Below the pieces are notes generated by a model. That model was given only the letters and a program-made list of their open reading frames with translations, was not told the origin of the DNA and ran no database searches. Positions 1 to 64,000 of a stretch of DNA of 64,000 bases are shown here, piece by piece. Source of the DNA: Terrabacter sp. Root181 (GTDB lineage: Bacteria > Actinomycetota > Actinomycetes > Actinomycetales > Dermatophilaceae). The translations under genes and the position numbers were made by a program. The first letter of the stretch is position 1; each line of letters starts with the position of its first letter. The stretch is taken from positions 1 to 64,000 of the forward strand of contig NZ_LMHU01000010.1 in assembly GCF_001428505.1 (NCBI RefSeq), read 5' to 3'.

Positions 1-131
1 CGAAGGCCAGAAAAGTATGAGTGCTGACCCGCCAGCCGCTACCGGAACCGAGCCTCCCAGCAACACCAGGCACCCGGCTAGAACCCATGAGATGAGTGCG
101 CTCCGTGGGGTGCCCCTGCCAGCATGTGCTC

Positions 132-536
132 ATGCCCGACTGGGATGAGCTGCTTCAACGCGACAGCTACAAGCGGGCGCCAGGGGCCACTGACGACCAA
201 CTCGACGCCGCGGAGCAGGCCCTCGCCCTGATGTTCCCCGCGGAACTGCGTTCGCTCTACTTGGTGAGTGATGGGGTGGTCGATGCCGCCGGACAGTGGT
301 TCGTCATCTGGCCGCTCGACATGCTCATTGCAGAGAATCTTCGCCGGCGGAGCGACCAGATGCTGCCGCACGAGGCAATCGCCTTCGGGGACAACGGAGC
401 CGGAGACCCATTCGTCGTGTTTGAGGGACAACGAGCCGTGAGCTGCTGGTACCCGATCGAGGGCCGAACAACACAGCTAGCGGCTGGCCTCGACGTCTTC
501 TGGCGCGGATGGACCGACGGCACGATCGCTACCTAG
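132..536 (+). CDS. SMI1/KNR4 (SUKH)-like protein
   Basis: Encodes about 134 residues. The start at ATG 132 (MPDWDELLQ) is preferred to the GTG at 96 because the preceding 12 codons look non-coding. The run DDQLDAAEQALALMFPAELR, then a segment ending YLVSDGV, then late GDNGAGDPFVVF and a short C-terminal tail, is the pattern of SUKH/SMI1-KNR4 proteins, which often serve as immunity proteins for contact-dependent or polymorphic toxins. No toxin gene lies in the visible flank, so it may be an orphan. Family assignment is from remembered motif layout, not from a search. Confidence 0.6.
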   Translation: MPDWDELLQRDSYKRAPGATDDQLDAAEQALALMFPAELRSLYLVSDGVVDAAGQWFVIWPLDMLIAENLRRRSDQMLPHEAIAFGDNGAGDPFVVFEGQRAVSCWYPIEGRTTQLAAGLDVFWRGWTDGTIAT

Positions 537-750
537 CGCTGGGTCCCGTATCCGCTTGCGCACCGATGGCCGGCTGCTGAGCTGCCCGCGGAGGTAGTGG
601 TCAGGCGATCCTCGTTCCCCTCAAGAGCGGCATGACCGCACACCTACGCCAAGCGACGACGTAGTTCTTCGTGCTCGTCCTGGAGACGGAGATCGAGAAG
701 GTCGGCGCCCGCGGCGTGGACGTGCGACCCGGTGGGCGTGCTCCCGAGGA

Positions 751-1803
751 CTATGCGGGTGGGTGGACCAGCTCGTCGTGGTGGGCCGGGTAGGCGTGGA
801 CCACTGCGGTGGTGAGCCGCGGTGTCGCACGCACGAGGTCGGCCTCGGCGCGGTGCGCCAGATCGTGTGCTTGCCCCAGGGTGGTGGCGGCATCGACGTC
901 GAGCTCGGCCTCGGCGTGGATCTCGTGGCCGATCCAGCGCATCCGGACGCTGCGCACGGCGGTGACTCCCGGGATCCGGAAGAGGGCGGTCTCGGCTGCG
1001 TCGACGAGGGCGGGGTCGATGCCGTCCATGAGGCGTCGCAGGACGTCGCGGCCTGCGGTGCGCAGCACGAAGACGATCGCGACGGTGATGACGAGGCCGA
1101 CGAGGGGGTCGGCCCAGTCCCACCCGATGGCGACGCCGCCCGCACCGAGTAGCACCGCGAGGGAGGTGAAGCCGTCGGTATGCGCGTGGTGGCCGTCCGC
1201 GACGAGGGCGGCCGACCCGATGGCCCGGCCTTCGCGAATGCGGTAGACGGCGACCGTCTCGTTGCCGACGAAACCGACGAGTCCGGCGAGCGCCACCCAC
1301 CCGACGTTGTCCACGGGCGCTGGGTGCAGCAGCCGGTCGATGGCCTCCCACCCGGCGACCACGGCTGACAGGGCGATCATGGCGATGACGAAGAGTCCGG
1401 CTAGGTCTTCGGCGCGGCCGTAGCCGTAGGTGTAACGCCGGGTGGCTGCGCGTCGCCCGAGGGCGAAGGCGATCCAGAGCGGGACCGCGGTCAGGGCGTC
1501 GCTGAAGTTGTGGATGGTGTCGGCCAGCAGCGCTACCGACCCCGAGAATGAGACGACGGCGAGCTGCGCGAGAGCGGTGACTCCGAGGACGACGAGGCCG
1601 ATCTTGACCGCGCGGATGCCGCGGGCGCTCGACTCCAGGGCGGAGTCGATGGAGTCCGCCGCGTCGTGCGAGTGGGGCGTGACCGCGTGCCGGAGTCGAG
1701 CCCACCAGCCACTCGCGTGCTCGTGGCTCTGCTCGTGACCGTCGTGGTCGTGCGGGCGGTCGTGAGCATGGTCATGCCGGTGTTGATGCTGGGAGGCGCT
1801 CAT
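751..1803 (-). CDS. Cation diffusion facilitator, Zn/Co/Cd efflux
   Basis: This 350-residue protein starts at ATG 1803; codons further upstream in the same frame overlap arsR and are not protein-like. The N-terminus is very histidine-rich (HQHRHDHAHDRPHDHDGH), typical of a cytosolic metal-loading segment. Six transmembrane segments follow, with the paired metal-site motifs HNFSD (second helix) and HAHTD (fifth helix) of CDF antiporters, then a cytosolic C-terminal domain containing the usual VRMRWIGHEIHAEAELDVD stretch. It exports divalent metal, probably zinc, in exchange for protons. Its start overlaps the stop of the upstream ArsR gene by 4 nt, so the two are co-transcribed and translationally coupled. 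Confidence 0.92.
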   Translation of the reverse strand: MSASQHQHRHDHAHDRPHDHDGHEQSHEHASGWWARLRHAVTPHSHDAADSIDSALESSARGIRAVKIGLVVLGVTALAQLAVVSFSGSVALLADTIHNFSDALTAVPLWIAFALGRRAATRRYTYGYGRAEDLAGLFVIAMIALSAVVAGWEAIDRLLHPAPVDNVGWVALAGLVGFVGNETVAVYRIREGRAIGSAALVADGHHAHTDGFTSLAVLLGAGGVAIGWDWADPLVGLVITVAIVFVLRTAGRDVLRRLMDGIDPALVDAAETALFRIPGVTAVRSVRMRWIGHEIHAEAELDVDAATTLGQAHDLAHRAEADLVRATPRLTTAVVHAYPAHHDELVHPPA

Positions 1804-2186
1804 CGACTCCGCCCCCTTCCGGCGATCCGGGTGATGGTCGAGTCGGCGGACCGGTGGTGTGACGGGACGCCGTCGGAGGCGTGTTCGGCGTTGTGGATCG
1901 CGTCGCGGACCAGGCTCGCGACGTGGTCGTTCTCGACCCGGTAGAACACCTGGTTGCCGTCTCGACGAGTACGGACCATGCGCGCCATCCGCAGCTTGGC
2001 CAGGTGCTGTGAGACCGCTGGCGCGGGCTTGCCCACGACCTCCGCGAGCTCGTTCACCGAGCGCTCGACGTCGCGCAGCTCCCACAGGAGGCGGATACGA
2101 GTGCCGTCGGCGAGCATCCGGAAGATCTCGACGGCCAGCTCCACCTGTTCGTCAGGGAGCCGACCATGCTGCGTATCTGCATCCAT
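1800..2186 (-). CDS. ArsR/SmtB-family metal-responsive repressor
   Basis: A 128-residue winged-helix protein: IFRMLADGTRIRLLWEL (helix 1 of the fold), VNELAEVVGKPAPAVSQHLA (recognition helix region), then the wing RTRRDGNQVFYRVE. The C-terminal part has DAIHNAEHASDGVPSHH, a His/Asp-rich helix like the alpha-5 zinc site of SmtB/CzrA proteins. It probably represses itself and the CDF exporter until Zn (or Co/Cd) binds. The cysteine motif of arsenic sensors (ELCVCDL) is absent; instead ELRDVERS is found, which argues for an alpha-5 type sensor. The transcript is probably leaderless (see the operator entry). Confidence 0.92.
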   Translation of the reverse strand: MDADTQHGRLPDEQVELAVEIFRMLADGTRIRLLWELRDVERSVNELAEVVGKPAPAVSQHLAKLRMARMVRTRRDGNQVFYRVENDHVASLVRDAIHNAEHASDGVPSHHRSADSTITRIAGRGRSR

Positions 2187-2198
2187 ACGCAGATTCTA
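2169..2198 (-). promoter_or_regulatory. arsR-CDF promoter with nested operators on the start codon
   Basis: Two overlapping perfect inverted repeats lie here: CTGCGTAT (2169-2176) with ATACGCAG (2185-2192), and ATCTGC (2175-2180) with GCAGAT (2189-2194), both with 8-nt spacers. On the minus strand a -10 hexamer TAGAAT (2198-2193) is followed after 6 nt by ATG 2186, which fits a leaderless start. A repressor on these repeats would cover the transcription start and initiation codon. Confidence 0.7.
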
Positions 2199-2431
2199 AC
2201 CCTGCTGCGTTCCCGCGCTTCGACCGCGCCCGCTCTACGAGTTGGGTGCAAGGACGCGGTCGGTGACGGGGAGCGTGCGCAGTGCCGCGACGACGACGTC
2301 GTGGGGTAGTGCGCACCGACCGCGGGCCGGGGCCGACGTTGCAGGCACACCAGGGTCGGGCCCGCACTCGGGGCGTCCCGCCCTCACGCGCGGCATGAGC
2401 GTCCGTCCGTGGCGGGGATAGAGTTTCGACG

Positions 2432-2793
2432 GTGACCGACAGCTACGACGACGGCACGATCGTGTGCGGCCCTGACCGGCTGGAGGTCCACTCGTACGCT
2501 TCCCGTTCGCTACCAAGAGCGTCCCGTACTCGCAGATCCAGGGCCTCCAGCGCATCGAGGTCAGGGGAGTGTTGTCTGGCAAGTGGCGCCTCTGGGGGAC
2601 GGGCAATCCGCGGTACTGGGCCAACCTGGACACGAGGCGACCGAGGAAGAAGGCCGTCTTCGTCGTTGACCTCGGGCGTCGGGTCAGTCCCGTCGTCACC
2701 CCGGACATGCCTGATGCGTTCGAGTCCGCGCTGCGAGCCCGAGCGAAGCTCGAAGCGGGGAATGCCCGTCAGCTGAACGGCCCCTTCATCTGA
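2432..2793 (+). pseudogene. Frameshifted small gene, PH-like hypothetical
   Basis: Translation from GTG 2432 reads MTDSYDDGTIVCGPDRLEVH and then, after the TAC at 2495-2497, loses sense. From 2500 the next frame reads FPFATKSVPYSQIQGLQRIE and continues through KWRLWGTGNPRYWANLD to DMPDAFESALRARAKLE and a stop at 2791-2793. The two halves join naturally if one nucleotide is missing near 2498-2499, giving one protein of about 120 residues. The second half resembles small actinobacterial proteins with a PH-like beta fold (PRYW.NLD.RRPRKK, VTPD.P.AFE.AL). A leaderless-type -10 TAGAGT (2419-2424) remains upstream. Either a true pseudogene or a one-base sequencing error. Confidence 0.6.
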
Positions 2794-2903
2794 GGGTCAC
2801 CATTCCGATGGCGCCGGCCACGCTGCCGGACACCGGTGTGACACCTGGCCCTGGGCGTCGGCGAGCCCGTGGAGGAGACTGGGGCCGGGAGGAGGTCTCC
2901 ACG

Positions 2904-3197
2904 ATGGATCCACGGATCGATGACGCCATCGCCCAGCGTGTCGGTGCGCGACGTGTGATCCCACGGTGGGAGTTCCGCCATCTGCGCGCTCCGGGGTACG
3001 TCCGCGTCGGAAGTGGGCTCGTCCTCACGACCTGCAGCCTCCTGACCCTCAGTCTCGGTGGAGACGACGCGAAGACCTACGAATGGGCAGTCGCCTTCCT
3101 GGTGCTGGCCGCGCTCACGTCGCCCAGGGGTGCTTGGGAACTGATGATCGCCCGCTCGGCGGCCGATCCGATCGCGCGCGTGTGCGAGGCGTCCTAG
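2904..3197 (+). CDS. Small membrane protein of unknown function
   Basis: I chose ATG 2904 (MDPRIDDAIAQRVGARR) because a GGGAGGAGG ribosome site lies about 8 nt upstream; the earlier ATG at 2808 would add a glycine/arginine-rich stretch without protein character. The 97-residue product has a basic cytosolic start, two hydrophobic helices (VRVGSGLVLTTCSLLTLSLG and EWAVAFLVLAALTSPRGAW) and a short tail. I do not recognise the family. It ends 10 nt before the next gene, whose promoter lies at this gene's stop codon. Confidence 0.6.
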   Translation: MDPRIDDAIAQRVGARRVIPRWEFRHLRAPGYVRVGSGLVLTTCSLLTLSLGGDDAKTYEWAVAFLVLAALTSPRGAWELMIARSAADPIARVCEAS

Positions 3198-3206
3198 CCT
3201 GTCTGC

Positions 3207-3929
3207 ATGCGGCGCTTTGACGACGAGGACCTGACCGGGGCGGAGTTCCGCGAGTGCGACCTGAGTGGGGCGCGGCTGGTCGGTGTTGTCATGCAGAACG
3301 TGGAGATCGACGGCCTGGTCACCAACCTCACGGTCAACGGGGTCGAGGTGATGCCGTACGTCGAGGCGGAGCTCGACCGGCGCCACCCGGTGCGGCTGCT
3401 CATCCGCTCCGACCAGCCGGGTGACCTGCGACAGGCGTGGCGACAGCTGGGGGATGACTGGGCCACGACCATCGAGCGAGTCCGGTCCATGCCCGAGGGC
3501 AGCGAGCATCAGGGTGTCGACGGTGAGTGGTCGATGGTCGAGACCCTGCGGCACCTCGTCTTCGTGCACGACTCCTGGTTCCGGCGCTGCGTGCTCGGGC
3601 TGACCGAGCCCTTCACGGCGATGGGACTGGCGTCTCCGTTCGTGCCGGATCAGGAGGAGCTGGGTCTCGACCAGTCGGCCCGGCCGGGTCTCGACGAGGT
3701 GCTCATCGTGCGCGACCGGCAGGCGTCGGAGATCGAGGCGTGGCTGGGCGAGGTCACACCCGAACAACTCGCAGAGCCCGCGCCGGTGCCGGACGATGAC
3801 AGATGGCCGCCGTATGCCAAGGGCCGGCGCGTGCAGCAGTGCCTCGTCACAGTGCTCAACGAGGAATGGGAACACCACGGGTTCTGCAGGCGCGACCTGG
3901 ACACGTTGTCGCGGCGGGGGATCGTGTAG
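3207..3929 (+). CDS. Pentapeptide-repeat plus DinB-fold protein
   Basis: A 240-residue protein. Residues 1-35 form a short pentapeptide-like segment (DEDLTGAEFRECDLSGARL), and the rest is a four-helix DinB-type domain with metal-site candidates in LRHLVFVHDSWF and NEEWEHHGFCRRDL. DinB-fold proteins in actinobacteria are frequently metal- and mycothiol-dependent transferases or isomerases, but no substrate can be read from this sequence. The promoter looks leaderless: TAGCCT at 3195-3200, six nucleotides before ATG 3207. Proteins with this two-part layout are common in actinomycetes. Confidence 0.8.
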   Translation: MRRFDDEDLTGAEFRECDLSGARLVGVVMQNVEIDGLVTNLTVNGVEVMPYVEAELDRRHPVRLLIRSDQPGDLRQAWRQLGDDWATTIERVRSMPEGSEHQGVDGEWSMVETLRHLVFVHDSWFRRCVLGLTEPFTAMGLASPFVPDQEELGLDQSARPGLDEVLIVRDRQASEIEAWLGEVTPEQLAEPAPVPDDDRWPPYAKGRRVQQCLVTVLNEEWEHHGFCRRDLDTLSRRGIV

Positions 3930-4193
3930 AACGACTCGAGACAACACCGCACGCTCATCGGCACGGCCGCCCGGAGGCCTGAGCGGTTGCCGGACTCTCC
4001 ACGTGCTGGGTCGTCCAGCTGGTTGGCAGGTCCACGTGGGTGCCGCTCCGAATCAGGGCCACGCCGTCGCGGCCTGAGCCGCACGTCGCAAGAGGGTGCT
4101 GGCGGCTCCGAAATCCTGGTAGCCGCCACGGCGCTCGAGCAGCTCGACGTGAAGCGCCCGGTCACGATGGAGCTGGCCGGCACCGACGCGCAG

Positions 4194-5009
4194 TCAGGGC
4201 TTGGGCGCCCCCGAGCGCTGGGGCTCGTCGGCCATCTCGGACCGGGTCAGCCGCAGGTCGTCGCCGATCGCGCCGGCGGTCGCGAGCAGGCGCCGGGCCA
4301 GCTCCTCGTCCGCGAACCGGTCGGAGGACGCGCTGGTCGTCGACACGTTGATGGCGGCGATGGCCTCGCCCCGGGGGTTGAAGACCGGCGCGGCCACCGA
4401 GCGCAGGCCGATCTCGAGCTCTTGGTCCACCACGGCCCAGCCGCGCTCGCGGGTGCGCCCGAGCTCATCGCGCAGGGCCGCCGGGTCGAAGAGGGTGTGG
4501 GGCGTGACCGGTTCGAGGCTCGCGCGCTCGAAGTACGCCTCGAGGGCGTCGGCGGACGCAAAGGCCAGCAGGACGCGGCCCATCGACGTGGCGTACGCGG
4601 GAAAGCGCGTGCCGACCCGTATCTCGACGGCCATGATCCGCCGGGTCTGCACGCGGGCGACGTAGACGATGTCGTCGCCGTCGAACACGGATGCCGACGT
4701 CGACTCGCCCAGGTCTGCGGTGAGGGCCTTGAGGTGTGGCTCGGCCACGACGGGCAGGCGCAGGGACAGGAAGGCGTGGCCGAGCGAGAGCACGCGTGGG
4801 GTCAGCGAGAAGAGCTGACCGTCGCTCCGGACGAAGCCGAGCGCCTCGAGCGAGAGGAGGAAGCGACGGGCGCTCGCCCTGGTCTGCCCGGTGCGCCTCG
4901 CGACGTCGCTCAGCGTCAGGTCGCGGAGCTCGGCGTCGAAGGCGCGGATGACGTCGAGCGTCTTGGCGACGGACCTGACCATCTCCCGGCTGCCGCTTGC
5001 CTCAGGCAT
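4194..5009 (-). CDS. pcaR: IclR-family regulator, PcaR/PobR type
   Basis: A 271-residue IclR protein: N-terminal winged helix (VRSVAKTLDVIRAFD, then LTLSDVARRTGQTRASARRF) and a C-terminal effector-binding GAF-like domain (YATSMGRVLLAF, ERGWAVVDQELEIGLRSVAAP, AAINVSTTS). These motifs match the PcaR/PobR/CatR branch that senses beta-ketoadipate or protocatechuate. A strong GGAGGAG site precedes ATG 5009. It sits just downstream of a thiolase and a pcaJ scrap, supporting pcaR. Because most of the pathway it should control is gone, its present role is uncertain. Confidence 0.8.
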   Translation of the reverse strand: MPEASGSREMVRSVAKTLDVIRAFDAELRDLTLSDVARRTGQTRASARRFLLSLEALGFVRSDGQLFSLTPRVLSLGHAFLSLRLPVVAEPHLKALTADLGESTSASVFDGDDIVYVARVQTRRIMAVEIRVGTRFPAYATSMGRVLLAFASADALEAYFERASLEPVTPHTLFDPAALRDELGRTRERGWAVVDQELEIGLRSVAAPVFNPRGEAIAAINVSTTSASSDRFADEELARRLLATAGAIGDDLRLTRSEMADEPQRSGAPKP

Positions 5010-5057
5010 GAGCTCCTCCCGGCGCTACTGTGTCACAAGGCGATCCATGGGTTTCGG

Positions 5058-5309
5058 TCAGGCGCGCCGCAGCGGCACCGACACCAGCGCCTGCAGCTCG
5101 TCGAACGTCATCCCGTGGGTCTCGCGCACGAGGACGCTGACGTCGGCGTCCGCTGCGGCGGCGTCGCGGTCGATGGGGAACACGGCCACGTCGGTGTAGA
5201 CGCTGCTGACGCACGCCACCCCGGTGAGTGGGTAGGTGCACGCGTCGACGAGCGTGCACTGCCCGTAGCGGGTGAGCAGGGTCATCATCACGACCGTGTC
5301 CTTGGCTCC
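5058..5309 (-). pseudogene. 3'-end fragment of 3-oxoadipate CoA-transferase subunit B ('pcaJ)
   Basis: Reading leftward, GAKDTVVMMTLLTRYGQCTL, then CTYPLTGVACVSSVYTDVAV and VRETHGMTFDELQALV are the C-terminal signature of CoA-transferase beta subunits (CTYPLTG..CV..VYTD.AVF). Only about the last 84 codons remain of a usual ~215; upstream the sequence passes in a different frame into the 3' end of the thiolase gene. It could be translated from ATG 5288 as 76 residues, overlapping the thiolase stop, but it lacks the active-site region. Most simply a deletion remnant. Confidence 0.75.
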
Positions 5310-6517
5310 GCGCTCGGGGCGCTGACGTTCTCGAGCACGACCGCGAGACCCTGGCCGACACCGATGCAGATGCACGCCACGCCCCACCGGCCGCCGCTGC
5401 GCTGCAGGTCGCGGGCGAGGGTGCCGAGGATGCGGCCGCCCGAGGCCCCGAGCGGGTGGCCGATGGCGATGGCGCCACCGTGCCGGTTGACGATCTCGGG
5501 GTCGATCGGCCAGGCGTCGAGACACGCGAGCGACTGAGCGGCGAACGCCTCGTTGAGCTCGACGGCGGAGACGTCGTCCCACGCGATGCCGGCCCGCGCG
5601 AGCGCGGCGTTCGCCGCCTCGACGGGGGCGTAGCCGAAGTACTGGGGCTCGAGCGCGGTCGCGCCGCGCCCTGCGATCCGGGCGACGGGGTCGAGACCGA
5701 TCTCGTCGCGGGCTGCCTCGCTGCCGAGCAGCACGGCCGACGCACCGTCGTTGAGCGGCGAGGCGTTGCCGGCCGTGACGGTGCCGCCCTCTTTGCGGAA
5801 GGACGTGCGCAGTCCGGCCAGCCGTTCCGTCGTGGTGTCGGGACGGATCGACTCGTCGCGGGTGAGGTCGACGCCGGGCACGGGGATGACGAGCTCGTCG
5901 TACCAGCCGTCGTTCCACGCCTGGTCGGCGAGGCGGTGCGACCGCTCCGCGAAGGCGTCCTGGCGGTCTCGGGTGACACCGTGCTTCTCGCGCAGCTGCT
6001 CGGTGGCTTCGCCGAGCGACACCGTCCACTCCGACGACATGGCCGGATTGACCAGCCGCCATCCGAGCGTCGTCGAGGCCAGCGCCAGATCGCCTGCGGG
6101 ATAAGGCTTCTCGGTCTTGGGCAGCACCCAGGGGGCACGACTCATCGACTCGGCCCCTCCGCTGATGACGATGTCGGCGTCGCCGGTCTCGATCGAGCGC
6201 GAGGCGAGCATGGCCGCGTCGAGGCTGGAGCCGCAGAGTCGGTTGACCGTGGTGCCGGGGACGCTCGTCGGCAGGCCGGCGAGCAGGGTGGCCATGCGTG
6301 CGACGTTGCGGTTCTCCTCGCCGGCCCCGTTGGCGTTGCCGAGCACGACCTCGTCGACCTGCTCGCCGAAGCCACCCTCGGCGAGGCCGGGCGCGCGGGT
6401 CACGATCTGCCGGACGACGTGGGCTGCCAGGTCGTCGGGGCGAGTGCCGGCGAGCAGTCCCCCGAAGCGGCCGAACGGGGTGCGGACGGCGTCGTAGACG
6501 TATGCGGCGGTGGTCAT
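5288..6517 (-). CDS. pcaF: Thiolase, probable 3-oxoadipyl-CoA thiolase
   Basis: A full-length thiolase of 409 residues. The nucleophilic cysteine lies in NRLCGSSLDAAMLA, and the other catalytic motifs are intact: VELNEAFAAQ, GGAIAIGHPLGASGGR and CIGVGQGLA. The segment GYAPVEAANAALARAG is also typical. It would cleave beta-ketoadipyl-CoA to succinyl-CoA and acetyl-CoA. ATG 6517 fits an AGGAG site better than GTG 6520. The last ~13 residues (after VVLENVSAPS) are probably read from former pcaJ sequence in another frame, so the native C-terminus may have been altered. Its pathway partners are missing here, so it may now serve general beta-oxidation. Confidence 0.88.
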   Translation of the reverse strand: MTTAAYVYDAVRTPFGRFGGLLAGTRPDDLAAHVVRQIVTRAPGLAEGGFGEQVDEVVLGNANGAGEENRNVARMATLLAGLPTSVPGTTVNRLCGSSLDAAMLASRSIETGDADIVISGGAESMSRAPWVLPKTEKPYPAGDLALASTTLGWRLVNPAMSSEWTVSLGEATEQLREKHGVTRDRQDAFAERSHRLADQAWNDGWYDELVIPVPGVDLTRDESIRPDTTTERLAGLRTSFRKEGGTVTAGNASPLNDGASAVLLGSEAARDEIGLDPVARIAGRGATALEPQYFGYAPVEAANAALARAGIAWDDVSAVELNEAFAAQSLACLDAWPIDPEIVNRHGGAIAIGHPLGASGGRILGTLARDLQRSGGRWGVACICIGVGQGLAVVLENVSAPSAEPRTRS

Positions 6518-6666
6518 CACCGGTCTCCTGCTTCCGGGCCGCGCGCGCGGCCGCTGTCGTGTGCGTCGTGGTGGTCGGTGTCAGTGTCGATGGTCGTCTC
6601 GCCCTCGGACTGCTCGAAGCGGGCGAGCTCCTGCTCCGCGACGGCGAAGGCGTGGTTGGCGGACCC
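6517..6666 (-). pseudogene. Probable 3'-end scrap of carboxymuconolactone decarboxylase (pcaC/pcaL)
   Basis: In the frame ending at TGA 6519-6517 the minus strand reads GSANHAFAVAEQELARFEQ followed by an acidic tail. AANxAFAVAxxxLA is the C-terminal helix of carboxymuconolactone decarboxylases. Only about 18 codons are recognisable and the frame is joined abruptly at ~6666 to unrelated sequence. The stop overlaps the start of the thiolase gene, as expected for a former operon. The similarity is short and remembered, hence the moderate confidence. Confidence 0.45.
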
Positions 6667-6781
6667 TCGCGATGCCGCGGACCTCGTCCTCGCCGTGGAC
6701 GTGCGCGATCTCGGCGCTGATCTCGGCCTGACTGTCCCGCGCCGGCGTGGCCTGTCGGCTCTCTACGACTGATTCGCTCAT
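6664..6781 (-). pseudogene. Probable 5'-end scrap of protocatechuate 3,4-dioxygenase beta subunit (pcaH)
   Basis: From ATG 6781, which has a good GGAGG site, the minus strand encodes MSESVVESRQ and then ARDSQAEISAEIAHVHGEDE. The motif QAEISAEIAxxHxxY is how actinobacterial PcaH proteins begin. After about 36 codons the similarity stops at the junction with the pcaC-like scrap. In the present state this is a short ORF of 66 codons with no catalytic residues (stop at 6581-6583 in its own frame). Confidence 0.45.
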
Positions 6782-6806
6782 CTCGACCTCCTCGACGAGG
6801 GCGCCG

Positions 6807-6854
6807 ATCCTAGCAATTCGTTCGCATTGTGCACCGCTGTGCGCTAAGCGCACA
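6807..6854 (-). promoter_or_regulatory. Promoter and palindromic operator of the pca remnant operon
   Basis: TGTGCGC (6838-6844) and GCGCACA (6848-6854) form a perfect inverted repeat around TAA, with another TGTGC at 6829-6833. On the minus strand a -10-like TAGGAT lies at 6812-6807, about 30 nt before ATG 6781. IclR-type regulators bind short repeated or palindromic boxes in such positions, so this is a candidate PcaR site. Confidence 0.45.
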
Positions 6855-6921
6855 CATGGCCGCATGAGATGGTCCGTGACCCCGCGTCGGGTGGGTGTTG
6901 CCCCGTGAGAGGGTCGCGTGC

Positions 6922-7458
6922 ATGACGGGTGGAGCGAGCCGCGGTCGCGAGGTCGGGCTCGAGACGAGTCGCCTGCTGCTGCGGCCCTGGCGGGTGTCTG
7001 AGGCCGTCGTCCAGCGTGACCTGTGGACCGAACGCGACTCACGCGTGCCCCCGCATCGCCGCATCGACGCGGACGGACACCCGACGGTCGCAGACCTCGA
7101 GGAGTCGATCCGCACCGACCAGCCGTCGTCGATCGGTCTGCTGGCGGTCGAGCGGAAGGACGTCGGTGACGTCATCGGCTACTGCGGCCTCGTCGAGAGC
7201 GGACGCGGAGCGGAGGGGGAGCCGGAGCTGGCGTTCGAGCTGCTCCGTCGGGTCTGGGGCCAAGGTTATGCGACCGAGGCCTCGAGCGCGGTCCTGGACT
7301 GGGCGAGATCGGCCGGCTACGAACGGGTCTGGGCCACGGTCTGGGACTGGAACGCCGCCTCGCGCCGGGTGCTCGCCAAGGTGGGCTTCACCGAGACGGA
7401 CCGCCAGGAGGTCGACCCGGCACGCGGGACCACCGTGTTCACCGTGCGGCGGCTCTGA
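6922..7458 (+). CDS. GNAT-family N-acetyltransferase
   Basis: A 178-residue GNAT protein of the RimJ-like group: N-terminal TSRLLLRPWRVSEA, a central IGYCGLVESGRGAEGEPEL, acetyl-CoA loop RRVWGQGYATEASSAVLDWA and the C-terminal WDWNAASRRVLAKVGFTETD. It transfers an acetyl group from acetyl-CoA to an amine; the substrate cannot be inferred. ATG 6922 (MTGGASRG) is preferred over the in-frame TTG/GTG region at 6895 because the conserved domain begins soon after it. Divergent from the pca remnant operon. Confidence 0.88.
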   Translation: MTGGASRGREVGLETSRLLLRPWRVSEAVVQRDLWTERDSRVPPHRRIDADGHPTVADLEESIRTDQPSSIGLLAVERKDVGDVIGYCGLVESGRGAEGEPELAFELLRRVWGQGYATEASSAVLDWARSAGYERVWATVWDWNAASRRVLAKVGFTETDRQEVDPARGTTVFTVRRL

Positions 7459-7499
7459 CCCCGGCCGATCGCGCACGATCGGTCCGAGCGCGAGCATCC

Positions 7500-8321
7500 T
7501 CAGAGCTGCGCCCTCAGCACGTCGATCTCGCAGCCCGGTGCCGCCGGGTCGAAGCCGTGCTCGACGAGCCAGCGGATCGCCGTCAGGCTGCGCAGTGACC
7601 ACCAGGCCCGGACGACGTCGAGGTCGACGGACGACGCGCCGTAGCCGGCGACGACGTCGCCGAGGTGCTCCGGATGGCCGAGCGTCAGGCTGGCGACGTC
7701 GTACATCCCATCGCCCTGGCCCGCCTCGGACCAGTCCAGGACGCCGGTGACCTCGTCACCGTCGACGAAGACGTGGGCGACCTGCAGGTCGCCGTGCATG
7801 AACACCGGCCTCCACGGCCGGAGTGCCGCCTCCGCGACCTCCCGGTTCCGCGTGACCAGGCCCGCCGGAAGGACGTCGTTCGCCAGGAGCCACGCGCACT
7901 CGCTCTCGAGGCTCGACGCCTTCTCGTCGAGGCTCGCGCCCGGCCATGGCGGCAACGGCGCGTCGTGCAGGACGCGCAGCGCTGCACCCGCCGCGGTCCA
8001 CGCCCCCGCCGACGCGGTCGACGGTTCGCCGAGGCGACCCAGCGCCGTCCCCCGCAGCGCGGCCAGCGCGAGCACGGGCGGCTTGCGCCACAGGACCTTC
8101 GGGGTCGGGATCGGCGCCAGCGTCATCGCCTCGACCTCGACGTCGGTGTACGTCTGGTCCCCGTCGACCTTCAGGAACACGTCGCCGACGCGGAGTGTCG
8201 CCCGCGCCTGGTGGGCCACCACGACCTCGACCTCGTCCACGTCGGTCAGTGTCGCGCACGAGCCACGTGGCGCCCACCGAATTGTCGGGCGCAGGACGGC
8301 ACGTGCCGCGCGGCACCACAC
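7500..8321 (-). CDS. Aminoglycoside-phosphotransferase-fold kinase
   Basis: A protein-kinase-like phosphotransferase of up to 273 residues. The catalytic loop reads FMHGDLQVAHVFVDGDEVTG followed by VLDWSEAGQGDGMYDVA, corresponding to HGDxxxxN and the DxD-type metal motif; the usual Asn of the HGDLHxxN motif is replaced by His (HGDLQVAHV), which is unusual. Nucleotide-binding residues are in DVFLKVDGD. APH-fold kinases act on antibiotics, choline, homoserine or sugars; which applies here is unknown. The exact start is uncertain, since the first ~30 residues are weakly conserved and overlap a palindrome (8303-8316). Confidence 0.75.
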   Translation of the reverse strand: MWCRAARAVLRPTIRWAPRGSCATLTDVDEVEVVVAHQARATLRVGDVFLKVDGDQTYTDVEVEAMTLAPIPTPKVLWRKPPVLALAALRGTALGRLGEPSTASAGAWTAAGAALRVLHDAPLPPWPGASLDEKASSLESECAWLLANDVLPAGLVTRNREVAEAALRPWRPVFMHGDLQVAHVFVDGDEVTGVLDWSEAGQGDGMYDVASLTLGHPEHLGDVVAGYGASSVDLDVVRAWWSLRSLTAIRWLVEHGFDPAAPGCEIDVLRAQL

Positions 8322-8452
8322 CGCCAGCGGTCGTCGGGCTCTGCCGGCATCGGCCGGGCTGGCACCGATCCTAGAAGGTGCGTTGCATCGGCAGTCGCGG
8401 TCACCGCGCTCGCGGAGGCCGGCGTCGCGTCGCCTCGGGTAGCCTCCGCCCC

Positions 8453-8473
8453 ATGCCGACGGTGTCGCGATGA
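8453..8473 (+). CDS. Leaderless six-codon upstream ORF (MPTVSR)
   Basis: ATG 8453 lies 7 nt after a -10 hexamer TAGCCT (8440-8445), the spacing of a leaderless transcript. It encodes MPTVSR and stops at TGA 8471-8473, which overlaps the ATG (8470) of the following nucleotidyltransferase gene as ATGA. No ribosome site is seen for the downstream gene, so its translation may depend on termination of this mini-ORF. Confidence 0.45.
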   Translation: MPTVSR

Positions 8474-9294
8474 TCCCCGACGAGACGCTGCGCCGGATGG
8501 TCGACGAGCTGACCGACGTGCGCGGGGTCGTCGGTGTCGTGCTGGGGGGCAGTCGGGCGCGGGGGGACGCGCTGCCGACGTCCGACGTCGACCTCGGCGT
8601 CTACTACGAGGGCACGCCCGACACCGCCGGGCTGAGCCGGCTCGCGAGCCGGTGGTCGGGGCGTGACGTCATGGTGGGGGAGCCCGGCTCGTGGGGCCAG
8701 TGGGTCGACGCGGGAGGCTGGCTCGAGGTCGACGGCACGGCAGTGGACTGGATCCTGCGCGACGTCGATCGCGTTGCCGCGCAGACGGATCGGGCTCGTC
8801 GGGGCGAGTTCGCCTTCCACGCTCAGGCCGGCCATCCTCTCGGCTTCCTCGACGTGTCGTATGCCGGCGAGCTGGCCACCGGGGTCGTCCTGGCCGACCC
8901 GTCGGGTCGGCTCGCGTCCCTGCGGACGGGCGTGACGGCATACCCCCGTGCCCTGCGCGACGCGTTGGTCGGCGCGCTGTGGGAGGCCGACTTCCTGCTC
9001 GGCGCGGCGGGCAAGGGTGCCAAACGAGCGGACACGACGTACGTCTCGCTGGCGCTCGCGCGGGCGCTCCTGCTGTGCGCGCACGCGCTCCATGCCGACG
9101 CCGGTCGGTGGGTGACGAACGAGAAGGGGCTCGTCCCCGCGGTGGCGACGCTGCCCCGGGCGCCGGCAGGCTTCTCCCGTGACGCCGCGCAGGCCCTGGG
9201 CTCGCTGGGGGCGACCGAGGAGTCCCTCGCAGCGACGATCGAGGCGGCGACCCGGCTGGTCGCCCGCACCCGGGCCGTGCTCGGCGAGCACTGA
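8470..9294 (+). CDS. Nucleotidyltransferase-fold protein
   Basis: A 274-residue protein with the pol-beta-type nucleotidyltransferase signature GVVLGGSRARGDALPTSDVD near the N-terminus (GGSRARG...SDVDLG) and a third acidic site in GWLEVDGTAVDWILRDVD. The C-terminal half is helical (ALVGALWEADFLLGAAGKGA and ALARALLLCAHALHADAGRW), resembling streptomycin/kanamycin adenylyltransferases and DUF4037-like proteins. It could adenylylate a small molecule or protein; resistance function is not demonstrated by sequence. It begins on the stop codon of a mini-ORF and ends 90 nt before the large helicase gene. Confidence 0.75.
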   Translation: MIPDETLRRMVDELTDVRGVVGVVLGGSRARGDALPTSDVDLGVYYEGTPDTAGLSRLASRWSGRDVMVGEPGSWGQWVDAGGWLEVDGTAVDWILRDVDRVAAQTDRARRGEFAFHAQAGHPLGFLDVSYAGELATGVVLADPSGRLASLRTGVTAYPRALRDALVGALWEADFLLGAAGKGAKRADTTYVSLALARALLLCAHALHADAGRWVTNEKGLVPAVATLPRAPAGFSRDAAQALGSLGATEESLAATIEAATRLVARTRAVLGEH

Positions 9295-9383
9295 CGACGG
9301 GTGGCGTACCCGTGCGGCGGATTCCTCTGCGCGGTGGTCTGTCGGTGGCCGGTACGCAGAGGTTCGTTCGTTAGCCTGCTGGA

Positions 9384-12300
9384 ATGACCGACGCACCCAG
9401 GACCGACCCTGCCCTCACGGCCGAGTCGCCCTCGGGTGACCCCCGCGCCGACCGCGTCGCGGCCGCGGTCAAGACGTGGCAGCGCACCCTCGTCGACCTC
9501 GGCGGGCGCAACACGCTGCTCTGGTACCGCGACCTCCCGTCCGGCACACTCGACCTGACGACGGCCCATCCCGGTGGCGTCTCGATGCTGCTGGCCGGCC
9601 GCCGCACGCGCCTGTCCGACCTCGTCCGTGAGCCGGCCGCCTTCGACGAGGCCCGCCGCCGGGCGCGCGCGATCCGGTCCAAGGCCCTCGAGCTGCACGA
9701 GGAGCGGGGCATCGCCGCCGGCTTCGTCGCCATCGGCATGGCCACGTGGTCCGTGCCGCGCGCCGCCCGGCCGCCGGCCTCACCCGTCCTGCTGCGCTCG
9801 TGCGTGCTGCGGCCCACCGGCGCCGCCCAGGAGGACTTCGAGATCGACCTCGGGGCCGAGGCGGAGCTCAACCCCGTCCTGCGCGAGTACCTCCGCTCCG
9901 AGCAGGGCATCGAGGTCGACGGCGACGCGCTCGCCGACCTCGCCACGGCCGGCAACGGCTTCGACCCCTACCCGGTCTATGCCGCGCTCGGCCACGCGTG
10001 CGAACGCGTGCCCGAGTTCGAGATCAGCCCGCGGCTCGTCCTCGGCACCTTCTCCTACGCCAAGCTGCCGATGGTCGCCGACCTGGCCCTCCAGGGCGAG
10101 GCGCTCGCCAACCACGACGTCGTCGCGGCGCTCGCGGGCGACGAGTCGGCGCTCGCCGCCGTGCGGCTCCGCCTGCCGGAGAGCGACCCCGACCCCGACC
10201 CCGAGCACGAGTACCTCGTCCTCGACGCCGACGCCTCCCAGCACGCGGCCATCGACGCCGTCCGCGCGGGCGCCCACCTCGTCGTCAAGGGCCCTCCCGG
10301 CACGGGCAAGTCGCAGACCATCGTCAACCTCATCGCCTCGCTCGCGGCCGAGGGCAAGTCGGCCCTCTTCGTCGCCGAGAAGCGCGCCGCCATCGACGCC
10401 GTCCTCAGCCGTCTCGACCGGCTCGGCCTCGGTGACCTCGTGCTCGACGCGTACGACGGCCCGACCAACAAGCGCGCGACCGCCCAGCAGTTCGCCAAGA
10501 GCCTCGACGCCGCGGTCGAGAACGACGCTCCGGAGACCGACCGCACGACCTCGACGTTGCGCGACCGTCGGGCTCGACTGCAGAAGCACGTCGCGGCCCT
10601 GCACGCCGTGCGCGACCCGTGGGGGGTGTCGGCGCACGACGCACAGGAGGCCCTCGTCGACCTCGGCACGCGCACGCCTCCACCCACGTGCCACGTGCGC
10701 CTCAGCAGCCGCGACCTCGCCGGCCTGAGCCGGACCCGCGCCGTCGAGCTCAGCCGGCGCCTGCGGGACGCGGCCGGTCTCGGGGCCTGGACCCGGGACG
10801 GCGACGACCCGTGGTTCGGCGCCCGCATCCTCACCTCCGACGACGCCGCCCGCGCGCTCGACGTCACGACGCGCCACAGCACGATCGGGCTCGAGGACGC
10901 GGCCCGACAGCTCAACCGCATCCTCTCCGAATCCCGTGTGCCAGAGGCGAACTCGCTCGACGACTGGAAGTCGGCCTTCGCGACGATGTCGAGCGTCCGC
11001 GAGACGCTCGAGGTGTTCCGGCCCGAGGTCTTCGACATCCCGCTCAAGGAGCACATCGCCGCGACCGCCACGCGCGACTGGCGCGAGGCGCGAGACGTCG
11101 ACATGGGCTGGCTCGACCGCTGGAAGATCCGCCAGCAGACCAAGCGCCTGCTCCGTCCCGGTCGGCCGCCGGCCAACCTCCACGAGGAGCTGGTGTCGGC
11201 CAGCGAGCAGCGCGAGCACTGGTTCGAGCTCGTCGGCGGCGGCGGCCGACCCGAGATCTCGCCGCGCCTCGACGAGGGACTGTCGCTGCTGGCCGGGCTC
11301 ACCGCTGACCTCGAGTGGCTCGACGACCGCCTCCAGTCCGGCCCCGACGGGCAGACGCTGACGTCGCTGCCGCTGGGTGAGCTGCGCGAGCGTCTCGCCG
11401 GCCTCGCGAGCCGGCCGGACCGGATCGCAGTGCTGCCGCAGGTCACCACGGCCCTCGACGAGCTGCGCTCGGCCGGACTCGGTCCGGTCGTCGACGACCT
11501 CGCGGCCCGCGGCATCCCCACCGACCAGGTCACGGCCGAGGTCGAGCACGTGTGGTGGGCCTCGCTCGCCCAGGAGATCACGGTCCGCGACCCCGCCTAC
11601 GGCGCCCACGACGGCGCGGGCCTGCGCCGTGACGTCACCGAGTTCGCCGACGCCGACCGCGCCCACCAGTCGGCCACGGTCGACCGCGTGCGCGCAGCGG
11701 TGGCCCGCAACATCCGCGAGGTCCTCGCCGACCACCCGGCCCACGAGGCGCTCGTGCGGGCGGAGGCCGGCAAGGCCCGCCGCCACAAGCCGCTCCGCGA
11801 CCTCATGCCGCAGGCGTCGGCGACGCTCACGGCGATCAAGCCGTGCTGGGCGATGAGCCCGCTCGTCGTCGCGTCGACGCTCCCACCGGGCCGCTGGTTC
11901 GACGTCGTCATCTTCGACGAGGCCTCGCAGGTGCAGCCGGCCCAGGCGATCTCGGCCATCTCGCGCGCCCGGCAGGTCGTCGTCGCCGGCGACGAGCGCC
12001 AGCTGCCGCCGACGAACTTCTTCACCGTCGTGTCCGACGACGAGTCCGACGCGTCCGCCCCCGCCGACGAGACCCTGACCGAGGGCTTCGAGTCGGTGCT
12101 CGACGTGCTCGCCGCCGCGCTGCCGACCCGCAACCTCACGTGGCACTACCGCAGCCGCGACGAGCGACTCATCGCCTTCGCGAACGACGTGATGTACGAC
12201 GGTCGCCTCACGACCTTCCCAGGCACGTCGCTCGAGTCCGCCGTCACGTTCGAGCCGGTCGACGGGCAGGCCGTCGTCCAGCCGGGCGTCGACACGATCG

Positions 12301-13505
12301 AGACGACCGACGGGGAGGTGGCCCGGGTCGTCGAGCTCGTCCTCGAGCACGCCCGCACCCGACCTGCCGAGTCGCTCGGCGTCATCGCGCTCGGCATCAA
12401 GCACGCCGACCGCCTCGAGGAGGCGATCACCGACGCACTGCGCACCGCCCCCGACGTCGCAGCCTTCTTCGACGACTCCCGCGACGAGCGCTTCTTCGTC
12501 AAGAACCTCGAGCGCGTCCAGGGCGACGAGCGAGACGCCATCATCCTGTCGATCGGCTACGGCAAGACCCCGCACGGTCGTGTCCTGCACCGCTTCGGCC
12601 CGCTCAACATCGAGGGCGGCGAGCGGCGCCTCAACGTCGCCATCACCCGCGCCCGCGCCCGGATGACCGTCGTGTCGGCCCTGCGCGCCATCGATCTCGA
12701 CCCCGAGCGGCTCAAGGCCCGTGGCGCGCTCATGCTGCGCGACTTCCTCGCGTATGCCGAGCGACGGGGCGGCGTCGGCGACGACGACACCCTGTTCGCC
12801 TCGGCCCCCACCACCGTCGACCCGCTGCGCCACGACCTCGCGGAGCGGCTTCGCCGTCAGGGCCTCACGGTCCACGAGGACTATGGCACCGCGACCCACC
12901 GCATCGACATCGCCGTCGAGGACCCCTACCACCGGGGCCGGGCGCTCGTCGCCGTCGAGACCGACGGGAGCAGGTATGCCGCCCTCCGCAGCACGCGCGA
13001 CCGTGACCGCCTGCGGCCCGAGCAGCTCGCCCGCCTCGGCTGGGTGCACGAGCGGGTGTGGAGCACCGACGTGTTCCGCGACCCCGCACGCGAGATCGCT
13101 CGCATCGTGACGCTGGCCCGCACCTCGTCCCCGCCCCGAGAGGAGGAGGCGTCGATCTCGACGCCGACCGACGGCGCGTCGCCCCCGACGGGAGCAGCGG
13201 ACGGGGCCGTCGGGACGCACGGCGCGACCTCGGGCGGCGAGCCCGGTCCCTCGGCGGACACCACGTCCTCGAACGGGGACGGGGCGACGGCTGAGCCTGC
13301 TCCGGCACCGAAGCGCAAGCGGCGCCGGGTCTTCCGCAAGGGGACCGGAGCCGCCGAGGGCGCGGCCGAGGCCGATGCCGCCGAGCCCGGTGCAGCGCTC
13401 GGCCGCAGCAGCGACGAGCTCGACCTCGGCTGGGGAGAGCGACCCGCCGGGTCAGGTCTCGGCGACCGGTGGCTCGAGGAGCAGCGACCTCCCCACTACG
13501 AGTAA
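9384..13505 (+). CDS. Giant DUF4011-type superfamily 1 helicase with C-terminal nuclease-like domain
   Basis: A 1373-residue protein. Residues ~15-200 form a DUF4011-like N-terminal domain (VKTWQRTLVDLGGRNTLLWY). Walker A GPPGTGKSQT lies at about 303-312, the DExx box VVIFDEASQVQPAQA at about 840-855, motif III GDERQLPPTNFF at about 870, and motif VI VAITRARARMTVVS near 1083. Around residues 1170-1240, HRIDIAVEDP, then ALVAVETDGS and RLRPEQLARLGWVHERVWS, resemble a restriction-endonuclease-fold (MTES-type) domain. The C-terminus is Ser/Thr/Ala-rich low-complexity with a basic patch KRKRRR. Such proteins are associated with DNA repair or phage defence; no partner gene is evident. Promoter TAGCCT (9372-9377) lies six nucleotides before ATG, suggesting a leaderless mRNA. 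Confidence 0.9.
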   Translation: MTDAPRTDPALTAESPSGDPRADRVAAAVKTWQRTLVDLGGRNTLLWYRDLPSGTLDLTTAHPGGVSMLLAGRRTRLSDLVREPAAFDEARRRARAIRSKALELHEERGIAAGFVAIGMATWSVPRAARPPASPVLLRSCVLRPTGAAQEDFEIDLGAEAELNPVLREYLRSEQGIEVDGDALADLATAGNGFDPYPVYAALGHACERVPEFEISPRLVLGTFSYAKLPMVADLALQGEALANHDVVAALAGDESALAAVRLRLPESDPDPDPEHEYLVLDADASQHAAIDAVRAGAHLVVKGPPGTGKSQTIVNLIASLAAEGKSALFVAEKRAAIDAVLSRLDRLGLGDLVLDAYDGPTNKRATAQQFAKSLDAAVENDAPETDRTTSTLRDRRARLQKHVAALHAVRDPWGVSAHDAQEALVDLGTRTPPPTCHVRLSSRDLAGLSRTRAVELSRRLRDAAGLGAWTRDGDDPWFGARILTSDDAARALDVTTRHSTIGLEDAARQLNRILSESRVPEANSLDDWKSAFATMSSVRETLEVFRPEVFDIPLKEHIAATATRDWREARDVDMGWLDRWKIRQQTKRLLRPGRPPANLHEELVSASEQREHWFELVGGGGRPEISPRLDEGLSLLAGLTADLEWLDDRLQSGPDGQTLTSLPLGELRERLAGLASRPDRIAVLPQVTTALDELRSAGLGPVVDDLAARGIPTDQVTAEVEHVWWASLAQEITVRDPAYGAHDGAGLRRDVTEFADADRAHQSATVDRVRAAVARNIREVLADHPAHEALVRAEAGKARRHKPLRDLMPQASATLTAIKPCWAMSPLVVASTLPPGRWFDVVIFDEASQVQPAQAISAISRARQVVVAGDERQLPPTNFFTVVSDDESDASAPADETLTEGFESVLDVLAAALPTRNLTWHYRSRDERLIAFANDVMYDGRLTTFPGTSLESAVTFEPVDGQAVVQPGVDTIETTDGEVARVVELVLEHARTRPAESLGVIALGIKHADRLEEAITDALRTAPDVAAFFDDSRDERFFVKNLERVQGDERDAIILSIGYGKTPHGRVLHRFGPLNIEGGERRLNVAITRARARMTVVSALRAIDLDPERLKARGALMLRDFLAYAERRGGVGDDDTLFASAPTTVDPLRHDLAERLRRQGLTVHEDYGTATHRIDIAVEDPYHRGRALVAVETDGSRYAALRSTRDRDRLRPEQLARLGWVHERVWSTDVFRDPAREIARIVTLARTSSPPREEEASISTPTDGASPPTGAADGAVGTHGATSGGEPGPSADTTSSNGDGATAEPAPAPKRKRRRVFRKGTGAAEGAAEADAAEPGAALGRSSDELDLGWGERPAGSGLGDRWLEEQRPPHYE

Positions 13506-13575
13506 GCCCACGTGCGGACGGCCGGGACGAGGTCGCCGGCGGAATGCCGCGACCCTGCGCCGCGTTGTGGGGCTC

Positions 13576-14013
13576 ATGAACACGACGACACCGTTCTCGC
13601 TGCGCCTCTCCTGGGCCCAGGGACTCTTCGAGCGGGGTGACCACGTGGCCGCCGCGACTGCACTGGCCGAGCTCGTCGACGAGATCGAGTCGTCGCGGAC
13701 GGCCGGGGCGACCGACGAGGCCGTGCTGCACTCCGTCACCGACCTGCGCCTCATGTTGGCCCGGGCCTACTTCCAGTCCGCCCAGCTCGGCCGGGCCGAG
13801 TCGACCCTGACCCAGGTCATCGAGGAGTCGCCGACCGACTCCTACGCGCACCTGCTGCTGGGGCGCACGCTCCAGCGGGCCGGTCGCCACGCCGAGGCCG
13901 CCCGTCCTCTCGCCCTCGCCGAGGTCCTCGGTGACTACGAGCGCCCGCAGGCCTACGGCACCGCGACCCCCACCGTCACGACCGACACCGCCGACACCGC
14001 CGACACCGTCTGA
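13576..14013 (+). CDS. Small tetratricopeptide-repeat protein
   Basis: ATG 13576 opens a 145-residue protein, MNTTTPFSLRLSWAQGLFE, with about three TPR-like helical hairpins (SWAQGLFERGDHVAAATALA, then LRLMLARAYFQSAQLGRAES and YAHLLLGRTLQRAGRHAEAA) and a Thr/Asp-rich tail. TPRs mediate protein binding; the partner is unknown. It may be co-transcribed with the helicase upstream (70-nt gap) and is followed by a strong hairpin shared with the convergent mscL gene. Confidence 0.8.
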   Translation: MNTTTPFSLRLSWAQGLFERGDHVAAATALAELVDEIESSRTAGATDEAVLHSVTDLRLMLARAYFQSAQLGRAESTLTQVIEESPTDSYAHLLLGRTLQRAGRHAEAARPLALAEVLGDYERPQAYGTATPTVTTDTADTADTV

Positions 14014-14096
14014 CCCGACATCGCACTCGGGGGCCCGTCAGGGGTGACGGTGGTGACCCTGCGCCAACTCGAGAGGGATGGCGGGTGGGACTGACG

Positions 14097-14127
14097 GAGG
14101 GGCGGGAGCCAACGGCTCCCGCCCCTC
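14097..14127. terminator. Bidirectional hairpin between TPR gene and mscL
   Basis: Perfect 14-bp stem GAGGGGCGGGAGCC / GGCTCCCGCCCCTC with an AAC loop, between convergent genes. There is no clear U-tract on either side, as is common in high-GC actinobacteria. Confidence 0.8.
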
Positions 14128-14150
14128 GACGTCCTGCTGCGTGGTCCGAC

Positions 14151-14516
14151 TCAGCGAGCGCGGAGGCTGTCGCGGATCTCGGTCAGGAGGATGATCTCCT
14201 CCGACGGTGCCTCCGGCTCGGGCTCGACGCCCGCCTTGCGCCGCTCGGCGAGGTGGTTCATCGGCACGACGACGATGAAGTAGACCGCGGCAGCCACGAT
14301 GACGAAGCTGATCAACGCGGTGAGGAACGCACCGAATGCGACCCCACCGGGCTTGTAGTCCGAGAAGTTCGGCGTGCCACCGAGCTTGCCGAGGACGTCC
14401 ATGATGACCTTGACGAACGCGTCGACGACCTTGGCGAACGCGGTGCCGATGACCACCGCGACGGCGAGGTCGGCGACGTTGCCTCGCATCAGGAAATCCT
14501 TGAAACCCTTGATCAT
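14151..14516 (-). CDS. mscL: Large-conductance mechanosensitive channel MscL
   Basis: 121 residues, close to the usual 120-150. It begins MIKGFKDFLMRGNVADLAVA and contains the conserved pore helix AVVIGTAFAKVVDAFVK, a periplasmic loop, the second transmembrane helix ALISFVIVAAAVYFIVVVP and a cytoplasmic bundle ending in EIILLTEIRDSLRAR. It opens under membrane tension to release solutes after hypo-osmotic shock. Start ATG 14516 follows an AAAGGGA site. Confidence 0.96.
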   Translation of the reverse strand: MIKGFKDFLMRGNVADLAVAVVIGTAFAKVVDAFVKVIMDVLGKLGGTPNFSDYKPGGVAFGAFLTALISFVIVAAAVYFIVVVPMNHLAERRKAGVEPEPEAPSEEIILLTEIRDSLRAR

Positions 14517-14676
14517 GAAGCGTCCCTTTCTGTGTCCCCGGACGGGGTGCTCGATGCCTCGGGGTCGGACTTGCGACGTCCCCGTGCGTCCTGCCTGGTC
14601 CTGCTGAGGGTGCGGGCCCGTGTGCGACGCTGCGACGGGAGTGGCGCATGAGGCGCGCACTCCGGGCATTCCGAGC

Positions 14677-15378
14677 CTACTGTGCAGGCCCCGACCCGTG
14701 CCTGATGGCGACGACCAGACTCTGGCCGGCCTCGAGAGCGCTGAGGCCTCGTGCCACGTCGGCGGCCTGCGCCGGGTCGAGGGCCAGGGTCACGCGTGCC
14801 GGCGCCCCGGTGCCGAGACCCGTCGACTCCTCGGCGTCGTGGACGGCGAGGACCACGACGTCGGCAGCGGCCCGCGTGCCGGAGCCGGTGGCGTAGAGGT
14901 CGACGTGGTCGCCGGCTCGCACCCCGACCGAGGCGGCGTCGAGGACGGGGACACCGAGGGCCACCCGGTCGTCGGGCTGGCCCGCGAGCAGGTCGCCACC
15001 GACCAGGCGCTCGGGGGTCACCACCTCGCGCGTGGTCAGCGGAGCGGCGGCGGAGCGGCCCAGCACGGCGTCGAGCGTCGTCAGCGCCGACACCGGTCGC
15101 TGCCCGTCGGGTCGCACCGAGACCGTGACGTCATCGGCACCGATGGGCTCGCCGGCAGCGACGTCCCGGACCATCACGACGGTCGGAACACCGGCTCCTC
15201 CCGCGGGGGCCGGGCGCAGCGTGCCGACCGTGACGAGCACGGCCAGAGCGGCGAGCCCCGCCGCAGCCCACCGCCGCCAGCGCGCTCGCCGGGCCCGTCG
15301 TCGCCGCGGACCGTCGGGCCACGCCGCGTGGCCGCGACCACGACGCCACCGCGAGCCCCAGCGGGTGCCGGCCGGCAT
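14677..15378 (-). CDS. SAF-domain membrane-anchored protein
   Basis: A 233-residue protein with an Arg-rich start, one transmembrane helix (WAAAGLAALAVLVTVGTLRP), then an SAF domain (VVMVRDVAAGEPIGADDVTV, followed by PLTTREVVTPERLVGGD) as in CpaB/RcpC or flagellar FlgA-type proteins. Residues DAASVGVRAGDHVDLYATG continue the CpaB-like region. No other pilus genes are nearby. The ATG shares its A with the TGA of mtnP upstream, so the two are translationally coupled despite having no obvious functional link. Confidence 0.8.
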   Translation of the reverse strand: MPAGTRWGSRWRRGRGHAAWPDGPRRRRARRARWRRWAAAGLAALAVLVTVGTLRPAPAGGAGVPTVVMVRDVAAGEPIGADDVTVSVRPDGQRPVSALTTLDAVLGRSAAAPLTTREVVTPERLVGGDLLAGQPDDRVALGVPVLDAASVGVRAGDHVDLYATGSGTRAAADVVVLAVHDAEESTGLGTGAPARVTLALDPAQAADVARGLSALEAGQSLVVAIRHGSGPAQ

Positions 15379-16256
15379 CAGGGGAGCGGGAAGGGCAGCT
15401 CGAGACCGTCGAGGCTGCGCCGGCACGGGCAGGTCGCCGTCTCGTCGGGCTCGTGGGCCGGCATCTGGCCGATGGCATCGCGCAGGATGGACGTCAGGTG
15501 CTCGACGTTGGTCGCGAAGACCCGGAGCACCTCCTCGTGGGTGACGGCATCGCCACCCTCGATGCCCGCGTCGTGGTCGGTGACCATGGCGATCGTCGTG
15601 AAGCACATGGCGAGCTCGCGGGCCAGGGCCGCCTCGGGCATCGTCGTCATGCCGACGATGCCGAACCCGGCCTGCTGGTGCATGAGGGACTCGGCGCGGG
15701 AGGAGAACCGGGGCCCGTTGACGACGACGAGGGTGCCGTCCGTGACGACCTGCAGCTCGGAGAGCCGGGCCGCGTCGACGGCGACCTGGCGTCCGTTGGG
15801 GCAGTAGGGGTCGGCGAAGCCGACGTGCACGACCGGCCCCTCGGTCTCGTAGATGGTGTGCGCGCGGCCCCACGTGCGGTCGACGACCTGGTCGGGCACG
15901 ACGATCGTGCCCGGGCCGTGCTCGGGCCTGAGCGACCCGACCGCGCAGGGGGAGAGGATCTGCCGCACGCCGACGGCCCGCAGCGCCCAGAGGTTGGCGC
16001 GGTAGTTGACACGGTGCGGGGCGAAGCGGTGGCCCTTGCCGTGGCGCGCGACGAAGGCGACGCTGCGCCCCTCCACCTCGCCGATGACGAGAGGGTCGCT
16101 GGGACGCCCGAACGGCGTCTCGACGTCGAGGGTGTCGTAGTCGTCGAGGAACTCGTAGAGGCCGGACCCGCCGATGACGCCGATCTCGGCGCGCGGACCC
16201 GGGGCGGGCACGCTCTGGACGGCGGGGTCGGACACGGTCGTCTGCTCAGTCGTCAT
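15378..16256 (-). CDS. mtnP: S-methyl-5'-thioadenosine phosphorylase
   Basis: A 292-residue PNP/MTAP-family phosphorylase: IGVIGGSGLYEFL (phosphate-site start), FVARHGKGHRFAPHRVNYRA, GSLRPEHGPGTIVVPDQVVD, NGPRFSSRAES, VGMTTMPEAALARELAMC and VTDHDAGIEGGD. It cleaves methylthioadenosine with phosphate to adenine and 5-methylthioribose-1-phosphate in methionine salvage. The C-terminus carries CPCRRS, usual in actinobacterial members. The promoter is probably leaderless: TAGGCT (16268-16263 on the minus strand) six nucleotides before ATG. Confidence 0.94.
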   Translation of the reverse strand: MTTEQTTVSDPAVQSVPAPGPRAEIGVIGGSGLYEFLDDYDTLDVETPFGRPSDPLVIGEVEGRSVAFVARHGKGHRFAPHRVNYRANLWALRAVGVRQILSPCAVGSLRPEHGPGTIVVPDQVVDRTWGRAHTIYETEGPVVHVGFADPYCPNGRQVAVDAARLSELQVVTDGTLVVVNGPRFSSRAESLMHQQAGFGIVGMTTMPEAALARELAMCFTTIAMVTDHDAGIEGGDAVTHEEVLRVFATNVEHLTSILRDAIGQMPAHEPDETATCPCRRSLDGLELPFPLP

Positions 16257-16329
16257 GCGAGGAGCCTAGGGCGGGCACCGGGCCGACCGGACGGCATACG
16301 CCCTCGGGTGGGGACAACGTCCCCCGAGC

Positions 16330-16716
16330 TCAGGTGGTTGTGGACGACGAGCCGGACGACGACGACCCCGACGACCCCGACGACCCGGACGAGGTGGACG
16401 CAGGCGTCGACGACGTGGTGGAGGTGCTCGAGCCGCTCGACGAGTCGGACGAGGACGACGCCGCGCCGTCCTTCTTCCCCTTCTTCGTGTCACCCGAGCC
16501 GTCACCGGTGGCCGGCGTCGAGGTGCTCTTCGAGGCGGCGCGCGAGTCGGTCTTGTAGAAGCCCGAGCCCTTGAACGCGATGCCGACCGGGTGGATCACC
16601 TTGCGCAGCCGGGGCTCGCCGCACTCCGGGCACACCGTCAGGGAGTCGTCGGTGAACGACTGGCGGATGTCGAAGGCGTGGCCGCACTCTTGGCACGCGT
16701 AGGAGTAGGTGGGCAC
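16330..16716 (-). CDS. FmdB-family zinc-ribbon protein with Ser-rich tail
   Basis: 128 residues. The N-terminal half is the FmdB-type zinc ribbon: MPTYSYACQECGHAFD and LTVCPECGEPRLRKV give two CxxC pairs. The middle VIHPVGIAFKGSGFYKTDSR is also conserved. The C-terminal ~65 residues are almost only Ser, Thr, Gly and Pro, a low-complexity disordered tail longer than in most homologues. FmdB proteins are putative regulators of unclear function. A -10-like TAGACT lies about 50 nt upstream on the minus strand. Confidence 0.92.
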   Translation of the reverse strand: MPTYSYACQECGHAFDIRQSFTDDSLTVCPECGEPRLRKVIHPVGIAFKGSGFYKTDSRAASKSTSTPATGDGSGDTKKGKKDGAASSSSDSSSGSSTSTTSSTPASTSSGSSGSSGSSSSGSSSTTT

Positions 16717-16761
16717 AGGTGAACCTCGGACGTCGGGGGTGGAAGAGAGCCGAGGGTCAGT

Positions 16762-18249
16762 CTACGGCCAGCCGGCGAGGCGCCCGCCCCGGCTGATCTC
16801 GCGGATGCGACGCTCGGTGCGCTGCTTGACCTTGGACGTCGTGACGACGAGCAGCCGGTCGCCGTGGCGGATCGTCGTGTGCCGTTCGGGCACGAACCCC
16901 TCGCCGCCGCGCACGACCAGCGTCACGTTGGCGCCCTTGGGCAGGCGGAGCTCGAACACGGCGACCCCGTGCAGCCGCGACTCCTCGCCCACGGTCACCT
17001 GGATGACGTCGGCGCTGATCTCCATGAGGGAGGTCGACTCGAGGTCGACGTCGACGGAGTGCACGTGCTCGGTGAGTCCCAGCCGTTTGGCCACCCACGG
17101 CAGCGTCGGCGCCTGCACGATCGTGAAGATGACGACGAGCATGAAGACGAGGTCGAAGATCCACTCCGTGTCGGGCGTCCCGACGACGAGCGGCACCGTG
17201 GCGAGGACGACGGGCACGGCGCCGCGCAGCCCCGCCCACGACAGGAAGGCCTGGTCGCGCCACGGCACCCTGAACCACGACACCGACGCCACCACCGACA
17301 AGGGGCGGGCGACGAGGAGCAGGACGAGGCCGATGGTGATGGCCGGGACGAGCTGCTCGTCGAGGCGCGTCGGGTCGGCGAGCAGGCCGAGCAGCACGAA
17401 CAGCCCGATCTGCGCGATCCAGCCGAGCGCGTTGGCGAAGCTCTGGAACGCCACCCGGTTGGGCAGGCCCATGTTGCCGAGCACGAGGGCCGAGAGGTAG
17501 GTGGCGAGGAAGCCGGAGACGTGCAGGGCCGCGCCGACGGCGTACGCGAGCACGGTGAGGGCGACGACGCCGATGGAGAAGAGGGCGGACGACGCGCCCG
17601 CCACGCGGTGCAGCACCTGCCCGCCGAGCCAGCCCACGGCGACCCCGACGAGCGCGCCCCCGGCGAGCTCCAGCGCGGCGTGCAGGAGCAGCACCCACCA
17701 CGGGTCGGCCGTGCCGCCCGGCATCCCCTGCGTAGCGAAGGCGACGACGAGGATGACGACGGGCGCGTCGTTGAAGCCCGACTCCGCCTCGAGCATCCCG
17801 GAGAGCCGTTTGGGCAGCGGCACGTTGCGCAGCACCGCGAAGACGGCGGCGGCGTCGGTCGAGCTGACGATGGCGCCGATGAGGAGGGAGATCGTCCACG
17901 ACAGGGGCAGGAAGGCGTGCGCGGCCACCGCGACGACGAGGACCGACACGACGACCCCGACGGTCGAGAGCACGGCGGCCGGGGCCACCGAGTCCTTGAT
18001 GTTGGACCACGACGTCGTCAGGCCGCCCTCGGCCAGGATGAGCACGAGCGCCGCGTAGCCCAGGACGCGGGTGATCGAGGCATCGTCGAACTCGATGCCG
18101 GCGCCGGCGTTGCCGAGGGCCAGCCCGATGCCGAGGTAGATCAGGAGCGACGGCAGGCCCGAGCGGACCGACAGGCGAACGGCCGCGACGGCCACGAGGA
18201 GCACGAGCGAGCCGATCAGGAGCACGCGCGTCAGGTCGTCGAGGTCCAT
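16762..18249 (-). CDS. CPA1-type potassium/sodium-proton antiporter with RCK-C domain
   Basis: About 495 residues from ATG 18249 (MDLDDLTRVLLIGSLVLL); the upstream in-frame ATG 18312 would add a non-conserved leader. Twelve or more hydrophobic helices include VSSTDAAAVFAVLRNVPLP and ESGFNDAPVVILVVAF, the ion-binding motif of NhaP/CvrA antiporters. After residue ~390 a cytosolic RCK_C/TrkA-C-like domain (VFELRLPKGANVTLVVRGGE, HGDRLLVVTT) probably gates the carrier. It exchanges K+ or Na+ for H+. It is divergently placed from the penicillin-acylase-like gene. Confidence 0.9.
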   Translation of the reverse strand: MDLDDLTRVLLIGSLVLLVAVAAVRLSVRSGLPSLLIYLGIGLALGNAGAGIEFDDASITRVLGYAALVLILAEGGLTTSWSNIKDSVAPAAVLSTVGVVVSVLVVAVAAHAFLPLSWTISLLIGAIVSSTDAAAVFAVLRNVPLPKRLSGMLEAESGFNDAPVVILVVAFATQGMPGGTADPWWVLLLHAALELAGGALVGVAVGWLGGQVLHRVAGASSALFSIGVVALTVLAYAVGAALHVSGFLATYLSALVLGNMGLPNRVAFQSFANALGWIAQIGLFVLLGLLADPTRLDEQLVPAITIGLVLLLVARPLSVVASVSWFRVPWRDQAFLSWAGLRGAVPVVLATVPLVVGTPDTEWIFDLVFMLVVIFTIVQAPTLPWVAKRLGLTEHVHSVDVDLESTSLMEISADVIQVTVGEESRLHGVAVFELRLPKGANVTLVVRGGEGFVPERHTTIRHGDRLLVVTTSKVKQRTERRIREISRGGRLAGWP

Positions 18250-18454
18250 GGTCGACGACGTGATGCTCGCGAGTGCGGTCAACGGCAGCTCCTCAGGTGT
18301 GGGGCAATCCAACCATCCCGGTGCCCGCCGCCGCGGGGCGGTCCGCGAGGCGTCGCGCCCGCGTCGGCCGGGTTTGTCGTCGGTTCGGCAACGATGTGGC
18401 GCAGCGCCCGACGGGCTGCGAGCCGCGCTGTCCGCGGTGGCCTAGGCTCGTCGC

Positions 18455-21043
18455 GTGTCACGGTTGAAGCGCGCCCGTCGGATCGTCCTGCTCGTCGCCG
18501 TCCTCGTCGTCATGGCGGTGGTCGGGGTCGGGATCCTGGCGATCGGGGTGGTGCGGCAGTCGTTCCCCGAGACCTCGGGCCAGCTCGAGATCGAGGGCCT
18601 GACGAGCTCGGTGTCGGTGCACCGCGACGCCCAGGGCGTCCCGACGATCTACGCCGACAACGCCAACGACCTCTTCCGGGCGCAGGGTTTCGTCAGCGCC
18701 CAGGACCGCTTCTTCGAGATGGACCTGCGTCGCCACGTCACGGCCGGCCGGCTCTCCGAGCTCGTCGGCAGCGCCGGCATCGACAAGGACAAGGTCATCC
18801 GCACGATGGGGTGGCGCCGTGTCGCCGAGCAGGAGCTGCCCAAGCTCGCGCCCGAGACCCGGCAGTACCTCCAGGCGTACGCCGACGGCGTCAACGCGTA
18901 CATCAAGAAGGCCGAGACGCCCGAGAAGATGTCGCTCGAGTACACCGTGCTCGCCCGCCGCAACCCGGGCTACCGCGTCGAGCCGTGGACGCCGGTCGAC
19001 TCGCTCTCGTGGCTCAAGGCGATGGCGTGGGACCTGCGCGGCGACTACAACGACGAGCTCGCCCGCGCGCGCCTCTCGCGCACGACGCGCTCGCTCAAGC
19101 AGATCAACCTGCTCTACCCGCCCTATCCCGTCGACCGCAACCTGCCGATCCTCTCGGAGCAGGACTGGCAGCCGGCGACCGCGAGCGACCAGGCGGCAAG
19201 CCCCGAGCCGTCGGCCCTCAAGGCGATGCGCTCGCAGGACGGCAACGCCGCGATCGACTCGGCCCTGGCGTCGGTCAACGCCGTCCCCTCGAGCCTCGGC
19301 CGCGGCGACGGCATCGGCTCCAACTCGTGGGTCGTCTCGGGCGCGCGCACGACGACGGGCAAGCCGCTGCTCGCCAACGACCCGCACCTCGCCCTGTCGA
19401 TCCCGGGCATCTGGGGCCAGGTCAACCTCCAGTGCCGCACGTTGAGCGCCGCCTGCCCCTTCCAGGTCTCGGGCTTCGCGTTCTCGGGCCTGCCCGGCGT
19501 CGTCATCGGCCACAACGACAAGATCGCGTGGGGCATGACGAACCTCGGCGCCGACGTCACCGACTTCTACCTCGAGCAGGTCTCGGGCGACTCCTACCTG
19601 CGTGACGGCCTCAACGTCCGGATCGTCAAGCGCGAGGAGACGATCAAGGTGGCGGGTGGCGCCGACGTCCCGCTCACCGTGCGCTCGACCGTGCACGGCC
19701 CGATCCTGTCCGACGTCGTCCCGGCCGTCGACGCGGCGGGTGACCGCAGTGTCGTGCGGGGCGCCCCGCAGTCCAACCGGTATGCCGTGTCGCTCGCGTG
19801 GACGGCGCTGACCCCGGGCACGACGGCCGACGCGATCTTCGCCCTCAACCGGGCCACGAACTGGTCCGACTTCCGCAAGGCCGCGGCCCTCTTCTCGGTG
19901 CCGTCGCAGAACCTCGTCTACGCCGACACCGCCGGCCACATCGGCTACCAGGCCCCCGGCAAGGTCCCGGTGCGACGCTCGGCGACGCCCGGCGCGCCCC
20001 CCGGCTTCTGGCCGTCGCCCGGCTGGGACTCGCAGTGGGACTGGAAGGGCTACGTCCCCTTCGACGACCTGCCCAACACCTTCGACCCCGCCGAGGGCTT
20101 CCTCGTCACGGCCAACCAGGCCGTCACCGCGAGCCCGACGCCCTTCCTCACCTCCGAGTGGGACTACGGCTTCCGGGCCCAGCGCATCCGCACGCTGCTC
20201 GCGGCGACGCCCAAGGTCTCGCCCGAGGCGATGTCGCAGATCCAGGGCGACATCCGCAACACGTACGCCCCGGGACTCGTCGAGCGCCTGCTCGCGGTGC
20301 AGGTCGACGACTTCACCGCCCAGGCGCAGCGCCTGCTGCGCGACTGGGACGGCAGCCAGCCCAACGACAAGACGCGCGACGCGGCGTCGGCGGCGTACTA
20401 CAACGCCGTGTGGAAGCACCTGCTCGAGTACACCTTCGACGAGCTCCCGCCCGACATCGCCCCCGACGGCGGCAGCCGGTGGATGGTCGTCATGGAGCAG
20501 CTGCTCAAGGACCCGAAGAACGACTGGTGGGACGACAAGACGACGCCCGGTGTCACCGAGGGCTCCGGCGAGATCCTCAAGCGGGCGCTCGTCGAGGCCC
20601 GCCTCGACCTCGCCCGTGAGCTGGGCAAGGTGCCGGCGACCTGGCGCTGGGGACGCCTGCACTCGCTCGACCTGACGCACCAGGTCATGGGCGCCGACGG
20701 CGTGCCCGAGCTCGTCCAGAACCTCTTCGACCGCGACGACATCGAGCTCGGGGGCGGCAACTCCATCGTCAACGCCAACGCGTGGAACGCCTCGAAGCCC
20801 GGCTACGACGTCACGAGCGGGCCGTCGATGCGGATGGTCGTCGACCTCGGCAACTTCGACGCGTCCCGCTGGGTCAACTCGACCGGCCAGTCGGGGCACG
20901 CCTACGACGACCACTACGCCGACCAGATCGACGCCTGGGCGGCCAACGAGACCTTCGCCTGGCCGTTCAGCCCGGCGGCGGTGCGCGACGCGACCGACGA
21001 CGAGCTCACCCTCGTGCCGCCGTCGCAGGCCTCCACCCCCTAG
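18455..21043 (+). CDS. Penicillin acylase-family Ntn hydrolase
   Basis: An 862-residue precursor. An N-terminal membrane-spanning/signal segment (IVLLVAVLVVMAVVGVGILA) indicates secretion or anchoring. The A-chain region has HRDAQGVPTIYADNANDLF and GFVSAQDRFFEMDLRRH; after a spacer the autocatalytic nucleophile serine is in GSNSWVVSGARTTTGKPLLA, followed by the B-chain motifs NDPHLALSIPG and VIGHNDKIAWGMTN. Family members hydrolyse penicillins, N-acyl-homoserine lactones or other amides. The serine and the oxyanion Asn appear intact. The start GTG 18455 follows TAGGCT (18443-18448) by six nucleotides, a leaderless layout. Confidence 0.92.
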   Translation: MSRLKRARRIVLLVAVLVVMAVVGVGILAIGVVRQSFPETSGQLEIEGLTSSVSVHRDAQGVPTIYADNANDLFRAQGFVSAQDRFFEMDLRRHVTAGRLSELVGSAGIDKDKVIRTMGWRRVAEQELPKLAPETRQYLQAYADGVNAYIKKAETPEKMSLEYTVLARRNPGYRVEPWTPVDSLSWLKAMAWDLRGDYNDELARARLSRTTRSLKQINLLYPPYPVDRNLPILSEQDWQPATASDQAASPEPSALKAMRSQDGNAAIDSALASVNAVPSSLGRGDGIGSNSWVVSGARTTTGKPLLANDPHLALSIPGIWGQVNLQCRTLSAACPFQVSGFAFSGLPGVVIGHNDKIAWGMTNLGADVTDFYLEQVSGDSYLRDGLNVRIVKREETIKVAGGADVPLTVRSTVHGPILSDVVPAVDAAGDRSVVRGAPQSNRYAVSLAWTALTPGTTADAIFALNRATNWSDFRKAAALFSVPSQNLVYADTAGHIGYQAPGKVPVRRSATPGAPPGFWPSPGWDSQWDWKGYVPFDDLPNTFDPAEGFLVTANQAVTASPTPFLTSEWDYGFRAQRIRTLLAATPKVSPEAMSQIQGDIRNTYAPGLVERLLAVQVDDFTAQAQRLLRDWDGSQPNDKTRDAASAAYYNAVWKHLLEYTFDELPPDIAPDGGSRWMVVMEQLLKDPKNDWWDDKTTPGVTEGSGEILKRALVEARLDLARELGKVPATWRWGRLHSLDLTHQVMGADGVPELVQNLFDRDDIELGGGNSIVNANAWNASKPGYDVTSGPSMRMVVDLGNFDASRWVNSTGQSGHAYDDHYADQIDAWAANETFAWPFSPAAVRDATDDELTLVPPSQASTP

Positions 21044-21148
21044 CGCCCGCCCGGTCCCGGCGCGCCGAGGCGACCGATGGCGTATGCCGTGTGCCGGGCC
21101 CCACGGGCGGGCGCGGCGGGCGTCCAGGTGGGCTGCGGTGGGCGGGCG

Positions 21149-21763
21149 TCAGCGCAGCCGCACCACGCGCCCGGTGGTCGTGACGTAGCCGTCGACCGGC
21201 TGGTCGTGCGCGTCGGCGGGCAGGTCGGTGTCGCTCTGCTCGCCCTCGTGGAGCAGGGTGACGACGGGCGTGGCCGGGTCGCGGTGGAGCAGCGCGCGGT
21301 CGTAGCAGCCGCCGCCCTGGCCGAGCCGGGTGCCGTGGGCGTCGACGGAGAGCCCGGGCGTGACGACGAGGTCGCACGTGGCGAGGGCGTCGGTCCCGAG
21401 CCAGTCCTCGCGCTCGCCGGCGTCGGCCGCGTGGCCGCCGTGGCTGGGGCGGCGCACGGTGTCCCGGTCGCCCGAGGTGCCGGGGACGGCATACCTCCAC
21501 TCGAGCGAGAAGTCGTCGAGCACCACGGGCACGACGACCTCGTGACCGGCGGCGAGGAGCGCCTCGACGAGGCGTCCCGTGGGCGGCTCGTCGGGGAGCG
21601 ACTCGTAGACCGCCACGCGGGACCGGTCGGGCACGAGGCGCAGCACGGCATCGGCGATCGCCGCTGCCGCCGCCTCGCGCGCGGCCGGGTCGAGGTGCGA
21701 CGCGATCTCGCGCCGTCGGGCCCGCGCGGCGTGACGCAGGTCACGCTTGTCCAGGCCGCTCAC
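21149..21763 (-). CDS. 5-formyltetrahydrofolate cyclo-ligase
   Basis: About 204 residues if it starts at GTG 21763 (VSGLDKRDLRHAARARR), the length of the family; earlier starts up to 21856 overlap the divergent UGP gene. Conserved elements are VAVYESLPDEPPTGRLVEAL, EVVVPVVLDD and the ATP/substrate loop DLVVTPGLSVDAHGTRLGQG followed by GGCYDRALL. It converts 5-formyl-THF to methenyl-THF using ATP. In actinobacteria this gene normally sits beside galU/UGP and glp, as here. Confidence 0.9.
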   Translation of the reverse strand: MSGLDKRDLRHAARARRREIASHLDPAAREAAAAAIADAVLRLVPDRSRVAVYESLPDEPPTGRLVEALLAAGHEVVVPVVLDDFSLEWRYAVPGTSGDRDTVRRPSHGGHAADAGEREDWLGTDALATCDLVVTPGLSVDAHGTRLGQGGGCYDRALLHRDPATPVVTLLHEGEQSDTDLPADAHDQPVDGYVTTTGRVVRLR

Positions 21764-21822
21764 GGGGAGCACATTCCGCGCACTCGGGTGACGCACATGA
21801 GGCTCATCGTAAGGTGATGCCC

Positions 21823-24465
21823 ATGAGTGACCAGGGGCTCCACGCGTCCGTCGCACTGATGCGCGAACGGGGCCTCGGTCCTGAGGCGATCAGGGTGTTC
21901 GAGCACTACTACGAGCAGCTGCAGGCGGGGGCGCTGGGCACGATCCCCGAGGAGTCGATCGAGCCGCTCGGCGAGGTGCAGACCCTCCGCGAGGTGCAGG
22001 TCTCCGACGAGGAGGCGCGTGAGGCGCTGTCGCGGACCGCGGTCATCAAGCTCAACGGTGGCCTCGGCACCGGGATGGGCATGACCGGCGCCAAGTCGGC
22101 GCTCGAGGTCAAGGACGGCCTGACCTTCCTCGACATCATCGCCCTGCAGGTGCTGGCCCTGCGCGAGCGCTGGGGCGTCGAGCTCCCGCTCGTGCTGATG
22201 AACTCCTTCCGCACGTCGGAGGAGTCGCTCAAGATCCTCGCGAAGTACCCCGACCTCCCGGTCGAGGGGCTGCCCCTCGACTTCATCCAGAACGCCGAGC
22301 CGAAGCTGCGGCCCGACGACCTCATGCCGGTGCAGTGGCCCGACGACCCCGAGCTCGAGTGGTGCCCACCCGGCCACGGCGACATCTACGTCTCGCTCGT
22401 GACGTCCGGCGTGCTCGACTCCCTCCTGGAGAAGGGGATCCGCTACGCGTTCCTGTCCAACTCCGACAACCTCGGCGCGACGTGCGACCCCGACGTCGCG
22501 GCCTGGATGGTCGAGCACGGGCTGCCCTACGTCGCCGAGGTGTGCAAGCGCACGAAGAGCGACCGCAAGGGCGGCCACCTCGCGGTCCGCAAGTCCGACG
22601 GCCGGATCGTGCTGCGCGACACGGCGATGGTGGCCGAGGGGGAGGAGCGCTACTTCCGCGACATCAAGCGCCACAGCACCTTCAACGCCAACAACGTGTG
22701 GATCAACCTCGAGGTGCTGCGCGAGCGGATGACGGCCAAGCAAGGCGTCCTCGGCCTGCCGATCATCGTCAACCACAAGAACGTCGACCCCGCCGACCCC
22801 GGCTCGCCCGAGGTCATCCAGATGGAGTCGGCGATGGGCACGGCGATCGAGGTGTTCGAGGGCTCCGAGGCGATCCTCGTGCCGCGCACCCGCTTCCGGC
22901 CCGTCAAGACGACGAACGACCTGCTCGTCATCCGGTCCGACTTCTTCACCCTCGACGAGGGCTACCACGTCGTCGCGACCGTCGACGCGCCCGAGCCCTA
23001 CGTCGACCTCGACTCGGCCTACCGCTTCGTGTCCGGCTTCGAGCAGCGCTTCCCCAAGGGGGTGCCCTCGATGCGCGACTGCACGAGCCTGCGCGTCATC
23101 GGCGACCCCGTCTTCGGCCGCAACGTGCGCTGCGTCGGCGACGTGCTCATCGACGGCTACCGCCGGGTCCTCGACGACGCCGTGCTCGGCGAGCTGCCGA
23201 CGCCGCAGGCGGCGCCCGTCACGACGCCGGGCGACGTGCGCACCGTCGACGAGCACCTCAAGGCGATCCTCTCGACCCTGGAGCCGTCGCCGACCGAGTG
23301 GACGCCGCTCACCGAGGCGCTCGGCCTCGTCGTGGCCCGCGACGTCCGCGCCAAGGTCAACCTCCCGCACTTCGACAACTCCTCGATGGACGGGTATGCC
23401 GTCCGCGCCGAGTCGCTCGCGGGCGCCGGTGACGCCCCGGTGCGGCTGCGCATCGTCGGCGAGGTCGCCGCCGGAGCCAACCCGACCTTCTCGGTCGGCG
23501 TGGGGGAGGCGGCGCGGATCATGACCGGCGCCCCGGTCCCCGAGGGCGCCGACGCCGTCATCGCCGTCGAGGACACCGACGCGGCCGCGACGGGCGAGGT
23601 GGAGTGCCGCACCTCGGTCTCCGCGGGCCGCTACATCCGTCCGCAGGGTGAGGACGTGCGGTCGGGTCAGGTCATCGTCGCGGCGGGCGAGGTCGTCGGC
23701 GCCCGGACGATCGCGCTGCTCGCGGCCTGCGGCCACGCCGACGTCGAGGTGCACCGACGGCCGCACGTCGTCGTGCTGTCGACCGGTGCCGAGCTCGTCG
23801 AGCCCGGAAAGCCCTTGCAGCCCGGGCAGATCCACGACTCGAACTCGTCGATGCTCTGGGCTGCCGCCGTCGGCGCCGGGGCCTCGGCCGAGATCCGGGA
23901 CGCCGTCGGCGACTCCGACGAGGAGCTGCTCGCCGTCCTCGACGAGGTCGTCGCCGACGCCGACGTCGTCATCACGAGCGGCGGTGTCTCGATGGGGGCC
24001 TACGACGTCGTCAAGAGCGCCCTGCGCGGTGAGGGCATCGACTTCGTCAAGGTCGCGATGCAGCCCGGCAAGCCCCAGGGGTACGGCCTGCTCACCGGAC
24101 CGAACGGCAAGCGGGTGCCGCTCTTCGCCCTGCCCGGCAACCCCGTGTCGTCGTTCGTGTCGTTCGAGGTCTTCGTGCGTCCCGCGCTGCGGCGGCTCAT
24201 GCGACTCACGCCGGAGAAGCGCCGGCTGCGGCCCGCGACGCTCATCTCCGGCGTCGAGTCCTTCGGCGGACGCCGCCAGTTCGGCCGCGCCGTCGTGTCC
24301 CGCTCCGCCGAGGGCACCCTGGTGGCCGTCCCGGTCGCCGGGCAGGGGTCGCACTTCGTCGCCGACCTGTCCCGGGCCAACTCCCTGTTCGTCGTGCCCG
24401 AGGACGTCACCGAGCTCGTCGCCGGCGAGGTCGTCGACGTCCTCGTCCTCGACAAGGAGGCGTGA
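21823..24465 (+). CDS. Fusion: UTP-glucose-1-phosphate uridylyltransferase (UGP) + MoeA/Glp
   Basis: A single uninterrupted frame of 880 residues. Residues 1-~455 are a eukaryotic-type UDPGP enzyme: VIKLNGGLGTGMGMTGAKS at 74-92, FLSNSDNLGATCD, and HSTFNANNVWINLE. It makes UDP-glucose. Residues ~472-880 are a complete MoeA/gephyrin-E-like protein: FDNSSMDGYAVRAESL, MTGAPVPEGADAVIAVED, SGGVSMGAYDVVK, MQPGKPQGYG and FALPGNPVSSFVSFE. The linker (around GELPTPQAAPVTTPGDVRT) contains no stop. An internal GTG at 23236 could permit separate MoeA synthesis, but has no good ribosome site. The MoeA part may insert molybdate into molybdopterin, or, given the locus, be the divisome protein Glp. ATG 21823 follows TAAGGT (21810-21815) by 7 nt. 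Confidence 0.88.
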   Translation: MSDQGLHASVALMRERGLGPEAIRVFEHYYEQLQAGALGTIPEESIEPLGEVQTLREVQVSDEEAREALSRTAVIKLNGGLGTGMGMTGAKSALEVKDGLTFLDIIALQVLALRERWGVELPLVLMNSFRTSEESLKILAKYPDLPVEGLPLDFIQNAEPKLRPDDLMPVQWPDDPELEWCPPGHGDIYVSLVTSGVLDSLLEKGIRYAFLSNSDNLGATCDPDVAAWMVEHGLPYVAEVCKRTKSDRKGGHLAVRKSDGRIVLRDTAMVAEGEERYFRDIKRHSTFNANNVWINLEVLRERMTAKQGVLGLPIIVNHKNVDPADPGSPEVIQMESAMGTAIEVFEGSEAILVPRTRFRPVKTTNDLLVIRSDFFTLDEGYHVVATVDAPEPYVDLDSAYRFVSGFEQRFPKGVPSMRDCTSLRVIGDPVFGRNVRCVGDVLIDGYRRVLDDAVLGELPTPQAAPVTTPGDVRTVDEHLKAILSTLEPSPTEWTPLTEALGLVVARDVRAKVNLPHFDNSSMDGYAVRAESLAGAGDAPVRLRIVGEVAAGANPTFSVGVGEAARIMTGAPVPEGADAVIAVEDTDAAATGEVECRTSVSAGRYIRPQGEDVRSGQVIVAAGEVVGARTIALLAACGHADVEVHRRPHVVVLSTGAELVEPGKPLQPGQIHDSNSSMLWAAAVGAGASAEIRDAVGDSDEELLAVLDEVVADADVVITSGGVSMGAYDVVKSALRGEGIDFVKVAMQPGKPQGYGLLTGPNGKRVPLFALPGNPVSSFVSFEVFVRPALRRLMRLTPEKRRLRPATLISGVESFGGRRQFGRAVVSRSAEGTLVAVPVAGQGSHFVADLSRANSLFVVPEDVTELVAGEVVDVLVLDKEA

Positions 24466-24968
24466 TGAGCGACCAGCCGACCGGGCCCGGCGCTCCGGAG
24501 GTGCCGGCCCTGACGCACGTGCGTGCCGACGGGAGCGCGCACATGGTCGACGTGTCGGCCAAGGCCGTGACCGCCCGCGAGGCGAGCGCCGCCGGACGGG
24601 TCCTGCTCAGTGCCGACGCCGTCGCCGCGCTGCGCGCGGGGCGCGTCCCCAAGGGCGACGCCCTGGCGGTCGCCCGGATCGCCGGCATCCAGGCGGTCAA
24701 GCGCACCCCCGACCTCATCCCGCTCGCGCACCCCATCGCCGTCCACGGCGTCGAGGTCGACGTGACGGTCGCCGACGACGGCGCCGACATCACGGCGACG
24801 GTGCGCACGGCCGACCGCACCGGCATCGAGATGGAGGCGCTGACCGCGGTGTCGGTCGCCGCGCTCGCGCTCATCGACATGGTCAAGGCCGTCGACAAGC
24901 ACGGCCGCATCACCGACGTGCGCGTCACGGCCAAGTCCGGCGGACGCTCGGGGGACTGGCATGAGTGA
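24465..24968 (+). CDS. moaC: Cyclic pyranopterin monophosphate synthase MoaC
   Basis: 167 residues, overlapping the previous stop by one base (TGATG). Motifs: LTHVRADGSAHMVDVSAKAV, KGDALAVARIAGIQAVKRTP, LIPLAHPIAVHGVEVDV, TGIEMEALTAVSVAALALID and MVKAVDKHGRITDVRV. It converts the 3',8-cyclo-GTP product of MoaA to cyclic pyranopterin monophosphate. moaA is not in the window. Tight coupling to the UGP-MoeA fusion suggests that the MoeA half retains a cofactor role or at least remains in a moco operon. Confidence 0.95.
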   Translation: MSDQPTGPGAPEVPALTHVRADGSAHMVDVSAKAVTAREASAAGRVLLSADAVAALRAGRVPKGDALAVARIAGIQAVKRTPDLIPLAHPIAVHGVEVDVTVADDGADITATVRTADRTGIEMEALTAVSVAALALIDMVKAVDKHGRITDVRVTAKSGGRSGDWHE

Positions 24969-25455
24969 CGGCCCGGGCGCGGGGCGTCGCGCCGTCGTCG
25001 TCACGGCCTCGACGCGAGCGGCCGCCGGCGTCTACGCCGACCGGTCCGGACCGGTCATCGTCGAACGGCTCCGGGCCTGGGGGTTCGAGGTGGGCGCCCC
25101 GGTCGTCGTGCCCGACGGCGACGAGTTCGGGCTGGCCCTGCGAGAGGTCCTCGCCAGCGAGCCGGAGCTCGTGCTCACGACCGGTGGCACCGGCCTCACC
25201 CCGACCGACGTGACGCCCGAGCAGACCGCGCCGTTGCTCGACCGGATCGTGCCGGGGGTCGCCGAGGCGATCCGCGCGGCCGGCGTCGCCAAGGGCGTGC
25301 CCACGGCCATGCTCTCGCGTGGTCTCGTCGGCCTCGCGGGGCGCACCCTCGTCGCCAACCTCCCGGGCTCGCGCGGCGGCGTGACCGACGCGCTCGACGT
25401 GCTCGAGCCGGTCCTGGGTCATGCCCTCGACCAGGTCCCCGGCAGTGACCACTGA
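24961..25455 (+). CDS. moaB: MoaB/MogA-type molybdopterin adenylyltransferase
   Basis: 164 residues, overlapping moaC by 8 nt. It contains the MoCF_biosynth fold signatures VVVTASTRAAAGVYADRSG, VVPDGDEF, VLTTGGTGLTPTDVTPEQT and VANLPGSRGGVTDALDVLEP. It adenylylates molybdopterin before Mo insertion by MoeA. Part of a moeA-moaC-moaB operon. Confidence 0.94.
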   Translation: MSDGPGAGRRAVVVTASTRAAAGVYADRSGPVIVERLRAWGFEVGAPVVVPDGDEFGLALREVLASEPELVLTTGGTGLTPTDVTPEQTAPLLDRIVPGVAEAIRAAGVAKGVPTAMLSRGLVGLAGRTLVANLPGSRGGVTDALDVLEPVLGHALDQVPGSDH

Positions 25456-25524
25456 CGTGTGGGCACGAGTTCGACTGTGCCACCTGGTGATCCGACCTGA
25501 GCCGAGGCCGAGCGGGCGGCTCGC

Positions 25525-26163
25525 ATGAGGATGCCGTGGCGCCCGCACCGCGACGGCCAGGCCCGCTGGCCCGTCGTCCTGCGCGACTCCTCGTCCGAGC
25601 CGCCCATCGTGCTGCGGCCCCTGCGTCTCGACGACGAGCGCGACTGGCAGCGGGTGCGACGGGACAACGCGGCCTACGTCCAGCCGTGGGAGCCGACCCT
25701 GCCGCCGGGCTCGCCCGCCCGGGCACCCGTCTCGTTCCGTCAGTTCGTGCGTGACCTCGACACGGAGGCGCGCGCCGACCGGGCCATGCCGTGGTGCATC
25801 GAGGTCGGCGGCCGCATCGTCGGTCAGGTCCACCTCTTCGGGATCGTCCGCGCGGCCCAGCAGTCGGGTGCGGCCGGCTACTGGCTCGACGAGTCGGTCA
25901 CGGGTCGCGGCATCGCCACTCGCGCCCTCGCGCTGGCCGTCGACCACGCCCTCGGAGCGGCTGGACTGCACCGCGTGGAGGTCAACATCCGGCTCGACAA
26001 CCTGCCCTCGCTCCGGGTCGTCGAGCGCCTCGGCCTGCGCGACGAGGGCGTGCGCGAGCGCTTCCTCCACATCGACGGAGCCTGGCGCGACCACCGGTCC
26101 TTCGCCGTCACGACCGAGGACCTCGGCGGCTCGACCCTCACGGCTCGCCTGTCACAGGTGTAA
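25525..26163 (+). CDS. RimJ-like GNAT acetyltransferase
   Basis: 212 residues: PPIVLRPLRLDDERDWQRVR, YVQPWEPT, the acetyl-CoA region GYWLDESVTGRGIATRALAL and the C-terminal VNIRLDNLPSLRVVERLGLR. It resembles RimJ/RimL N-terminal acetyltransferases. In Corynebacterium and relatives a rimJ homologue lies between glp and glpR, and the same order is seen here. The substrate is unknown. Confidence 0.88.
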   Translation: MRMPWRPHRDGQARWPVVLRDSSSEPPIVLRPLRLDDERDWQRVRRDNAAYVQPWEPTLPPGSPARAPVSFRQFVRDLDTEARADRAMPWCIEVGGRIVGQVHLFGIVRAAQQSGAAGYWLDESVTGRGIATRALALAVDHALGAAGLHRVEVNIRLDNLPSLRVVERLGLRDEGVRERFLHIDGAWRDHRSFAVTTEDLGGSTLTARLSQV

Positions 26164-26233
26164 CACCAGCCTCTTGCGCGACACGCCTCGAATGTGCGAG
26201 GTCGTTACCGAACCGCGTCCTACCGTGGGTCAC

Positions 26234-27358
26234 GTGCCCGTCAGCAGCCTCATCTTCGTCGTCATCGTGGCGATCTGGGCTGCCTATCTCGTGCAGCACT
26301 GGGCCCGCCGCCGTGAGGACGCGGCCGCGTCCCGGTCGGTCGACGGCTTCTCCGAGGCCATGCGGGTCCTCGAGAAGCGACCCGCCCTGCCGACCCCCGC
26401 GCTGAGCACGCCCCGACCGCACTCGTATGCCGTCAAGCCCGCCAGTACCGGCCGGCCGACCGTCGACGTGAAGCGGGCCGTCCCGGCCGGCACGTCGCGT
26501 CGCCACTCTCCCCTCGTCGCCCGCCGCGCCGACGAGCGGGTCCTCGCGACATCGCTCGCCGCCGCGGGCGTCCCGTCCGAACCGAGCCACACCGACCACG
26601 ACATCGCCCCCTACCCCGCCGAGGTGGACCGCATGCCCGAGTCAGCGCGCCCGTCGAGCCACGGAGCCGAGCGACGCCACGCGCGTCCAACGGGTCCGGC
26701 GCCCGCCCGGGTGCCGCTGGCGCAGCGCCGCCTCCGAGCGGCGCTGCTCCTCGTCGCGGTCGCCTGGCTGCCGGTCTCCGTCGTGCTCACGGTCACCGAC
26801 GTGCTCATGTGGATCTCGATCCCGTTCGCCGTGCTCACCGTCTTCGCCGTGCTCGTCTGGCTGCGGGCCGAGGCCCAGGCCGATCGCCTGCGCACCGGCT
26901 CCGTCGCCGAGGGCCGCGTCCGCGGTCGGCGGCGCGGTCGTCGCCACGACGAGTCCTACGGCTCGGGCGACAGCGCGCACCACCTGCCCGTGCTCTCGAG
27001 CGAGGACACCCAGGTCATCCGCAGCGCAGCCACCTTCGCGCCGTCGGAGGGCGTGGCGGTCTCCCGCGAGTCGCAGACGGTCGTCGCGCAGCACGCCGCT
27101 CAGGTCGAGCCGGGCGTCTTCGACGTCCAGGCACCGATCACCGGTGAGGTGCCCGTCGCCGCCGTCGAGCACCCCGCGGAGGGCAGCTGGAGCCCGGTCC
27201 CCGTGCCGCGCCCGACCTACTCGCTCAAGGCGAAGGCTGAGCCGCGCTACACCGAGTCCGGCATCCCGGCCGACGTCTTCGACACCCCGGAGTTCGCCGA
27301 GGAGGCCGAGGAGCTCGACGACCGAGCCCTCTTCGCCCGTCGCGCCGTCTCCCACTAG
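26234..27358 (+). CDS. glpR: GlpR-like membrane protein, putative receptor of Glp
   Basis: About 374 residues from GTG 26234 (VPVSSLIFVVIVAIWAAYLV); TACCGT (26221-26226) 7 nt upstream gives a leaderless start. A single N-terminal helix is followed by a basic, disordered cytosolic stretch (WARRREDAAASRSVDGFSEA), then a second membrane hairpin (ALLLVAVAWLPVSVVLTVTD and WISIPFAVLTVFAVLVWLRA), and an acidic, Pro/Tyr-containing C-terminal tail (VPVPRPTYSLKAKAEPRYT). This architecture and its position after MoeA/Glp and rimJ match GlpR, the membrane receptor of the gephyrin-like division protein Glp described in Corynebacterium. Orthology is inferred from layout and context only. Confidence 0.7.
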   Translation: MPVSSLIFVVIVAIWAAYLVQHWARRREDAAASRSVDGFSEAMRVLEKRPALPTPALSTPRPHSYAVKPASTGRPTVDVKRAVPAGTSRRHSPLVARRADERVLATSLAAAGVPSEPSHTDHDIAPYPAEVDRMPESARPSSHGAERRHARPTGPAPARVPLAQRRLRAALLLVAVAWLPVSVVLTVTDVLMWISIPFAVLTVFAVLVWLRAEAQADRLRTGSVAEGRVRGRRRGRRHDESYGSGDSAHHLPVLSSEDTQVIRSAATFAPSEGVAVSRESQTVVAQHAAQVEPGVFDVQAPITGEVPVAAVEHPAEGSWSPVPVPRPTYSLKAKAEPRYTESGIPADVFDTPEFAEEAEELDDRALFARRAVSH

Positions 27359-27398
27359 GACCACCCGCTCCACCGACTCCTGGCTCGAACGTGTCCCC

Positions 27399-27550
27399 CG
27401 CCAACGGCGATCGAGCCATGGCGCACCATCTGGTGGCAATGCGGTCCCCGAGCGCCACGAAATCGTGCCATGGCGCACGTCTGGCGGAAGACGGTATCTG
27501 ACCGCCACGAAACCGCGCCACGGCGCACCTCCGGCGACTGCCGCCCGGCG
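27399..27550. repeat. Three degenerate ~50-bp tandem units with GCGCCA/TGGCGC hairpins
   Basis: The 313-nt gap between the GlpR-like gene and the AI-2E permease gene holds three related units beginning near 27400, 27454 and 27504. Each starts with GCCA(A/C)GR and contains CCAYGGCGCAC about 18 nt later, so that GCGCCA and TGGCGC can pair. The rest of the gap carries GGCATACG at 27657-27664. A similar unit occurs at 53257-53280. No gene is seen. Confidence 0.65.
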
Positions 27551-27671
27551 GGTGGAGGGGTGCAGCGGCCGGGGGCGTGTGGTGCGCCTGTGGAAGTGGG
27601 CCACTCGAGGCTCGAGTGGTCCCACCGGTCACGGACGTCCGCCGAGCCGGCCGGACGGCATACGGCCTGCG

Positions 27672-28895
27672 TCAGGCGTTGGCCGGTGCGCTTCCCTCGT
27701 CGGCAGAGGCGGTCATCTCCCGATCGAGCTCGGTCTCCGTCTCGTCGCTGAAGAGGTGCTTGCCCACGGCGTTGAGCACGGCGGCGAAGGGAACGGCGAC
27801 GAGGGCGCCGACGATGCCGGCGATGATCGACCCGGTGGCGATCGCGAGGATCACGGCGAGCGGGTGGACGCTGACGGCCTTGCCGAGCAGGAACGGCTGG
27901 AGCACGTGCGACTCGAGCTGCTGCACGCCGATGACGACGGCGAGCATGATGAGCGCGACGCCGGGGCCGTGCGCGACGAGCGCGAGCAGCACGGCGACGG
28001 CGCCCGAGAGCAGAGCACCGACGATCGGGATGAACGCGAGGATGAAGACGAGGATGCCGATCGCGAAGGCGAAGGGGACCTTGAGGATGGCGGCGCCGAC
28101 CGAGATGCCGACCGCGTCGACGAAGGCCACGATCATCGTCGCTCGCACGAACGCCGACAGCTGGTGCCAGGCGATGTGGCCCGAGGAGTTGACGCGCGGT
28201 CGGGTGGCGCGCGGGAAGAGCCGCACGACCCAGCTCCAGATGCGCGGCCCCTCGTAGAGGAAGAAGAAGAGTGAGAAGAGCGCGATGAAGAGGCCCGCGA
28301 TGAAGTGCGTCGCGGTCAGGCCGACCGACGTCGCCGTGTCGCCGAGGTTGCCGGACTCGCTGACCTTGTCGCGGATCGTGTTGAAGTACTCGTCGAACTG
28401 GGCGTCCGTGATGTTGAACGTCGTGCGCACCCAGTCACGGATGCGCTCGAGGCCGGTGGCGACCTGGCTCGTCAGGTCGGACAGGCCGGCGCTGAACTGG
28501 GTCCCGACGAGCGTGAAGAGTGCGCCGATGAGCAGGATCGTGCCGAGCAGGGTGATGCCGGCGGCGGCTCCCGGCTTCATCCGGTGGTTCAGCCATTTCG
28601 CGACGGGGCGGAGCAGCGCGGTCAGCAGGATGGCGATGGCGACGGGCACGACGATCTCGGAGACCGAGCGGACCGCGAGCGAGAACAGGTAGACGGCCGC
28701 ACCGATGAGCAGCAGGCGCCACGCCCAGTCGCTCGCGACCCGGATGCCGGGCGGCACGGCTGCGGCCTCGATGCCCGGCAGCTCCGTGGCCGCCTCGCGG
28801 GCCTCGGCCTGCAGGGTGTCGCGGCCGTCGTGGGTGTGGACGGGCACGGTCGCGTCGGAGGGCGTGCCTGAGGGGTCGGCATGGTTGTCGGTCAC
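27672..28895 (-). CDS. AI-2E/PerM-family transporter
   Basis: About 407 residues from GTG 28895 (VTDNHADPSG). That codon lies six nucleotides after TACGGT (28907-28902, minus strand), so I prefer it to 28901. After a hydrophilic N-terminus come eight hydrophobic segments, including LFIALFSLFFFLYEGPRIWS, FVDAVGISVGAAILKVPFAF, FILAFIPIVGALLSGAVAVL and QQLESHVLQPFLLGKAVSVH, the conserved P(I/V)VGPxxG and QQxExxxLxP core of the AI-2E exporter family. Actual substrates vary or are unknown. Confidence 0.93.
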   Translation of the reverse strand: MTDNHADPSGTPSDATVPVHTHDGRDTLQAEAREAATELPGIEAAAVPPGIRVASDWAWRLLLIGAAVYLFSLAVRSVSEIVVPVAIAILLTALLRPVAKWLNHRMKPGAAAGITLLGTILLIGALFTLVGTQFSAGLSDLTSQVATGLERIRDWVRTTFNITDAQFDEYFNTIRDKVSESGNLGDTATSVGLTATHFIAGLFIALFSLFFFLYEGPRIWSWVVRLFPRATRPRVNSSGHIAWHQLSAFVRATMIVAFVDAVGISVGAAILKVPFAFAIGILVFILAFIPIVGALLSGAVAVLLALVAHGPGVALIMLAVVIGVQQLESHVLQPFLLGKAVSVHPLAVILAIATGSIIAGIVGALVAVPFAAVLNAVGKHLFSDETETELDREMTASADEGSAPANA

Positions 28896-28939
28896 GACCA
28901 CACCGTATGCCGCCGCGCCGGGCTTCCGGGGGATCGCCC

Positions 28940-29215
28940 CTGCGCGTCGACGTCAGGACGGTGCGCGAAGGCCCTCACCACCGTCGTCACACCGGAGGCA
29001 TCGGTGACGGTGACGTCGCCGAAGGTCACGTACGTGGTGTTGAGCTCCCCCGGGGCGCGGTAGAACGAGCCGGTCGACGAGAGTGCGATGCCGAGCAGCG
29101 CGAGGCAGTCCCCGTCCTCGGCCGCGATGTGGAGGTCTCCTGGTCGAAGTCGTAGCCCTCGGCCGTGCCGAGCCCCCCTTCGAGGTCGGCCCGCGTGCCT
29201 CGCTGGGCGACATGA
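28940..29215 (-). pseudogene. Frameshifted remnant of an unidentified gene
   Basis: On the minus strand, GHVAQRGTRADLEGGLGTAE then GYDFDQE is followed, after a one-base shift near 29140, by DLHIAAEDGDCLALLGIALS and FYRAPGELNTTYVTFGDVTV up to TTVVRAFAHRP. Both segments look like real protein and join as one reading. I do not recognise the family, and no start region remains. The rest of the 360-nt gap contains the AI-2E gene promoter and the TACGCT -10 of the next gene. Confidence 0.35.
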
Positions 29216-29261
29216 CCGCATCCGGCCAGCCGTGGCGCTCGGGCTGCGTACGCTGGAGGGC

Positions 29262-30134
29262 ATGGATGCTGACGCCTCTGCCGACCGTCCGGTCCTCGCC
29301 GTCACCGGCTCGACCGGGTGGCTAGGCGGGCTCGTCGCCCGGGACCTCGCCGACCGAGGCGTCGCCCAGCGGCTGCTCGTGCGCGACGTGTCGCGTGCGC
29401 CCGAGCTGCTGGGTTCTGTTGCGGCTCAGTGCAGCTACCGCGACGTCGACGCCGCGCGGGCGGCCCTCGAGGGCGCCCAGACCCTCTTCATGGTGTCGGC
29501 CGCCGAGAGCGAGGACCGGCTGGACGAGCACCGTGCCTTCGTCGATGCGGCCGCGGCGGCCGGCGTGCGCCACGTCGTCTACGTGTCGTTCTTCGGCGCC
29601 GCTCCGGACGCGACGTTCACGCTCGCGCGCGACCACGCCGCCACCGAGGAGCGCCTGCGCGCGTCCGGCATGGCGTGGACCTTCCTGCGCGACAACCTCT
29701 ACCTCGAGTTCATGGACCACATGGTCGGCGAGGACGGGATCGTCCGAGGTCCCGCCGGTGACGGCCGCGCCGCGGTCGTCGCGCACGACGACATCGCACG
29801 CGTCGCGGTCGCCGTCCTGATGGACCCGGCGTCGCACGCCGGGGAGACCTACGACCTGACCGGTCCCGAGGCGCTGACCTTCACGGAGATGGCGGCGGTC
29901 ATCAGCGAGGTCACCGGCCGCGAGGTGCGCTTCCACGACGAGACGGTCGAGGAGGCGTACGCCTCCCGCGCGGTCTACGGCGCGCCCGACTGGCAGGTGG
30001 ACGCGTGGGTGTCGACCTACACCGCCGTCGCCGCGGGTGAGCTGGACGGTGTGAGCGGCGACGTCGAGCGGCTGACGGGTCGACGCCCGACATCTCTGCG
30101 CGAGTACCTCGAGGCCCAGCGTCCGTCGAGGTGA
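29262..30134 (+). CDS. NmrA-like NAD(P)-binding protein
   Basis: 290 residues. The Rossmann loop is VLAVTGSTGWLGGLVARDLA; later features are TLFMVSAAESEDRLDEHRAF, VRHVVYVSFFGAAPDATFTL and MAWTFLRDNLYLEFM, characteristic of the atypical SDR NmrA/QOR2 group that senses or reduces quinones. The Tyr-x3-Lys catalytic pair is not evident (VVYVSFF instead), as usual in this group. ATG 29262 is 7 nt after TACGCT (29249-29254). Confidence 0.87.
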   Translation: MDADASADRPVLAVTGSTGWLGGLVARDLADRGVAQRLLVRDVSRAPELLGSVAAQCSYRDVDAARAALEGAQTLFMVSAAESEDRLDEHRAFVDAAAAAGVRHVVYVSFFGAAPDATFTLARDHAATEERLRASGMAWTFLRDNLYLEFMDHMVGEDGIVRGPAGDGRAAVVAHDDIARVAVAVLMDPASHAGETYDLTGPEALTFTEMAAVISEVTGREVRFHDETVEEAYASRAVYGAPDWQVDAWVSTYTAVAAGELDGVSGDVERLTGRRPTSLREYLEAQRPSR

Positions 30135-30167
30135 TCGCGGCACTCGCATGGGTGCCGACATCACCTC
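30128..30167. terminator. Hairpin between convergent NmrA-like gene and ackA
   Basis: GAGGTGAT (30128-30135) pairs with ATCACCTC (30160-30167) and, inside, CGGCAC (30138-30143) pairs with GTGCCG (30152-30157) around an 8-nt loop. It begins in the stop codon of the rightward gene and can serve both directions. Confidence 0.7.
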
Positions 30168-30198
30168 CAACCGGTGCGCAGCGGCGATGGGCGGCGCG

Positions 30199-31356
30199 TC
30201 AGCCGACGAGGTCGGCGGTCTGCCGGGCGATGGCGAGCTCCTCGTTGGTCGGCACCACCGCGACGACGACGTGCGACCCGTCGGGCGAGATGACGCGCGC
30301 CTCGTTCGAGCGTTCCTCGTTGAGCGCGGAGTCGACGACGATGCCGAGCTCGGCGAGCCCCTCGGCGACGGCGGCCCGGACCGGCGCGCTGTGCTGTCCG
30401 ATGCCGGCGGTGAAGACGAGCACGTCGGCGCCGCCGAGGATCGCGAGGTAGGCGCCGACGTAGTGCTTGAGCCGGTGCACGAAGACGTCGAAGGCGAGGC
30501 GTGCGTCCTCGTCACCGGCGTCGACCCGCTGCACCAGCTCGCGGAAGTCGTTGACACCGCTGAGCCCGAGCACCCCGGACTTCTTGTTGAGGAGCGTGTC
30601 GATCTCGTCGAGCGTCATCCCCGCCTCGCGGGCGAGGTATGCGTGCAGCCCGGGATCGACGTCACCCGAGCGGGTGCCCATGACGAGACCCTGCAGCGGC
30701 GTCAGGCCCATGGACGTCTCGACGGCCCGACCCCCGTGGACCGCGGAGGCCGAGCACCCGTTGCCGAGGTGGAGGATCACCTGGCGCAGGTCACCGAGTG
30801 GACAGCCCAGCAGGTCGGCGGTCGCCTGGGCGACGAACTGGTGGGAGGTGCCGTGGAAGCCGTAGCGGCGGATGGAGTGCTTCGCGGCGAGGTCGCGGGG
30901 CACGGCATACGTCGACGCCGGGGCGGGGAGCGAGGAGAAGAAGGCGGTGTCGAAGACCGCGACGTGCGGCACGTCGTAGTGCCGGCGAGCGGCTTCGATG
31001 CCGATGACGGCCGCCGGGTTGTGCAGTGGCGCAAGGGCGCTCAGCTGGCGAATGCGATCGAGCACGCCGTCGTCGATGACGACGGGCGCGGAGAATTCAG
31101 GGCCGCCGTGGACGACGCGGTGGCCGACGGCGCGGAGCGGCACGTCGTCGAGGTCGACGCCGTCGGCGCGCAGCCGCTCGGTCATCGCGGAGAGGGCGGC
31201 CGAGTGGTCGGCGACGTCGCTGCCGGACTCGCCGATGCGCTCGACGACCCCGCCTGCCCGCACCGCGCCCGACTCGGGGAGGACGAGCTGGTACTTGAGT
31301 GAGGAGGACCCCGCGTTGAGGACGAGGACGGGGCGGCCGTCGGTGGACTCCGTCAC
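30199..31356 (-). CDS. ackA: Acetate kinase
   Basis: 385 residues. VLVLNAGSSSLKYQLVL, VGHRVVHGGPEFSAPVVID, HVAVFDTAFFSSLPAPA, RRYGFHGTSHQFVAQ, HLGNGCSASAVHGGRAVETS and MGLTPLQGLVMGTRSGDVDP are all intact. It interconverts acetyl phosphate and acetate with ATP. The GTG 31356 overlaps the pta stop as GTGA, so the pair is coupled: acetyl-CoA to acetyl-P to acetate plus ATP. Confidence 0.97.
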   Translation of the reverse strand: MTESTDGRPVLVLNAGSSSLKYQLVLPESGAVRAGGVVERIGESGSDVADHSAALSAMTERLRADGVDLDDVPLRAVGHRVVHGGPEFSAPVVIDDGVLDRIRQLSALAPLHNPAAVIGIEAARRHYDVPHVAVFDTAFFSSLPAPASTYAVPRDLAAKHSIRRYGFHGTSHQFVAQATADLLGCPLGDLRQVILHLGNGCSASAVHGGRAVETSMGLTPLQGLVMGTRSGDVDPGLHAYLAREAGMTLDEIDTLLNKKSGVLGLSGVNDFRELVQRVDAGDEDARLAFDVFVHRLKHYVGAYLAILGGADVLVFTAGIGQHSAPVRAAVAEGLAELGIVVDSALNEERSNEARVISPDGSHVVVAVVPTNEELAIARQTADLVG

Positions 31357-33458
31357 TGGCCGGCTCCCTGGTCGTCGGTGGACGTGCCCTGTGCCTGCAC
31401 GGCGGTGATGGCGACGGTGTTGACGATGTCGTCGACGAGCGCCCCGCGGGAGAGGTCGTTGACCGGCTTGCGCAGCCCTTGGAGCACCGGTCCCACGGCG
31501 ATGGCGTGGGCGCTGCGCTGCACCGCCTTGTAGGTGTTGTTGCCGGTGTTGAGGTCGGGGAAGACGAACACCGTCGCGTGCCCGGCGACGTCGGAGTCGG
31601 GCATCTTGGCCCGACCGACGACGGGGTCGATGGCCGCGTCGTACTGGATCGGCCCGGCGAGCGCGAGGTCCGGTGCCCGCTGGGCCACGAGCTGCGTCGC
31701 GGCCCGGACCTTCTCGACCTCGGTGCCCGACCCGCTCGTGCCGGTGGAGTAGGAGAGCATCGCGACGCGGGGCTCGATGCCGAACTGCTGGGCCGTCTGC
31801 GCCGACGAGACGGCGATGTCGGCGAGCTGTTCGGCGGTCGGGTCGGGGATGACCGCGCAGTCGCCGTAGACGAGGACCCGGTCGGCGAGGCACATGAGGA
31901 AGACGCTCGAGACGGTCTTGACGCCGTCGGCCGTCTTGACGAACTCCAGAGCCGGCCGGATCGTGTGCGCCGTCGTGTTGACCGCACCCGACACCATGCC
32001 GTCGGCGAGACCGAGGTGGACCATCATCGTGCCGAAGTAGGAGATGTCGGTGACGACCTCACGGGCGCGCTCGACGGTCATGCCCTTATGGGCCCGCGCG
32101 GCGGCATACGTCTGCGCGAAGCGCTCCACGAGGTCCGGGTCGGTGGGGGAGACGACGACGGCGGCGTCGAGGTCGAGGCCCAGGGCCGAACCCCGCGCGC
32201 GCACCTTCGTCTCGTCGCCGAGCAGGGTCAGGTCGGCGACGCCGCGGCGCAGCAGCACGTCGGCCGCCTCGAGGATCCGGTCGTCCTGGCTCTCGGGGAG
32301 CACGATGTGCTTGCGGTCCGAGCGAGCCCGCTCCATGAGCTGGAACTCGAACATCAGCGGCGTGCGCACCTCGGACGCCGAGACGTCGATGGCCGTCAGG
32401 AGCGCGGCCTGGTCGACGCTCTCGGAGAAGAGGCGGCGCGCCGTCTCGATCTTGTTGCGCGAGCCCTTCGTCATCGGTCCGCGCACCTGCATGAGGCGTT
32501 CGGCCGTGCGGAAGGTGCCGTCGTCGGTCAGGGCGATCGGCAGGTCCTGCTGCACGCCGGCCGACAGGCGCGCGATGGTCTCGGGGATCGGGTAGCCGCC
32601 GGTCAGGATGATCCCGGCTAGCGTCGGGAAGGTCCCGGACTGGTGCGCGAGCATGAGGCCGGGGATGAGGTCGGTGCGGTCGCTCGGCGCGATGACCGTG
32701 ACGTCGGGGCCGAGCCGGGCCAGCACGTTCGGCAGGCTCATCGCGGCGACGACGAGACCGAGACTGTCGCGGTCCATCCACGACTCGCTGCCGAGGACGA
32801 GCCGCGCCCCGATCGCGTCGGCGAGGGCGCGGAAGCTCGGCGCCGAGAGCAGCGCGTTCTCGGGGATGGCGGCCGTGACGGGGAAGGGCAGCGTGGCGAG
32901 GACCCCGCGCACCTCGTCGAGGTCGGCCGGGTCGACGCGGTTGGCGACGACGGCGACGGTCTGGGCGTGGTTGGCGCGCAGCTCGGCGATGGCGCCGTCG
33001 GCGGCGACCAGGATCTGGTCGGGTGTGCGGTCGCGGCCGTGCACGACGAGGACGACGGCCGAGCCGAGGTTGGCGGCCACCCGGGCGTTGAAGGACAGCT
33101 CGGTGCCGGTCGACACATCGGTGTAGTCGGAGCCGACGACGACCACGACCTCGAACCGCGCGCTCAGCCCACCGAAGCGCTCGACGATGGCGTGCAGCGC
33201 CTCGTCCGGGTCGTCATGGGCCTGGGCGTAGGTGACGCCGAGGGCCTCCTCGTAGGTCTGCTCGATGCCGGGCTGGCTCACGAGCATCTCGACGATGTGG
33301 TCGACCTCGTCGTCAGGCCCGGTGCCGCCGAGCGTCGTCAGCGGACGGTAGACGCCCACCGACCCGACCTCGCGCAGGAGGGCGTCGAGCAGGCCGAGGG
33401 CCACGGCGGACTTGCCCGTCAGGCCCTCCGGCGAGGCGACGTAGACGCTACGGCTCAC
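31353..33458 (-). CDS. pta: Phosphate acetyltransferase, long DRTGG type
   Basis: 701 residues, the long three-domain form. Residues 1-~220 have a BioD-like P-loop (ASPEGLTGKSAVALGLLD) and VVVGSDYTDVS; residues ~230-350 are the DRTGG domain; the C-terminal ~330 residues are the catalytic PTA_PTB domain (KHIVLPESQDDRILEAADVL, YFGTMMVHLGLADGMVSGAV, MLSYSTGTSGSG). It converts acetyl-CoA and phosphate to acetyl phosphate. The start GTG 33458 follows TAGGTT (33470-33465) by six nucleotides. Confidence 0.96.
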   Translation of the reverse strand: MSRSVYVASPEGLTGKSAVALGLLDALLREVGSVGVYRPLTTLGGTGPDDEVDHIVEMLVSQPGIEQTYEEALGVTYAQAHDDPDEALHAIVERFGGLSARFEVVVVVGSDYTDVSTGTELSFNARVAANLGSAVVLVVHGRDRTPDQILVAADGAIAELRANHAQTVAVVANRVDPADLDEVRGVLATLPFPVTAAIPENALLSAPSFRALADAIGARLVLGSESWMDRDSLGLVVAAMSLPNVLARLGPDVTVIAPSDRTDLIPGLMLAHQSGTFPTLAGIILTGGYPIPETIARLSAGVQQDLPIALTDDGTFRTAERLMQVRGPMTKGSRNKIETARRLFSESVDQAALLTAIDVSASEVRTPLMFEFQLMERARSDRKHIVLPESQDDRILEAADVLLRRGVADLTLLGDETKVRARGSALGLDLDAAVVVSPTDPDLVERFAQTYAAARAHKGMTVERAREVVTDISYFGTMMVHLGLADGMVSGAVNTTAHTIRPALEFVKTADGVKTVSSVFLMCLADRVLVYGDCAVIPDPTAEQLADIAVSSAQTAQQFGIEPRVAMLSYSTGTSGSGTEVEKVRAATQLVAQRAPDLALAGPIQYDAAIDPVVGRAKMPDSDVAGHATVFVFPDLNTGNNTYKAVQRSAHAIAVGPVLQGLRKPVNDLSRGALVDDIVNTVAITAVQAQGTSTDDQGAGQ

Positions 33459-33467
33459 GTCACGAAC

Positions 33468-33983
33468 CTATCGGTCCCGGGGGGCGCGGCGCCGGACCTC
33501 GATGGTCGGCGGCTCCCGCAGCGACTGGCCGACGACGCAGTAGCGCTCGGTGGCGGTGGCGAGCCGCTGCAGCGTGGTCTCGTCGGCGTCGGTCGTGACC
33601 TCGGCGACGACCTTCGGGCCGAGGACGCCGACGGGTGCCGTCCGGTCGACACCGAGGGTGCCGCGCGCGTCGAACGTCGCCTCCGCCCGCACCTCCACCT
33701 CGCGCAGGTCGACGCCGAACGCGACCGAGACGGCGTGGAGCGTCACCCCGGCGCATGCGACGAGCGCCTCCATGAGCATGTCGCCCGAGCACGCGTCGGA
33801 CCCGTCGCCGCCCGTGGCGGGGTGCAGTCCGGCGCGGACCGCCCCGGCGGCGGTGCGCACCTCGACGGTGACCGGCCGGCCGAAGACGGCGCTCGCCGAG
33901 ACCGCGTGCACCGCCGAGCCCGGGGCGTCCCGGTAGCGCGCCTTGAGCGGCTCCTGCGCGGCGCGCAGCTCGTCGCGGTTCAC
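33468..33983 (-). CDS. OsmC-family protein
   Basis: 171 residues with the two redox cysteines of the OsmC/Ohr fold: MLMEALVACAGVTLHAVSVA and ERYCVVGQSLREPPTIEV. The glycine-rich start of the domain is GDGSDACSGDMLMEA. Such proteins reduce organic hydroperoxides or act on other thiols; the substrate is open. The start GTG 33983 overlaps the TGA of a 10-codon upstream ORF. Confidence 0.85.
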   Translation of the reverse strand: MNRDELRAAQEPLKARYRDAPGSAVHAVSASAVFGRPVTVEVRTAAGAVRAGLHPATGGDGSDACSGDMLMEALVACAGVTLHAVSVAFGVDLREVEVRAEATFDARGTLGVDRTAPVGVLGPKVVAEVTTDADETTLQRLATATERYCVVGQSLREPPTIEVRRRAPRDR

Positions 33984-34012
33984 GCGGCCTCATCCGGGTG
34001 GTGCTCGGTCAT
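33980..34012 (-). CDS. Ten-codon upstream ORF (MTEHHPDEAA)
   Basis: ATG 34012 follows GGGAGACAGCC, a usable ribosome site, and the ORF ends at TGA 33982-33980, overlapping the GTG start (33983) of the OsmC gene. The OsmC gene has no obvious ribosome site of its own, so this leader probably delivers ribosomes to it. The GGCATACG-type octamer is at 34051-34058. Confidence 0.4.
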   Translation of the reverse strand: MTEHHPDEAA

Positions 34013-34103
34013 GGCTGTCTCCCGTTGTCCGACGACTCTCGTGACGACACCGTATGCCGGGTGGCCGGGTGCCGGGCGGACGCGTCGAGCGGCGTCTCCC
34101 GGT

Positions 34104-34934
34104 TCAGGCGACCGTGGACAGCCCGAGCCGCCGGACGAGGCGCACGGCGTCGTGCGGCGCGTGACCCCTCGCGTCGTTGTCGAAGTAGACGTGGACGTCG
34201 TGGCCCTCGTCGAGCCAGTCCCGGCACGTGCCGGCCCACCGGTCGAGCGAGGCGTCGGTGTAGCCACTCGCGTAGAGCTCGCTCTCGCCGTGCAGCCGCA
34301 CGTAGCGGAAGTCGCTCGTCGCGTCGCGCATCACCGGCCAGCGGCCGGCACTGTCGGCGACGACGAGCGCCACGCCGTGCTCTGCACAGAGCGCGCGGGC
34401 CTCGTCGGACTCGAAGCTCTCGTGGCGCGGCTCGAGGGCGTGGCGCACGGGTGCCTCGACGTCGCACGTCGTCAGCACCCGGTCGTCGGCGAGCTTGTCG
34501 TCGTGGCCGGCAGCGAGCCGGGCGGCGTCGCTCGTCGAGCGTGGGAGCAGCTCGAAGAACCGGGCCAGGCGCTCCCGGTCGAAGGCCAGACGTTCCGGGA
34601 GCTGCCAGAGGACCGGTCCGAGCTGGGCGCCGAGCGCGAGGACCCCGCTCGCGAAGAAGTTCGCGAGCGGGGTCTCGACGTCGCGGAGGGACTTCAGGTG
34701 GGTGATGAACCGTCCACCCTTGACGGCGAGCACGACGTCGGCTGGCACGGCTGCCCGCCACGCGGCATACGAGCTCGGACGCTGGAGGGAGTAGAAGGAG
34801 CCGTTCACCTCGATCGACGTCATCCGCTCGGCGGCATACGTCAGCTCGAGCCGCTGGGGGAGGCCCTTCGGGTAGAAGTCGCCGCGCCACGACGGGTAGC
34901 GCCACCCGGAGACGCCGATCCTTGCGTGGGGCAA
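34104..34934 (-). CDS. DUF72-family protein
   Basis: 276 residues with a TIM-barrel fold of unknown function: RIGVSGWRYPSWRGDFYP, SIEVNGSFYSLQRPSSYAAW, VLAVKGGRFITHLKSLRDVE, LGPVLWQLPERLAFDRERL and VYFDNDARGHAPHDAVRL. The start is TTG 34934 (LPHARIGVSGW), as no ATG is available before the domain. It lies 40 nt downstream of the sulfite-oxidase-like gene in the same direction. Confidence 0.92.
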   Translation of the reverse strand: MPHARIGVSGWRYPSWRGDFYPKGLPQRLELTYAAERMTSIEVNGSFYSLQRPSSYAAWRAAVPADVVLAVKGGRFITHLKSLRDVETPLANFFASGVLALGAQLGPVLWQLPERLAFDRERLARFFELLPRSTSDAARLAAGHDDKLADDRVLTTCDVEAPVRHALEPRHESFESDEARALCAEHGVALVVADSAGRWPVMRDATSDFRYVRLHGESELYASGYTDASLDRWAGTCRDWLDEGHDVHVYFDNDARGHAPHDAVRLVRRLGLSTVA

Positions 34935-34974
34935 GCCTGTCCCTTACCCACGCGGGGTCCGCGAGCGCCCGAGG

Positions 34975-36054
34975 TCAACGGACGTCGACGTACGACACCT
35001 CGACGGCGTTGTTCCCGTATCCGAGCCGGTTCCACGGCGGGACGTCCGGCTGCTCGTTGCCGGCCGCGTCGGTCGCCCTGGCGCGGATGCTGTAGCGCCC
35101 GGGCAGGTCGACCTCCCACTCGTAGGCCCAGTTCTGCCACTGGTGAGGCCCCTTGGGAGCCTCGACCACGGCCGGGCTCCAGGTGCCCTCCCCGGTGAAG
35201 CTCAGGTCGACGTTCGTCACCGGGCCCGTGCCCGACCAGGCCTTCCCGCGGATCACGTGGGTGCCCGGTGTGAGGACGGCCCCCGGCGCCGGGTCGGTGA
35301 TCCGGGCCCGCACGCGCATCGTCGTCACCCGCTCGTGGGGACGGTCCGGCCACTCGTAGACGTAGTGCCCGGTCTGGAACTCGCCCTCGAACGGCTCCGT
35401 CACGACGTCGATCCGCTTGAGCCACTTCACCGAGGCGACGGCGAACCAGCCTGGCACGACGATCCGGAAGGGCGCCCCATGGTCGGGACCGAGGGGGCGT
35501 CCGTTCATCTCGTAGGCGATGAGGATCTCGGCCGCCGGGTCGAGAGCGTGCTCGAGGGTCAGCGAACGGACGAACGTCAGGTCGGACTTCACGGTCTGGG
35601 CGAGCACCGGGTTGAGGAGGTAGGAGCCGCTGTCGGCGCCCTCGAACCGGACCTCCACGCCGTCAGCGGCGGGCTGCGCCCGCTCGAGCACGTCACGCAG
35701 CCAGGTGCCCGTCCACACGGCGGTGGAGACCGCGTACGCCCCCCACGGCTCCCCGGCGGGTAGTGGCCTCGTCTCGAGCCTGCCGTTTCCCGCACACTCG
35801 AGCGTGACGGCCCGCTCGACGGACGGCATGGCGCGCAGGTCGTCCAGGGTGAGCGTCGTGGGCGAGCCCACGGCCCCACCGATCTCCAGCGTGCCGTCAT
35901 GCTCCGGCAGCGCGAAGTTGCTGCGCACGTAGTGCTGCTCCGTCGGGGTGGTGTCGCCGGTCAGCCCTTCGGGTGGCGCCTCGGCGTTGAACGGCAGGTG
36001 ATGGATCATCGTCAGCGCCGAACGGGCTCGTCGGAGACTGTCTTCAGCCAGCAT
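34975..36054 (-). CDS. Sulfite-oxidase-type molybdopterin oxidoreductase
   Basis: 359 residues (start at 36054, or internal ATG 36009). The molybdopterin domain has HYVRSNFALPEHDG and the ligand cysteine in VTLECAGNGRLETRPLPAG, then VWTGTWLRDVLERAQP, DPAAEILIAYEMNGRPLGPD, GAPFRIVVPGWFAVASVKWL and IDVVTEPFEGEFQTGHYVYE. Residues ~250-359 form the Ig-like Mo-co dimerisation domain (IRGKAWSGTGPVTNVDLSFT). No Tat signal or heme domain is seen, so it is probably cytoplasmic. The natural substrate may be sulfite or another S- or N-oxide. It is the last gene of the DyP cluster. Confidence 0.9.
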   Translation of the reverse strand: MLAEDSLRRARSALTMIHHLPFNAEAPPEGLTGDTTPTEQHYVRSNFALPEHDGTLEIGGAVGSPTTLTLDDLRAMPSVERAVTLECAGNGRLETRPLPAGEPWGAYAVSTAVWTGTWLRDVLERAQPAADGVEVRFEGADSGSYLLNPVLAQTVKSDLTFVRSLTLEHALDPAAEILIAYEMNGRPLGPDHGAPFRIVVPGWFAVASVKWLKRIDVVTEPFEGEFQTGHYVYEWPDRPHERVTTMRVRARITDPAPGAVLTPGTHVIRGKAWSGTGPVTNVDLSFTGEGTWSPAVVEAPKGPHQWQNWAYEWEVDLPGRYSIRARATDAAGNEQPDVPPWNRLGYGNNAVEVSYVDVR

Positions 36055-36099
36055 GGTGGGCTCCTCGTCGATCAGGGGTGTCGATCACGGTGTGTTCGG

Positions 36100-36963
36100 T
36101 CAGTAGTCCGAGTCCTGGAAGTGGGGGTCCCGGTTCTCGTTGAAGGCGCCGATCCCCTCGGCCCGGTCGGGGTGCACGGCGGAGCGCCAGTGGGCCTCCA
36201 TCATGATCCCGATGGCCTGCTCGATCGGCTGTCCCTCGCCCAGGTGAACAGCACGCTTGACCGCCTGGACGGCGGTGGGCGAGTTGCTCGCGATCTTCTC
36301 CGCGATGGTCCGGGCGGCGGCCATGAGCTCCGCCGGCGGGTGCACCTCGTTGACCATCCCGATCCGGTGGGCCTCGTGCGCGGTGATCGGGTCTCCGGTC
36401 ATCAGCATCTGCAGCGCCCGCCCCCGTGGCAGCAGACGCGGGAGGAGCGCGGGCGAGCCGCCTCCGGCCGAGAGCCCGATCATGGCCTCGGGCTGCCCGA
36501 AGGTCGCGTTCTCCGACGCGATGATGAAGTCCGTGCTCTGGGCGATCTCGGACCCGCCGCCGTACGCGATCCCGTTGACCACGGCGAAGATCGGCTTGCG
36601 GACCTGTCGGAGCGTGTAGAGGGTGCGGTCGAAGTCCTGCCGCTGCCGCAGCCACTGCTCCTTCGTCATGCTCTTGCGCTGGCGCAGGTCGCTGCCGACG
36701 GAGAAGGCGCGCTCACCGGCGCCGGTGATCATGGCGACGCGGATGGAGGGCCGGACGGCGATCGTCTCGAGCACCTCGGTCAGGCGTGCGCCCATCTCGG
36801 TCGTGATGGCGTTGTCGGCGAGCGGCCGGTTCAGGGTGATCACCGCGATGGTGTCCCCGGCCTCGTAGTCGACCAGCACGGAGGGCTCGGCCCCGTCCTC
36901 GTCGGGGGGAGGCGGCGCGAAGTCAAGGGCCTTCCAGCGGTCGGTGCCGGTCGTGTCGGACAT
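36100..36963 (-). CDS. Enoyl-CoA hydratase/isomerase-family protein
   Basis: 287 residues. The crotonase oxyanion segments are RAFSVGSDLRQRKSM and FAVVNGIAYGGGSEIAQSTD, followed by ATFGQPEAMIGLSAGGGSPA and LLPRGRALQMLMTGDPITA. The second catalytic Glu typical of hydratases is not clearly placed, so isomerase or decarboxylase activity is possible. The end FNENRDPHFQ is the normal family C-terminus. It lies in the DyP/DUF4331 operon, 27 nt after the peroxidase stop. Confidence 0.88.
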   Translation of the reverse strand: MSDTTGTDRWKALDFAPPPPDEDGAEPSVLVDYEAGDTIAVITLNRPLADNAITTEMGARLTEVLETIAVRPSIRVAMITGAGERAFSVGSDLRQRKSMTKEQWLRQRQDFDRTLYTLRQVRKPIFAVVNGIAYGGGSEIAQSTDFIIASENATFGQPEAMIGLSAGGGSPALLPRLLPRGRALQMLMTGDPITAHEAHRIGMVNEVHPPAELMAAARTIAEKIASNSPTAVQAVKRAVHLGEGQPIEQAIGIMMEAHWRSAVHPDRAEGIGAFNENRDPHFQDSDY

Positions 36964-36990
36964 GCGCTCTCCTCGGGTGGGTGCTCGGCT

Positions 36991-38388
36991 TCAGGTGAGT
37001 TCGGCCAGCCAGCGCAGCGCTCGCAGTCCCGGGGCGAAGCAGTACTCGCCACCCCGGGTGACCACGAAGGGCGGCACGTCCGGCAACCTGCGACGGATGG
37101 GGTGCTGCGGGATGGTGAAGGCGCCGGATCCGTCGGTCGCCCCGACGAGGGGGTCCTTCTCGGCCGGCGCGCCGATGAAGATCCCGTCGTTGAGCCACTG
37201 CGTCTTCACGAACTCGAACTGGCGCTTGAGGTGTGCCCCCGCGAAGACGAAGATGATGCCCCGGTCCTCCCCGTCGTCCTCGAGGACACCCTCGGGCAGC
37301 ATCGGACCGTAGCTCGTTCCCCGGCGGATCATGCGGTGGAGGCGCACGTCGACGCTCATCTCGTGGTCGAGGGAGTCCCTCGGGTTCGCGCGTCGGGCAT
37401 GGGCTCCGGCGGGGCACTTGAAGCCGCGCAGGTCGGAGGTGTAGCCGAAGTCGTTGTTGCGTCCGGGGTCGCTGCCGAGCTCGGGGTCGTCCTCGTCGGG
37501 GGAGAGGACCAGCGGCGCGCCGCTCTGCCAGCGCCCGACCATCTTGGCCCCCAGCAGGGCCTCCTCCTCACGCGTCCTCGCCTTGTCGCGCAGGTACTGG
37601 CGGTACGCGGCAACGCGGGTGTGCAGCTTCCTGAAGACGATGTACGTGCCGTTGCGCCCGAGGACCTCTGGGGTCGGCATGGGGGCCAGGCCGCCGGTCT
37701 CGTCCGGGTAGCCGAGGATGAACTCGCCTGCCTTGATGGGCGGCTCCCCGCGTCTCGTGGTCGGCGTTCCCACCCCTTCCACCGCTGGCTGCCCGATCCC
37801 GTCCTTGAAGCCGAACGACGTGCGTCCGGTGGGGAGCTGGTAGCAGTCCTGGCGCCAGATGACCTCGACGCCGGGGATCTCCTCCTGCGCGCGGCGGGCC
37901 CGGGCGACCACCGACTCGAGGTCGGCGGCATCGGGGGCGAGCGCGGCCAGGGCGATGTGCACGTCGCGGGTGCCCAGCGGCTTCTCCCAGTGCTCGGGGC
38001 TGCTCGCGCCCACGTCACCGAGCTCGGCTGCGCGGGCCGCCATGCCTTGTCGGAACTCGGGGGCGAAGCTGTCCAGCGACTCCTGCGGGACACCGAGCAC
38101 CGTGAGACCTTCGTAGGTGAAGGCCACGGTCAACCAGGCGCCGGACCGCGGTTCGGTGGAGGCGGGGCCCGGCTCGAGGAGTGGGAGCAGCCGCCGGATG
38201 AGCTCCCTCCCGTCGGCGGGCTCATGGATCTGGAGGAGCAGGTAGGTGCCGACGTAGGGCGAGGGACGCTCGTAGAGAGCGCCGCCCTGGATGTCGTCGA
38301 TCTCGAGGGGCACGGTGGTCTCGGTGGGCTCGGTGGGCTCGGTGTTCCGGGAGGGGCTCTGGGGTGAGGCCGGCGTCGGCGAGTTCAC
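36991..38388 (-). CDS. Dye-decolorizing (DyP-type) peroxidase
   Basis: 465 residues from GTG 38388, preceded by AGG 8 nt upstream. After a Ser/Thr/Pro-rich start comes EIDDIQGGAL, the N-terminal hallmark of the long DyP class. The catalytic Asp is in TSFGFKDGIGQPAVEG (GxxDG motif), and the proximal heme His in FKCPAGAHARRANPRD. Arg in VDVRLHRMIRRGTSYGP is also conserved. It has no Tat or Sec signal and is likely cytosolic, oxidising substrates with H2O2. The order DUF4331, DyP, crotonase and molybdoenzyme suggests a common oxidative pathway. Confidence 0.93.
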   Translation of the reverse strand: MNSPTPASPQSPSRNTEPTEPTETTVPLEIDDIQGGALYERPSPYVGTYLLLQIHEPADGRELIRRLLPLLEPGPASTEPRSGAWLTVAFTYEGLTVLGVPQESLDSFAPEFRQGMAARAAELGDVGASSPEHWEKPLGTRDVHIALAALAPDAADLESVVARARRAQEEIPGVEVIWRQDCYQLPTGRTSFGFKDGIGQPAVEGVGTPTTRRGEPPIKAGEFILGYPDETGGLAPMPTPEVLGRNGTYIVFRKLHTRVAAYRQYLRDKARTREEEALLGAKMVGRWQSGAPLVLSPDEDDPELGSDPGRNNDFGYTSDLRGFKCPAGAHARRANPRDSLDHEMSVDVRLHRMIRRGTSYGPMLPEGVLEDDGEDRGIIFVFAGAHLKRQFEFVKTQWLNDGIFIGAPAEKDPLVGATDGSGAFTIPQHPIRRRLPDVPPFVVTRGGEYCFAPGLRALRWLAELT

Positions 38389-38396
38389 GGCTCGAC

Positions 38397-39527
38397 CTAG
38401 ATGTGGGCCGGCGGCACGGGTGGCTCCGGGTTCGGGTCGGCCAGGTACGGAAACGAGGTCGAGGCAGGCCTGCTCGCCGCATCGACGCCGTCGCTGATGA
38501 CCGGACCGAGGCCGGCGTTGACGAGCAGGCTGAAGATGGTGTCCATCACGTCGTCGTTGAGGGCACGCCCACCACACGTCCGGTGCGACTCCCCGTTCAT
38601 GAGCGCCCGCTCGATCTCGAAGAACGAGCCCTGCTCCGCATACGACTTGCTGACGTCGACGACGAGGAAGTCGTCGAGCATCACCCCGCGAAGGGCATGC
38701 GCTCCGCTCTCGTCGACCGACCAGTCCGCCGTGCCGTCGAGGCCGTCCCAGAAGGCGAGGTTGGCGTCCAGTCGAGCCCGGTAGGCGCCCTTGTACCCCT
38801 CGGCGAGGTGGAACCCGTCCTCCATGTTGTAGAGGTCGCGGATCTCGAGGTCGCGGTTCACCTGGTCGAACTGCTTCGGGGCGAGCATGAGGTTCTTGAC
38901 CTCGGGTCGGCCGACCCGTTCGATGCGGACGTTCAGCCTGCCGCGGGTGAGGGTCTCCGCGATCACCCCCACCAGGGCGGCATCCGCGCCCAGGAGGGTC
39001 GCCACGTCGAGCTCGACCACGATGCTGAGCACGTTCTTGCCGTCCAGGAAGATGGTGCCGGACTCCGCGAAGCTGAGCTCTCCGGTGGAGATGGTCTTCA
39101 ACGCGGCCGGGGCGTCCATGAAGAACGGATCCCAGCGCACTCCGGCGAAGACGCGCAGCGGGTCGGTGGAGCCGCCGCTCCGCTCGCCGGCGCGGAACGA
39201 CTGGCTGACGCCCTCGGAGGTGCGGACCACCCCGTCCTGCGCGTGCGGATCGTCCGCGTCCGGCTCGTCGAAGACGACGTCGACGGTGACCTCGCGCTCG
39301 GAGATGTCGAACAGTCTCGGGCCGGCGCCGTCGCGTGCGGCGAGCTGCCGCAGGCGGAACCGGTAGATGAGTCCGTCCGAGAACCGATCGTCGGGCTGGG
39401 CGAACGGCAGCGTGTTCATGACGAGCACCAGCCGTCCGGGCCGCTGCGGGCTCGGGAAGGCGTACACGTCGGTGATGTCGGCGATGGGCTCGGCCAGCGC
39501 GCGCGGGCCGGAGATGTGGTCGGACAT
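38397..39527 (-). CDS. DUF4331-family protein
   Basis: 376 residues. The beginning MSDHISGPRALAEPIADITD with VYAFPSPQRPGRLVLVMNT is the DUF4331 signature, followed by DRFSDGLIYRFRLRQLAARD, GVRWDPFFMDAPAALKT, FLDGKNVLSIVVELD and RMERVGRPEVKN-type segments (here RIERVGRPEVKNLML). The function of the family is unknown; it may bind a lipid or act as a beta-propeller-like scaffold. Its stop lies 8 nt before the DyP start. Confidence 0.88.
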   Translation of the reverse strand: MSDHISGPRALAEPIADITDVYAFPSPQRPGRLVLVMNTLPFAQPDDRFSDGLIYRFRLRQLAARDGAGPRLFDISEREVTVDVVFDEPDADDPHAQDGVVRTSEGVSQSFRAGERSGGSTDPLRVFAGVRWDPFFMDAPAALKTISTGELSFAESGTIFLDGKNVLSIVVELDVATLLGADAALVGVIAETLTRGRLNVRIERVGRPEVKNLMLAPKQFDQVNRDLEIRDLYNMEDGFHLAEGYKGAYRARLDANLAFWDGLDGTADWSVDESGAHALRGVMLDDFLVVDVSKSYAEQGSFFEIERALMNGESHRTCGGRALNDDVMDTIFSLLVNAGLGPVISDGVDAASRPASTSFPYLADPNPEPPVPPAHI

Positions 39528-39555
39528 GCATACGCTCCCGAGGTAGGGCTGTCGA

Positions 39556-40095
39556 CTAGTCCGCGGCCACGTCGAGCAGCGGTCGCAGCGCTGGATGCTG
39601 CAAGGCGTCGGCGGCCTCGGGATCGTCGAGGACCTCCTGGAAGGCGTCGTTCACCGTGATGGCCTTGCGGATCTCCTTCACCGTGCCGCCGTAGTTTCGG
39701 GCGTAGCCACCGGCGGTCTGTTGCGCGCTCAGGATGAAGTCCTTGACCGCCTGCAACGACGGGAGGCCCTCGTAGCCCACGACGTGCTGGAAGATCGAGT
39801 CGAAGAGCTTGAGCGGCTTCGCGGCGAAGTCCTCCATGTACGCGTCCCAGGGGCCGTCGAAGCTCGTGGCGAAGAGAAGCCGCGTGTCGTCGTCGAAGGG
39901 GACGAAGCGTGCCTCGTGGATGGAGGCGATCGGCATCTCGTAGTCACCGGGCCGGTAGCCGGGCGCGTCCTGCAATTCCCGGAGGGCCTGGTGCAGGGCC
40001 TCGCCGTGTCCCGGCTTGACGTGGAAGAACAAGCTGAACTCGCTGGTGGACCCGACCCTGACGCCCGGCCGGGAACTTGCCTCGGAACCCATCAT
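39556..40095 (-). CDS. Dimeric alpha/beta-barrel-like protein, first gene of DyP operon
   Basis: 179 residues from ATG 40095. SEFSLFFHVKPGHGEALHQA, PIASIHEARFVPFDDDTRLL and FATSFDGPWDAYMEDF resemble the ferredoxin-like alpha+beta domains that accompany heme or lipid peroxidases (motif IHxARFVxxDDxRLLFxxxxDG). No catalytic residue is recognised. Followed 28 nt later by DUF4331. Confidence 0.7.
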   Translation of the reverse strand: MMGSEASSRPGVRVGSTSEFSLFFHVKPGHGEALHQALRELQDAPGYRPGDYEMPIASIHEARFVPFDDDTRLLFATSFDGPWDAYMEDFAAKPLKLFDSIFQHVVGYEGLPSLQAVKDFILSAQQTAGGYARNYGGTVKEIRKAITVNDAFQEVLDDPEAADALQHPALRPLLDVAAD

Positions 40096-40138
40096 TGGTG
40101 CCCTGTCTCTCGTGCGGCGTGTGTCGGATGTCGCGCTG

Positions 40139-40180
40139 CCCCGAGCGGACTGTGTCATTCGGTCCACTCGCCGCTCGGGG
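40139..40180 (-). promoter_or_regulatory. Perfect inverted repeat upstream of the DyP operon
   Basis: CCCCGAGCGG (40139-40148) and CCGCTCGGGG (40171-40180) are perfect complements with a 22-nt spacer, so their centres are 32 bp apart, about three helical turns. They lie 44-85 nt upstream of ATG 40095. This is a good candidate operator for a dimeric regulator. The rest of the 356-nt gap contains no gene. Confidence 0.5.
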
Positions 40181-40347
40181 CCCCACGAGAGCCCTCCCAC
40201 CGCTCCCACGGTCACTGTTGGACTCGTGGCGAACATCACCCCCGCAGGATGAAAGACCACGCGAGCCGGCGCTCCCGGACGCCTTGCCGGCGGGGGCGGG
40301 AGGTCGTGGAGGCGGACGGCGGCCGGCCACGCCGGCCAAAGTGCGGT

Positions 40348-40365
40348 CGGAGGGTTCACCCTCCG
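40348..40365. promoter_or_regulatory. Hairpin/palindrome upstream of the SHOCT gene
   Basis: CGGAGGGT (40348-40355) and ACCCTCCG (40358-40365) around TC, 87 nt before ATG 40452. It could be an operator or an attenuating hairpin of the rightward unit. Confidence 0.35.
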
Positions 40366-40451
40366 CGGCTGAGGCTGCACCCGGACGCCGAGGGCAGGCT
40401 GTGCACCACGAGGCAGGTATTCGCCACGATCACCGCTATGAGGGGACTGTC

Positions 40452-40856
40452 ATGGACAACATCACCAACAACTTCTGGGACGTCCTGCTGTGGAGCTTCT
40501 GGTTCTTCATCTGGATCGCCGCGATCACCGTCTGGTTCCGGTGCATCTTCGACCTGTTCCGCGACCGTGAGCTGAGCGGGTGGGGCAAGGCCGGCTGGGC
40601 CGTCCTGCTCATCCTCGTTCCCTGGCTCGGCGCCCTGATCTACCTCATCGCCCGCGGTCGGAGCATGACCGAGCGGCAGATGACGGAGATGGCGCAGATG
40701 AAGGCCCAGCAGGACGAGTACATCCGCCAGGCGGCGGCCGGCTCGCAGACGTCGGAGAGCCCGGCAGCCCAGATCGCCAGCGCCAAGGCCCTGCTCGACT
40801 CCGGGACCCTCACGCAGGACGAGTTCGATGCGCTGAAGGCCAAGGCGCTCGCCTGA
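40452..40856 (+). CDS. PLDc_N/SHOCT membrane protein
   Basis: 134 residues. Two transmembrane helices (WDVLLWSFWFFIWIAAITVW and WGKAGWAVLLILVPWLGALI) with FRDRELSGWGKAGW correspond to the PLDc_N cardiolipin-synthase-like N-terminal module; the C-terminal QIASAKALLDSGTLTQDEFD is the SHOCT oligomerisation motif. Such proteins are abundant in actinobacteria, with no assigned activity. ATG 40452 directly follows GGGGACTGTC. Confidence 0.88.
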   Translation: MDNITNNFWDVLLWSFWFFIWIAAITVWFRCIFDLFRDRELSGWGKAGWAVLLILVPWLGALIYLIARGRSMTERQMTEMAQMKAQQDEYIRQAAAGSQTSESPAAQIASAKALLDSGTLTQDEFDALKAKALA

Positions 40857-40872
40857 CGGGGGGTGTGCCGAC

Positions 40873-42090
40873 ATGTCACCGCTGACCCGCCCGGCTGACG
40901 CCGTCCACCGCGACGACGTCGCCGGGGGGCCACCCGGAGCAGGCCGCCGAGCGATGGCCCGCCTCGCCGGGTGCGTCGTGGTGGGGGCGCTTGCCCTGGG
41001 TGCCTGCAGCAACGAGACCGCAGTGCCCGATGCACGAGTGTCCGTGAAGCAGCAGGCACTCGCGCAGGCCCGGACCGACGCCGCGGCCGCCGCTGCGCAC
41101 TTCTGCACGACGGCGGCCGACTACGTCACGGCGGTCGACCGCTACGGGGACGTCCTGACCGCGACCGCCCCTACGGTGGGGGACGTCCAGACGGCCGGAA
41201 CCGACCTCGAGCAGCCTCGTGCGGACGCGACCGCAGCCGCGCAGGCAGCGGTCGACGCCCAGGCCGCGGTGGTGACGGCCGAGAAGGAGCTGGCGGCCGC
41301 GCAGGCAGCCGCGGCTGCGGCGAACACCACGGCCGCCGGTTCGTCGTCGAGCGCCACGAGCCCGACGCCGAGCCCGGCCCCCACCGTGCCTCCGGCCACG
41401 GTGAACCGGGTCAAGCAGGCCGAGACCGAGTTCACGGCGGCTCAGCAGGGCATCTCCGCCCAGACGCCCCTGCGCCAGGCCGCCCAGCAGTTCAACGCTG
41501 CCGCGGTGGCCCTGGAGATGTCGTGGCTAGCGCTGTTCGCCGACGCCGGCTGCCTCACCGACGAGGCGGAGAAGTCCGCCCAGAAGGCGGTGCACGACTA
41601 CACGGCGGCGCTGCAGCAGTCCCTCAGCGACACCGGCTACTTCTCCGGCAAGGTCGACGGCGTCTACGGCCCGTCGACGGTCGATGCCGTGCAGGCGCTG
41701 CAGAAGGCTCACGGGCTGCCGGTCACCGGCACCGTCGACAAGGCGACGCAGGAGGCGCTCCAGTCGGACCTGCAGGCGAAGGGCGGCGCAGCGGCCCAGG
41801 AGGAGCTCGCGTCGACCGCCGCCGTGCAGCAGACCCTCAAGCTCGCCGGCTTCTGGGACGGCCCCGTCGACGGCCGGTGGACACCCGCCCTGACGGAGGC
41901 GCTCAAGGAGTTCCAGACCGAGCTCGACGTCCCTGCCACCGGGACGGTGGACGCCGCGACGATCGCCGCGCTCGAGAAGGCGATCGCCGAGGCCGGCAAG
42001 CCGACGCCCTCACCGACCCCCTCGCGGTCAGCCACGTCGACAGCGCCGGAGCCGTCTGCGTCGACACCGAAGGCGTCGACGCAGACGTAG
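40873..42090 (+). CDS. Lipoprotein with two peptidoglycan-binding domains
   Basis: 405 residues. After a charged lead, ARLAGCVVVGALALGACS gives a lipobox (LGAC), so the protein is a lipid-anchored surface protein. Residues ~45-200 are Ala-rich and likely helical. Two PG_binding_1 repeats follow (SLSDTGYFSGKVDGVYGPST and KLAGFWDGPVDGRWTPALTE). The C-terminus is a Ser/Thr/Pro-rich tail. The start 40873 has a GGGGGG site; ATG 40954 is an alternative. It is only 16 nt after the SHOCT gene, so one operon. Confidence 0.85.
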   Translation: MSPLTRPADAVHRDDVAGGPPGAGRRAMARLAGCVVVGALALGACSNETAVPDARVSVKQQALAQARTDAAAAAAHFCTTAADYVTAVDRYGDVLTATAPTVGDVQTAGTDLEQPRADATAAAQAAVDAQAAVVTAEKELAAAQAAAAAANTTAAGSSSSATSPTPSPAPTVPPATVNRVKQAETEFTAAQQGISAQTPLRQAAQQFNAAAVALEMSWLALFADAGCLTDEAEKSAQKAVHDYTAALQQSLSDTGYFSGKVDGVYGPSTVDAVQALQKAHGLPVTGTVDKATQEALQSDLQAKGGAAAQEELASTAAVQQTLKLAGFWDGPVDGRWTPALTEALKEFQTELDVPATGTVDAATIAALEKAIAEAGKPTPSPTPSRSATSTAPEPSASTPKASTQT

Positions 42091-42233
42091 CCGCCGCGGC
42101 CGCTGGGAGCCGGGGACCGCGTCCAGTCGTGGTGCTTTCCCGGCGCCTGGAGCCGACGATCCACCACGATCTGCGGGGGCGCGGGTCGATTGGGTATGCC
42201 GGTCGGCGTGGTGTTATCGTTCCTTCGCACCTT

Positions 42234-42307
<74 letters not shown>

Positions 42308-42311
42308 AACA

Positions 42312-42352
42312 CGAAGAAGGACCGGACACGCTTTTCGTCTGGTCCTTCTTCG
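42312..42352 (+). terminator. Terminator of tRNA-Ala
   Basis: CGAAGAAGGACC (42312-42323) pairs with GGTCCTTCTTCG (42341-42352), with an inner GAC/GTC pair and CTTTTC near the loop. It is followed by a short T run (GCGTTTCT). Confidence 0.8.
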
Positions 42353-42427
42353 CGTTTCTGGACGTGCAGGGTGCGGAGAACTGCCGACCGGTGCAGCTGT
42401 GACCCGCGATCGGTCGTCAGGAGCAGG

Positions 42428-42740
42428 TCATCGGACCTTCCTGACGCGCATGTCCCGGACCATGGGCCGCACGCGGTTGGCGAGCGGGCCGGCGCGAGGA
42501 CCTGCCCTCGTCGACGTGACCGCCTCGCCCTCGGATTTGTGACCGGCGGACCAGCCGGCCCGGCATCGGGACCTCAACGATGTCGGCCACCCGCAGGGCG
42601 CGAGCCTCCGCCCACCGCGGCCCGTCCACGCCAGGACGATGAGAAGGTCGGCAAGCCGGGTGCCGCCGCGTGCCAGCCTCGCCAAGACCGCCTCCAGCTC
42701 AGCCTCGCTGACGGGAACCTTTCCCCGCATGCCGATGACA
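42428..42740 (-). pseudogene. Broken tyrosine recombinase (integrase) fragment
   Basis: Reading leftward in alternating frames: SEAELEAVLARLARGGTRLA, then DLLIVLAWTG, then (shifted) RWAEARALRVADIVEVPMPG with RLVRRSQ, then (shifted back) SEGEAVTSTRAG and PLANRVRPMVRDM. This matches the middle of actinobacterial phage-type integrases, where the first catalytic Arg is in TGLRWxEARAL. At least two frameshifts occur, and the C-terminal HxxR...Y region is absent. It starts within 125 nt of tRNA-Ala, the usual integration target. Confidence 0.65.
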
Positions 42741-42752
42741 GTGCGTTGCACT

Positions 42753-43157
42753 TCAGCGCCGGTGACTCCGTATCGCAGCCACCAAGGCGGCGCGCACAGG
42801 AACGTGCACGGGGGGAGGCATGTCGTCGATGTCGAACCATCGGATGTCGTCGTGTTCGTCGGGAGCGACATTCGCCGGCGTCCCCTCCCAGTCGGACACT
42901 AGCCAAGCGCTGAGGAGGGCGGGCCCTTCCGCCGGTCCCACGGTCAGCCGGCACAGATGAGACGCCGAGCCAGTCGCTATGTGCACGCCGAGCTCTTCGC
43001 GCAGTTCCCGCCTCAGCGCGTCAAGTTCTGACTCGCCGGGCTCCACCACACCACCGGGCAACTCCCAAACGGCTGGGTACGCACGCTTGTTCTGACTCCG
43101 ATACGCGAGCAGGACTCGACGTTCACGAACCAGCGCGCCGACTACGACCTCAATCAT
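42753..43157 (-). CDS. Nudix (MutT-like) hydrolase
   Basis: 134 residues with an intact Nudix box: GGVVEPGESELDALRRELRE followed by ELGV. Other segments are VVVGALVRERRVLLAYRSQ, YPAVWELPGG and WFDIDDMPPP. It hydrolyses a nucleoside-diphosphate-linked compound, possibly an oxidised dNTP. It sits between the integrase fragment and the transposase scrap, so may be cargo of an eroded element. Its GC content and rarer codons (for example ACT, TCT, AGT) differ slightly from core genes. Confidence 0.88.
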   Translation of the reverse strand: MIEVVVGALVRERRVLLAYRSQNKRAYPAVWELPGGVVEPGESELDALRRELREELGVHIATGSASHLCRLTVGPAEGPALLSAWLVSDWEGTPANVAPDEHDDIRWFDIDDMPPPVHVPVRAALVAAIRSHRR

Positions 43158-43213
43158 GTGCCCATGAGAGCAGGAACATCCGACATGCGAACGTCCGCTC
43201 CTGCTGCGGTGAG

Positions 43214-43256
43214 GACGGGACGTCCGACCATCAGCGTGAGGTGTTTAGCGTCAAGG
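43214..43256. repeat. Dispersed scar sequence, copy 1 (GACGGGACGYCCG...GTCAAGR)
   Basis: GACGGGACGTCCG begins at 43214 and TTTAGCGTCAAGG ends at about 43256. The same pair of motifs recurs at 44381 and 44405-44417; the first also at 46470. It lies in the 322-nt stretch 43158-43480, in which I see no gene. Confidence 0.4.
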
Positions 43257-43480
43257 GCTGGGCGGGTGCCGGTGTCTCGTCGTGGGTCCCTGCATAGCTA
43301 ATCGAGGTCGTGCTCGGCAGCGTGTGATCGGGTTGTGTCGACGACGCGACGGGGCTTCCTGTGATGACCGACGAGATACCGCGAGCGGTTCTCAATGCCG
43401 CAAAGAAGGCTCACCTCGGCCCAGCTCGTGAGCGTCGTTCCTCCATCCCCGGGTCCGGGTGCAGGAAAGCGCGGATTCCT

Positions 43481-43693
43481 TTATGCCGCAGTGGTTGCGG
43501 AGATCGCCTTCCACGAGGTGGTGCCGGGGGCGGCGATGGTCGGGTCCCATGCCCGCTGTTGGGTGACGACGGCGTACAGCTGCCGCAGGATCGCTCCGGC
43601 GACCGCGGTCTGGGCTGGGGTCGGGGTGACCCGGCTGGTGAGGTGGCGGTAGCGGGCGGCGTACACCCGGTTGGTCTGTAGACATCCCCCCAC
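43481..43693 (-). pseudogene. Transposase C-terminal scrap (IS110-like)
   Basis: About 70 codons: LQTNRVYAARYRHLTSRVTP and QTAVAGAILRQLYAVVTQQR then AWDPTIAAPGT. YAARYRHLTTR...LRQLHAVxT...WDP resembles the C-terminal end of actinobacterial transposases that I associate with the IS110 group. No upstream part of the transposase remains. Confidence 0.5.
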
Positions 43694-43767
43694 GAGGACC
43701 TGCTGAGGGGGCGAATCGGGGCGCGAGGGACCGAGGCCCGAGGTTGACGACGGTGCGAGCAGTCAGC

Positions 43768-44238
43768 TCAGTTCAGGACGGCCTTCTCGACGAGCTTCGC
43801 GATGGTCTTCGCGCTGTCGTCGGTCACCTCTTCCAAGGCGTAGGAGGTTGGCCAGAGCCCGCCCTCTTCATCGAGTTTGGCTTGGACGCTAAATCCCAGT
43901 GTCGAATAGCGTGCCTTGTCCAGCAGGCCGCTCCTGAAGAAGACAATGACCTTTCCCCCGGCGTTCGCCCAGCCCGGCTGACCGTAGTAGAGCTTCGGCA
44001 GCAGTTCTGGGGCGGCCTCGGTCACGATCGCGTGAACACGTTCAGCCGTGGAGCGGTCGGGCTGCGGCATTTCGGCGATCTTCGCCTCAAAAGCCGCCGC
44101 ATCGGCTGCCGCCTTTTCCTCAGCGGTGGCGCGGCGGACCTCGGCCTTCAGCTCCGCCGCGCGGGCCCTCATCGCGGTTCGCTCCTCCTCAGAGAATCGC
44201 CCTTCCTGATTCTTCTTAGCGTTCGCCGCGCCGCTCAT
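43768..44238 (-). CDS. DUF1801-domain protein
   Basis: 156 residues from ATG 44238 (MSGAANAKKNQEGRFSEEER). An N-terminal Lys/Glu-rich helix (RTAMRARAAELKAEVRRATA) precedes a DUF1801/YdhG-like domain: VHAIVTEAAPELLPKLYYGQ, PGWANAGGKVIVFFRSG and the late TLGFSVQAKLDEEGGLWPTS. The family includes a frataxin-like iron chaperone in Bacillus, but most members are uncharacterised. The locus is in the accessory patch, with an isolated promoter. Confidence 0.85.
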   Translation of the reverse strand: MSGAANAKKNQEGRFSEEERTAMRARAAELKAEVRRATAEEKAAADAAAFEAKIAEMPQPDRSTAERVHAIVTEAAPELLPKLYYGQPGWANAGGKVIVFFRSGLLDKARYSTLGFSVQAKLDEEGGLWPTSYALEEVTDDSAKTIAKLVEKAVLN

Positions 44239-44380
44239 TCCTTGGCCGTCCCCTCGTCCGACTTGGTTGCTGACGACGGTAGACCACCTCGGCGTGCGAG
44301 CGAAGAGTGCAGAAGCGTCTACGACCACCCGAAGAGTGATCCAGTCTGCTGGCCTCCCATCCTCAGCTGGCGCGTTGAAG

Positions 44381-44549
44381 ACGGGACGCCCGGTCATGGC
44401 ACCCCTTTAGGTCAAGACATGTTGGGGGCTGGGTTCTACGCTGGGTGGTGGCGGGTCCGGGAAGTGGCTTGTCCGAAGAGCCGGTGTGGGGTTGTGAGCC
44501 GGTCGCGCTGGAGTCAGAGTCGTTGCCCCGGTGCCCTCCCGGGCCCGTC
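44381..44549. repeat. Dispersed repeat copy A
   Basis: Starts with GACGGGACGCCCGG and continues through GTCAAGACATG (44411) and CCGGGAAGTGGCTTG to GTGCCCTCCCGGGC (ending near 44544). A related stretch of somewhat different length is at 46678-46852 (copy B), sharing GTCAAGA, GTCCGGGAA, the CGCGCTGGA word and GTGCCCTCCCGGGC in the same order. Confidence 0.5.
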
Positions 44550-44566
44550 ACCTCACCTGTCACCTC

Positions 44567-45059
44567 ACTCGGGTGGAGGGCGAGGTCGCGTCGGGTCCCG
44601 CCGGTGTCCAAGGCCTGCCGCCGGCTCAACAGGCTACGGTCGTGGCGGCCTATGCCGACACGCTTCAGTACGTGTTCGCCTCCGCCATCCCCGTCGCGGT
44701 GCTGGCCTTCGTGGTCGCCTTGTTCCTGAAGCAGGTCGCGATGCGGGGGCTGACTCAGCCAGGGGCTTCCGAGATCGGACCGGCCTTCGCGATCCCGGAC
44801 CGGCGCTCGGCGCAGGAGCAGCTCGAGGGCCAGGTCGTGCGGCGCGGACAGTCGGGTGGAGCTGACAGACCGGGGCCGCGAGCAGTTCTGCGCGTTCGTG
44901 CGAGAGCTCTGGCAGTGGCTGGTCGTCGAGGTGGAGCTCGCCAACGGTGGGCCGCTCGACGAGCAGGGCCGCGAGGATCTGCGCACCATCGCCCGACGTC
45001 AGATGCTCTCCCACGACCCCGTCACCGAACCGAAGGAGCTTGCGCAGGCCGGCGCCTAG
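44567..45059 (+). pseudogene. 3' fragment of an MFS (DHA2) exporter with attached MarR-like tail
   Basis: VEGEVASGPAGVQGLPPAQQ then ATVVAAYADTLQYVFASAIP and VAVLAFVVALFLKQVAMRG form the last transmembrane helix and end of EmrB/QacA-type exporters. After a frameshift near 44845 the next frame reads SRVELTDRGREQFCAFVREL and LANGGPLDEQGREDLRTIAR to a stop at 45059, reminiscent of MarR-type helices. The N-terminal ~450 residues of the transporter are absent. Confidence 0.6.
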
Positions 45060-45259
45060 CTGTCGGCACTCTCTCTGGGCCCCTATGTACAGGGGCAGCA
45101 GCAACTGTTGGCAGCCAAGGTCGAGAACCCGGCGGCCTGCGGCATCTGCTTCTCGGCGAGGACGCCCCGACGAGGCGGATGACGGCGGGATGACCCGGCC
45201 GGCCCGTCGGATCGGCTCAACTCTTGCGGTGCCGCAGTTACTGCGCCTACGATCGTTGG

Positions 45260-45685
45260 ATGAACGACGACGCACTGCGGCCCCTCCCGGCCGAGACGGA
45301 GCAGGCCCTGCGCACCGCGGTCGACGCCGCGCGCGAGGCGCTCGACCGTGCCGACGCCTCCCGCCCCCTCGACGCGCTGCCGCTTCTGCGAGCCGCCCAG
45401 GAGCACCTGACATCCGCTGTCGACGAAGCGATGGCGGCGGTCCTCGTGGCCGAGGGCGGCACGATCCGGACCGCCGGCGCCCTGGCCGGGCTGTCGGAGA
45501 ACGCCGTCGGGCCGCGCCTGGCCCGCACCAGCCTGCTCGGCGCCTACGGCTCCGAGGCCGGACGCGTCACCGCCGCCGGCGTCGAGCGTGCCCGCTACGA
45601 CCTCGAGGAAGGACGCCACCGGCCCGCGTCCGAGGCGTCGGATCGCCCGCTGCGCTTCCGCGCCCGCCGTCGCAGCAGCACCTGA
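45260..45685 (+). CDS. Small alanine-rich hypothetical protein
   Basis: 141 residues from ATG 45260, which follows TACGAT (45248-45253) by six nucleotides. The protein is helical and Ala/Leu-rich (TAVDAAREALDRADASRPLD, LPLLRAAQEHLTSAVDEAMA), then RTAGALAGLSENAVGPRLAR, which resembles a short helix-turn-helix. The C-terminus is basic (RFRARRRSST). I do not recognise it. It lies 36 nt before the VWA gene and may form a pair with it. Confidence 0.65.
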   Translation: MNDDALRPLPAETEQALRTAVDAAREALDRADASRPLDALPLLRAAQEHLTSAVDEAMAAVLVAEGGTIRTAGALAGLSENAVGPRLARTSLLGAYGSEAGRVTAAGVERARYDLEEGRHRPASEASDRPLRFRARRRSST

Positions 45686-45721
45686 GGATCACCAGCCCAG
45701 CCCGACCACGGAGGAGACGTC

Positions 45722-46375
45722 ATGACGAACCCGAACCTCACGCACCTCTACTTCCTGCTCGACCGCAGCGGGTCGATGCAGTCGATCAAGGACGACACCG
45801 AGGGCGGCTTCGACGCGTTCATCGCCGAGCAGCGCAGCCAGCCCGGCGACTGCCGGGTCACCCTGGCGCAGTTCGACGACCAGTACGAGGAGGTCTACCA
45901 GGACGTACCCGTGGCCGACGTGCCGCCGCTGTCCCTGTCACCACGCGGGTCCACCGCGTTGCTCGACTCCATCGGGCGCCTCCTCGGCGAGGCCGGAACC
46001 CGCCTCGCCGCCCTGCCCGAGCACGAGCGGCCAGGCGTCGTCATCGTCGGCATCATGACCGACGGCCACGAGAACTCCTCGCACGAGCTCACCCACGCCC
46101 AGGTCAAGGCGCTCATCGAGCGGCAGACCTCCGAGTACGCGTGGCAGTTCCTCTACATGGGCGCCGACCAGGACGCCATCGAGGTCGGGTCGAGCATCGG
46201 CGTCGCCGCCGCCAACTCGATGACCTACGGCCGCGGCCGGGTCGCCGCTGCCATGGCCGCCACCTCGCGCAACATCGGGCTGACCCGCTCGGCCGTCGCC
46301 GCGGGCGCCTCCGCCAAGGATGCGGCCGTACACCTCGCCTTCGACGACGAGCAGCGTCGAGCCGCCACCGAGTGA
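45722..46375 (+). CDS. VWA-domain protein
   Basis: 217 residues: LTHLYFLLDRSGSMQSIKDD carries the MIDAS DxSxS motif, and the Thr and Asp sites are GSTALLDSIGRLL and IMTDGHENSSHELTHAQVKA. The C-terminal half (WQFLYMGADQDAIEVGSSIG and VAAANSMTYGRGRVAAAMAA) is typical of stand-alone bacterial VWA proteins that are found in accessory or phage-like DNA. A GGAGGAGACGTC site precedes ATG. No partner AAA-ATPase is present. Confidence 0.88.
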   Translation: MTNPNLTHLYFLLDRSGSMQSIKDDTEGGFDAFIAEQRSQPGDCRVTLAQFDDQYEEVYQDVPVADVPPLSLSPRGSTALLDSIGRLLGEAGTRLAALPEHERPGVVIVGIMTDGHENSSHELTHAQVKALIERQTSEYAWQFLYMGADQDAIEVGSSIGVAAANSMTYGRGRVAAAMAATSRNIGLTRSAVAAGASAKDAAVHLAFDDEQRRAATE

Positions 46376-46499
46376 CGCGTCACGGGCCATCACCGGGAGG
46401 CACGTCAAGCCTGATCGCCCTCCTCGCGGTCCAGCTGCCTTCGTACGACGCCCACATCGTCGTATTGAGGACGGGACGCCCGGAGCATGCCGCGAAGAG

Positions 46500-46640
46500 C
46501 TAGAAGGACGGGGTCGAGGTCCCGTCAGCGAATGACTCCAACTCGCCGGCGAACAACTCGAGGAAGCCCGCGAAGGAGGGCGCGATGTGCCGTACCTGGC
46601 CGTTCTTGGCCACTCCCAGCACTCCCTCGCTCTCTTGAGA
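46500..46640 (-). pseudogene. C-terminal scrap of a SMI1/KNR4-like protein
   Basis: Reading leftward from ~46640: SEGVLGVAKNGQVRHIAPSF, AGFLELFAGELESFADGT and STPSF to TAG 46502-46500. xVxxLAxSFxxFLExL is the usual C-terminus of SUKH proteins. The N-terminal part is missing. A second trace of polymorphic-toxin immunity genes in the window. Confidence 0.4.
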
Positions 46641-46677
46641 CCCGCCGCCTGAACGTCCGGAACTGGCTCACCTCTGT

Positions 46678-46852
46678 GTCAAGAGGCCGACGCGCGAGCC
46701 TTTGGGGCCGCGGCTTTTCGGGGTGGCGGGGTCGGGCGTACGTTCGGTGTTGCCCGTCCGGGAAACGGCTGTCGGAAGGGTGGATGTGCGGGTACAGGTC
46801 GACCGCGCTGGATCGAGGAGTCGCCCGCAGTGCCCTCCCGGGCGCGTGTCGG
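46678..46852. repeat. Dispersed repeat copy B
   Basis: Related to 44411-44544: begins GTCAAGAG, contains GTCCGGGAAACGGCT (46756-46770) and ACCGCGCTGGA (46802-46812), and ends GTGCCCTCCCGGGC (46830-46843). It abuts the 3' end of pmt and may also act as its terminator region. Confidence 0.5.
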
Positions 46853-46857
46853 CTGGC

Positions 46858-48462
46858 TCAGACCCAGCTGGGGAACCACATCCGGGCCTGCCACTCCGAC
46901 AGCGGGATGACGTCGGCGACGTAGATCGGGTGGAAGAACGCGAAGAGCCCGATCGTGAGGAGGACGAACGCACCCATGACGCCGTAGCCGATGCGGCGGC
47001 GGGTCAACGACGACTCCCGGCCTCCGACGATGAGGCCGAGGACGTAGACGCACGCCAGCACCACCCACGGGACGAAGGCGACCTCGTAGAAGGAGTAGAT
47101 GGTGCGGTTGCCGAGGAAGAACCACGGCAGGTAGCCGGCGAAAAGGCCGCAGAGGATCGCGCCGGCCCGCCAGTCGCGGCGCAGGGCCCACATGAAGAGC
47201 AGCACGAAGACCGCGAGCGCCGCGCCCCACCAGATGGAGACGGTGCCGAGCGAGGTGATCGCCTTGCTGCACTGGTCGACGAGGCACCCGTCGGCGCCCT
47301 TCTTGGGTCCCTCGTAGAAGAACGACGTCGGCCGCCCCTGGATGAGCCAGGACCACGGGTTGGTCTGGTAGGGGTGCGAGGAGGTGATCGCCTGCGTCGA
47401 GGCGTACATCTGCTGGTGGTAGGCCCAGAGCGAGCGCCACCAGTCGGGCAGCCAGCCGTAGTCGGTGTCCGGGTTGTTCTGGGCCCACGTGCGGAACGAG
47501 CCGCCCTTGGTGAGGATCCAGCCCGTCCAGCTCGCCACGTAGGTGACGACAGCGGTGACGACGAGCTGCGCGAACGCATACGGCCCGTCCTTGGCGACGC
47601 CGGCGGCGCCCCAGCCGCGCACGCCGGCGGCACGGCGCGCGCCGACGTCCCAGAGGACCGTGAGCACCCCGAAGAAGACGAGGAAGTAGAGCCCCGACCA
47701 CTTCACGCCGGCCGAGAGGCCCAGCATGATGCCGGCGACCCAGCGCCAGGGCCGCCAGCCGAGCCACGGACCCAGCCACGACGTCGCGGCGCGGGCGCGG
47801 TCACCGACCTTGCGGGCGAGCACCTCGCGGGCTTGGTCGCGGTCGATGAGGAGGGCACCGAACGCGGCGAGCCCGAAGAACATGACGAAGATGTCGAGCA
47901 GCCCGGTGCGCGAGTGGACGAAGTGGTGGCCCTCGAAGGCGAGCAGCGCGGCCGCCACGGTGCCGAGGAGGTCGGACCGGAAGAGCCGGCGCGCGATCCG
48001 CCCGAGCATGAAGATCGAGATCGTCCCGGCGAGGGCGACGGCGAAGCGCCAGCCGAAGGAGTTGAGGATGCCGAAGGGCGTCTCGCCCCAACCGATGAGC
48101 CACTTGCCGACGGGCGGGTGGACGACGAAGTCGCCCTCGATGCCGTAGACCATCGGGTCGTTGGCGGTGAAGTGCTGGTCGACCTGGTTGGCCTGTTGAA
48201 GCACGTCGTCGTTCTTCATCTCGAACCAGTAGAGGACCATCGACCAGCCCTGCTTGACGTAGTACGTCTCGTCGAAGACCAGCTGGTGCGGGGCGCCCAC
48301 GTGCCAGAAGCGCATGACGCCGCCGACGAGCATGAAGAAGAGGGGCCCGGCCCAGCCGAGCCACGCGATGCGGCCGGCGGTGCGGCGGGTCAGTCGGAAG
48401 TCGTCGGCCGGGTCCCCGAGCAGGCGAGCGCGCACCTGTCTGGCCGAGTTCATGGGCGACAT
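46858..48462 (-). CDS. pmt: Protein O-mannosyltransferase
   Basis: 534 residues, GT39 family with about 11 transmembrane helices. The catalytic acidic pair is in HQLVFDETYYVKQGWSMVLY, and other marks are GDFVVHPPVGKWLIGWGE, ALLAFEGHHFVHSRTGLLDI and SWTGWILTKGGSF with ITSSHPYQTNPWSWLIQGRP. It transfers mannose from polyprenyl-phosphate-mannose to secreted proteins. In actinobacteria it is normally next to and divergent from rsmI; here about 7.9 kb intervenes. Confidence 0.95.
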   Translation of the reverse strand: MSPMNSARQVRARLLGDPADDFRLTRRTAGRIAWLGWAGPLFFMLVGGVMRFWHVGAPHQLVFDETYYVKQGWSMVLYWFEMKNDDVLQQANQVDQHFTANDPMVYGIEGDFVVHPPVGKWLIGWGETPFGILNSFGWRFAVALAGTISIFMLGRIARRLFRSDLLGTVAAALLAFEGHHFVHSRTGLLDIFVMFFGLAAFGALLIDRDQAREVLARKVGDRARAATSWLGPWLGWRPWRWVAGIMLGLSAGVKWSGLYFLVFFGVLTVLWDVGARRAAGVRGWGAAGVAKDGPYAFAQLVVTAVVTYVASWTGWILTKGGSFRTWAQNNPDTDYGWLPDWWRSLWAYHQQMYASTQAITSSHPYQTNPWSWLIQGRPTSFFYEGPKKGADGCLVDQCSKAITSLGTVSIWWGAALAVFVLLFMWALRRDWRAGAILCGLFAGYLPWFFLGNRTIYSFYEVAFVPWVVLACVYVLGLIVGGRESSLTRRRIGYGVMGAFVLLTIGLFAFFHPIYVADVIPLSEWQARMWFPSWV

Positions 48463-48520
48463 CGTATGCAGTGTGGCTGGGTGGGGTGTGCAGCCCGCCG
48501 CAGGAGGCGCGCACGGACGG

Positions 48521-49396
48521 TCAGATCGAGACTCCGCGTGCCCGCAGCACCGAGTAGCCGACGAAGGCCACCGTGTCGAGGAGCGCGTGGCAGACGACGA
48601 GTGGCATGACGCGCCGGGTGCGCACGAAGACCAGCCCGAGGACGAGGCCCATGACGATGTTGCCGGCGAATCCGCCGAAGCCCTGGTAGAGGTGGTAGCT
48701 CCCGCGGATCAGGGCCGAGAGCCCGATGACGAGCGGCCACGACCACCCCGTCTGGCGCCACCGGGTGAAGAGGTAGCCGACCATGACGACCTCCTCGAGG
48801 AGGGCGTTCTCGACGGCCGCCAGGACGAGCACCGGCGCCGACCACCACACGGCCTCGAGGTTCGCGGCCGACACCTGGGTGTTGATGCCGATGGCCTTGG
48901 CGAGGAAGTAGAACGCCAGCCCGGGGATGCCGATGACGGCGGCGAGCCCGAGCCCGCGCAGCAGGTCGCGCCCCGGCTCCCGGCGGTCGAGGCCGACGAA
49001 GTGGCCGGCCCGCACGTCGACGGCGGGCCGGCGGATGTGGTTGAGCAGGTAGAGGGCGAGGGCGACGGCGACGAGGGGCAGCACGATGCCGGCGAGCTGG
49101 TAGGCGAGGTCGAGCCAGGGCCGCCCCGGGGTCGCCGACTGGTTCATCGCCGTCGTCTGCTGCGACAGCGGGACCGGGCGGCTCAGCTTCTCGATGATGC
49201 TGAGCACGGCGTAGACGGCCGACGACCCGAGACTCACACCGAGGACGAGGACCGTCTCCCAGCGCAGCCCGCGGCGCGCAGCCGGGTCGGTGACAGGTGA
49301 CGGGTCCCGTGGCGAGGGCCGGGACAGGAACCGCGCGAGGGGCCCGCCGCTCTGGGCGGGAGCCTGGGTCGGGGCCGCGCCGGCGTCGCTCGACAT
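48521..49396 (-). CDS. CPBP-family intramembrane metalloprotease
   Basis: 291 residues with a hydrophilic N-terminus (Pro/Ala-rich), then seven or eight transmembrane helices. Motif 1, ENALLEEVVMVGYLFTRWRQ (EExxxR), motif 2, LIRGSYHLYQGFGGFAG (xxxH), and motif 3, VCHALLDTVAF, are intact, so it should be an active glutamic-type Rce1/CPBP protease. The substrate is unknown. Confidence 0.93.
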   Translation of the reverse strand: MSSDAGAAPTQAPAQSGGPLARFLSRPSPRDPSPVTDPAARRGLRWETVLVLGVSLGSSAVYAVLSIIEKLSRPVPLSQQTTAMNQSATPGRPWLDLAYQLAGIVLPLVAVALALYLLNHIRRPAVDVRAGHFVGLDRREPGRDLLRGLGLAAVIGIPGLAFYFLAKAIGINTQVSAANLEAVWWSAPVLVLAAVENALLEEVVMVGYLFTRWRQTGWSWPLVIGLSALIRGSYHLYQGFGGFAGNIVMGLVLGLVFVRTRRVMPLVVCHALLDTVAFVGYSVLRARGVSI

Positions 49397-49462
49397 GGCG
49401 TCACTGTAGCCGCGCGGCCGACTCCGCCCACGGGAGCGCCGGGCCGCCGTAGGGTCCTGTGC

Positions 49463-50200
49463 ATGTCATTGCTGACGGGCTGGTCCCGCGGGTCGTTCGC
49501 CGAGGACGGATTCGCCTACCCCGTCTACGAGCGTGGCGTGGGACCGGGGATCGTCGTCGTGCACGAGAGCCCGGGCCTGACCCCCGAGGTCATCGAGCTG
49601 GGTGACGAGCTCGTCGAGGACGGCTTCACCGTGACGATGCCGCACCTGTTCGGCTCGTCGCACGCACCGCCGCGCACGTGGGAGGCGATGCGAGTCGTGC
49701 CGCGTCTCTGCGTCACCCGCGAGTTCACGATGTTCGCGACCGGCCGCACCGCGCCGCTCGCCGGGTGGCTGCGTGCGCTCGCGCGGGACCTGCACGTCCG
49801 CGCGGGCGGTCCGGGGGTGGGCGCGATCGGGATGTGCGTGACCGGCGGGTTCGCGCTCGCCATGATGGTCGACCCCGTCGTGGTCGCACCGGTCGTCGCC
49901 CAGCCGGCGACACCCCTGCCGCTGGGCCGTCGGCGGGCGGCAGACATCAACCTGGATGCCTCGGACCTCGAGGCGGTGCGACGCCGTGTCGCGCAGGGAT
50001 GCCCGGTGCTCGGCGTCCGATACCGCGGTGACTGGGCCACGGGGACGCGGTTCGAGACGTTGCGTCGTGAGCTCGGCGACGGCTTCATCGCGGTGGAGCT
50101 CGACGGCCACGACCACGCGACCCTCACGGACCACAAGCACCCGGAGGCGGTCGCGGCCGTCCGAGAGTTCTTCCGGGAGCGCCTTCTTCCGCCGGACTGA
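49463..50200 (+). CDS. Dienelactone hydrolase-family protein
   Basis: 245 residues with an alpha/beta-hydrolase fold. GIVVVHESPGLTPEVIELGD precedes the nucleophile elbow GVGAIGMCVTGGFALAMM, with Cys as the nucleophile, and the catalytic His in LDGHDHATLTDHKHPEAV. Dienelactone hydrolases open muconolactone-type rings; the physiological substrate is unknown. ATG 49463 is 7 nt after TAGGGT (49450-49455), a leaderless layout. Confidence 0.88.
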   Translation: MSLLTGWSRGSFAEDGFAYPVYERGVGPGIVVVHESPGLTPEVIELGDELVEDGFTVTMPHLFGSSHAPPRTWEAMRVVPRLCVTREFTMFATGRTAPLAGWLRALARDLHVRAGGPGVGAIGMCVTGGFALAMMVDPVVVAPVVAQPATPLPLGRRRAADINLDASDLEAVRRRVAQGCPVLGVRYRGDWATGTRFETLRRELGDGFIAVELDGHDHATLTDHKHPEAVAAVREFFRERLLPPD

Positions 50201-50259
50201 GCCGAGTCGCGGACGAAACTCTTTGGCGCACAAGGCGGGCGGCGGCATACGGTCTCGGC

Positions 50260-50640
50260 ATGTCCTCCTCGCTGCGCCCTGTCCTCCGGACCCGTCTGAC
50301 CACGGCGATGCGCGAGCGTGACCGCGCGGCCGTCAGCGCGCTCCGCAGCGCGGTGGCCGCGATCGAGAACGCCGAGGCCGTGCCCGTCCATGACGGGCCG
50401 ACCCCGACCGCGTCGGCTGACGTGGCCGGAGCGGCCGTCGGGCTCGGCGCGACGGAGGCGCAGCGGCGCCTGCTGGGCGAGGACGCCGAGCGCTCGCTCG
50501 TCCTCGCCGAGGTCCAGTCGCTCGTCGAGGCGGAGGCCGCGTATGCCGCTGCGGGAGACCGTGATCGGGCGCAGTCGGCGGCGGTCGGGATCGCCGTTCT
50601 CACGGCCGTTCTCGACGAGGTGGGTCACGACTCCCACTGA
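50260..50640 (+). CDS. GatB/YqeY-domain protein
   Basis: 126 residues: SLRPVLRTRLTTAMRERDRA, AVSALRSAVAAIENAEAVPV and LAEVQSLVEAEAAYAAAGD, matching YqeY proteins, although the second half is shorter than usual and lacks the C-terminal hairpin of full YqeY. TACGGT (50248-50253) lies six nt before ATG, overlapping the octamer GGCATACG. Confidence 0.8.
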   Translation: MSSSLRPVLRTRLTTAMRERDRAAVSALRSAVAAIENAEAVPVHDGPTPTASADVAGAAVGLGATEAQRRLLGEDAERSLVLAEVQSLVEAEAAYAAAGDRDRAQSAAVGIAVLTAVLDEVGHDSH

Positions 50641-50660
50641 CTGCCGTTCTCCACAGGGCC

Positions 50661-50679
50661 GGTGCACAAGCTGTGCACC
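50661..50679. promoter_or_regulatory. Palindrome GGTGCACA-AGC-TGTGCACC
   Basis: Perfect 8-bp arms around AGC, 20 nt after the YqeY stop, at the start of a 371-nt stretch (50641-51011) in which I see no gene. Several CTGTGGA words and a GGAGGGGGATAGAAAT tract follow. Confidence 0.35.
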
Positions 50680-50947
50680 CTCGGCTCGGTAGTGTGGAGA
50701 AGGGGCCCACTTCTGTGGACGACACGCCGCCCGCCTGTGGACCGTCGAAGAGTTTTGCGAAAGCCCTTGCGGACCTCGCCGGAGGGGGATAGAAATCTCT
50801 CACGCCCTCCCCTCGGGGAGAGCGGGACAACTCGGAGACGAGGGTCCACACGGTGGGGCGACCCACTGCGGCAGCCGGGTGACGAGGCGGCCGGGACCGG
50901 AGACGACGAGGAGTCGATCGGGAGCGTCACCATCGACCGGTCACCCA

Positions 50948-50984
50948 GAAGGGCCCTTGAGACTCATACTCCCAAGGGCCCTTC
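50948..50984. terminator. Terminator hairpin downstream of the DinB genes
   Basis: GAAGGGCCCTTG (50948-50959) and CAAGGGCCCTTC (50973-50984), a perfect 12-bp stem, with CCTTT after it on the plus strand. It serves the leftward DinB genes and possibly any rightward transcript. Confidence 0.8.
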
Positions 50985-51011
50985 GCCTTTGTCCTGCAAC
51001 GGCGCTCGCGT

Positions 51012-51620
51012 TCAGGCGCTCGTGGTGGCCGCCGGGCGCCACGGCTTGAGCCACGGCGTCTCGGGCCATCCCTCTCGCGCGGCCACGAGCTCGTACATCG
51101 TCGCGCCGTCGATCGACTCGCGGATGATGTCGGCGTGCCCGGCATGGCGTGCGAGCTCCTCGACGAGGTGCATCGCGACCCAGCGCACCGACCAGGCATC
51201 GACGTCCTTCGGGAACCACGGGGCGTCGCGCGGCACGGGTACTGCGGCGCCGAGGTCGGCACACCGCAGGACGTCGCGGGTGACGTCACCCTGCGACGCC
51301 AGCGCGGCGAGGAGCGACTCGAGGGTGTCGCCGCCGGTGACGCGGAAGTCGTCACCCCAGGCGGTCGCCTGCTCCTCGACTGAGCGGTCGGGCGGCGCCG
51401 GCGCGTCCGGCGCCGCGGCCATCCGCTCCGTCCACCCGCGCTCGCAGGTGGTGACGTGCTTGACGAGCCCGCCGATGCTCAGGGTGCCGGCGGTCGGTGC
51501 GATCCGGATCTGCTCCTCGGTGAGGCCGTGGGAGACGGAGACGAAGGCGTCGCGCTGCTGGTCGAGGTAGGCGATGAGACTCTCGCGCTCGTCGGCGACG
51601 GGTGGGACGTTTGCGGCCAT
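51012..51620 (-). CDS. DinB-fold protein (DUF664-like)
   Basis: 202 residues. The histidine ligands of the DinB metal site are in IGGLVKHVTTCERGW and AMHLVEELARHAGHADIIRE. The start ESLIAYLDQQRDAFVSVSHG is a common DUF664 beginning. Such proteins are predicted thiol (mycothiol)-dependent transferases. It follows the other DinB gene by 14 nt. Confidence 0.88.
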   Translation of the reverse strand: MAANVPPVADERESLIAYLDQQRDAFVSVSHGLTEEQIRIAPTAGTLSIGGLVKHVTTCERGWTERMAAAPDAPAPPDRSVEEQATAWGDDFRVTGGDTLESLLAALASQGDVTRDVLRCADLGAAVPVPRDAPWFPKDVDAWSVRWVAMHLVEELARHAGHADIIRESIDGATMYELVAAREGWPETPWLKPWRPAATTSA

Positions 51621-51634
51621 GGCTGCTCCTGCCC

Positions 51635-52210
51635 TCAGTCGTTGCGGTGGGCGTAGAGGTCACGGAGCAGGGCGATCTCGGCCCCGTGGTGGATGAGCTC
51701 CCGGTTGATGTGCAGCACGAGCTCGACCCGCGGGTGCTCGGCCCACGGGCCCTCGCTCGGGCCGCACGGTTCGGCGAGGGCCTCCTCGTCCCAGCCCCGG
51801 GCGCCGGCGGTCCACGCCGCGAAGGCCGCGTCGACCTGGGCCAGCGCCTCGTCGGCCGTGCCGGCGTAGTCGAAGGTGAGGTAGTCGACGTCGGGTCCGC
51901 CGAAGTGGCTGTGCACGCGGGCGCCCAGCACCCCGACGATGACGTGGGCGAGCCGCCACGCGATCGTCGTCATGGGCGCGGGGACGGGCTCCGGATGGGC
52001 GAAGTCGATCGTCAGCTCTCCGCTCCCGCCCTGGATCTCGGTCGCTCCCTGGCCGCGGGGATGGACGTTCCAGGCCCCTGGGGTGGGCTCCCAGAGGTAC
52101 TCGTCGTCGGTGAGGCCCTCGAAGCGCGGGCGCAGCTGGTTGGTCCAGTGCCGCGCGGCCTGGTCGACGAGGGCGGAGGTCCAGTCGATGGAGGTCTGTG
52201 TCGTGGTCAT
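51635..52210 (-). CDS. DinB-fold protein, first gene of the pair
   Basis: 191 residues: WTNQLRPRFEGLTDDEYLWE, TTIAWRLAHVIVGVLGARV and LVLHINRELIHHGAEIALLR, with three histidines in the usual DinB ligand positions. It is divergent from a WYL regulator, with a palindrome between, so the pair is probably under that regulator's control. Confidence 0.88.
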   Translation of the reverse strand: MTTTQTSIDWTSALVDQAARHWTNQLRPRFEGLTDDEYLWEPTPGAWNVHPRGQGATEIQGGSGELTIDFAHPEPVPAPMTTIAWRLAHVIVGVLGARVHSHFGGPDVDYLTFDYAGTADEALAQVDAAFAAWTAGARGWDEEALAEPCGPSEGPWAEHPRVELVLHINRELIHHGAEIALLRDLYAHRND

Positions 52211-52233
52211 GGCTCGAGCCTCGCAGCCATATA

Positions 52234-52248
52234 GGACAGATTCTGTCC
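52234..52248. promoter_or_regulatory. Perfect palindrome between DinB genes and WYL regulator
   Basis: GGACAGA-T-TCTGTCC lies in the 61-nt divergent intergenic region. On the minus strand a -10-like TATATG follows at 52233-52228, so a bound regulator would block the DinB promoter. It is the natural operator candidate for the adjacent YafY-type regulator. Confidence 0.6.
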
Positions 52249-52271
52249 GCAGAGGCTGTCATGCTGGCATC

Positions 52272-53252
52272 ATGTCCACGACGTCCGACGGCGGCACCGG
52301 CACGACGGCCCGCGTGCTCCGGCTGCTCGACCTGCTCCAGAGCCGACCCGTCTGGAGCGGCACCGAGCTCGCCGACCGGCTCGGCGTCACGACGCGCAGC
52401 GTGCGCCGCGACGTCGAGCGCCTGCGCGACCTCGGCTACCCCGTCAACGCCGCCCACGGAGCCGGAGGGGGCTACCAGCTCGGCGCCGGCCGCCGGCTGC
52501 CACCGCTCCTGCTCGACGACACGGAGGCGGTCGCCGTCGCCGTGTGCCTCCGACTCGCGGCCGGGGGCACGGTCGAGGGGCTGGGGGAGGCCGCGGTGCG
52601 GACGCTCGCCAAGCTCGACCAGGTGCTGCCGGGTCGGCTCCGCGCACAGGTCGAGGCCATCCACGAGGCCACCGTCACGCTCGACAGCGGGGCGGCGACC
52701 GTCGACGCCGCCACCCTCCTGCTGCTCGCCCGCGCCTGCCGTGAGACCGAGCGCGTCACCTTCGCGTATGCCGGCCCGCGCGGTTCGGGGGAACGCCGGG
52801 TCGAGCCCTACCGCCTCGTCGCCACCGGACGCCGGTGGTATCTCCTCGCCTACGACCTCGACCGCGAGGACTGGCGCACGTTCCGGCTCGACCGCATGGC
52901 CGACGCCGAGGCTCGCGGGTGGCGCTTCACCCCGCGCGAGGCGCCCGAGGCGGCCGCGTACGTGCAGCGCTCGATCAGCCGCGGCGCCTATGACCACGTC
53001 GCGCGGGTGCGCATCGAGGCACCGAAGTCCTTGGTGGAGAAGCAGATTCCGCCATCGGTCGGCACCGTGACGTCCGACGGCCCCGACCGCTGCATCTTCG
53101 AGGCCGGTGGCAACCACCTGGGCGCCATGGCCATGCACATCGGTGCCCTGCCGTGGGAGATGACCGTGCTCGAGCCGCCCGAGCTGCGCGAGACCATGCG
53201 CGAGCAGGCCGCCCGGATGCTCCGCGCCGCCGGCGACCCGACCACCGGCTGA
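52272..53252 (+). CDS. YafY-type HTH/WYL-domain regulator
   Basis: 326 residues. An N-terminal winged HTH (LLDLLQSRPVWSGTELADRL, TTRSVRRDVERLRDLGYPV, HGAGGGYQLGAGRRLPPLLL) is followed by a WYL domain (YRLVATGRRWYLLAYDLDRE, where the WYL tripeptide appears as WYL in RRWYLLAYD) and a WCX C-terminal extension. It senses a ligand via the WYL domain, possibly nucleic acid or a metabolite. The DinB partners suggest a local regulon. Confidence 0.93.
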   Translation: MSTTSDGGTGTTARVLRLLDLLQSRPVWSGTELADRLGVTTRSVRRDVERLRDLGYPVNAAHGAGGGYQLGAGRRLPPLLLDDTEAVAVAVCLRLAAGGTVEGLGEAAVRTLAKLDQVLPGRLRAQVEAIHEATVTLDSGAATVDAATLLLLARACRETERVTFAYAGPRGSGERRVEPYRLVATGRRWYLLAYDLDREDWRTFRLDRMADAEARGWRFTPREAPEAAAYVQRSISRGAYDHVARVRIEAPKSLVEKQIPPSVGTVTSDGPDRCIFEAGGNHLGAMAMHIGALPWEMTVLEPPELRETMREQAARMLRAAGDPTTG

Positions 53253-53256
53253 CACC

Positions 53257-53341
53257 GGAACCGCGCCGTGGCGCAGTTCCAGTCGTCATCGGGCCCCGAA
53301 GCGGGGCCGCAACGGCGCCTCAACGGCGCCGTGGCGCCGTT
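53257..53341. repeat. Three hairpins between convergent genes, related to the 27.4-kb repeats
   Basis: GGAACCGCGCCGTGGCGCAGTTCC-type near-palindrome at 53257-53280; GGCCCCG (53292-53298) with CGGGGCC (53302-53308); and AACGGCGCC (53322-53330) with GGCGCCGTT (53333-53341). GGCATACG follows at 53352. They probably end both the WYL and ppc transcripts. Confidence 0.65.
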
Positions 53342-53362
53342 GCAACCGCACGGCATACGTGG

Positions 53363-56200
53363 TCAGCCGGTGTTGCGCAGCCCCGCGGCGATGCCGTTGA
53401 TCGTCAGCAGCAGCGCCCGCTGCACGTCGGCGTCCGGCTCGGCGTCGTCGGGCACGGCCCGCGACCGCGCGAGCAGCGAGGTCTGCAGTGCGTGCAGCGG
53501 CGCGAGATAGCTGTCACGCAGGTCGAGCGTGCGACGCAGGACGGGCGCCGACTCGAGCAGCTCCTTCTGGCCGGTGACGCGGAGCACCTCCTCGACGGTG
53601 CGGGCATGCTCCTCACGGATCGTGTCGAAGACCCCGGCCACGTCGTCGGGCACCAGCGCCCGCACGTAGCCCGCTGCGATGTCGAGGTCCGACTTCGCGA
53701 GCGTCATCTGGACGTTGGAGAGGAACGTGCGGAAGAAGGCCCACGAGCCGTACATCTCGCGCAGCGTCTTCTCCCGGCCGTCCTCCCGCGCGGCGGCGAG
53801 GCCGGAGCCGACGCCGAACCAGCCCGGCAGGATGATCCGCGACTGGGTCCAGCCGAAGACCCAGGGGATGGCCCGGAGGTCGTCGAGACCGCCTTCGCCG
53901 CCGGGTCGCTTGGAGGGCCGCGAGCCGATGTTCATCTTGCCCAGCTCGTCGACGGGCGTCGCCGACACGAAGAAGGGCACCAGCCCTGGGTCTCGCACCA
54001 GGGTGCGGTAGGCGTCCTGTCCGCGGCCGGCGACGAGGTCCATGGTGCCGTTCCAGCCGTCGAGGAGGTCCTGCGGCAGCAGTGACCTCCGGTGCAGGAC
54101 GGAGGCCTCGAGCACCGCGGCCAGCGCGACCTCGAGGTTGAAGCGCGCGAGTCCCGGCAGCGTGTACTTGTCGCTGATGACCTCGCCCTGCTCGGTGATC
54201 TTGATCGGACCGTCGAGGCTGCCGTACGGCTGGGAGAGGATCGCCTCGCCGGTCGGGCCGCCGCCGCGTCCGACCGAACCGCCTCGTCCGTGGAAGAGCC
54301 GCAGGACGACGCCGTGCTGGCGTGCCACGTCCCGCAGCGCGCGCTGCGCCCGGTGGATCTGCCACTGGGACGCCGCGATTCCCGCGTCCTTCGAGGAGTC
54401 CGAGTAGCCGAGCATGATCTCCTGCACGTCGCCGCGGGCCGCGACGACGCGGCGGTACGACGGGTCGGAGAGCAGAGCGTCGAGCAGCGGTCCGGCGGCC
54501 TCGAGCTCGGCGACGGTCTCGAAGAGCGGGGCGAAGCCGATGCGGGCGGTGGCGGGCGTCGTGTCGGTGCCGGTGTCGACGAGCCCCGCCTCGCGGGCCA
54601 GGACGACGACTGCGAAGAGGTCGTCGACGTCGTGGGTCATCGACACGATGTAGGTCTCGACCGTTTCCGGGCCGTAGGTGTCGAGCGCGCGCCCGATGGC
54701 GGTCATAAGCGACAGTGAGGCCGACGCGGAGTCACCGACGTCGTGGACGCCGACGCCGGTGAGCGGCCGGCGCGAGGCCATCTCCCGCGAGAGCAGCTCG
54801 ATGCGTGCCGCGTGGTCGAGCTCGTCGTAGGGGGTGTCGAGTCCGCCGATGCGGTCGTAGAGCTCGGCGAGGGCGGCGTGGTGCTTGGCGCTGTGCTCCC
54901 GCACGTCGAGCGTGGCGAGGCCGGTGCCGGTGGCGACCGCGGTGCGGATGAGCCGCAGGATGGCCCCGTCCGCCGTGAGCGTGTCCCCGGCCGCGAGCAT
55001 CGACTCGCGCATGAGCACGAGGTCGTCGAGCAGCTCGTCGAAACCGGTGTAGTCACGTCCGGGCTCGTGCGGGGTGCCGTGGGTGAGCCGGTCACGGGTG
55101 CGCAGGAGGCGGACCCGCACGAAGCTGAGCTTGAGCCGGTAGGGCTCCTCGGCGTTGAGCCGGCGCACGGCGGCGTAGGTCACCGGCAGGGCCTGCGCGT
55201 CCCGCTCGAGGCTCTCGCGCATCGCGTCGGTGACGTCGACGAAGCGTGTCGACGACGACAGCTCGTGGAGCATGTGGTCGAGCTTCTCGACGAGCTCGGC
55301 GAGGCCGGCGTCGTGCTGCATGCCGATCACCTCGAGGGTGACCTCGGGGGAGACGTTGGGGTTGCCGTCGCGGTCGCCGCCCGCCCAGGCGCCGAAGCGC
55401 AGGGGCCGGGCCGAGGGCGGCAGCTCCACGCCGATGCCTGCGAGCGTCCGGTCGAGCTCGGCGAGCAGGTCGGGCACCACCTGGTCGGCGAGGAAGCGGA
55501 GGGTGTGCATCGCGGTGCGGGCCTCGTCGGTGGGCTCGGGCCGGACGATCCGCAGCTCGTCGGTCTGCCACATCATGTCGACGAGCTCGGCCAGCCGTCG
55601 CGCGGCCCGCGGACCGTCCGACACGGGTCGGCGGGGGTCCTCGAGCTCATCGACCGTGACGGCGATCCGCCGGAGCAGGTTGAGCACGGTGCGCCGCGTC
55701 GCCTCGGTGGGGTGCGCCGTGAAGACGGGGCGGTACTCCAGACGGCCCAGGATGGTCTCCAGCTCGTCCCGCTCGAGGGTGCCGGCCTCGAGGGCGGCAC
55801 CGATGCGCCCGACGGTCGCGGCCAGCGGCGTCTTCTCGACGGCGCTCAGCTCCTGCCAGCGGTGCAGCTGCTCGGTGACGTTGACGAGCTGGAAGTAGGC
55901 GGTGAAGGCGCGGGCCAGGACGACGGCGGTCGGCGCGTCGACGCCCTCGAGCAGCGCACGCAGCTCGTCGTCCTCGGGCTCCCGGGCCAGGCCGCGCACC
56001 TTCTCGACGAGCGCGAGCAGGTCGGCGCCCTCGTGGCGTTCGAGCGCCTCGCCGAGCAGCGCGCCCAGCTGTCGCACGGACGCCCGGAGCGCCGCGTGCT
56101 GATGCGCCGACGAGACGCCCGAGGCGAACGTCGCGGCGTTCGGCTCGCGCCGGTCGGCCTCGAGGAGCTGCTCGGTCGTGGCGTGGCCCTGACTGGTCAT
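53363..56200 (-). CDS. ppc: Phosphoenolpyruvate carboxylase
   Basis: 945 residues from ATG 56200 ([16 protein letters not shown]); the in-frame extension upstream to 56548 has no coding character. Catalytic motifs: [18 protein letters not shown] (active-site His), [63 protein letters not shown], and the C-terminus [11 protein letters not shown]. It fixes bicarbonate on PEP to give oxaloacetate, an anaplerotic step. It converges on the WYL gene. Confidence 0.97.
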
Positions 56201-56396
56201 GGGTCTGTCGTACCGCTTCGAGGTTTCGGAGGCGTTTCGAGTCCACGATGGGGACCGCTCCGTGGACACAGACGTCCACCAGGTGGACGGTTGTCGCGGT
56301 CGTCGGCGGCCCTGGGCCGAGACGGTCCGCCACGGGGTCGGTGGCGCGGCGGTCGCGTCGCGGGGACCGAAGCGGTGTCCCTGCGAGGATGACGGC

Positions 56397-57227
56397 ATGA
56401 CCCCCGGCACCCTCGTCCTCGCGGCCACCCCCATCGGCGACCCCCGGGACGCGGCGCCCCGGCTGGCACTGGAGCTCGCGACCGCGGACGTCGTCGCAGC
56501 CGAGGACACGCGTCGCCTGCGCCGCCTGCTCGCGGACCTCGCCGTCACGCCGAGCGGGTCCGTCGTCAGCTACCACGAGCACAACGAGGCGGCGCGTACG
56601 CCCGACCTCGTCTCCCGGCTCGTCGCCGGGGAGCGCGTCGTCGTCGTCACCGACGCCGGTATGCCGTCCGTCTCCGACCCCGGCTACCGCCTCGTCGCCG
56701 CCGCGGTGGAGGCGGGCGTACGCGTGACGTGCGTTCCCGGGCCGAGCGCGGTCCTCATGGCGCTGGCGGTCTCGGGGCTGCCCGTCGACCGGTTCTGCTT
56801 CGACGGCTTCCTACCGCGCAAGCCGGGTGAGAAGGCCAAGGTCCTCGCCGAGGTCGCGGACGAGCGCCGCACCATCGTGTTCTTCGAGGCGCCCCACCGG
56901 CTGGCCGAGACCCTCGCGGCGATGCGGGACGCGTTCGGCGCCGACCGCAGGGCGGCCGTGTGCCGCGAGCTGACGAAGACCTACGAGGAGGTCCGGCGCG
57001 GCACGCTCGACGAGCTCGTCGCCTGGGCCGAGGGCGGCGTCAAGGGCGAGATCACGGTCGTCGTGGCCGGTGCCGAGCGGGTGGTGCCGTCCCTCGAGGA
57101 GGCCGTCGCCGGCATACGCACGCGGGTGGAGGCGGGGGAGCGGCTCAAGGACGTCGCGGCCGACGTCGCGTCGCGCACCGGCCTGTCCAAGAAGGCGCTC
57201 TACGACGCGTCGCTCGCCGCGCGCTGA
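56397..57227 (+). CDS. rsmI: 16S rRNA (cytidine-1402 2'-O) methyltransferase
   Basis: 276 residues: [96 protein letters not shown] and [20 protein letters not shown]. It methylates C1402 of 16S rRNA using SAM. The usual start methionine is at 56397 with a GAGGAT box 6 nt upstream. Confidence 0.95.
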
Positions 57228-57272
57228 ACCGCCGCGGCCGCGCCTCCTGCGGCGCGTCTCGACAGGCGAACC

Positions 57273-57301
57273 CCTTGCCCAGCGGGGAACAGCGGGCAAG
57301 G
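57273..57301 (+). terminator. Hairpin after rsmI
   Basis: CCTTGCCC (57273-57280) pairs with GGGCAAGG (57294-57301) around a 13-nt loop, in the 144-nt gap before osmC. Modest stem, no U-tract. Confidence 0.4.
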
Positions 57302-57371
57302 CTGCTGTCGTTCCCCCTCCGGAGGCCGGCGACGGTCCGGCCGAGTCGACAGCACAGCGAAGGAGCAAGGC

Positions 57372-57797
57372 ATGGGCACCACTCGCACCGCCAGCACGCA
57401 CTGGGAGGGCTCCCTCTTCGAGGGCTCCGGCCAGGTCAGCCTCGAGAGCTCGGGCATCGGCACCTACGACGTCAACTGGCCCTCGCGGGCGGAGGCGGCG
57501 AACGGCAGGACGAGCCCCGAGGAGCTCATCGCCGCAGCGCACTCCTCGTGCTACTCGATGGCGCTGTCGAACGGCCTCGCCAAGGCCGGAACGCCCCCGA
57601 CCACGCTCGACACCACGGCGAACGTCACGTTCGTCCCGGGCACGGGCATCACGGAGATCGCGCTGAGCGTCGTCGCCGACGTGCCCGGCATCTCGGCCGA
57701 GGACTTCCAGGCCGCCGCCGAGGACGCCAAGGCCAACTGCCCCGTGAGCCAGGCCCTCAAGGCCGTGCCGATCTCGCTCGAGGCTCGTCTCGGCTGA
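57372..57797 (+). CDS. osmC: OsmC-family peroxiredoxin
   Basis: 141 residues. TRTASTHWEGSLFEGSGQVS opens a classical OsmC. The two redox cysteines are in IAAAHSSCYSMALSNGLAKA and ANCPVSQALKAVPISLEARL. It reduces organic hydroperoxides by a thiol-based cycle. A GAAGGAGCAAGGC ribosome site precedes ATG. Flanked by hairpins, so monocistronic. Confidence 0.94.
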   Translation: MGTTRTASTHWEGSLFEGSGQVSLESSGIGTYDVNWPSRAEAANGRTSPEELIAAAHSSCYSMALSNGLAKAGTPPTTLDTTANVTFVPGTGITEIALSVVADVPGISAEDFQAAAEDAKANCPVSQALKAVPISLEARLG

Positions 57798-57815
57798 TCT
57801 GCACCACCGGACGCC

Positions 57816-57847
57816 ATCGGCGCCGACCCGTTCGGGTCGGCGCCGAT
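57816..57847. terminator. Bidirectional terminator after osmC
   Basis: ATCGGCGCCGACCC (57816-57829) and GGGTCGGCGCCGAT (57834-57847) form a perfect 14-bp stem with a GTTC loop between convergent genes. Confidence 0.88.
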
Positions 57848-57885
57848 CTCGTGGTGGCGCACCGCCGCCCGTGAGGCCCGGGGTG

Positions 57886-58317
57886 TCAGGCCGACTCGAC
57901 GGTGGACTTCAGGGACTCGAGCATGCCCTGCCAGCTCTGGGAGAACTGGTCGGCCTGCTCCTGCGAGTCGTTGCCGTCCTGCTCGAGGGCCAGGGTCGTG
58001 CGACCGTCCCTCGTCGGAGTCAGCGTGTAGGTCACCGTGTGGTAGTTCTCGGGCCGGTCCTCCTGACCCATGAGCGGGCTGTAGTGGGTCATCGAGAGGC
58101 GGTGGCCCTCCTCGACCTCGAGCACCTCTCCCTTGTCCTCGTAGGACTTCCCGTCCATCTCGCCCTGCCACGTGATCGGGCTGCCGACCTCCCAGTCGGT
58201 GGTCAGGGTGGTGCCGGCCATCCACGACCTCACCTGCTCCGGGTCCGTCAGGGCGCCCCAGACGGCACGCGGCGACGCGGCGACGATGACCTCTGCCTCT
58301 GCGATGTGTCCAGTCAT
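57886..58317 (-). CDS. SRPBCC (AHSA1-like) protein
   Basis: 143 residues from ATG 58317. [60 protein letters not shown] and [20 protein letters not shown] then [15 protein letters not shown] are the START/Bet v1-like AHSA1 pattern. It likely binds a hydrophobic ligand or acts as a chaperone cofactor; the ligand is unknown. Confidence 0.92.
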
Positions 58318-58451
58318 ACCTCTGTCGTACCCGCACGAGGCCACCTCGCGCTAGAAGGAAGCCGACAGCCGCCCACGGCCGGAGCCCGGTGGCCGGGGCG
58401 GCGGCATACTCGTGCGCGGCGGCGCCGCGTGCCCGCCTAGGATTGCTCGCC

Positions 58452-60371
58452 ATGAGCCATGTCCTGTCTGCCGTCGCCTGGCCGTACACCAACGGCCCGC
58501 GCCACATCGGCCACGTGGCCGGTTTCGGTGTGCCCTCCGACGTCTTCAGCAGGTACATGCGGATGGCCGGGCACGACGTCCTCATGGTGTCCGGCACCGA
58601 CGAGCACGGCACGCCGATCCTCGTCCTCGCCGAGGAGGAGGGCCTGACGCCGCAGGAGCTCGTCGACAAGTACAACGCGGTCATCGCCCAGGACCTCGCC
58701 GACCTCGGCCTGTCCTACGACCTCTTCACCCGCACGACGACGCGCAACCACTACGCCGTCGTGCAGGAGATGTTCCGCCAGGTCCACGCCAACGGCTACA
58801 TGATCGAGCAGACGACGCACGGCGCCATCAGCCCGTCGACCGGCCGCACCTTGCCCGACCGCTACATCGAGGGCACCTGCCCGATCTGCGGCTACGCCGA
58901 GGCGCGGGGCGACCAGTGCGACAACTGCGGCAACCAGCTCGACGCCGACGAGCTGATCGACCCGCGCAGCAAGATCAACGGCGAGACGCCCGAGTTCATC
59001 GAGACGCAGCACTTCTTCCTCGACCTGCCCGCCCTCGCCGGCGCCCTGGGCGAGTGGCTCGACGGACGCGAGGCGTCGGGCACGTGGCGCCCCAACGTCA
59101 TCAAGTTCTCCAAGAACCTCCTCAAGGACGTCCGCCCGCGCGCGATGACCCGCGACATCGACTGGGGGATCCCGATCCCGCTCGAGGGCTGGGAGGACAA
59201 CCCGAGCAAGCGTCTCTACGTCTGGTTCGACGCCGTCATCGGCTACCTCTCGGCGTCCATCGAGTGGGCCCGCCGGATCGGTGCCCCGGAGCGCTGGCGC
59301 GAGTGGTGGAACGACCCGTCGGCCGTGTCGTACTACTTCCAGGGCAAGGACAACATCACCTTCCACAGCCAGATCTGGCCGGCGGAGCTCCTCGGCTACG
59401 CCGGGCGCGGCGACAAGGGCGGCGAGCCCGGCGAGTACGGCGACCTCAACCTGCCCACCGAGGTCGTGGCCTCCGAGTTCCTGACCCTCGAGGGCAAGCA
59501 GTTCTCGACGAGCCGCAAGCACGTCATCTACGTCCAGGACATCATCGCCCGCTACGGCCCGGACCCGATCCGCTACTTCATCTGCGCGGCCGGCCCGGAG
59601 AACCAGGACGCCGACTTCTCGTGGGCCGAGTTCGTGCAGCGCAACAACAGCGAGCTCGTGGCCGGCTGGGGCAACCTCGTCAACCGCACGGCCGCGATGA
59701 TCGCCAAGAACTTCGGCGAGATCCCGAGGGCGTATGCCGTCGAGCCCGTCGACGAGGAGCTGCTGGCCACCGTGCGGGGTGCGTTCGCGACCGTCGGTGC
59801 CTCGCTCGAGCGGCACCGGCAGAAGGCCGCCCTGGCCGAGGTCATGCGCGTCGTCGGCGAGGCCAACGCGTACGTCTCGAGGACCGAGCCGTTCAAGCTC
59901 AAGGGCGACGACCAGCGCGAGCGGCTGTCGACGGTGCTGCACACGCTGGCGCAGGCCGTCTCAGATATCAATACGCTCATCTCACCGTTCCTGCCCCATG
60001 CGGCGAACCGCGTCCACGCGGTCCTCGGGGGTGACGGCGAGCTGATGCCGATGCCTCGTCTGGAGGTCGTCCCGGACCTCGACGACGACGCCCGGAGCTA
60101 CCCGATCATCACGGGCGAGTACACCTCGACGCCGCGCTGGGAGTCGCGGCCCGTCGTCGTCGGGACGCCGATGGCCAAGCCCACGGGCGTCTTCGTCAAG
60201 CTCGACCCCGAGCAGGTCATCGAGGACGAGCGGGCGCGGCTGGGCGACTCGGGGCCGGGCGGCACCCGCCACCACACCGACCCCCTCGCGGCACCGAAGA
60301 TGGGCAAGCCGAAGGGCGGTGCTGCGGCCGCCGTGGCCGGTGCGCGCGCCGACGAGGCACCGACCGCATGA
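58452..60371 (+). CDS. metG: Methionyl-tRNA synthetase
   Basis: 639 residues. [20 protein letters not shown] carries the HIGH motif (HIGH); [18 protein letters not shown] has the zinc-binding cysteines; the KMSKS-type motif is [17 protein letters not shown], in the KFSxS variant usual for actinobacteria. The C-terminal anticodon-binding and EMAP-like-lacking end is Ala/Gly-rich. Aminoacylates tRNA-Met. TAGGAT (58438-58443) lies 8 nt before ATG 58452. Confidence 0.96.
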
Positions 60372-61249
60372 GCCCGCAGGCGTCGGGGCAGCGTGGCCTG
60401 CCGGACACCCCGCCGGACCCGCTGCCCATCGACGTCGTCGACAACCACGTCCACCTCGACATCACGCGTGAGGGGGACGAGCCGTTCGACGTCGCCGACG
60501 CGATCAAGGCGGCCCGCGCCGTCGGCGTGACCCGGCTCGTCCAGGTCGGCTGCGACCTGGACGGGATCCGCTTCACCATGGACGCCATCGACGCGCACGA
60601 CGAGCTGGTCGGTGGAATCGCCTTGCACCCCAACGAGATTCCTCGGCTCGCCGCGGCTGGGCGTCTCGAGGAGGCCTATGCCGAGGTCGAGCGCTGCGCG
60701 GCCCACGAGCGCATCCGCGTCATCGGCGAGACCGGGCTCGACTACTTCCGCACCGGTCCCGAGGGGATCCCCGTCCAGCAGGACGGCTTCCGCTGGCACA
60801 TCGACCTCGCCAAGCGTCTCGGCAAGGCGCTGCAGATCCATGACCGCGACGCCCACGACGACGTGCTGCGGATCCTCGAGGAGGAGGGCGCGCCCGAGCA
60901 CACGGTCCTGCACTGCTTCTCGGGCGACCTGGCCATGGCTCGCGAGTGCGTCGACCGCGGCTACCACCTCAGCTTCGCCGGCACCCTCACCTTCAAGAAC
61001 GCGCGCGGCCTGCGCGACGCGCTGACCGCCGTCCCGCTCGACCGCATCCTCGTCGAGACCGACGCCCCCTACCTCGCGCCCGCGCCGCACCGGGGTGCGA
61101 CCAACGCCTCGTTCCTCGTGCCGGTGACCGTCCGGGCGATGGCCGCGGTGCTCAACATCGACGTCCCGGCACTGTGCCGCGCGGTGTCCGACAACAGCGA
61201 GCGGGTCTACGGTCCCTGGGGTGCGGAGCGAACCGGGCAAAGCTCCTAG
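60368..61249 (+). CDS. tatD: TatD-family deoxyribonuclease
   Basis: 293 residues with metal ligands in [85 protein letters not shown] and [20 protein letters not shown] divalent-metal DNase/proofreading-like hydrolase. It overlaps metG by 4 nt (ATGA), the usual actinobacterial operon. Confidence 0.95.
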
Positions 61250-61434
61250 CGCACCACAGAACGCCCCGTCCACCGACACCGGCCTCCGTTACCGAAATTT
61301 GACCTTTCCATGGAGTGTCGGCCACATTGGTGGACTGTTGGCCGGTTGCCACCCCGCATCGACCTCTTCCCGACGACGTGAGGAGGACGGATCGAGAGCG
61401 CGTTGCACCCGGGTCGTTCGACGTTCGGAGTGTT

Positions 61435-62580
61435 TTGATTTCTCGCAACGCCAAGATCCTGGCCGCCGCTGGCGCGGCCGTCGTCCTCACCGGTGGCGCC
61501 GTCGGCGCGACCCAGCTCGACAAGGCCGTCAACCTCTCGGTGGACGGCACGACGAGCTCGGCCCACGTCTTCGGCAGCACCGTCGGTGACGTCCTCGACG
61601 ACCAGGGGATCGCCGTGAAGCCGGGCGACGTCGTCGTCCCCGCCGCAGACGCCCCCGTCAGCGACGGCGACACCATCACCGTGAAGTACGCCCGCCTGCT
61701 GACCCTCACGGTCGACGGCAAGACCCGTCAGGTGCGCACCACCGAGACCACGGTCGACGGGGCGCTCCTCGCGCTCGGCCTCCGCGGCGAGGGTGCCCGC
61801 CTGTCCGTGTCCCGTTCGCAGACCATCGGTCGCCAGGGGCTCGCCGTCAGCGTCGTCACCCCCAAGGCCGTGACGGTCACCGTCGACGGCAAGACGACGA
61901 CGAAGACCATCGCCGCGGCCACCGTCGGCGAGGCGCTGACCCAGCTCGGTGTCCGCCTCGGCAAGGCCGACAAGGTCAACCCGCCGGTCACGACCCGCCT
62001 CACGTCAGGTGCCAAGGTCGCGGTCCAGCGCGTGCAGACCAAGGACAAGAAGGTCAACGAGGCCATCGCCTTCGGCACGACGAAGAAGAAGACGAGCGAC
62101 CTCTACACCGACCAGACCAAGGTCTCGCGTGCCGGCGTCGCCGGTGTGCGCACCGTGACGGTCCGCACCACGGTCGTCGACGGCAAGGTCGTCTCCACCA
62201 AGAAGCTCTCGTCGAAGGTCACCAAGGCCCCGGTCGACCGCATCCTGCTGGTCGGCACCAAGGCCCGCCCGGCCGCCGCTCCCAGCACGACGAGCACCGG
62301 CAGCACCGGCAGCACCGGCGGCTCCAGCTCCGGCGGGGGCATCAACCTGGCCCACGCCGCCATGTGGGACAGCATCGCCCAGTGCGAGTCCACCGGTAAC
62401 TGGCACATCAACACCGGCAACGGCTACTACGGAGGCCTGCAGTTCCTCACCTCCACGTGGCTCGCCTACGGTGGCGGCGACTTCGCGTCGCGCGCCGACC
62501 TCGCCTCGCGTGAGCAGCAGATCACCGTGGCCAACCGCGTCTACGCCGACAACGGCACGTCGCAGTGGGGCTGTGGCTGA
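61435..62580 (+). CDS. Resuscitation-promoting factor, RpfB type
   Basis: About 381 residues if it starts at TTG 61435 ([20 protein letters not shown]), which has GGAG four nucleotides upstream; the earlier GTG 61315 would add a non-conserved 40-residue lead. A signal/anchor helix is followed by three DUF348 repeats ([60 protein letters not shown]), a G5 domain ([20 protein letters not shown]), a Ser/Gly/Thr linker, and the C-terminal lysozyme-like Rpf domain ([38 protein letters not shown]), the Glu in QCES being catalytic. It cleaves peptidoglycan to stimulate growth resumption. TTGACC (61300) upstream is a possible -35. Confidence 0.94.
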
Positions 62581-62607
62581 CCCAGCCGCACAGCACCAGC
62601 ACGTTTC

Positions 62608-62644
62608 GACGAGGCCCCCGACCATCACGGTCGGGGGCCTCGTC
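62608..62644 (+). terminator. Terminator of the rpf gene
   Basis: GACGAGGCCCCCGACC (62608-62623) pairs with GGTCGGGGGCCTCGTC (62629-62644), a perfect 16-bp stem with an ATCAC loop. Confidence 0.9.
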
Positions 62645-62777
62645 CCGTCGGGTGGCCCCGCGGTCACACGAGCAAGCCGGGGCACGCGAGTGCCCGGGGA
62701 CCGGGCGCCCGGGGGCGGACGCGCGACACCGGGCCACGCGGCATACGCCATCCGCCGGGGCGCCATAGGGTGAGCGC

Positions 62778-63701
62778 ATGAGCAAGAAGGACGCGCCGGA
62801 CGTCGCCGATGCCGCGCTCCTCGGCGCGGCGCAGGTGCGCGAGCTCGCCGAGCGCCTCGAGGTGCGACCGACGAAGCAGTGGGGCCAGAACTTCGTCGTC
62901 GACGCCAACACGGTGCGCAAGATCGTCCGGGTCGCGGGCGTCGGTCCGCACGACGTCGTCGTCGAGGTCGGCCCCGGGCTCGGCTCGCTCACCCTCGCGC
63001 TCCTGCCCGTCGTCAAGCACGTCACGGCCGTCGAGGTGGACCCGCGGCTCGCGGGCGCCCTGGAGGAGACGGTCCGCTCGCTCCAGCCGGAGAACGCCGA
63101 CAAGCTGCGCCTCGTCGCCGCCGACGCGCTGACGGTCACCAGGCTCCCCGGTCCCGACCCCACGGCCCTCGTCGCCAACCTGCCCTACAACATCTCGGTG
63201 CCGGTCGTGCTCTCCTTCCTCCAGTACTTCCCGACGATCGAGCGCGTCCTCGTCATGGTGCAGCTCGAGGTCGCCGAACGGCTCGCGGCCAAGCCGGGCA
63301 GCAAGATCTACGGCGTCCCGAGCCTCAAGGCGGCGTGGTACGCCGACGTCGAGCTGGCCGGGCGCGTCGGGCGCAACGTCTTCTGGCCGGCCCCCAACGT
63401 CGACTCCGGCCTCGTCGCGCTGCGCCGTCGCAAGCCGCCGAAGACGACGGCGAGCCGTGAGGACGTCTTCCGCTGCATCGACGCGGCGTTCCTCCAGCGA
63501 CGCAAGTCCCTGCGTGGCGCCCTCGCGTCGTGGGCGGGCTCGCCGGACGCCGCGGAGCAGGCCCTCGTCACCGCAGGGGTCGACCCCCGCACGCGCGGCG
63601 AGCAGCTCGACATCACGACCTTCGCCCGGATCGCCGAGGCCCGTCCGGCCGATGTGGGTCCGCCGGAGCCGCGCGGACGCCGTCGGGGCCATACGTCCTG
63701 A
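62778..63701 (+). CDS. rsmA: 16S rRNA dimethyladenosine transferase KsgA
   Basis: 307 residues. [40 protein letters not shown] (SAM loop), [40 protein letters not shown] (NLPY motif) and [20 protein letters not shown] are all present. It dimethylates A1518/A1519 of 16S rRNA. ATG 62778 is six nt after TAGGGT (62766-62771), so a leaderless mRNA is likely. The octamer GGCATACG is at 62740. Confidence 0.96.
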
Positions 63702-63731
63702 CGCCGGCCGGTCGGACCATAGGGTGGGCGC

Positions 63732-64000
63732 ATGACTGTCGCTCCGACCCTGCCCGGCGCCGTGACCGTGCGCGTCCCGGCCAAGGTCAACCTCGAGCTG
63801 CGCGTCGGTCCTCGGCGGCCTGACGGCTACCACGCGCTCGCGACCGTCTACCAGGCGGTCTCGCTGCACGACGAGGTCTCGGTCGCGCGCTGGGACGAGT
63901 GGCAGGTCGTCGCGGCCGGCTCGTACGCCGACCGCATCCCCACGGACGGCGACAACCTCGCCGTCCGCGCCGCCCGCCTCGTCGCCGACCGCTGGGACGT
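63732..64000 (+). CDS. ispE: 4-diphosphocytidyl-2-C-methyl-D-erythritol kinase, 5' part
   Basis: The first ~89 residues are in the window; the gene runs off the end. VTVRVPAKVNLELRVGPRRP, DGYHALATVYQAVSLHDEVS and GDNLAVRAARLVADRW match the N-terminus of IspE (GHMP kinase), which phosphorylates CDP-methylerythritol in the MEP isoprenoid pathway. It follows rsmA, as normal, and has TAGGGT (63720-63725) six nt before ATG 63732. Confidence 0.93.
   Translation, partial: MTVAPTLPGAVTVRVPAKVNLELRVGPRRPDGYHALATVYQAVSLHDEVSVARWDEWQVVAAGSYADRIPTDGDNLAVRAARLVADRWD

Follow-up and report, generated by a model that had tools for sequence, protein, structure and literature searches.

The window analyzed here, a stretch of 64,000 nucleotides from Terrabacter sp. 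Root181, carries on its plus strand a gene (21823..24465) that joins a eukaryotic-type UTP-glucose-1-phosphate uridylyltransferase (UGP) to a MoeA-like protein. As the first-pass annotation had claimed, this is one stop-free frame of 880 codons with both parts complete by Pfam, and it is conserved in the genus. The frame runs from ATG 21823, preceded by the SD-like sequence aaggtga (alternative start GTG 21814), to the stop at 24465, and its product has a theoretical mass of 94.4 kDa. The Pfam domains UDPGP (residues 25–436), MoeA_N (474–637), MoCF_biosynth (651–790) and MoeA_C (809–876) all score above cut-off. The UGP half (21823..23145, plus strand, approximately residues 1–441; PF01704) precedes a 16-residue linker, ELPTPQAAPVTTPGDV (23191..23238, plus strand), which was defined by comparing the junction with relatives. 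The MoeA half, comprising domains I–IV (23239..24462, plus strand), was defined by Pfam, active-site alignment, an AF2 model and a fold search.

The gene for 5-formyltetrahydrofolate cyclo-ligase (5-FCL; PF01812, TIGR02727) lies on the minus strand (21149..21856, the longest frame; the true start is probably further inside). Downstream, all on the plus strand, follow moaC (24462..24968; PF01967, with NF006870 and TIGR00581 above cut-off), the start of which overlaps the fused gene's stop, a moaB-like gene of the MoCF_biosynth type (24961..25455; Pfam and NCBIfam profiles) and a RimJ-like GNAT acetyltransferase gene (25525..26163; PF13302; PRK10809 at 53 bits against a cut-off of 190). These four neighbors, named earlier from the sequence, were all recovered by Pfam. 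The next gene (26222..27358, plus strand, start approximate) encodes a membrane protein that is recognized solely by the NCBIfam SepX/GlpR models, below cut-off (NF050099, 90.3 bits against 150). Hydropathy and pI calculations give it three hydrophobic, transmembrane-like stretches and two oppositely charged regions; the earlier label of GlpR-like can stand as SepX/GlpR-like. SepX of Streptomyces likewise crosses the membrane three times and has two cytoplasmic regions that are mostly disordered (PMC8748795), although the protein here falls below the SepX/GlpR cut-off. The synteny with the corynebacterial order 5-FCL/galU/glp/rimJ/glpR also holds, with galU replaced by UGP, and the locus resembles that of Glp/GlpR in Corynebacterium glutamicum (Cgl0883; PMC10522489) in operon position and in the MoeA fold.

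The UGP half matches PF01704 with 414.6 bits over profile positions 3–411 of 413 in a whole-protein search, and its best solved relative is 3gue (UTP-glucose-1-phosphate uridylyltransferase 2; E 1.1e-111). It shares with the eukaryotic-type enzymes 3gue and 2oef a near full-length alignment, the KLNGGLGTGMG loop and further motifs, but the protein here is bacterial and carries MoeA at its C-terminus. UGP occupies the operon slot of galU, and the two are mutually exclusive in 186 Dermatophilaceae genomes: 47 hold galU, 136 hold UGP, none holds both and three hold neither. UGP is the one UDP-glucose pyrophosphorylase identified in the cell; no second UDP-glucose enzyme was found.

The MoeA half has the three Pfam MoeA domains and the active-site residues of the Mo-insertases (E. 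coli MoeA, Cnx1E and the gephyrin E domain). E. coli D59, T100, R137, D142, E188, D228, R350 and S371 are kept in 17/17 fused and 27/27 unfused family rows tested, whereas D228 is kept in none of the four Corynebacteriales Glp rows. It differs from the Mo-insertases in standing behind a fused UGP and in the change of K279 to Q, which is also found in 8/8 Corynebacteriales housekeeping rows. The AF2 model of the MoeA half alone has a mean pLDDT of 92.1, and its predicted fold is closest to Cnx1E (TM 0.90), followed by Glp 8bve_A (0.80) and E. coli 1g8l_A (0.75); for this model, the TM values give no clean separation between Glp and MoeA. AF2 was also applied to the 880-aa fusion as a whole, but that model was set aside and nothing was drawn from it, as its mean pLDDT was 61 and over half of the UGP residues scored under 50.

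Of the 12 family genomes searched, 7 have no MoeA other than the moaC-linked copy. All seven also hold MoaC and proteins matching PF00384, a molybdoenzyme family (E 1e-54 or better in each), which also takes in non-molybdenum relatives such as NuoG. Terrabacter has two MoeA copies, the second of which (G000:C5) lies approximately 3 kb from an fdhD-like gene. The task of the Mo-insertase could therefore fall to this second copy in that genome and not to the fused half, although R350 and S371 are changed in it. The MoeA half has the look of a functional enzyme and not of the divisome protein Glp. We consider it probable that the fusion is one bifunctional metabolic protein, UGP plus a working Mo-insertase, which arose by merger of adjoining operon genes.

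An active Mo-insertase half might also bind GlpR or FtsZ by another surface, which would place Moco and UDP-glucose enzymes at the septal membrane. The GlpR-like gene does lie close to an intact MoeA in many family loci and shares a cluster with the sole MoeA in six genomes, gephyrin's receptor binding offers an analogy, and the prolines of Glp's two proline-rich hinges are present in part (EPSP and RRPH, compared with APRP and HPRPR, the latter also occurring in the non-locus MoeA L177). Against this, the first loop of the GlpR-like protein has a pI of 11.1 and its tail one of 5.2, a charge order opposite to that in C. glutamicum, and glpR stays where moeA has gone from the locus (G065, G101 and G090). 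These three genomes lack moaC and moaB at the locus as well, and a co-loss of Moco synthesis was considered and dropped; another moeA-moaC cluster is present elsewhere in each, so the locus shows only that glpR can persist without an adjoining moeA. We regard such a second role as unlikely. The specific form modeled on gephyrin, in which an active MoeA dimer would dock on the GlpR-like protein and bring UDP-glucose and Moco synthesis to the septal or polar growth site, is quite unlikely.

The first-pass annotation had favored a divisome Glp. In that case the MoeA half would be a repurposed, enzymatically dead protein that binds FtsZ and GlpR and tethers UGP to the division site. The glp-glpR synteny and the SepX/GlpR-like neighbor speak for it, as does the FtsZ of the same genome, which ends in DDLDVPDFLK and would offer a tail to bind. 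The MoeA half also scores 9.5 bits higher with the NCBIfam Glp model NF045515 (465.5 bits, cut-off 475) than with the MoeA_actino model NF050098 (456 bits, cut-off 560), with both cut-offs missed; a mycobacterial housekeeping MoeA scores 475.3 with NF045515, so the cut-off of 475 separates poorly. Glp has an altered, probably dead Mo active site in a genome that carries a further MoeA copy (PMC11733289), and Corynebacteriales Glp combines the altered site with an FtsZ-binding loop. Terrabacter, with its two copies, does have such a further MoeA, but the seven relatives above have just one despite the same locus gene. With the loop taken as bounded by M361 and Y369, none of the 17 fused rows has it, whereas 4/4 Corynebacteriales Glp rows carry an LMRD loop; the FtsZ-binding residues expected of a Glp are thus missing while the Mo-insertase site is intact. 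The status as only MoeA in seven relatives and the persistence of glpR without moeA also count against a dead scaffold. In a constrained tree, forcing Corynebacteriales Glp together with all locus copies was 20.96 lnL units worse (p-AU 0.0646), which leans against such a clade without rejecting it. A dead, FtsZ-binding Glp is therefore very improbable, and the other reading given in that annotation, a Moco enzyme, fits better. The best-matching mycobacterial copies (approximately 47% identity, L060–L101) were also tried as Glp and dropped, on a PF03453 search and their missing galU and rimJ neighbors; the Glp-type copies are other, more distant rows (L185–L188). At these four loci, no GlpR was matched by tblastn with the protein from the window; GlpR is divergent, and the loci were therefore identified by their galU and rimJ neighbors and by the loop. 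The GalU query of these neighbor searches had approximately 95 extra residues ahead of its true start, and only the matching part was used.

The junction is consistent with a merger into one bifunctional enzyme. In the ancestor of the Terrabacter/Humibacillus lineage, galU would already have been replaced in its slot by a eukaryotic-type UGP, with the GlpR-like, RimJ-like and Moco genes as ancestral operon neighbors. The UGP stop codon would have overlapped or abutted the moeA start, and a small deletion may then have joined the frames, leaving a short variable linker. The junction of the unfused sister genome G053 reads TGA-C-GTG. Linker length ranges from 10 to 23 aa in 16 fused rows. In a comparison of 7 sequences (21 pairs), the linker has a dN/dS of 0.41 and the halves on either side have 0.19 and 0.21. 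The last linker codon, GTG 23236–23238, is at the moeA start position of unfused relatives, 28/29 of which have ATG or GTG there. MoeA might thus also, or mainly, be made separately from this internal GTG 23236 in Terrabacter, and a GTG is kept at the position in 9/17 fused rows, the window included. However, those nine rows have no preceding SD-like run of at least 5 bases, the codon also specifies a conserved aliphatic residue, and the start codon is lost in the other 8/17; in 5/17, no ATG, GTG or TTG occurs from −8 to +5 codons around the position. Separate synthesis is very improbable.

The fusion was found in 17 of 186 Dermatophilaceae genomes and in 6 of 53 genera, a count that includes one contig fragment. 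All nine Terrabacter genomes have it; the ninth does so as that fragment, which corresponds to query residues 407–880. In G034 and G058, a contig end lies inside UGP, where the fusion state is unreadable. The samples searched outside Dermatophilaceae yielded no fusion, and literature searches did not find a UGP-MoeA fusion in print. A quick-method MoeA tree of 92 rows, from which near-identical rows of mycobacteria and Actinomyces were mostly omitted, places its 14 fused rows in a single clade (support 98); a second tree comprised 45 hand-picked rows. The UGP tree requires two changes, with the unfused G053 falling within the fused group. Rows left out were L093 (one stop in the match, written X), partial matches under the length limit such as L124, and L139 and L140 as duplicates of L044 and L053. 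The rows are non-independent: several fused ones come from closely related strains, and L052 does not differ from L158. A stop or frameshift error in the linker is excluded by the unbroken frame in 8/9 genus genomes and by the ninth's fragment, which crosses the linker without a stop; an assembly or sequencing artefact, for which no point was found, is refuted by the same fusion in 17 family genomes, separately deposited named records among them.

Known MoeA fusions include the MogA-MoeA proteins gephyrin and Cnx1 and an archaeal MoeA with a PBP domain (PMC11733289). Their partners serve Moco chemistry, receptor clustering or possible metal capture, whereas the partner here is a sugar-nucleotide enzyme. 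In the bifunctional protein that we favor, the N-terminal UGP would make UDP-glucose and the C-terminal MoeA would insert molybdenum for the molybdenum cofactor; as MoeA dimerizes, a dimeric product with two UGP domains would be expected. The fusion ties two enzymes from unrelated pathways to a stoichiometric ratio within one polypeptide. It also cautions that a MoeA at a glp-type locus should not automatically be named Glp. The GlpR-like gene beside a sole, intact-looking MoeA in six relatives perhaps represents the state that preceded the repurposing of Glp, and if the scaffold reading were true, the Dermatophilaceae locus would be an intermediate step between enzyme and Glp. With GlpR-like genes beside intact-looking MoeA, when and how MoeA became Glp is now directly testable.

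The UGP-MoeA gene of Terrabacter sp. Root181 lies at 21823-24465 on the forward strand, in the opening 64 kb of contig 10 (genome size 4.94 Mb), and reads as a stop-free frame of 880 residues. The start codon at 21823 (ATG) is preceded by an SD-like aaggtga, and the stop overlaps the start of moaC. Profile matches place the UDPGP domain at residues 25-436, and MoeA_N, MoCF_biosynth and MoeA_C between residues 474 and 876. The first-pass annotation held that one frame joins UGP and MoeA, and this is confirmed by the same fusion in 17 of 186 Dermatophilaceae genomes (6 of 53 genera). The linker of 10-23 residues keeps an open frame in each of the 16 fused rows compared.

Within the genus, eight of nine genomes carry the full-length fusion, and the ninth has a fragment reaching across the linker, which is counted among the 17. 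Among the named records with the fusion are Terrabacter, a Terracoccus, Humibacillus and Intrasporangium flavum. Two genomes whose contigs end inside UGP (G034, G058) were scored neither fused nor unfused; in G024, likewise near the end of its contig, UGP is followed by a stop. For the order (396 genomes sampled, E up to 1e-100), the unbroken full-length matches listed all came from the family, and no extra fusion was found in the class (394 genomes, E up to 1e-180) or phylum sample (396 genomes, E up to 1e-150), these samples overlapping and their thresholds being such as would miss a distant fusion. No earlier report of a UGP-MoeA fusion was found in the open-licence PMC literature. Unfused neighbours, with moeA directly after UGP and one TGA in the alignment, are present in five class-sample genomes of another family; this arrangement is recorded at L214-L217 (genomes G672, G652, G808 and G763, of a non-Dermatophilaceae family of the same class).

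Downstream of moaC are moaB-like, RimJ-like and SepX/GlpR-like genes, and 5-FCL lies divergently on the other side. A protein of the penicillin amidase family (PF01804, 774.8 bits) is encoded at 18455-21043, adjoining the locus. The proposed resemblance to the order 5-FCL, galU, glp, rimJ, glpR holds: in 40 family stretches and 77 named loci annotated by tblastn, the common order is 5-FCL, galU or UGP, moeA, moaC, moaB, rimJ, glpR. In the family scan UGP often occupies the operon slot of galU; in some genomes it is located elsewhere (e.g., loci L144-L147 and L150-L152). The two are mutually exclusive among the 186 genomes, with galU in 47 (strong matches, 42 above the curated cut-off), UGP in 136 (UGP-level matches), both in none and neither in three. 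The genome of Root181 has no strong galU match (best E 4.3e-9) and one UDPGP only, so the fused UGP is the sole UDP-glucose pyrophosphorylase found. Three loci (L135, L136 and L154, of G065, G101 and G090) lack moeA, moaC and moaB and keep UGP or galU, rimJ and the GlpR-like gene, indicating that glpR can remain without an adjacent moeA; these genomes have a separate moeA-moaC cluster elsewhere (L199-L201).

The MoeA half had been read as a divisome Glp or, alternatively, as a Moco enzyme only; the sequence does not support the Glp reading. D59, T100, R137, D142, E188, D228, R350 and S371, sites for which PDB titles list mutant crystal structures of E. coli MoeA, are kept in the window half, in 17/17 fused and in 27/27 unfused family rows tested. 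K279 is Q in the window half, as in 8/8 Corynebacteriales housekeeping rows. D259 and K275, tabulated alongside other sites, are presumably functional residues of MoeA. Asp228 is given in a review (PMC9458074) as most likely catalytically relevant and required for Mg coordination. The Glp hallmarks of Martinez et al. (2023; PMC10522489) are the FtsZ-binding loop M361-Y369, two proline-rich hinges, glpR synteny and phylogeny; Megrian et al. (2025; PMC11733289) add an altered, probably inactive Mo site and a further MoeA copy in the genome. Reference Glp (galU- and rimJ-linked MoeA copies of one Gordonia, one Tsukamurella and two Mycobacterium genomes) has the LMRD loop in 4/4 and Asp228 in 0/4, whereas the window half keeps Asp228 and lacks the LMRD-type loop, being as short there as E. 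coli MoeA in the alignment.

Several results lean towards Glp. With the NCBIfam models the window half is nearer to Glp (465.5, cut-off 475) than to actinobacterial MoeA (456, cut-off 560). This Glp model is wider than the PMC10522489 signature, since it passes a Rhizohabitans copy that has no loop and whose motifs are intact (556) and, barely at cut-off, a mycobacterial housekeeping MoeA (475.3, against 655 with the MoeA model). A tree forcing all locus copies and Corynebacteriales Glp into one clade is 20.96 lnL units worse and is not rejected (p-AU 0.065). The Glp hinge prolines are partly present, and a tail of the kind bound by Glp is available, as the FtsZ encoded by this genome has the C-terminal residues DDLDVPDFLK. 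Fold comparison does not clearly tell Glp from MoeA: the MoeA half modelled alone (mean pLDDT 92.1) matched Cnx1E (TM 0.90), Glp 8bve_A (0.80) and E. coli MoeA 1g8l_A (0.75), with further E. coli MoeA chains reaching 0.86; the predicted model of the full fusion was poor. The GlpR-like protein (26222-27358) scores under its NCBIfam cut-off; its hydropathy topology fits the descriptions of GlpR and SepX, the latter in PMC8748795. Its first loop has pI 11.1 and its tail pI 5.2, the opposite order to the charged regions of Corynebacterium glutamicum GlpR (4.05, then 10.87).

In 12 family genomes searched with PF03453, the moaC-linked copy is the single MoeA in seven (G028, G157, G046, G030, G009, G126, G013). 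MoaC and PF00384 proteins occur in all seven, the PF00384 match reaching E 1e-54 or better in every genome, so by gene content that copy must be a working Mo-insertase there, unless another enzyme replaces it. The GlpR-like gene is within the same cluster in six and was not found for G030. A second MoeA is encoded in Root181, with an fdhD-like gene about 3 kb away (L210, 6057-7562 and 10285-11586); in this second copy and its relatives (9/9 rows) R350 and S371 are changed.

Linker dN/dS is 0.41 versus 0.19 for UGP and 0.21 for MoeA (21 pairs, seven sequences). ATG or GTG stands at the moeA start in 28/29 unfused rows and is lost in 8/17 fused rows, 5/17 having no in-frame ATG, GTG or TTG from -8 to +5 codons. 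Nine fused rows keep GTG, the window included, where no SD-like run of at least five bases accompanies it, making a shorter second MoeA product unlikely. At the UGP/moeA junction the unfused sister G053 reads TGA-C-GTG and the window GAC-GTG; loss of one base would merge the frames. Fused copies form a single clade (support 98) in a MoeA tree of 92 rows, 14 of them fused. In a UGP tree of 50 rows G053 falls inside the fused group and two changes are required, so one origin with reversal or two origins are both possible.

A cell-division link of the fusion is so far an unsupported hypothesis. Judged from sequence, the fused protein is most likely bifunctional, with UGP and MoeA acting as metabolic enzymes. 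The fusion is real, conserved and lineage-limited; it unites two enzymes of metabolism and lies in an operon resembling glp-glpR.
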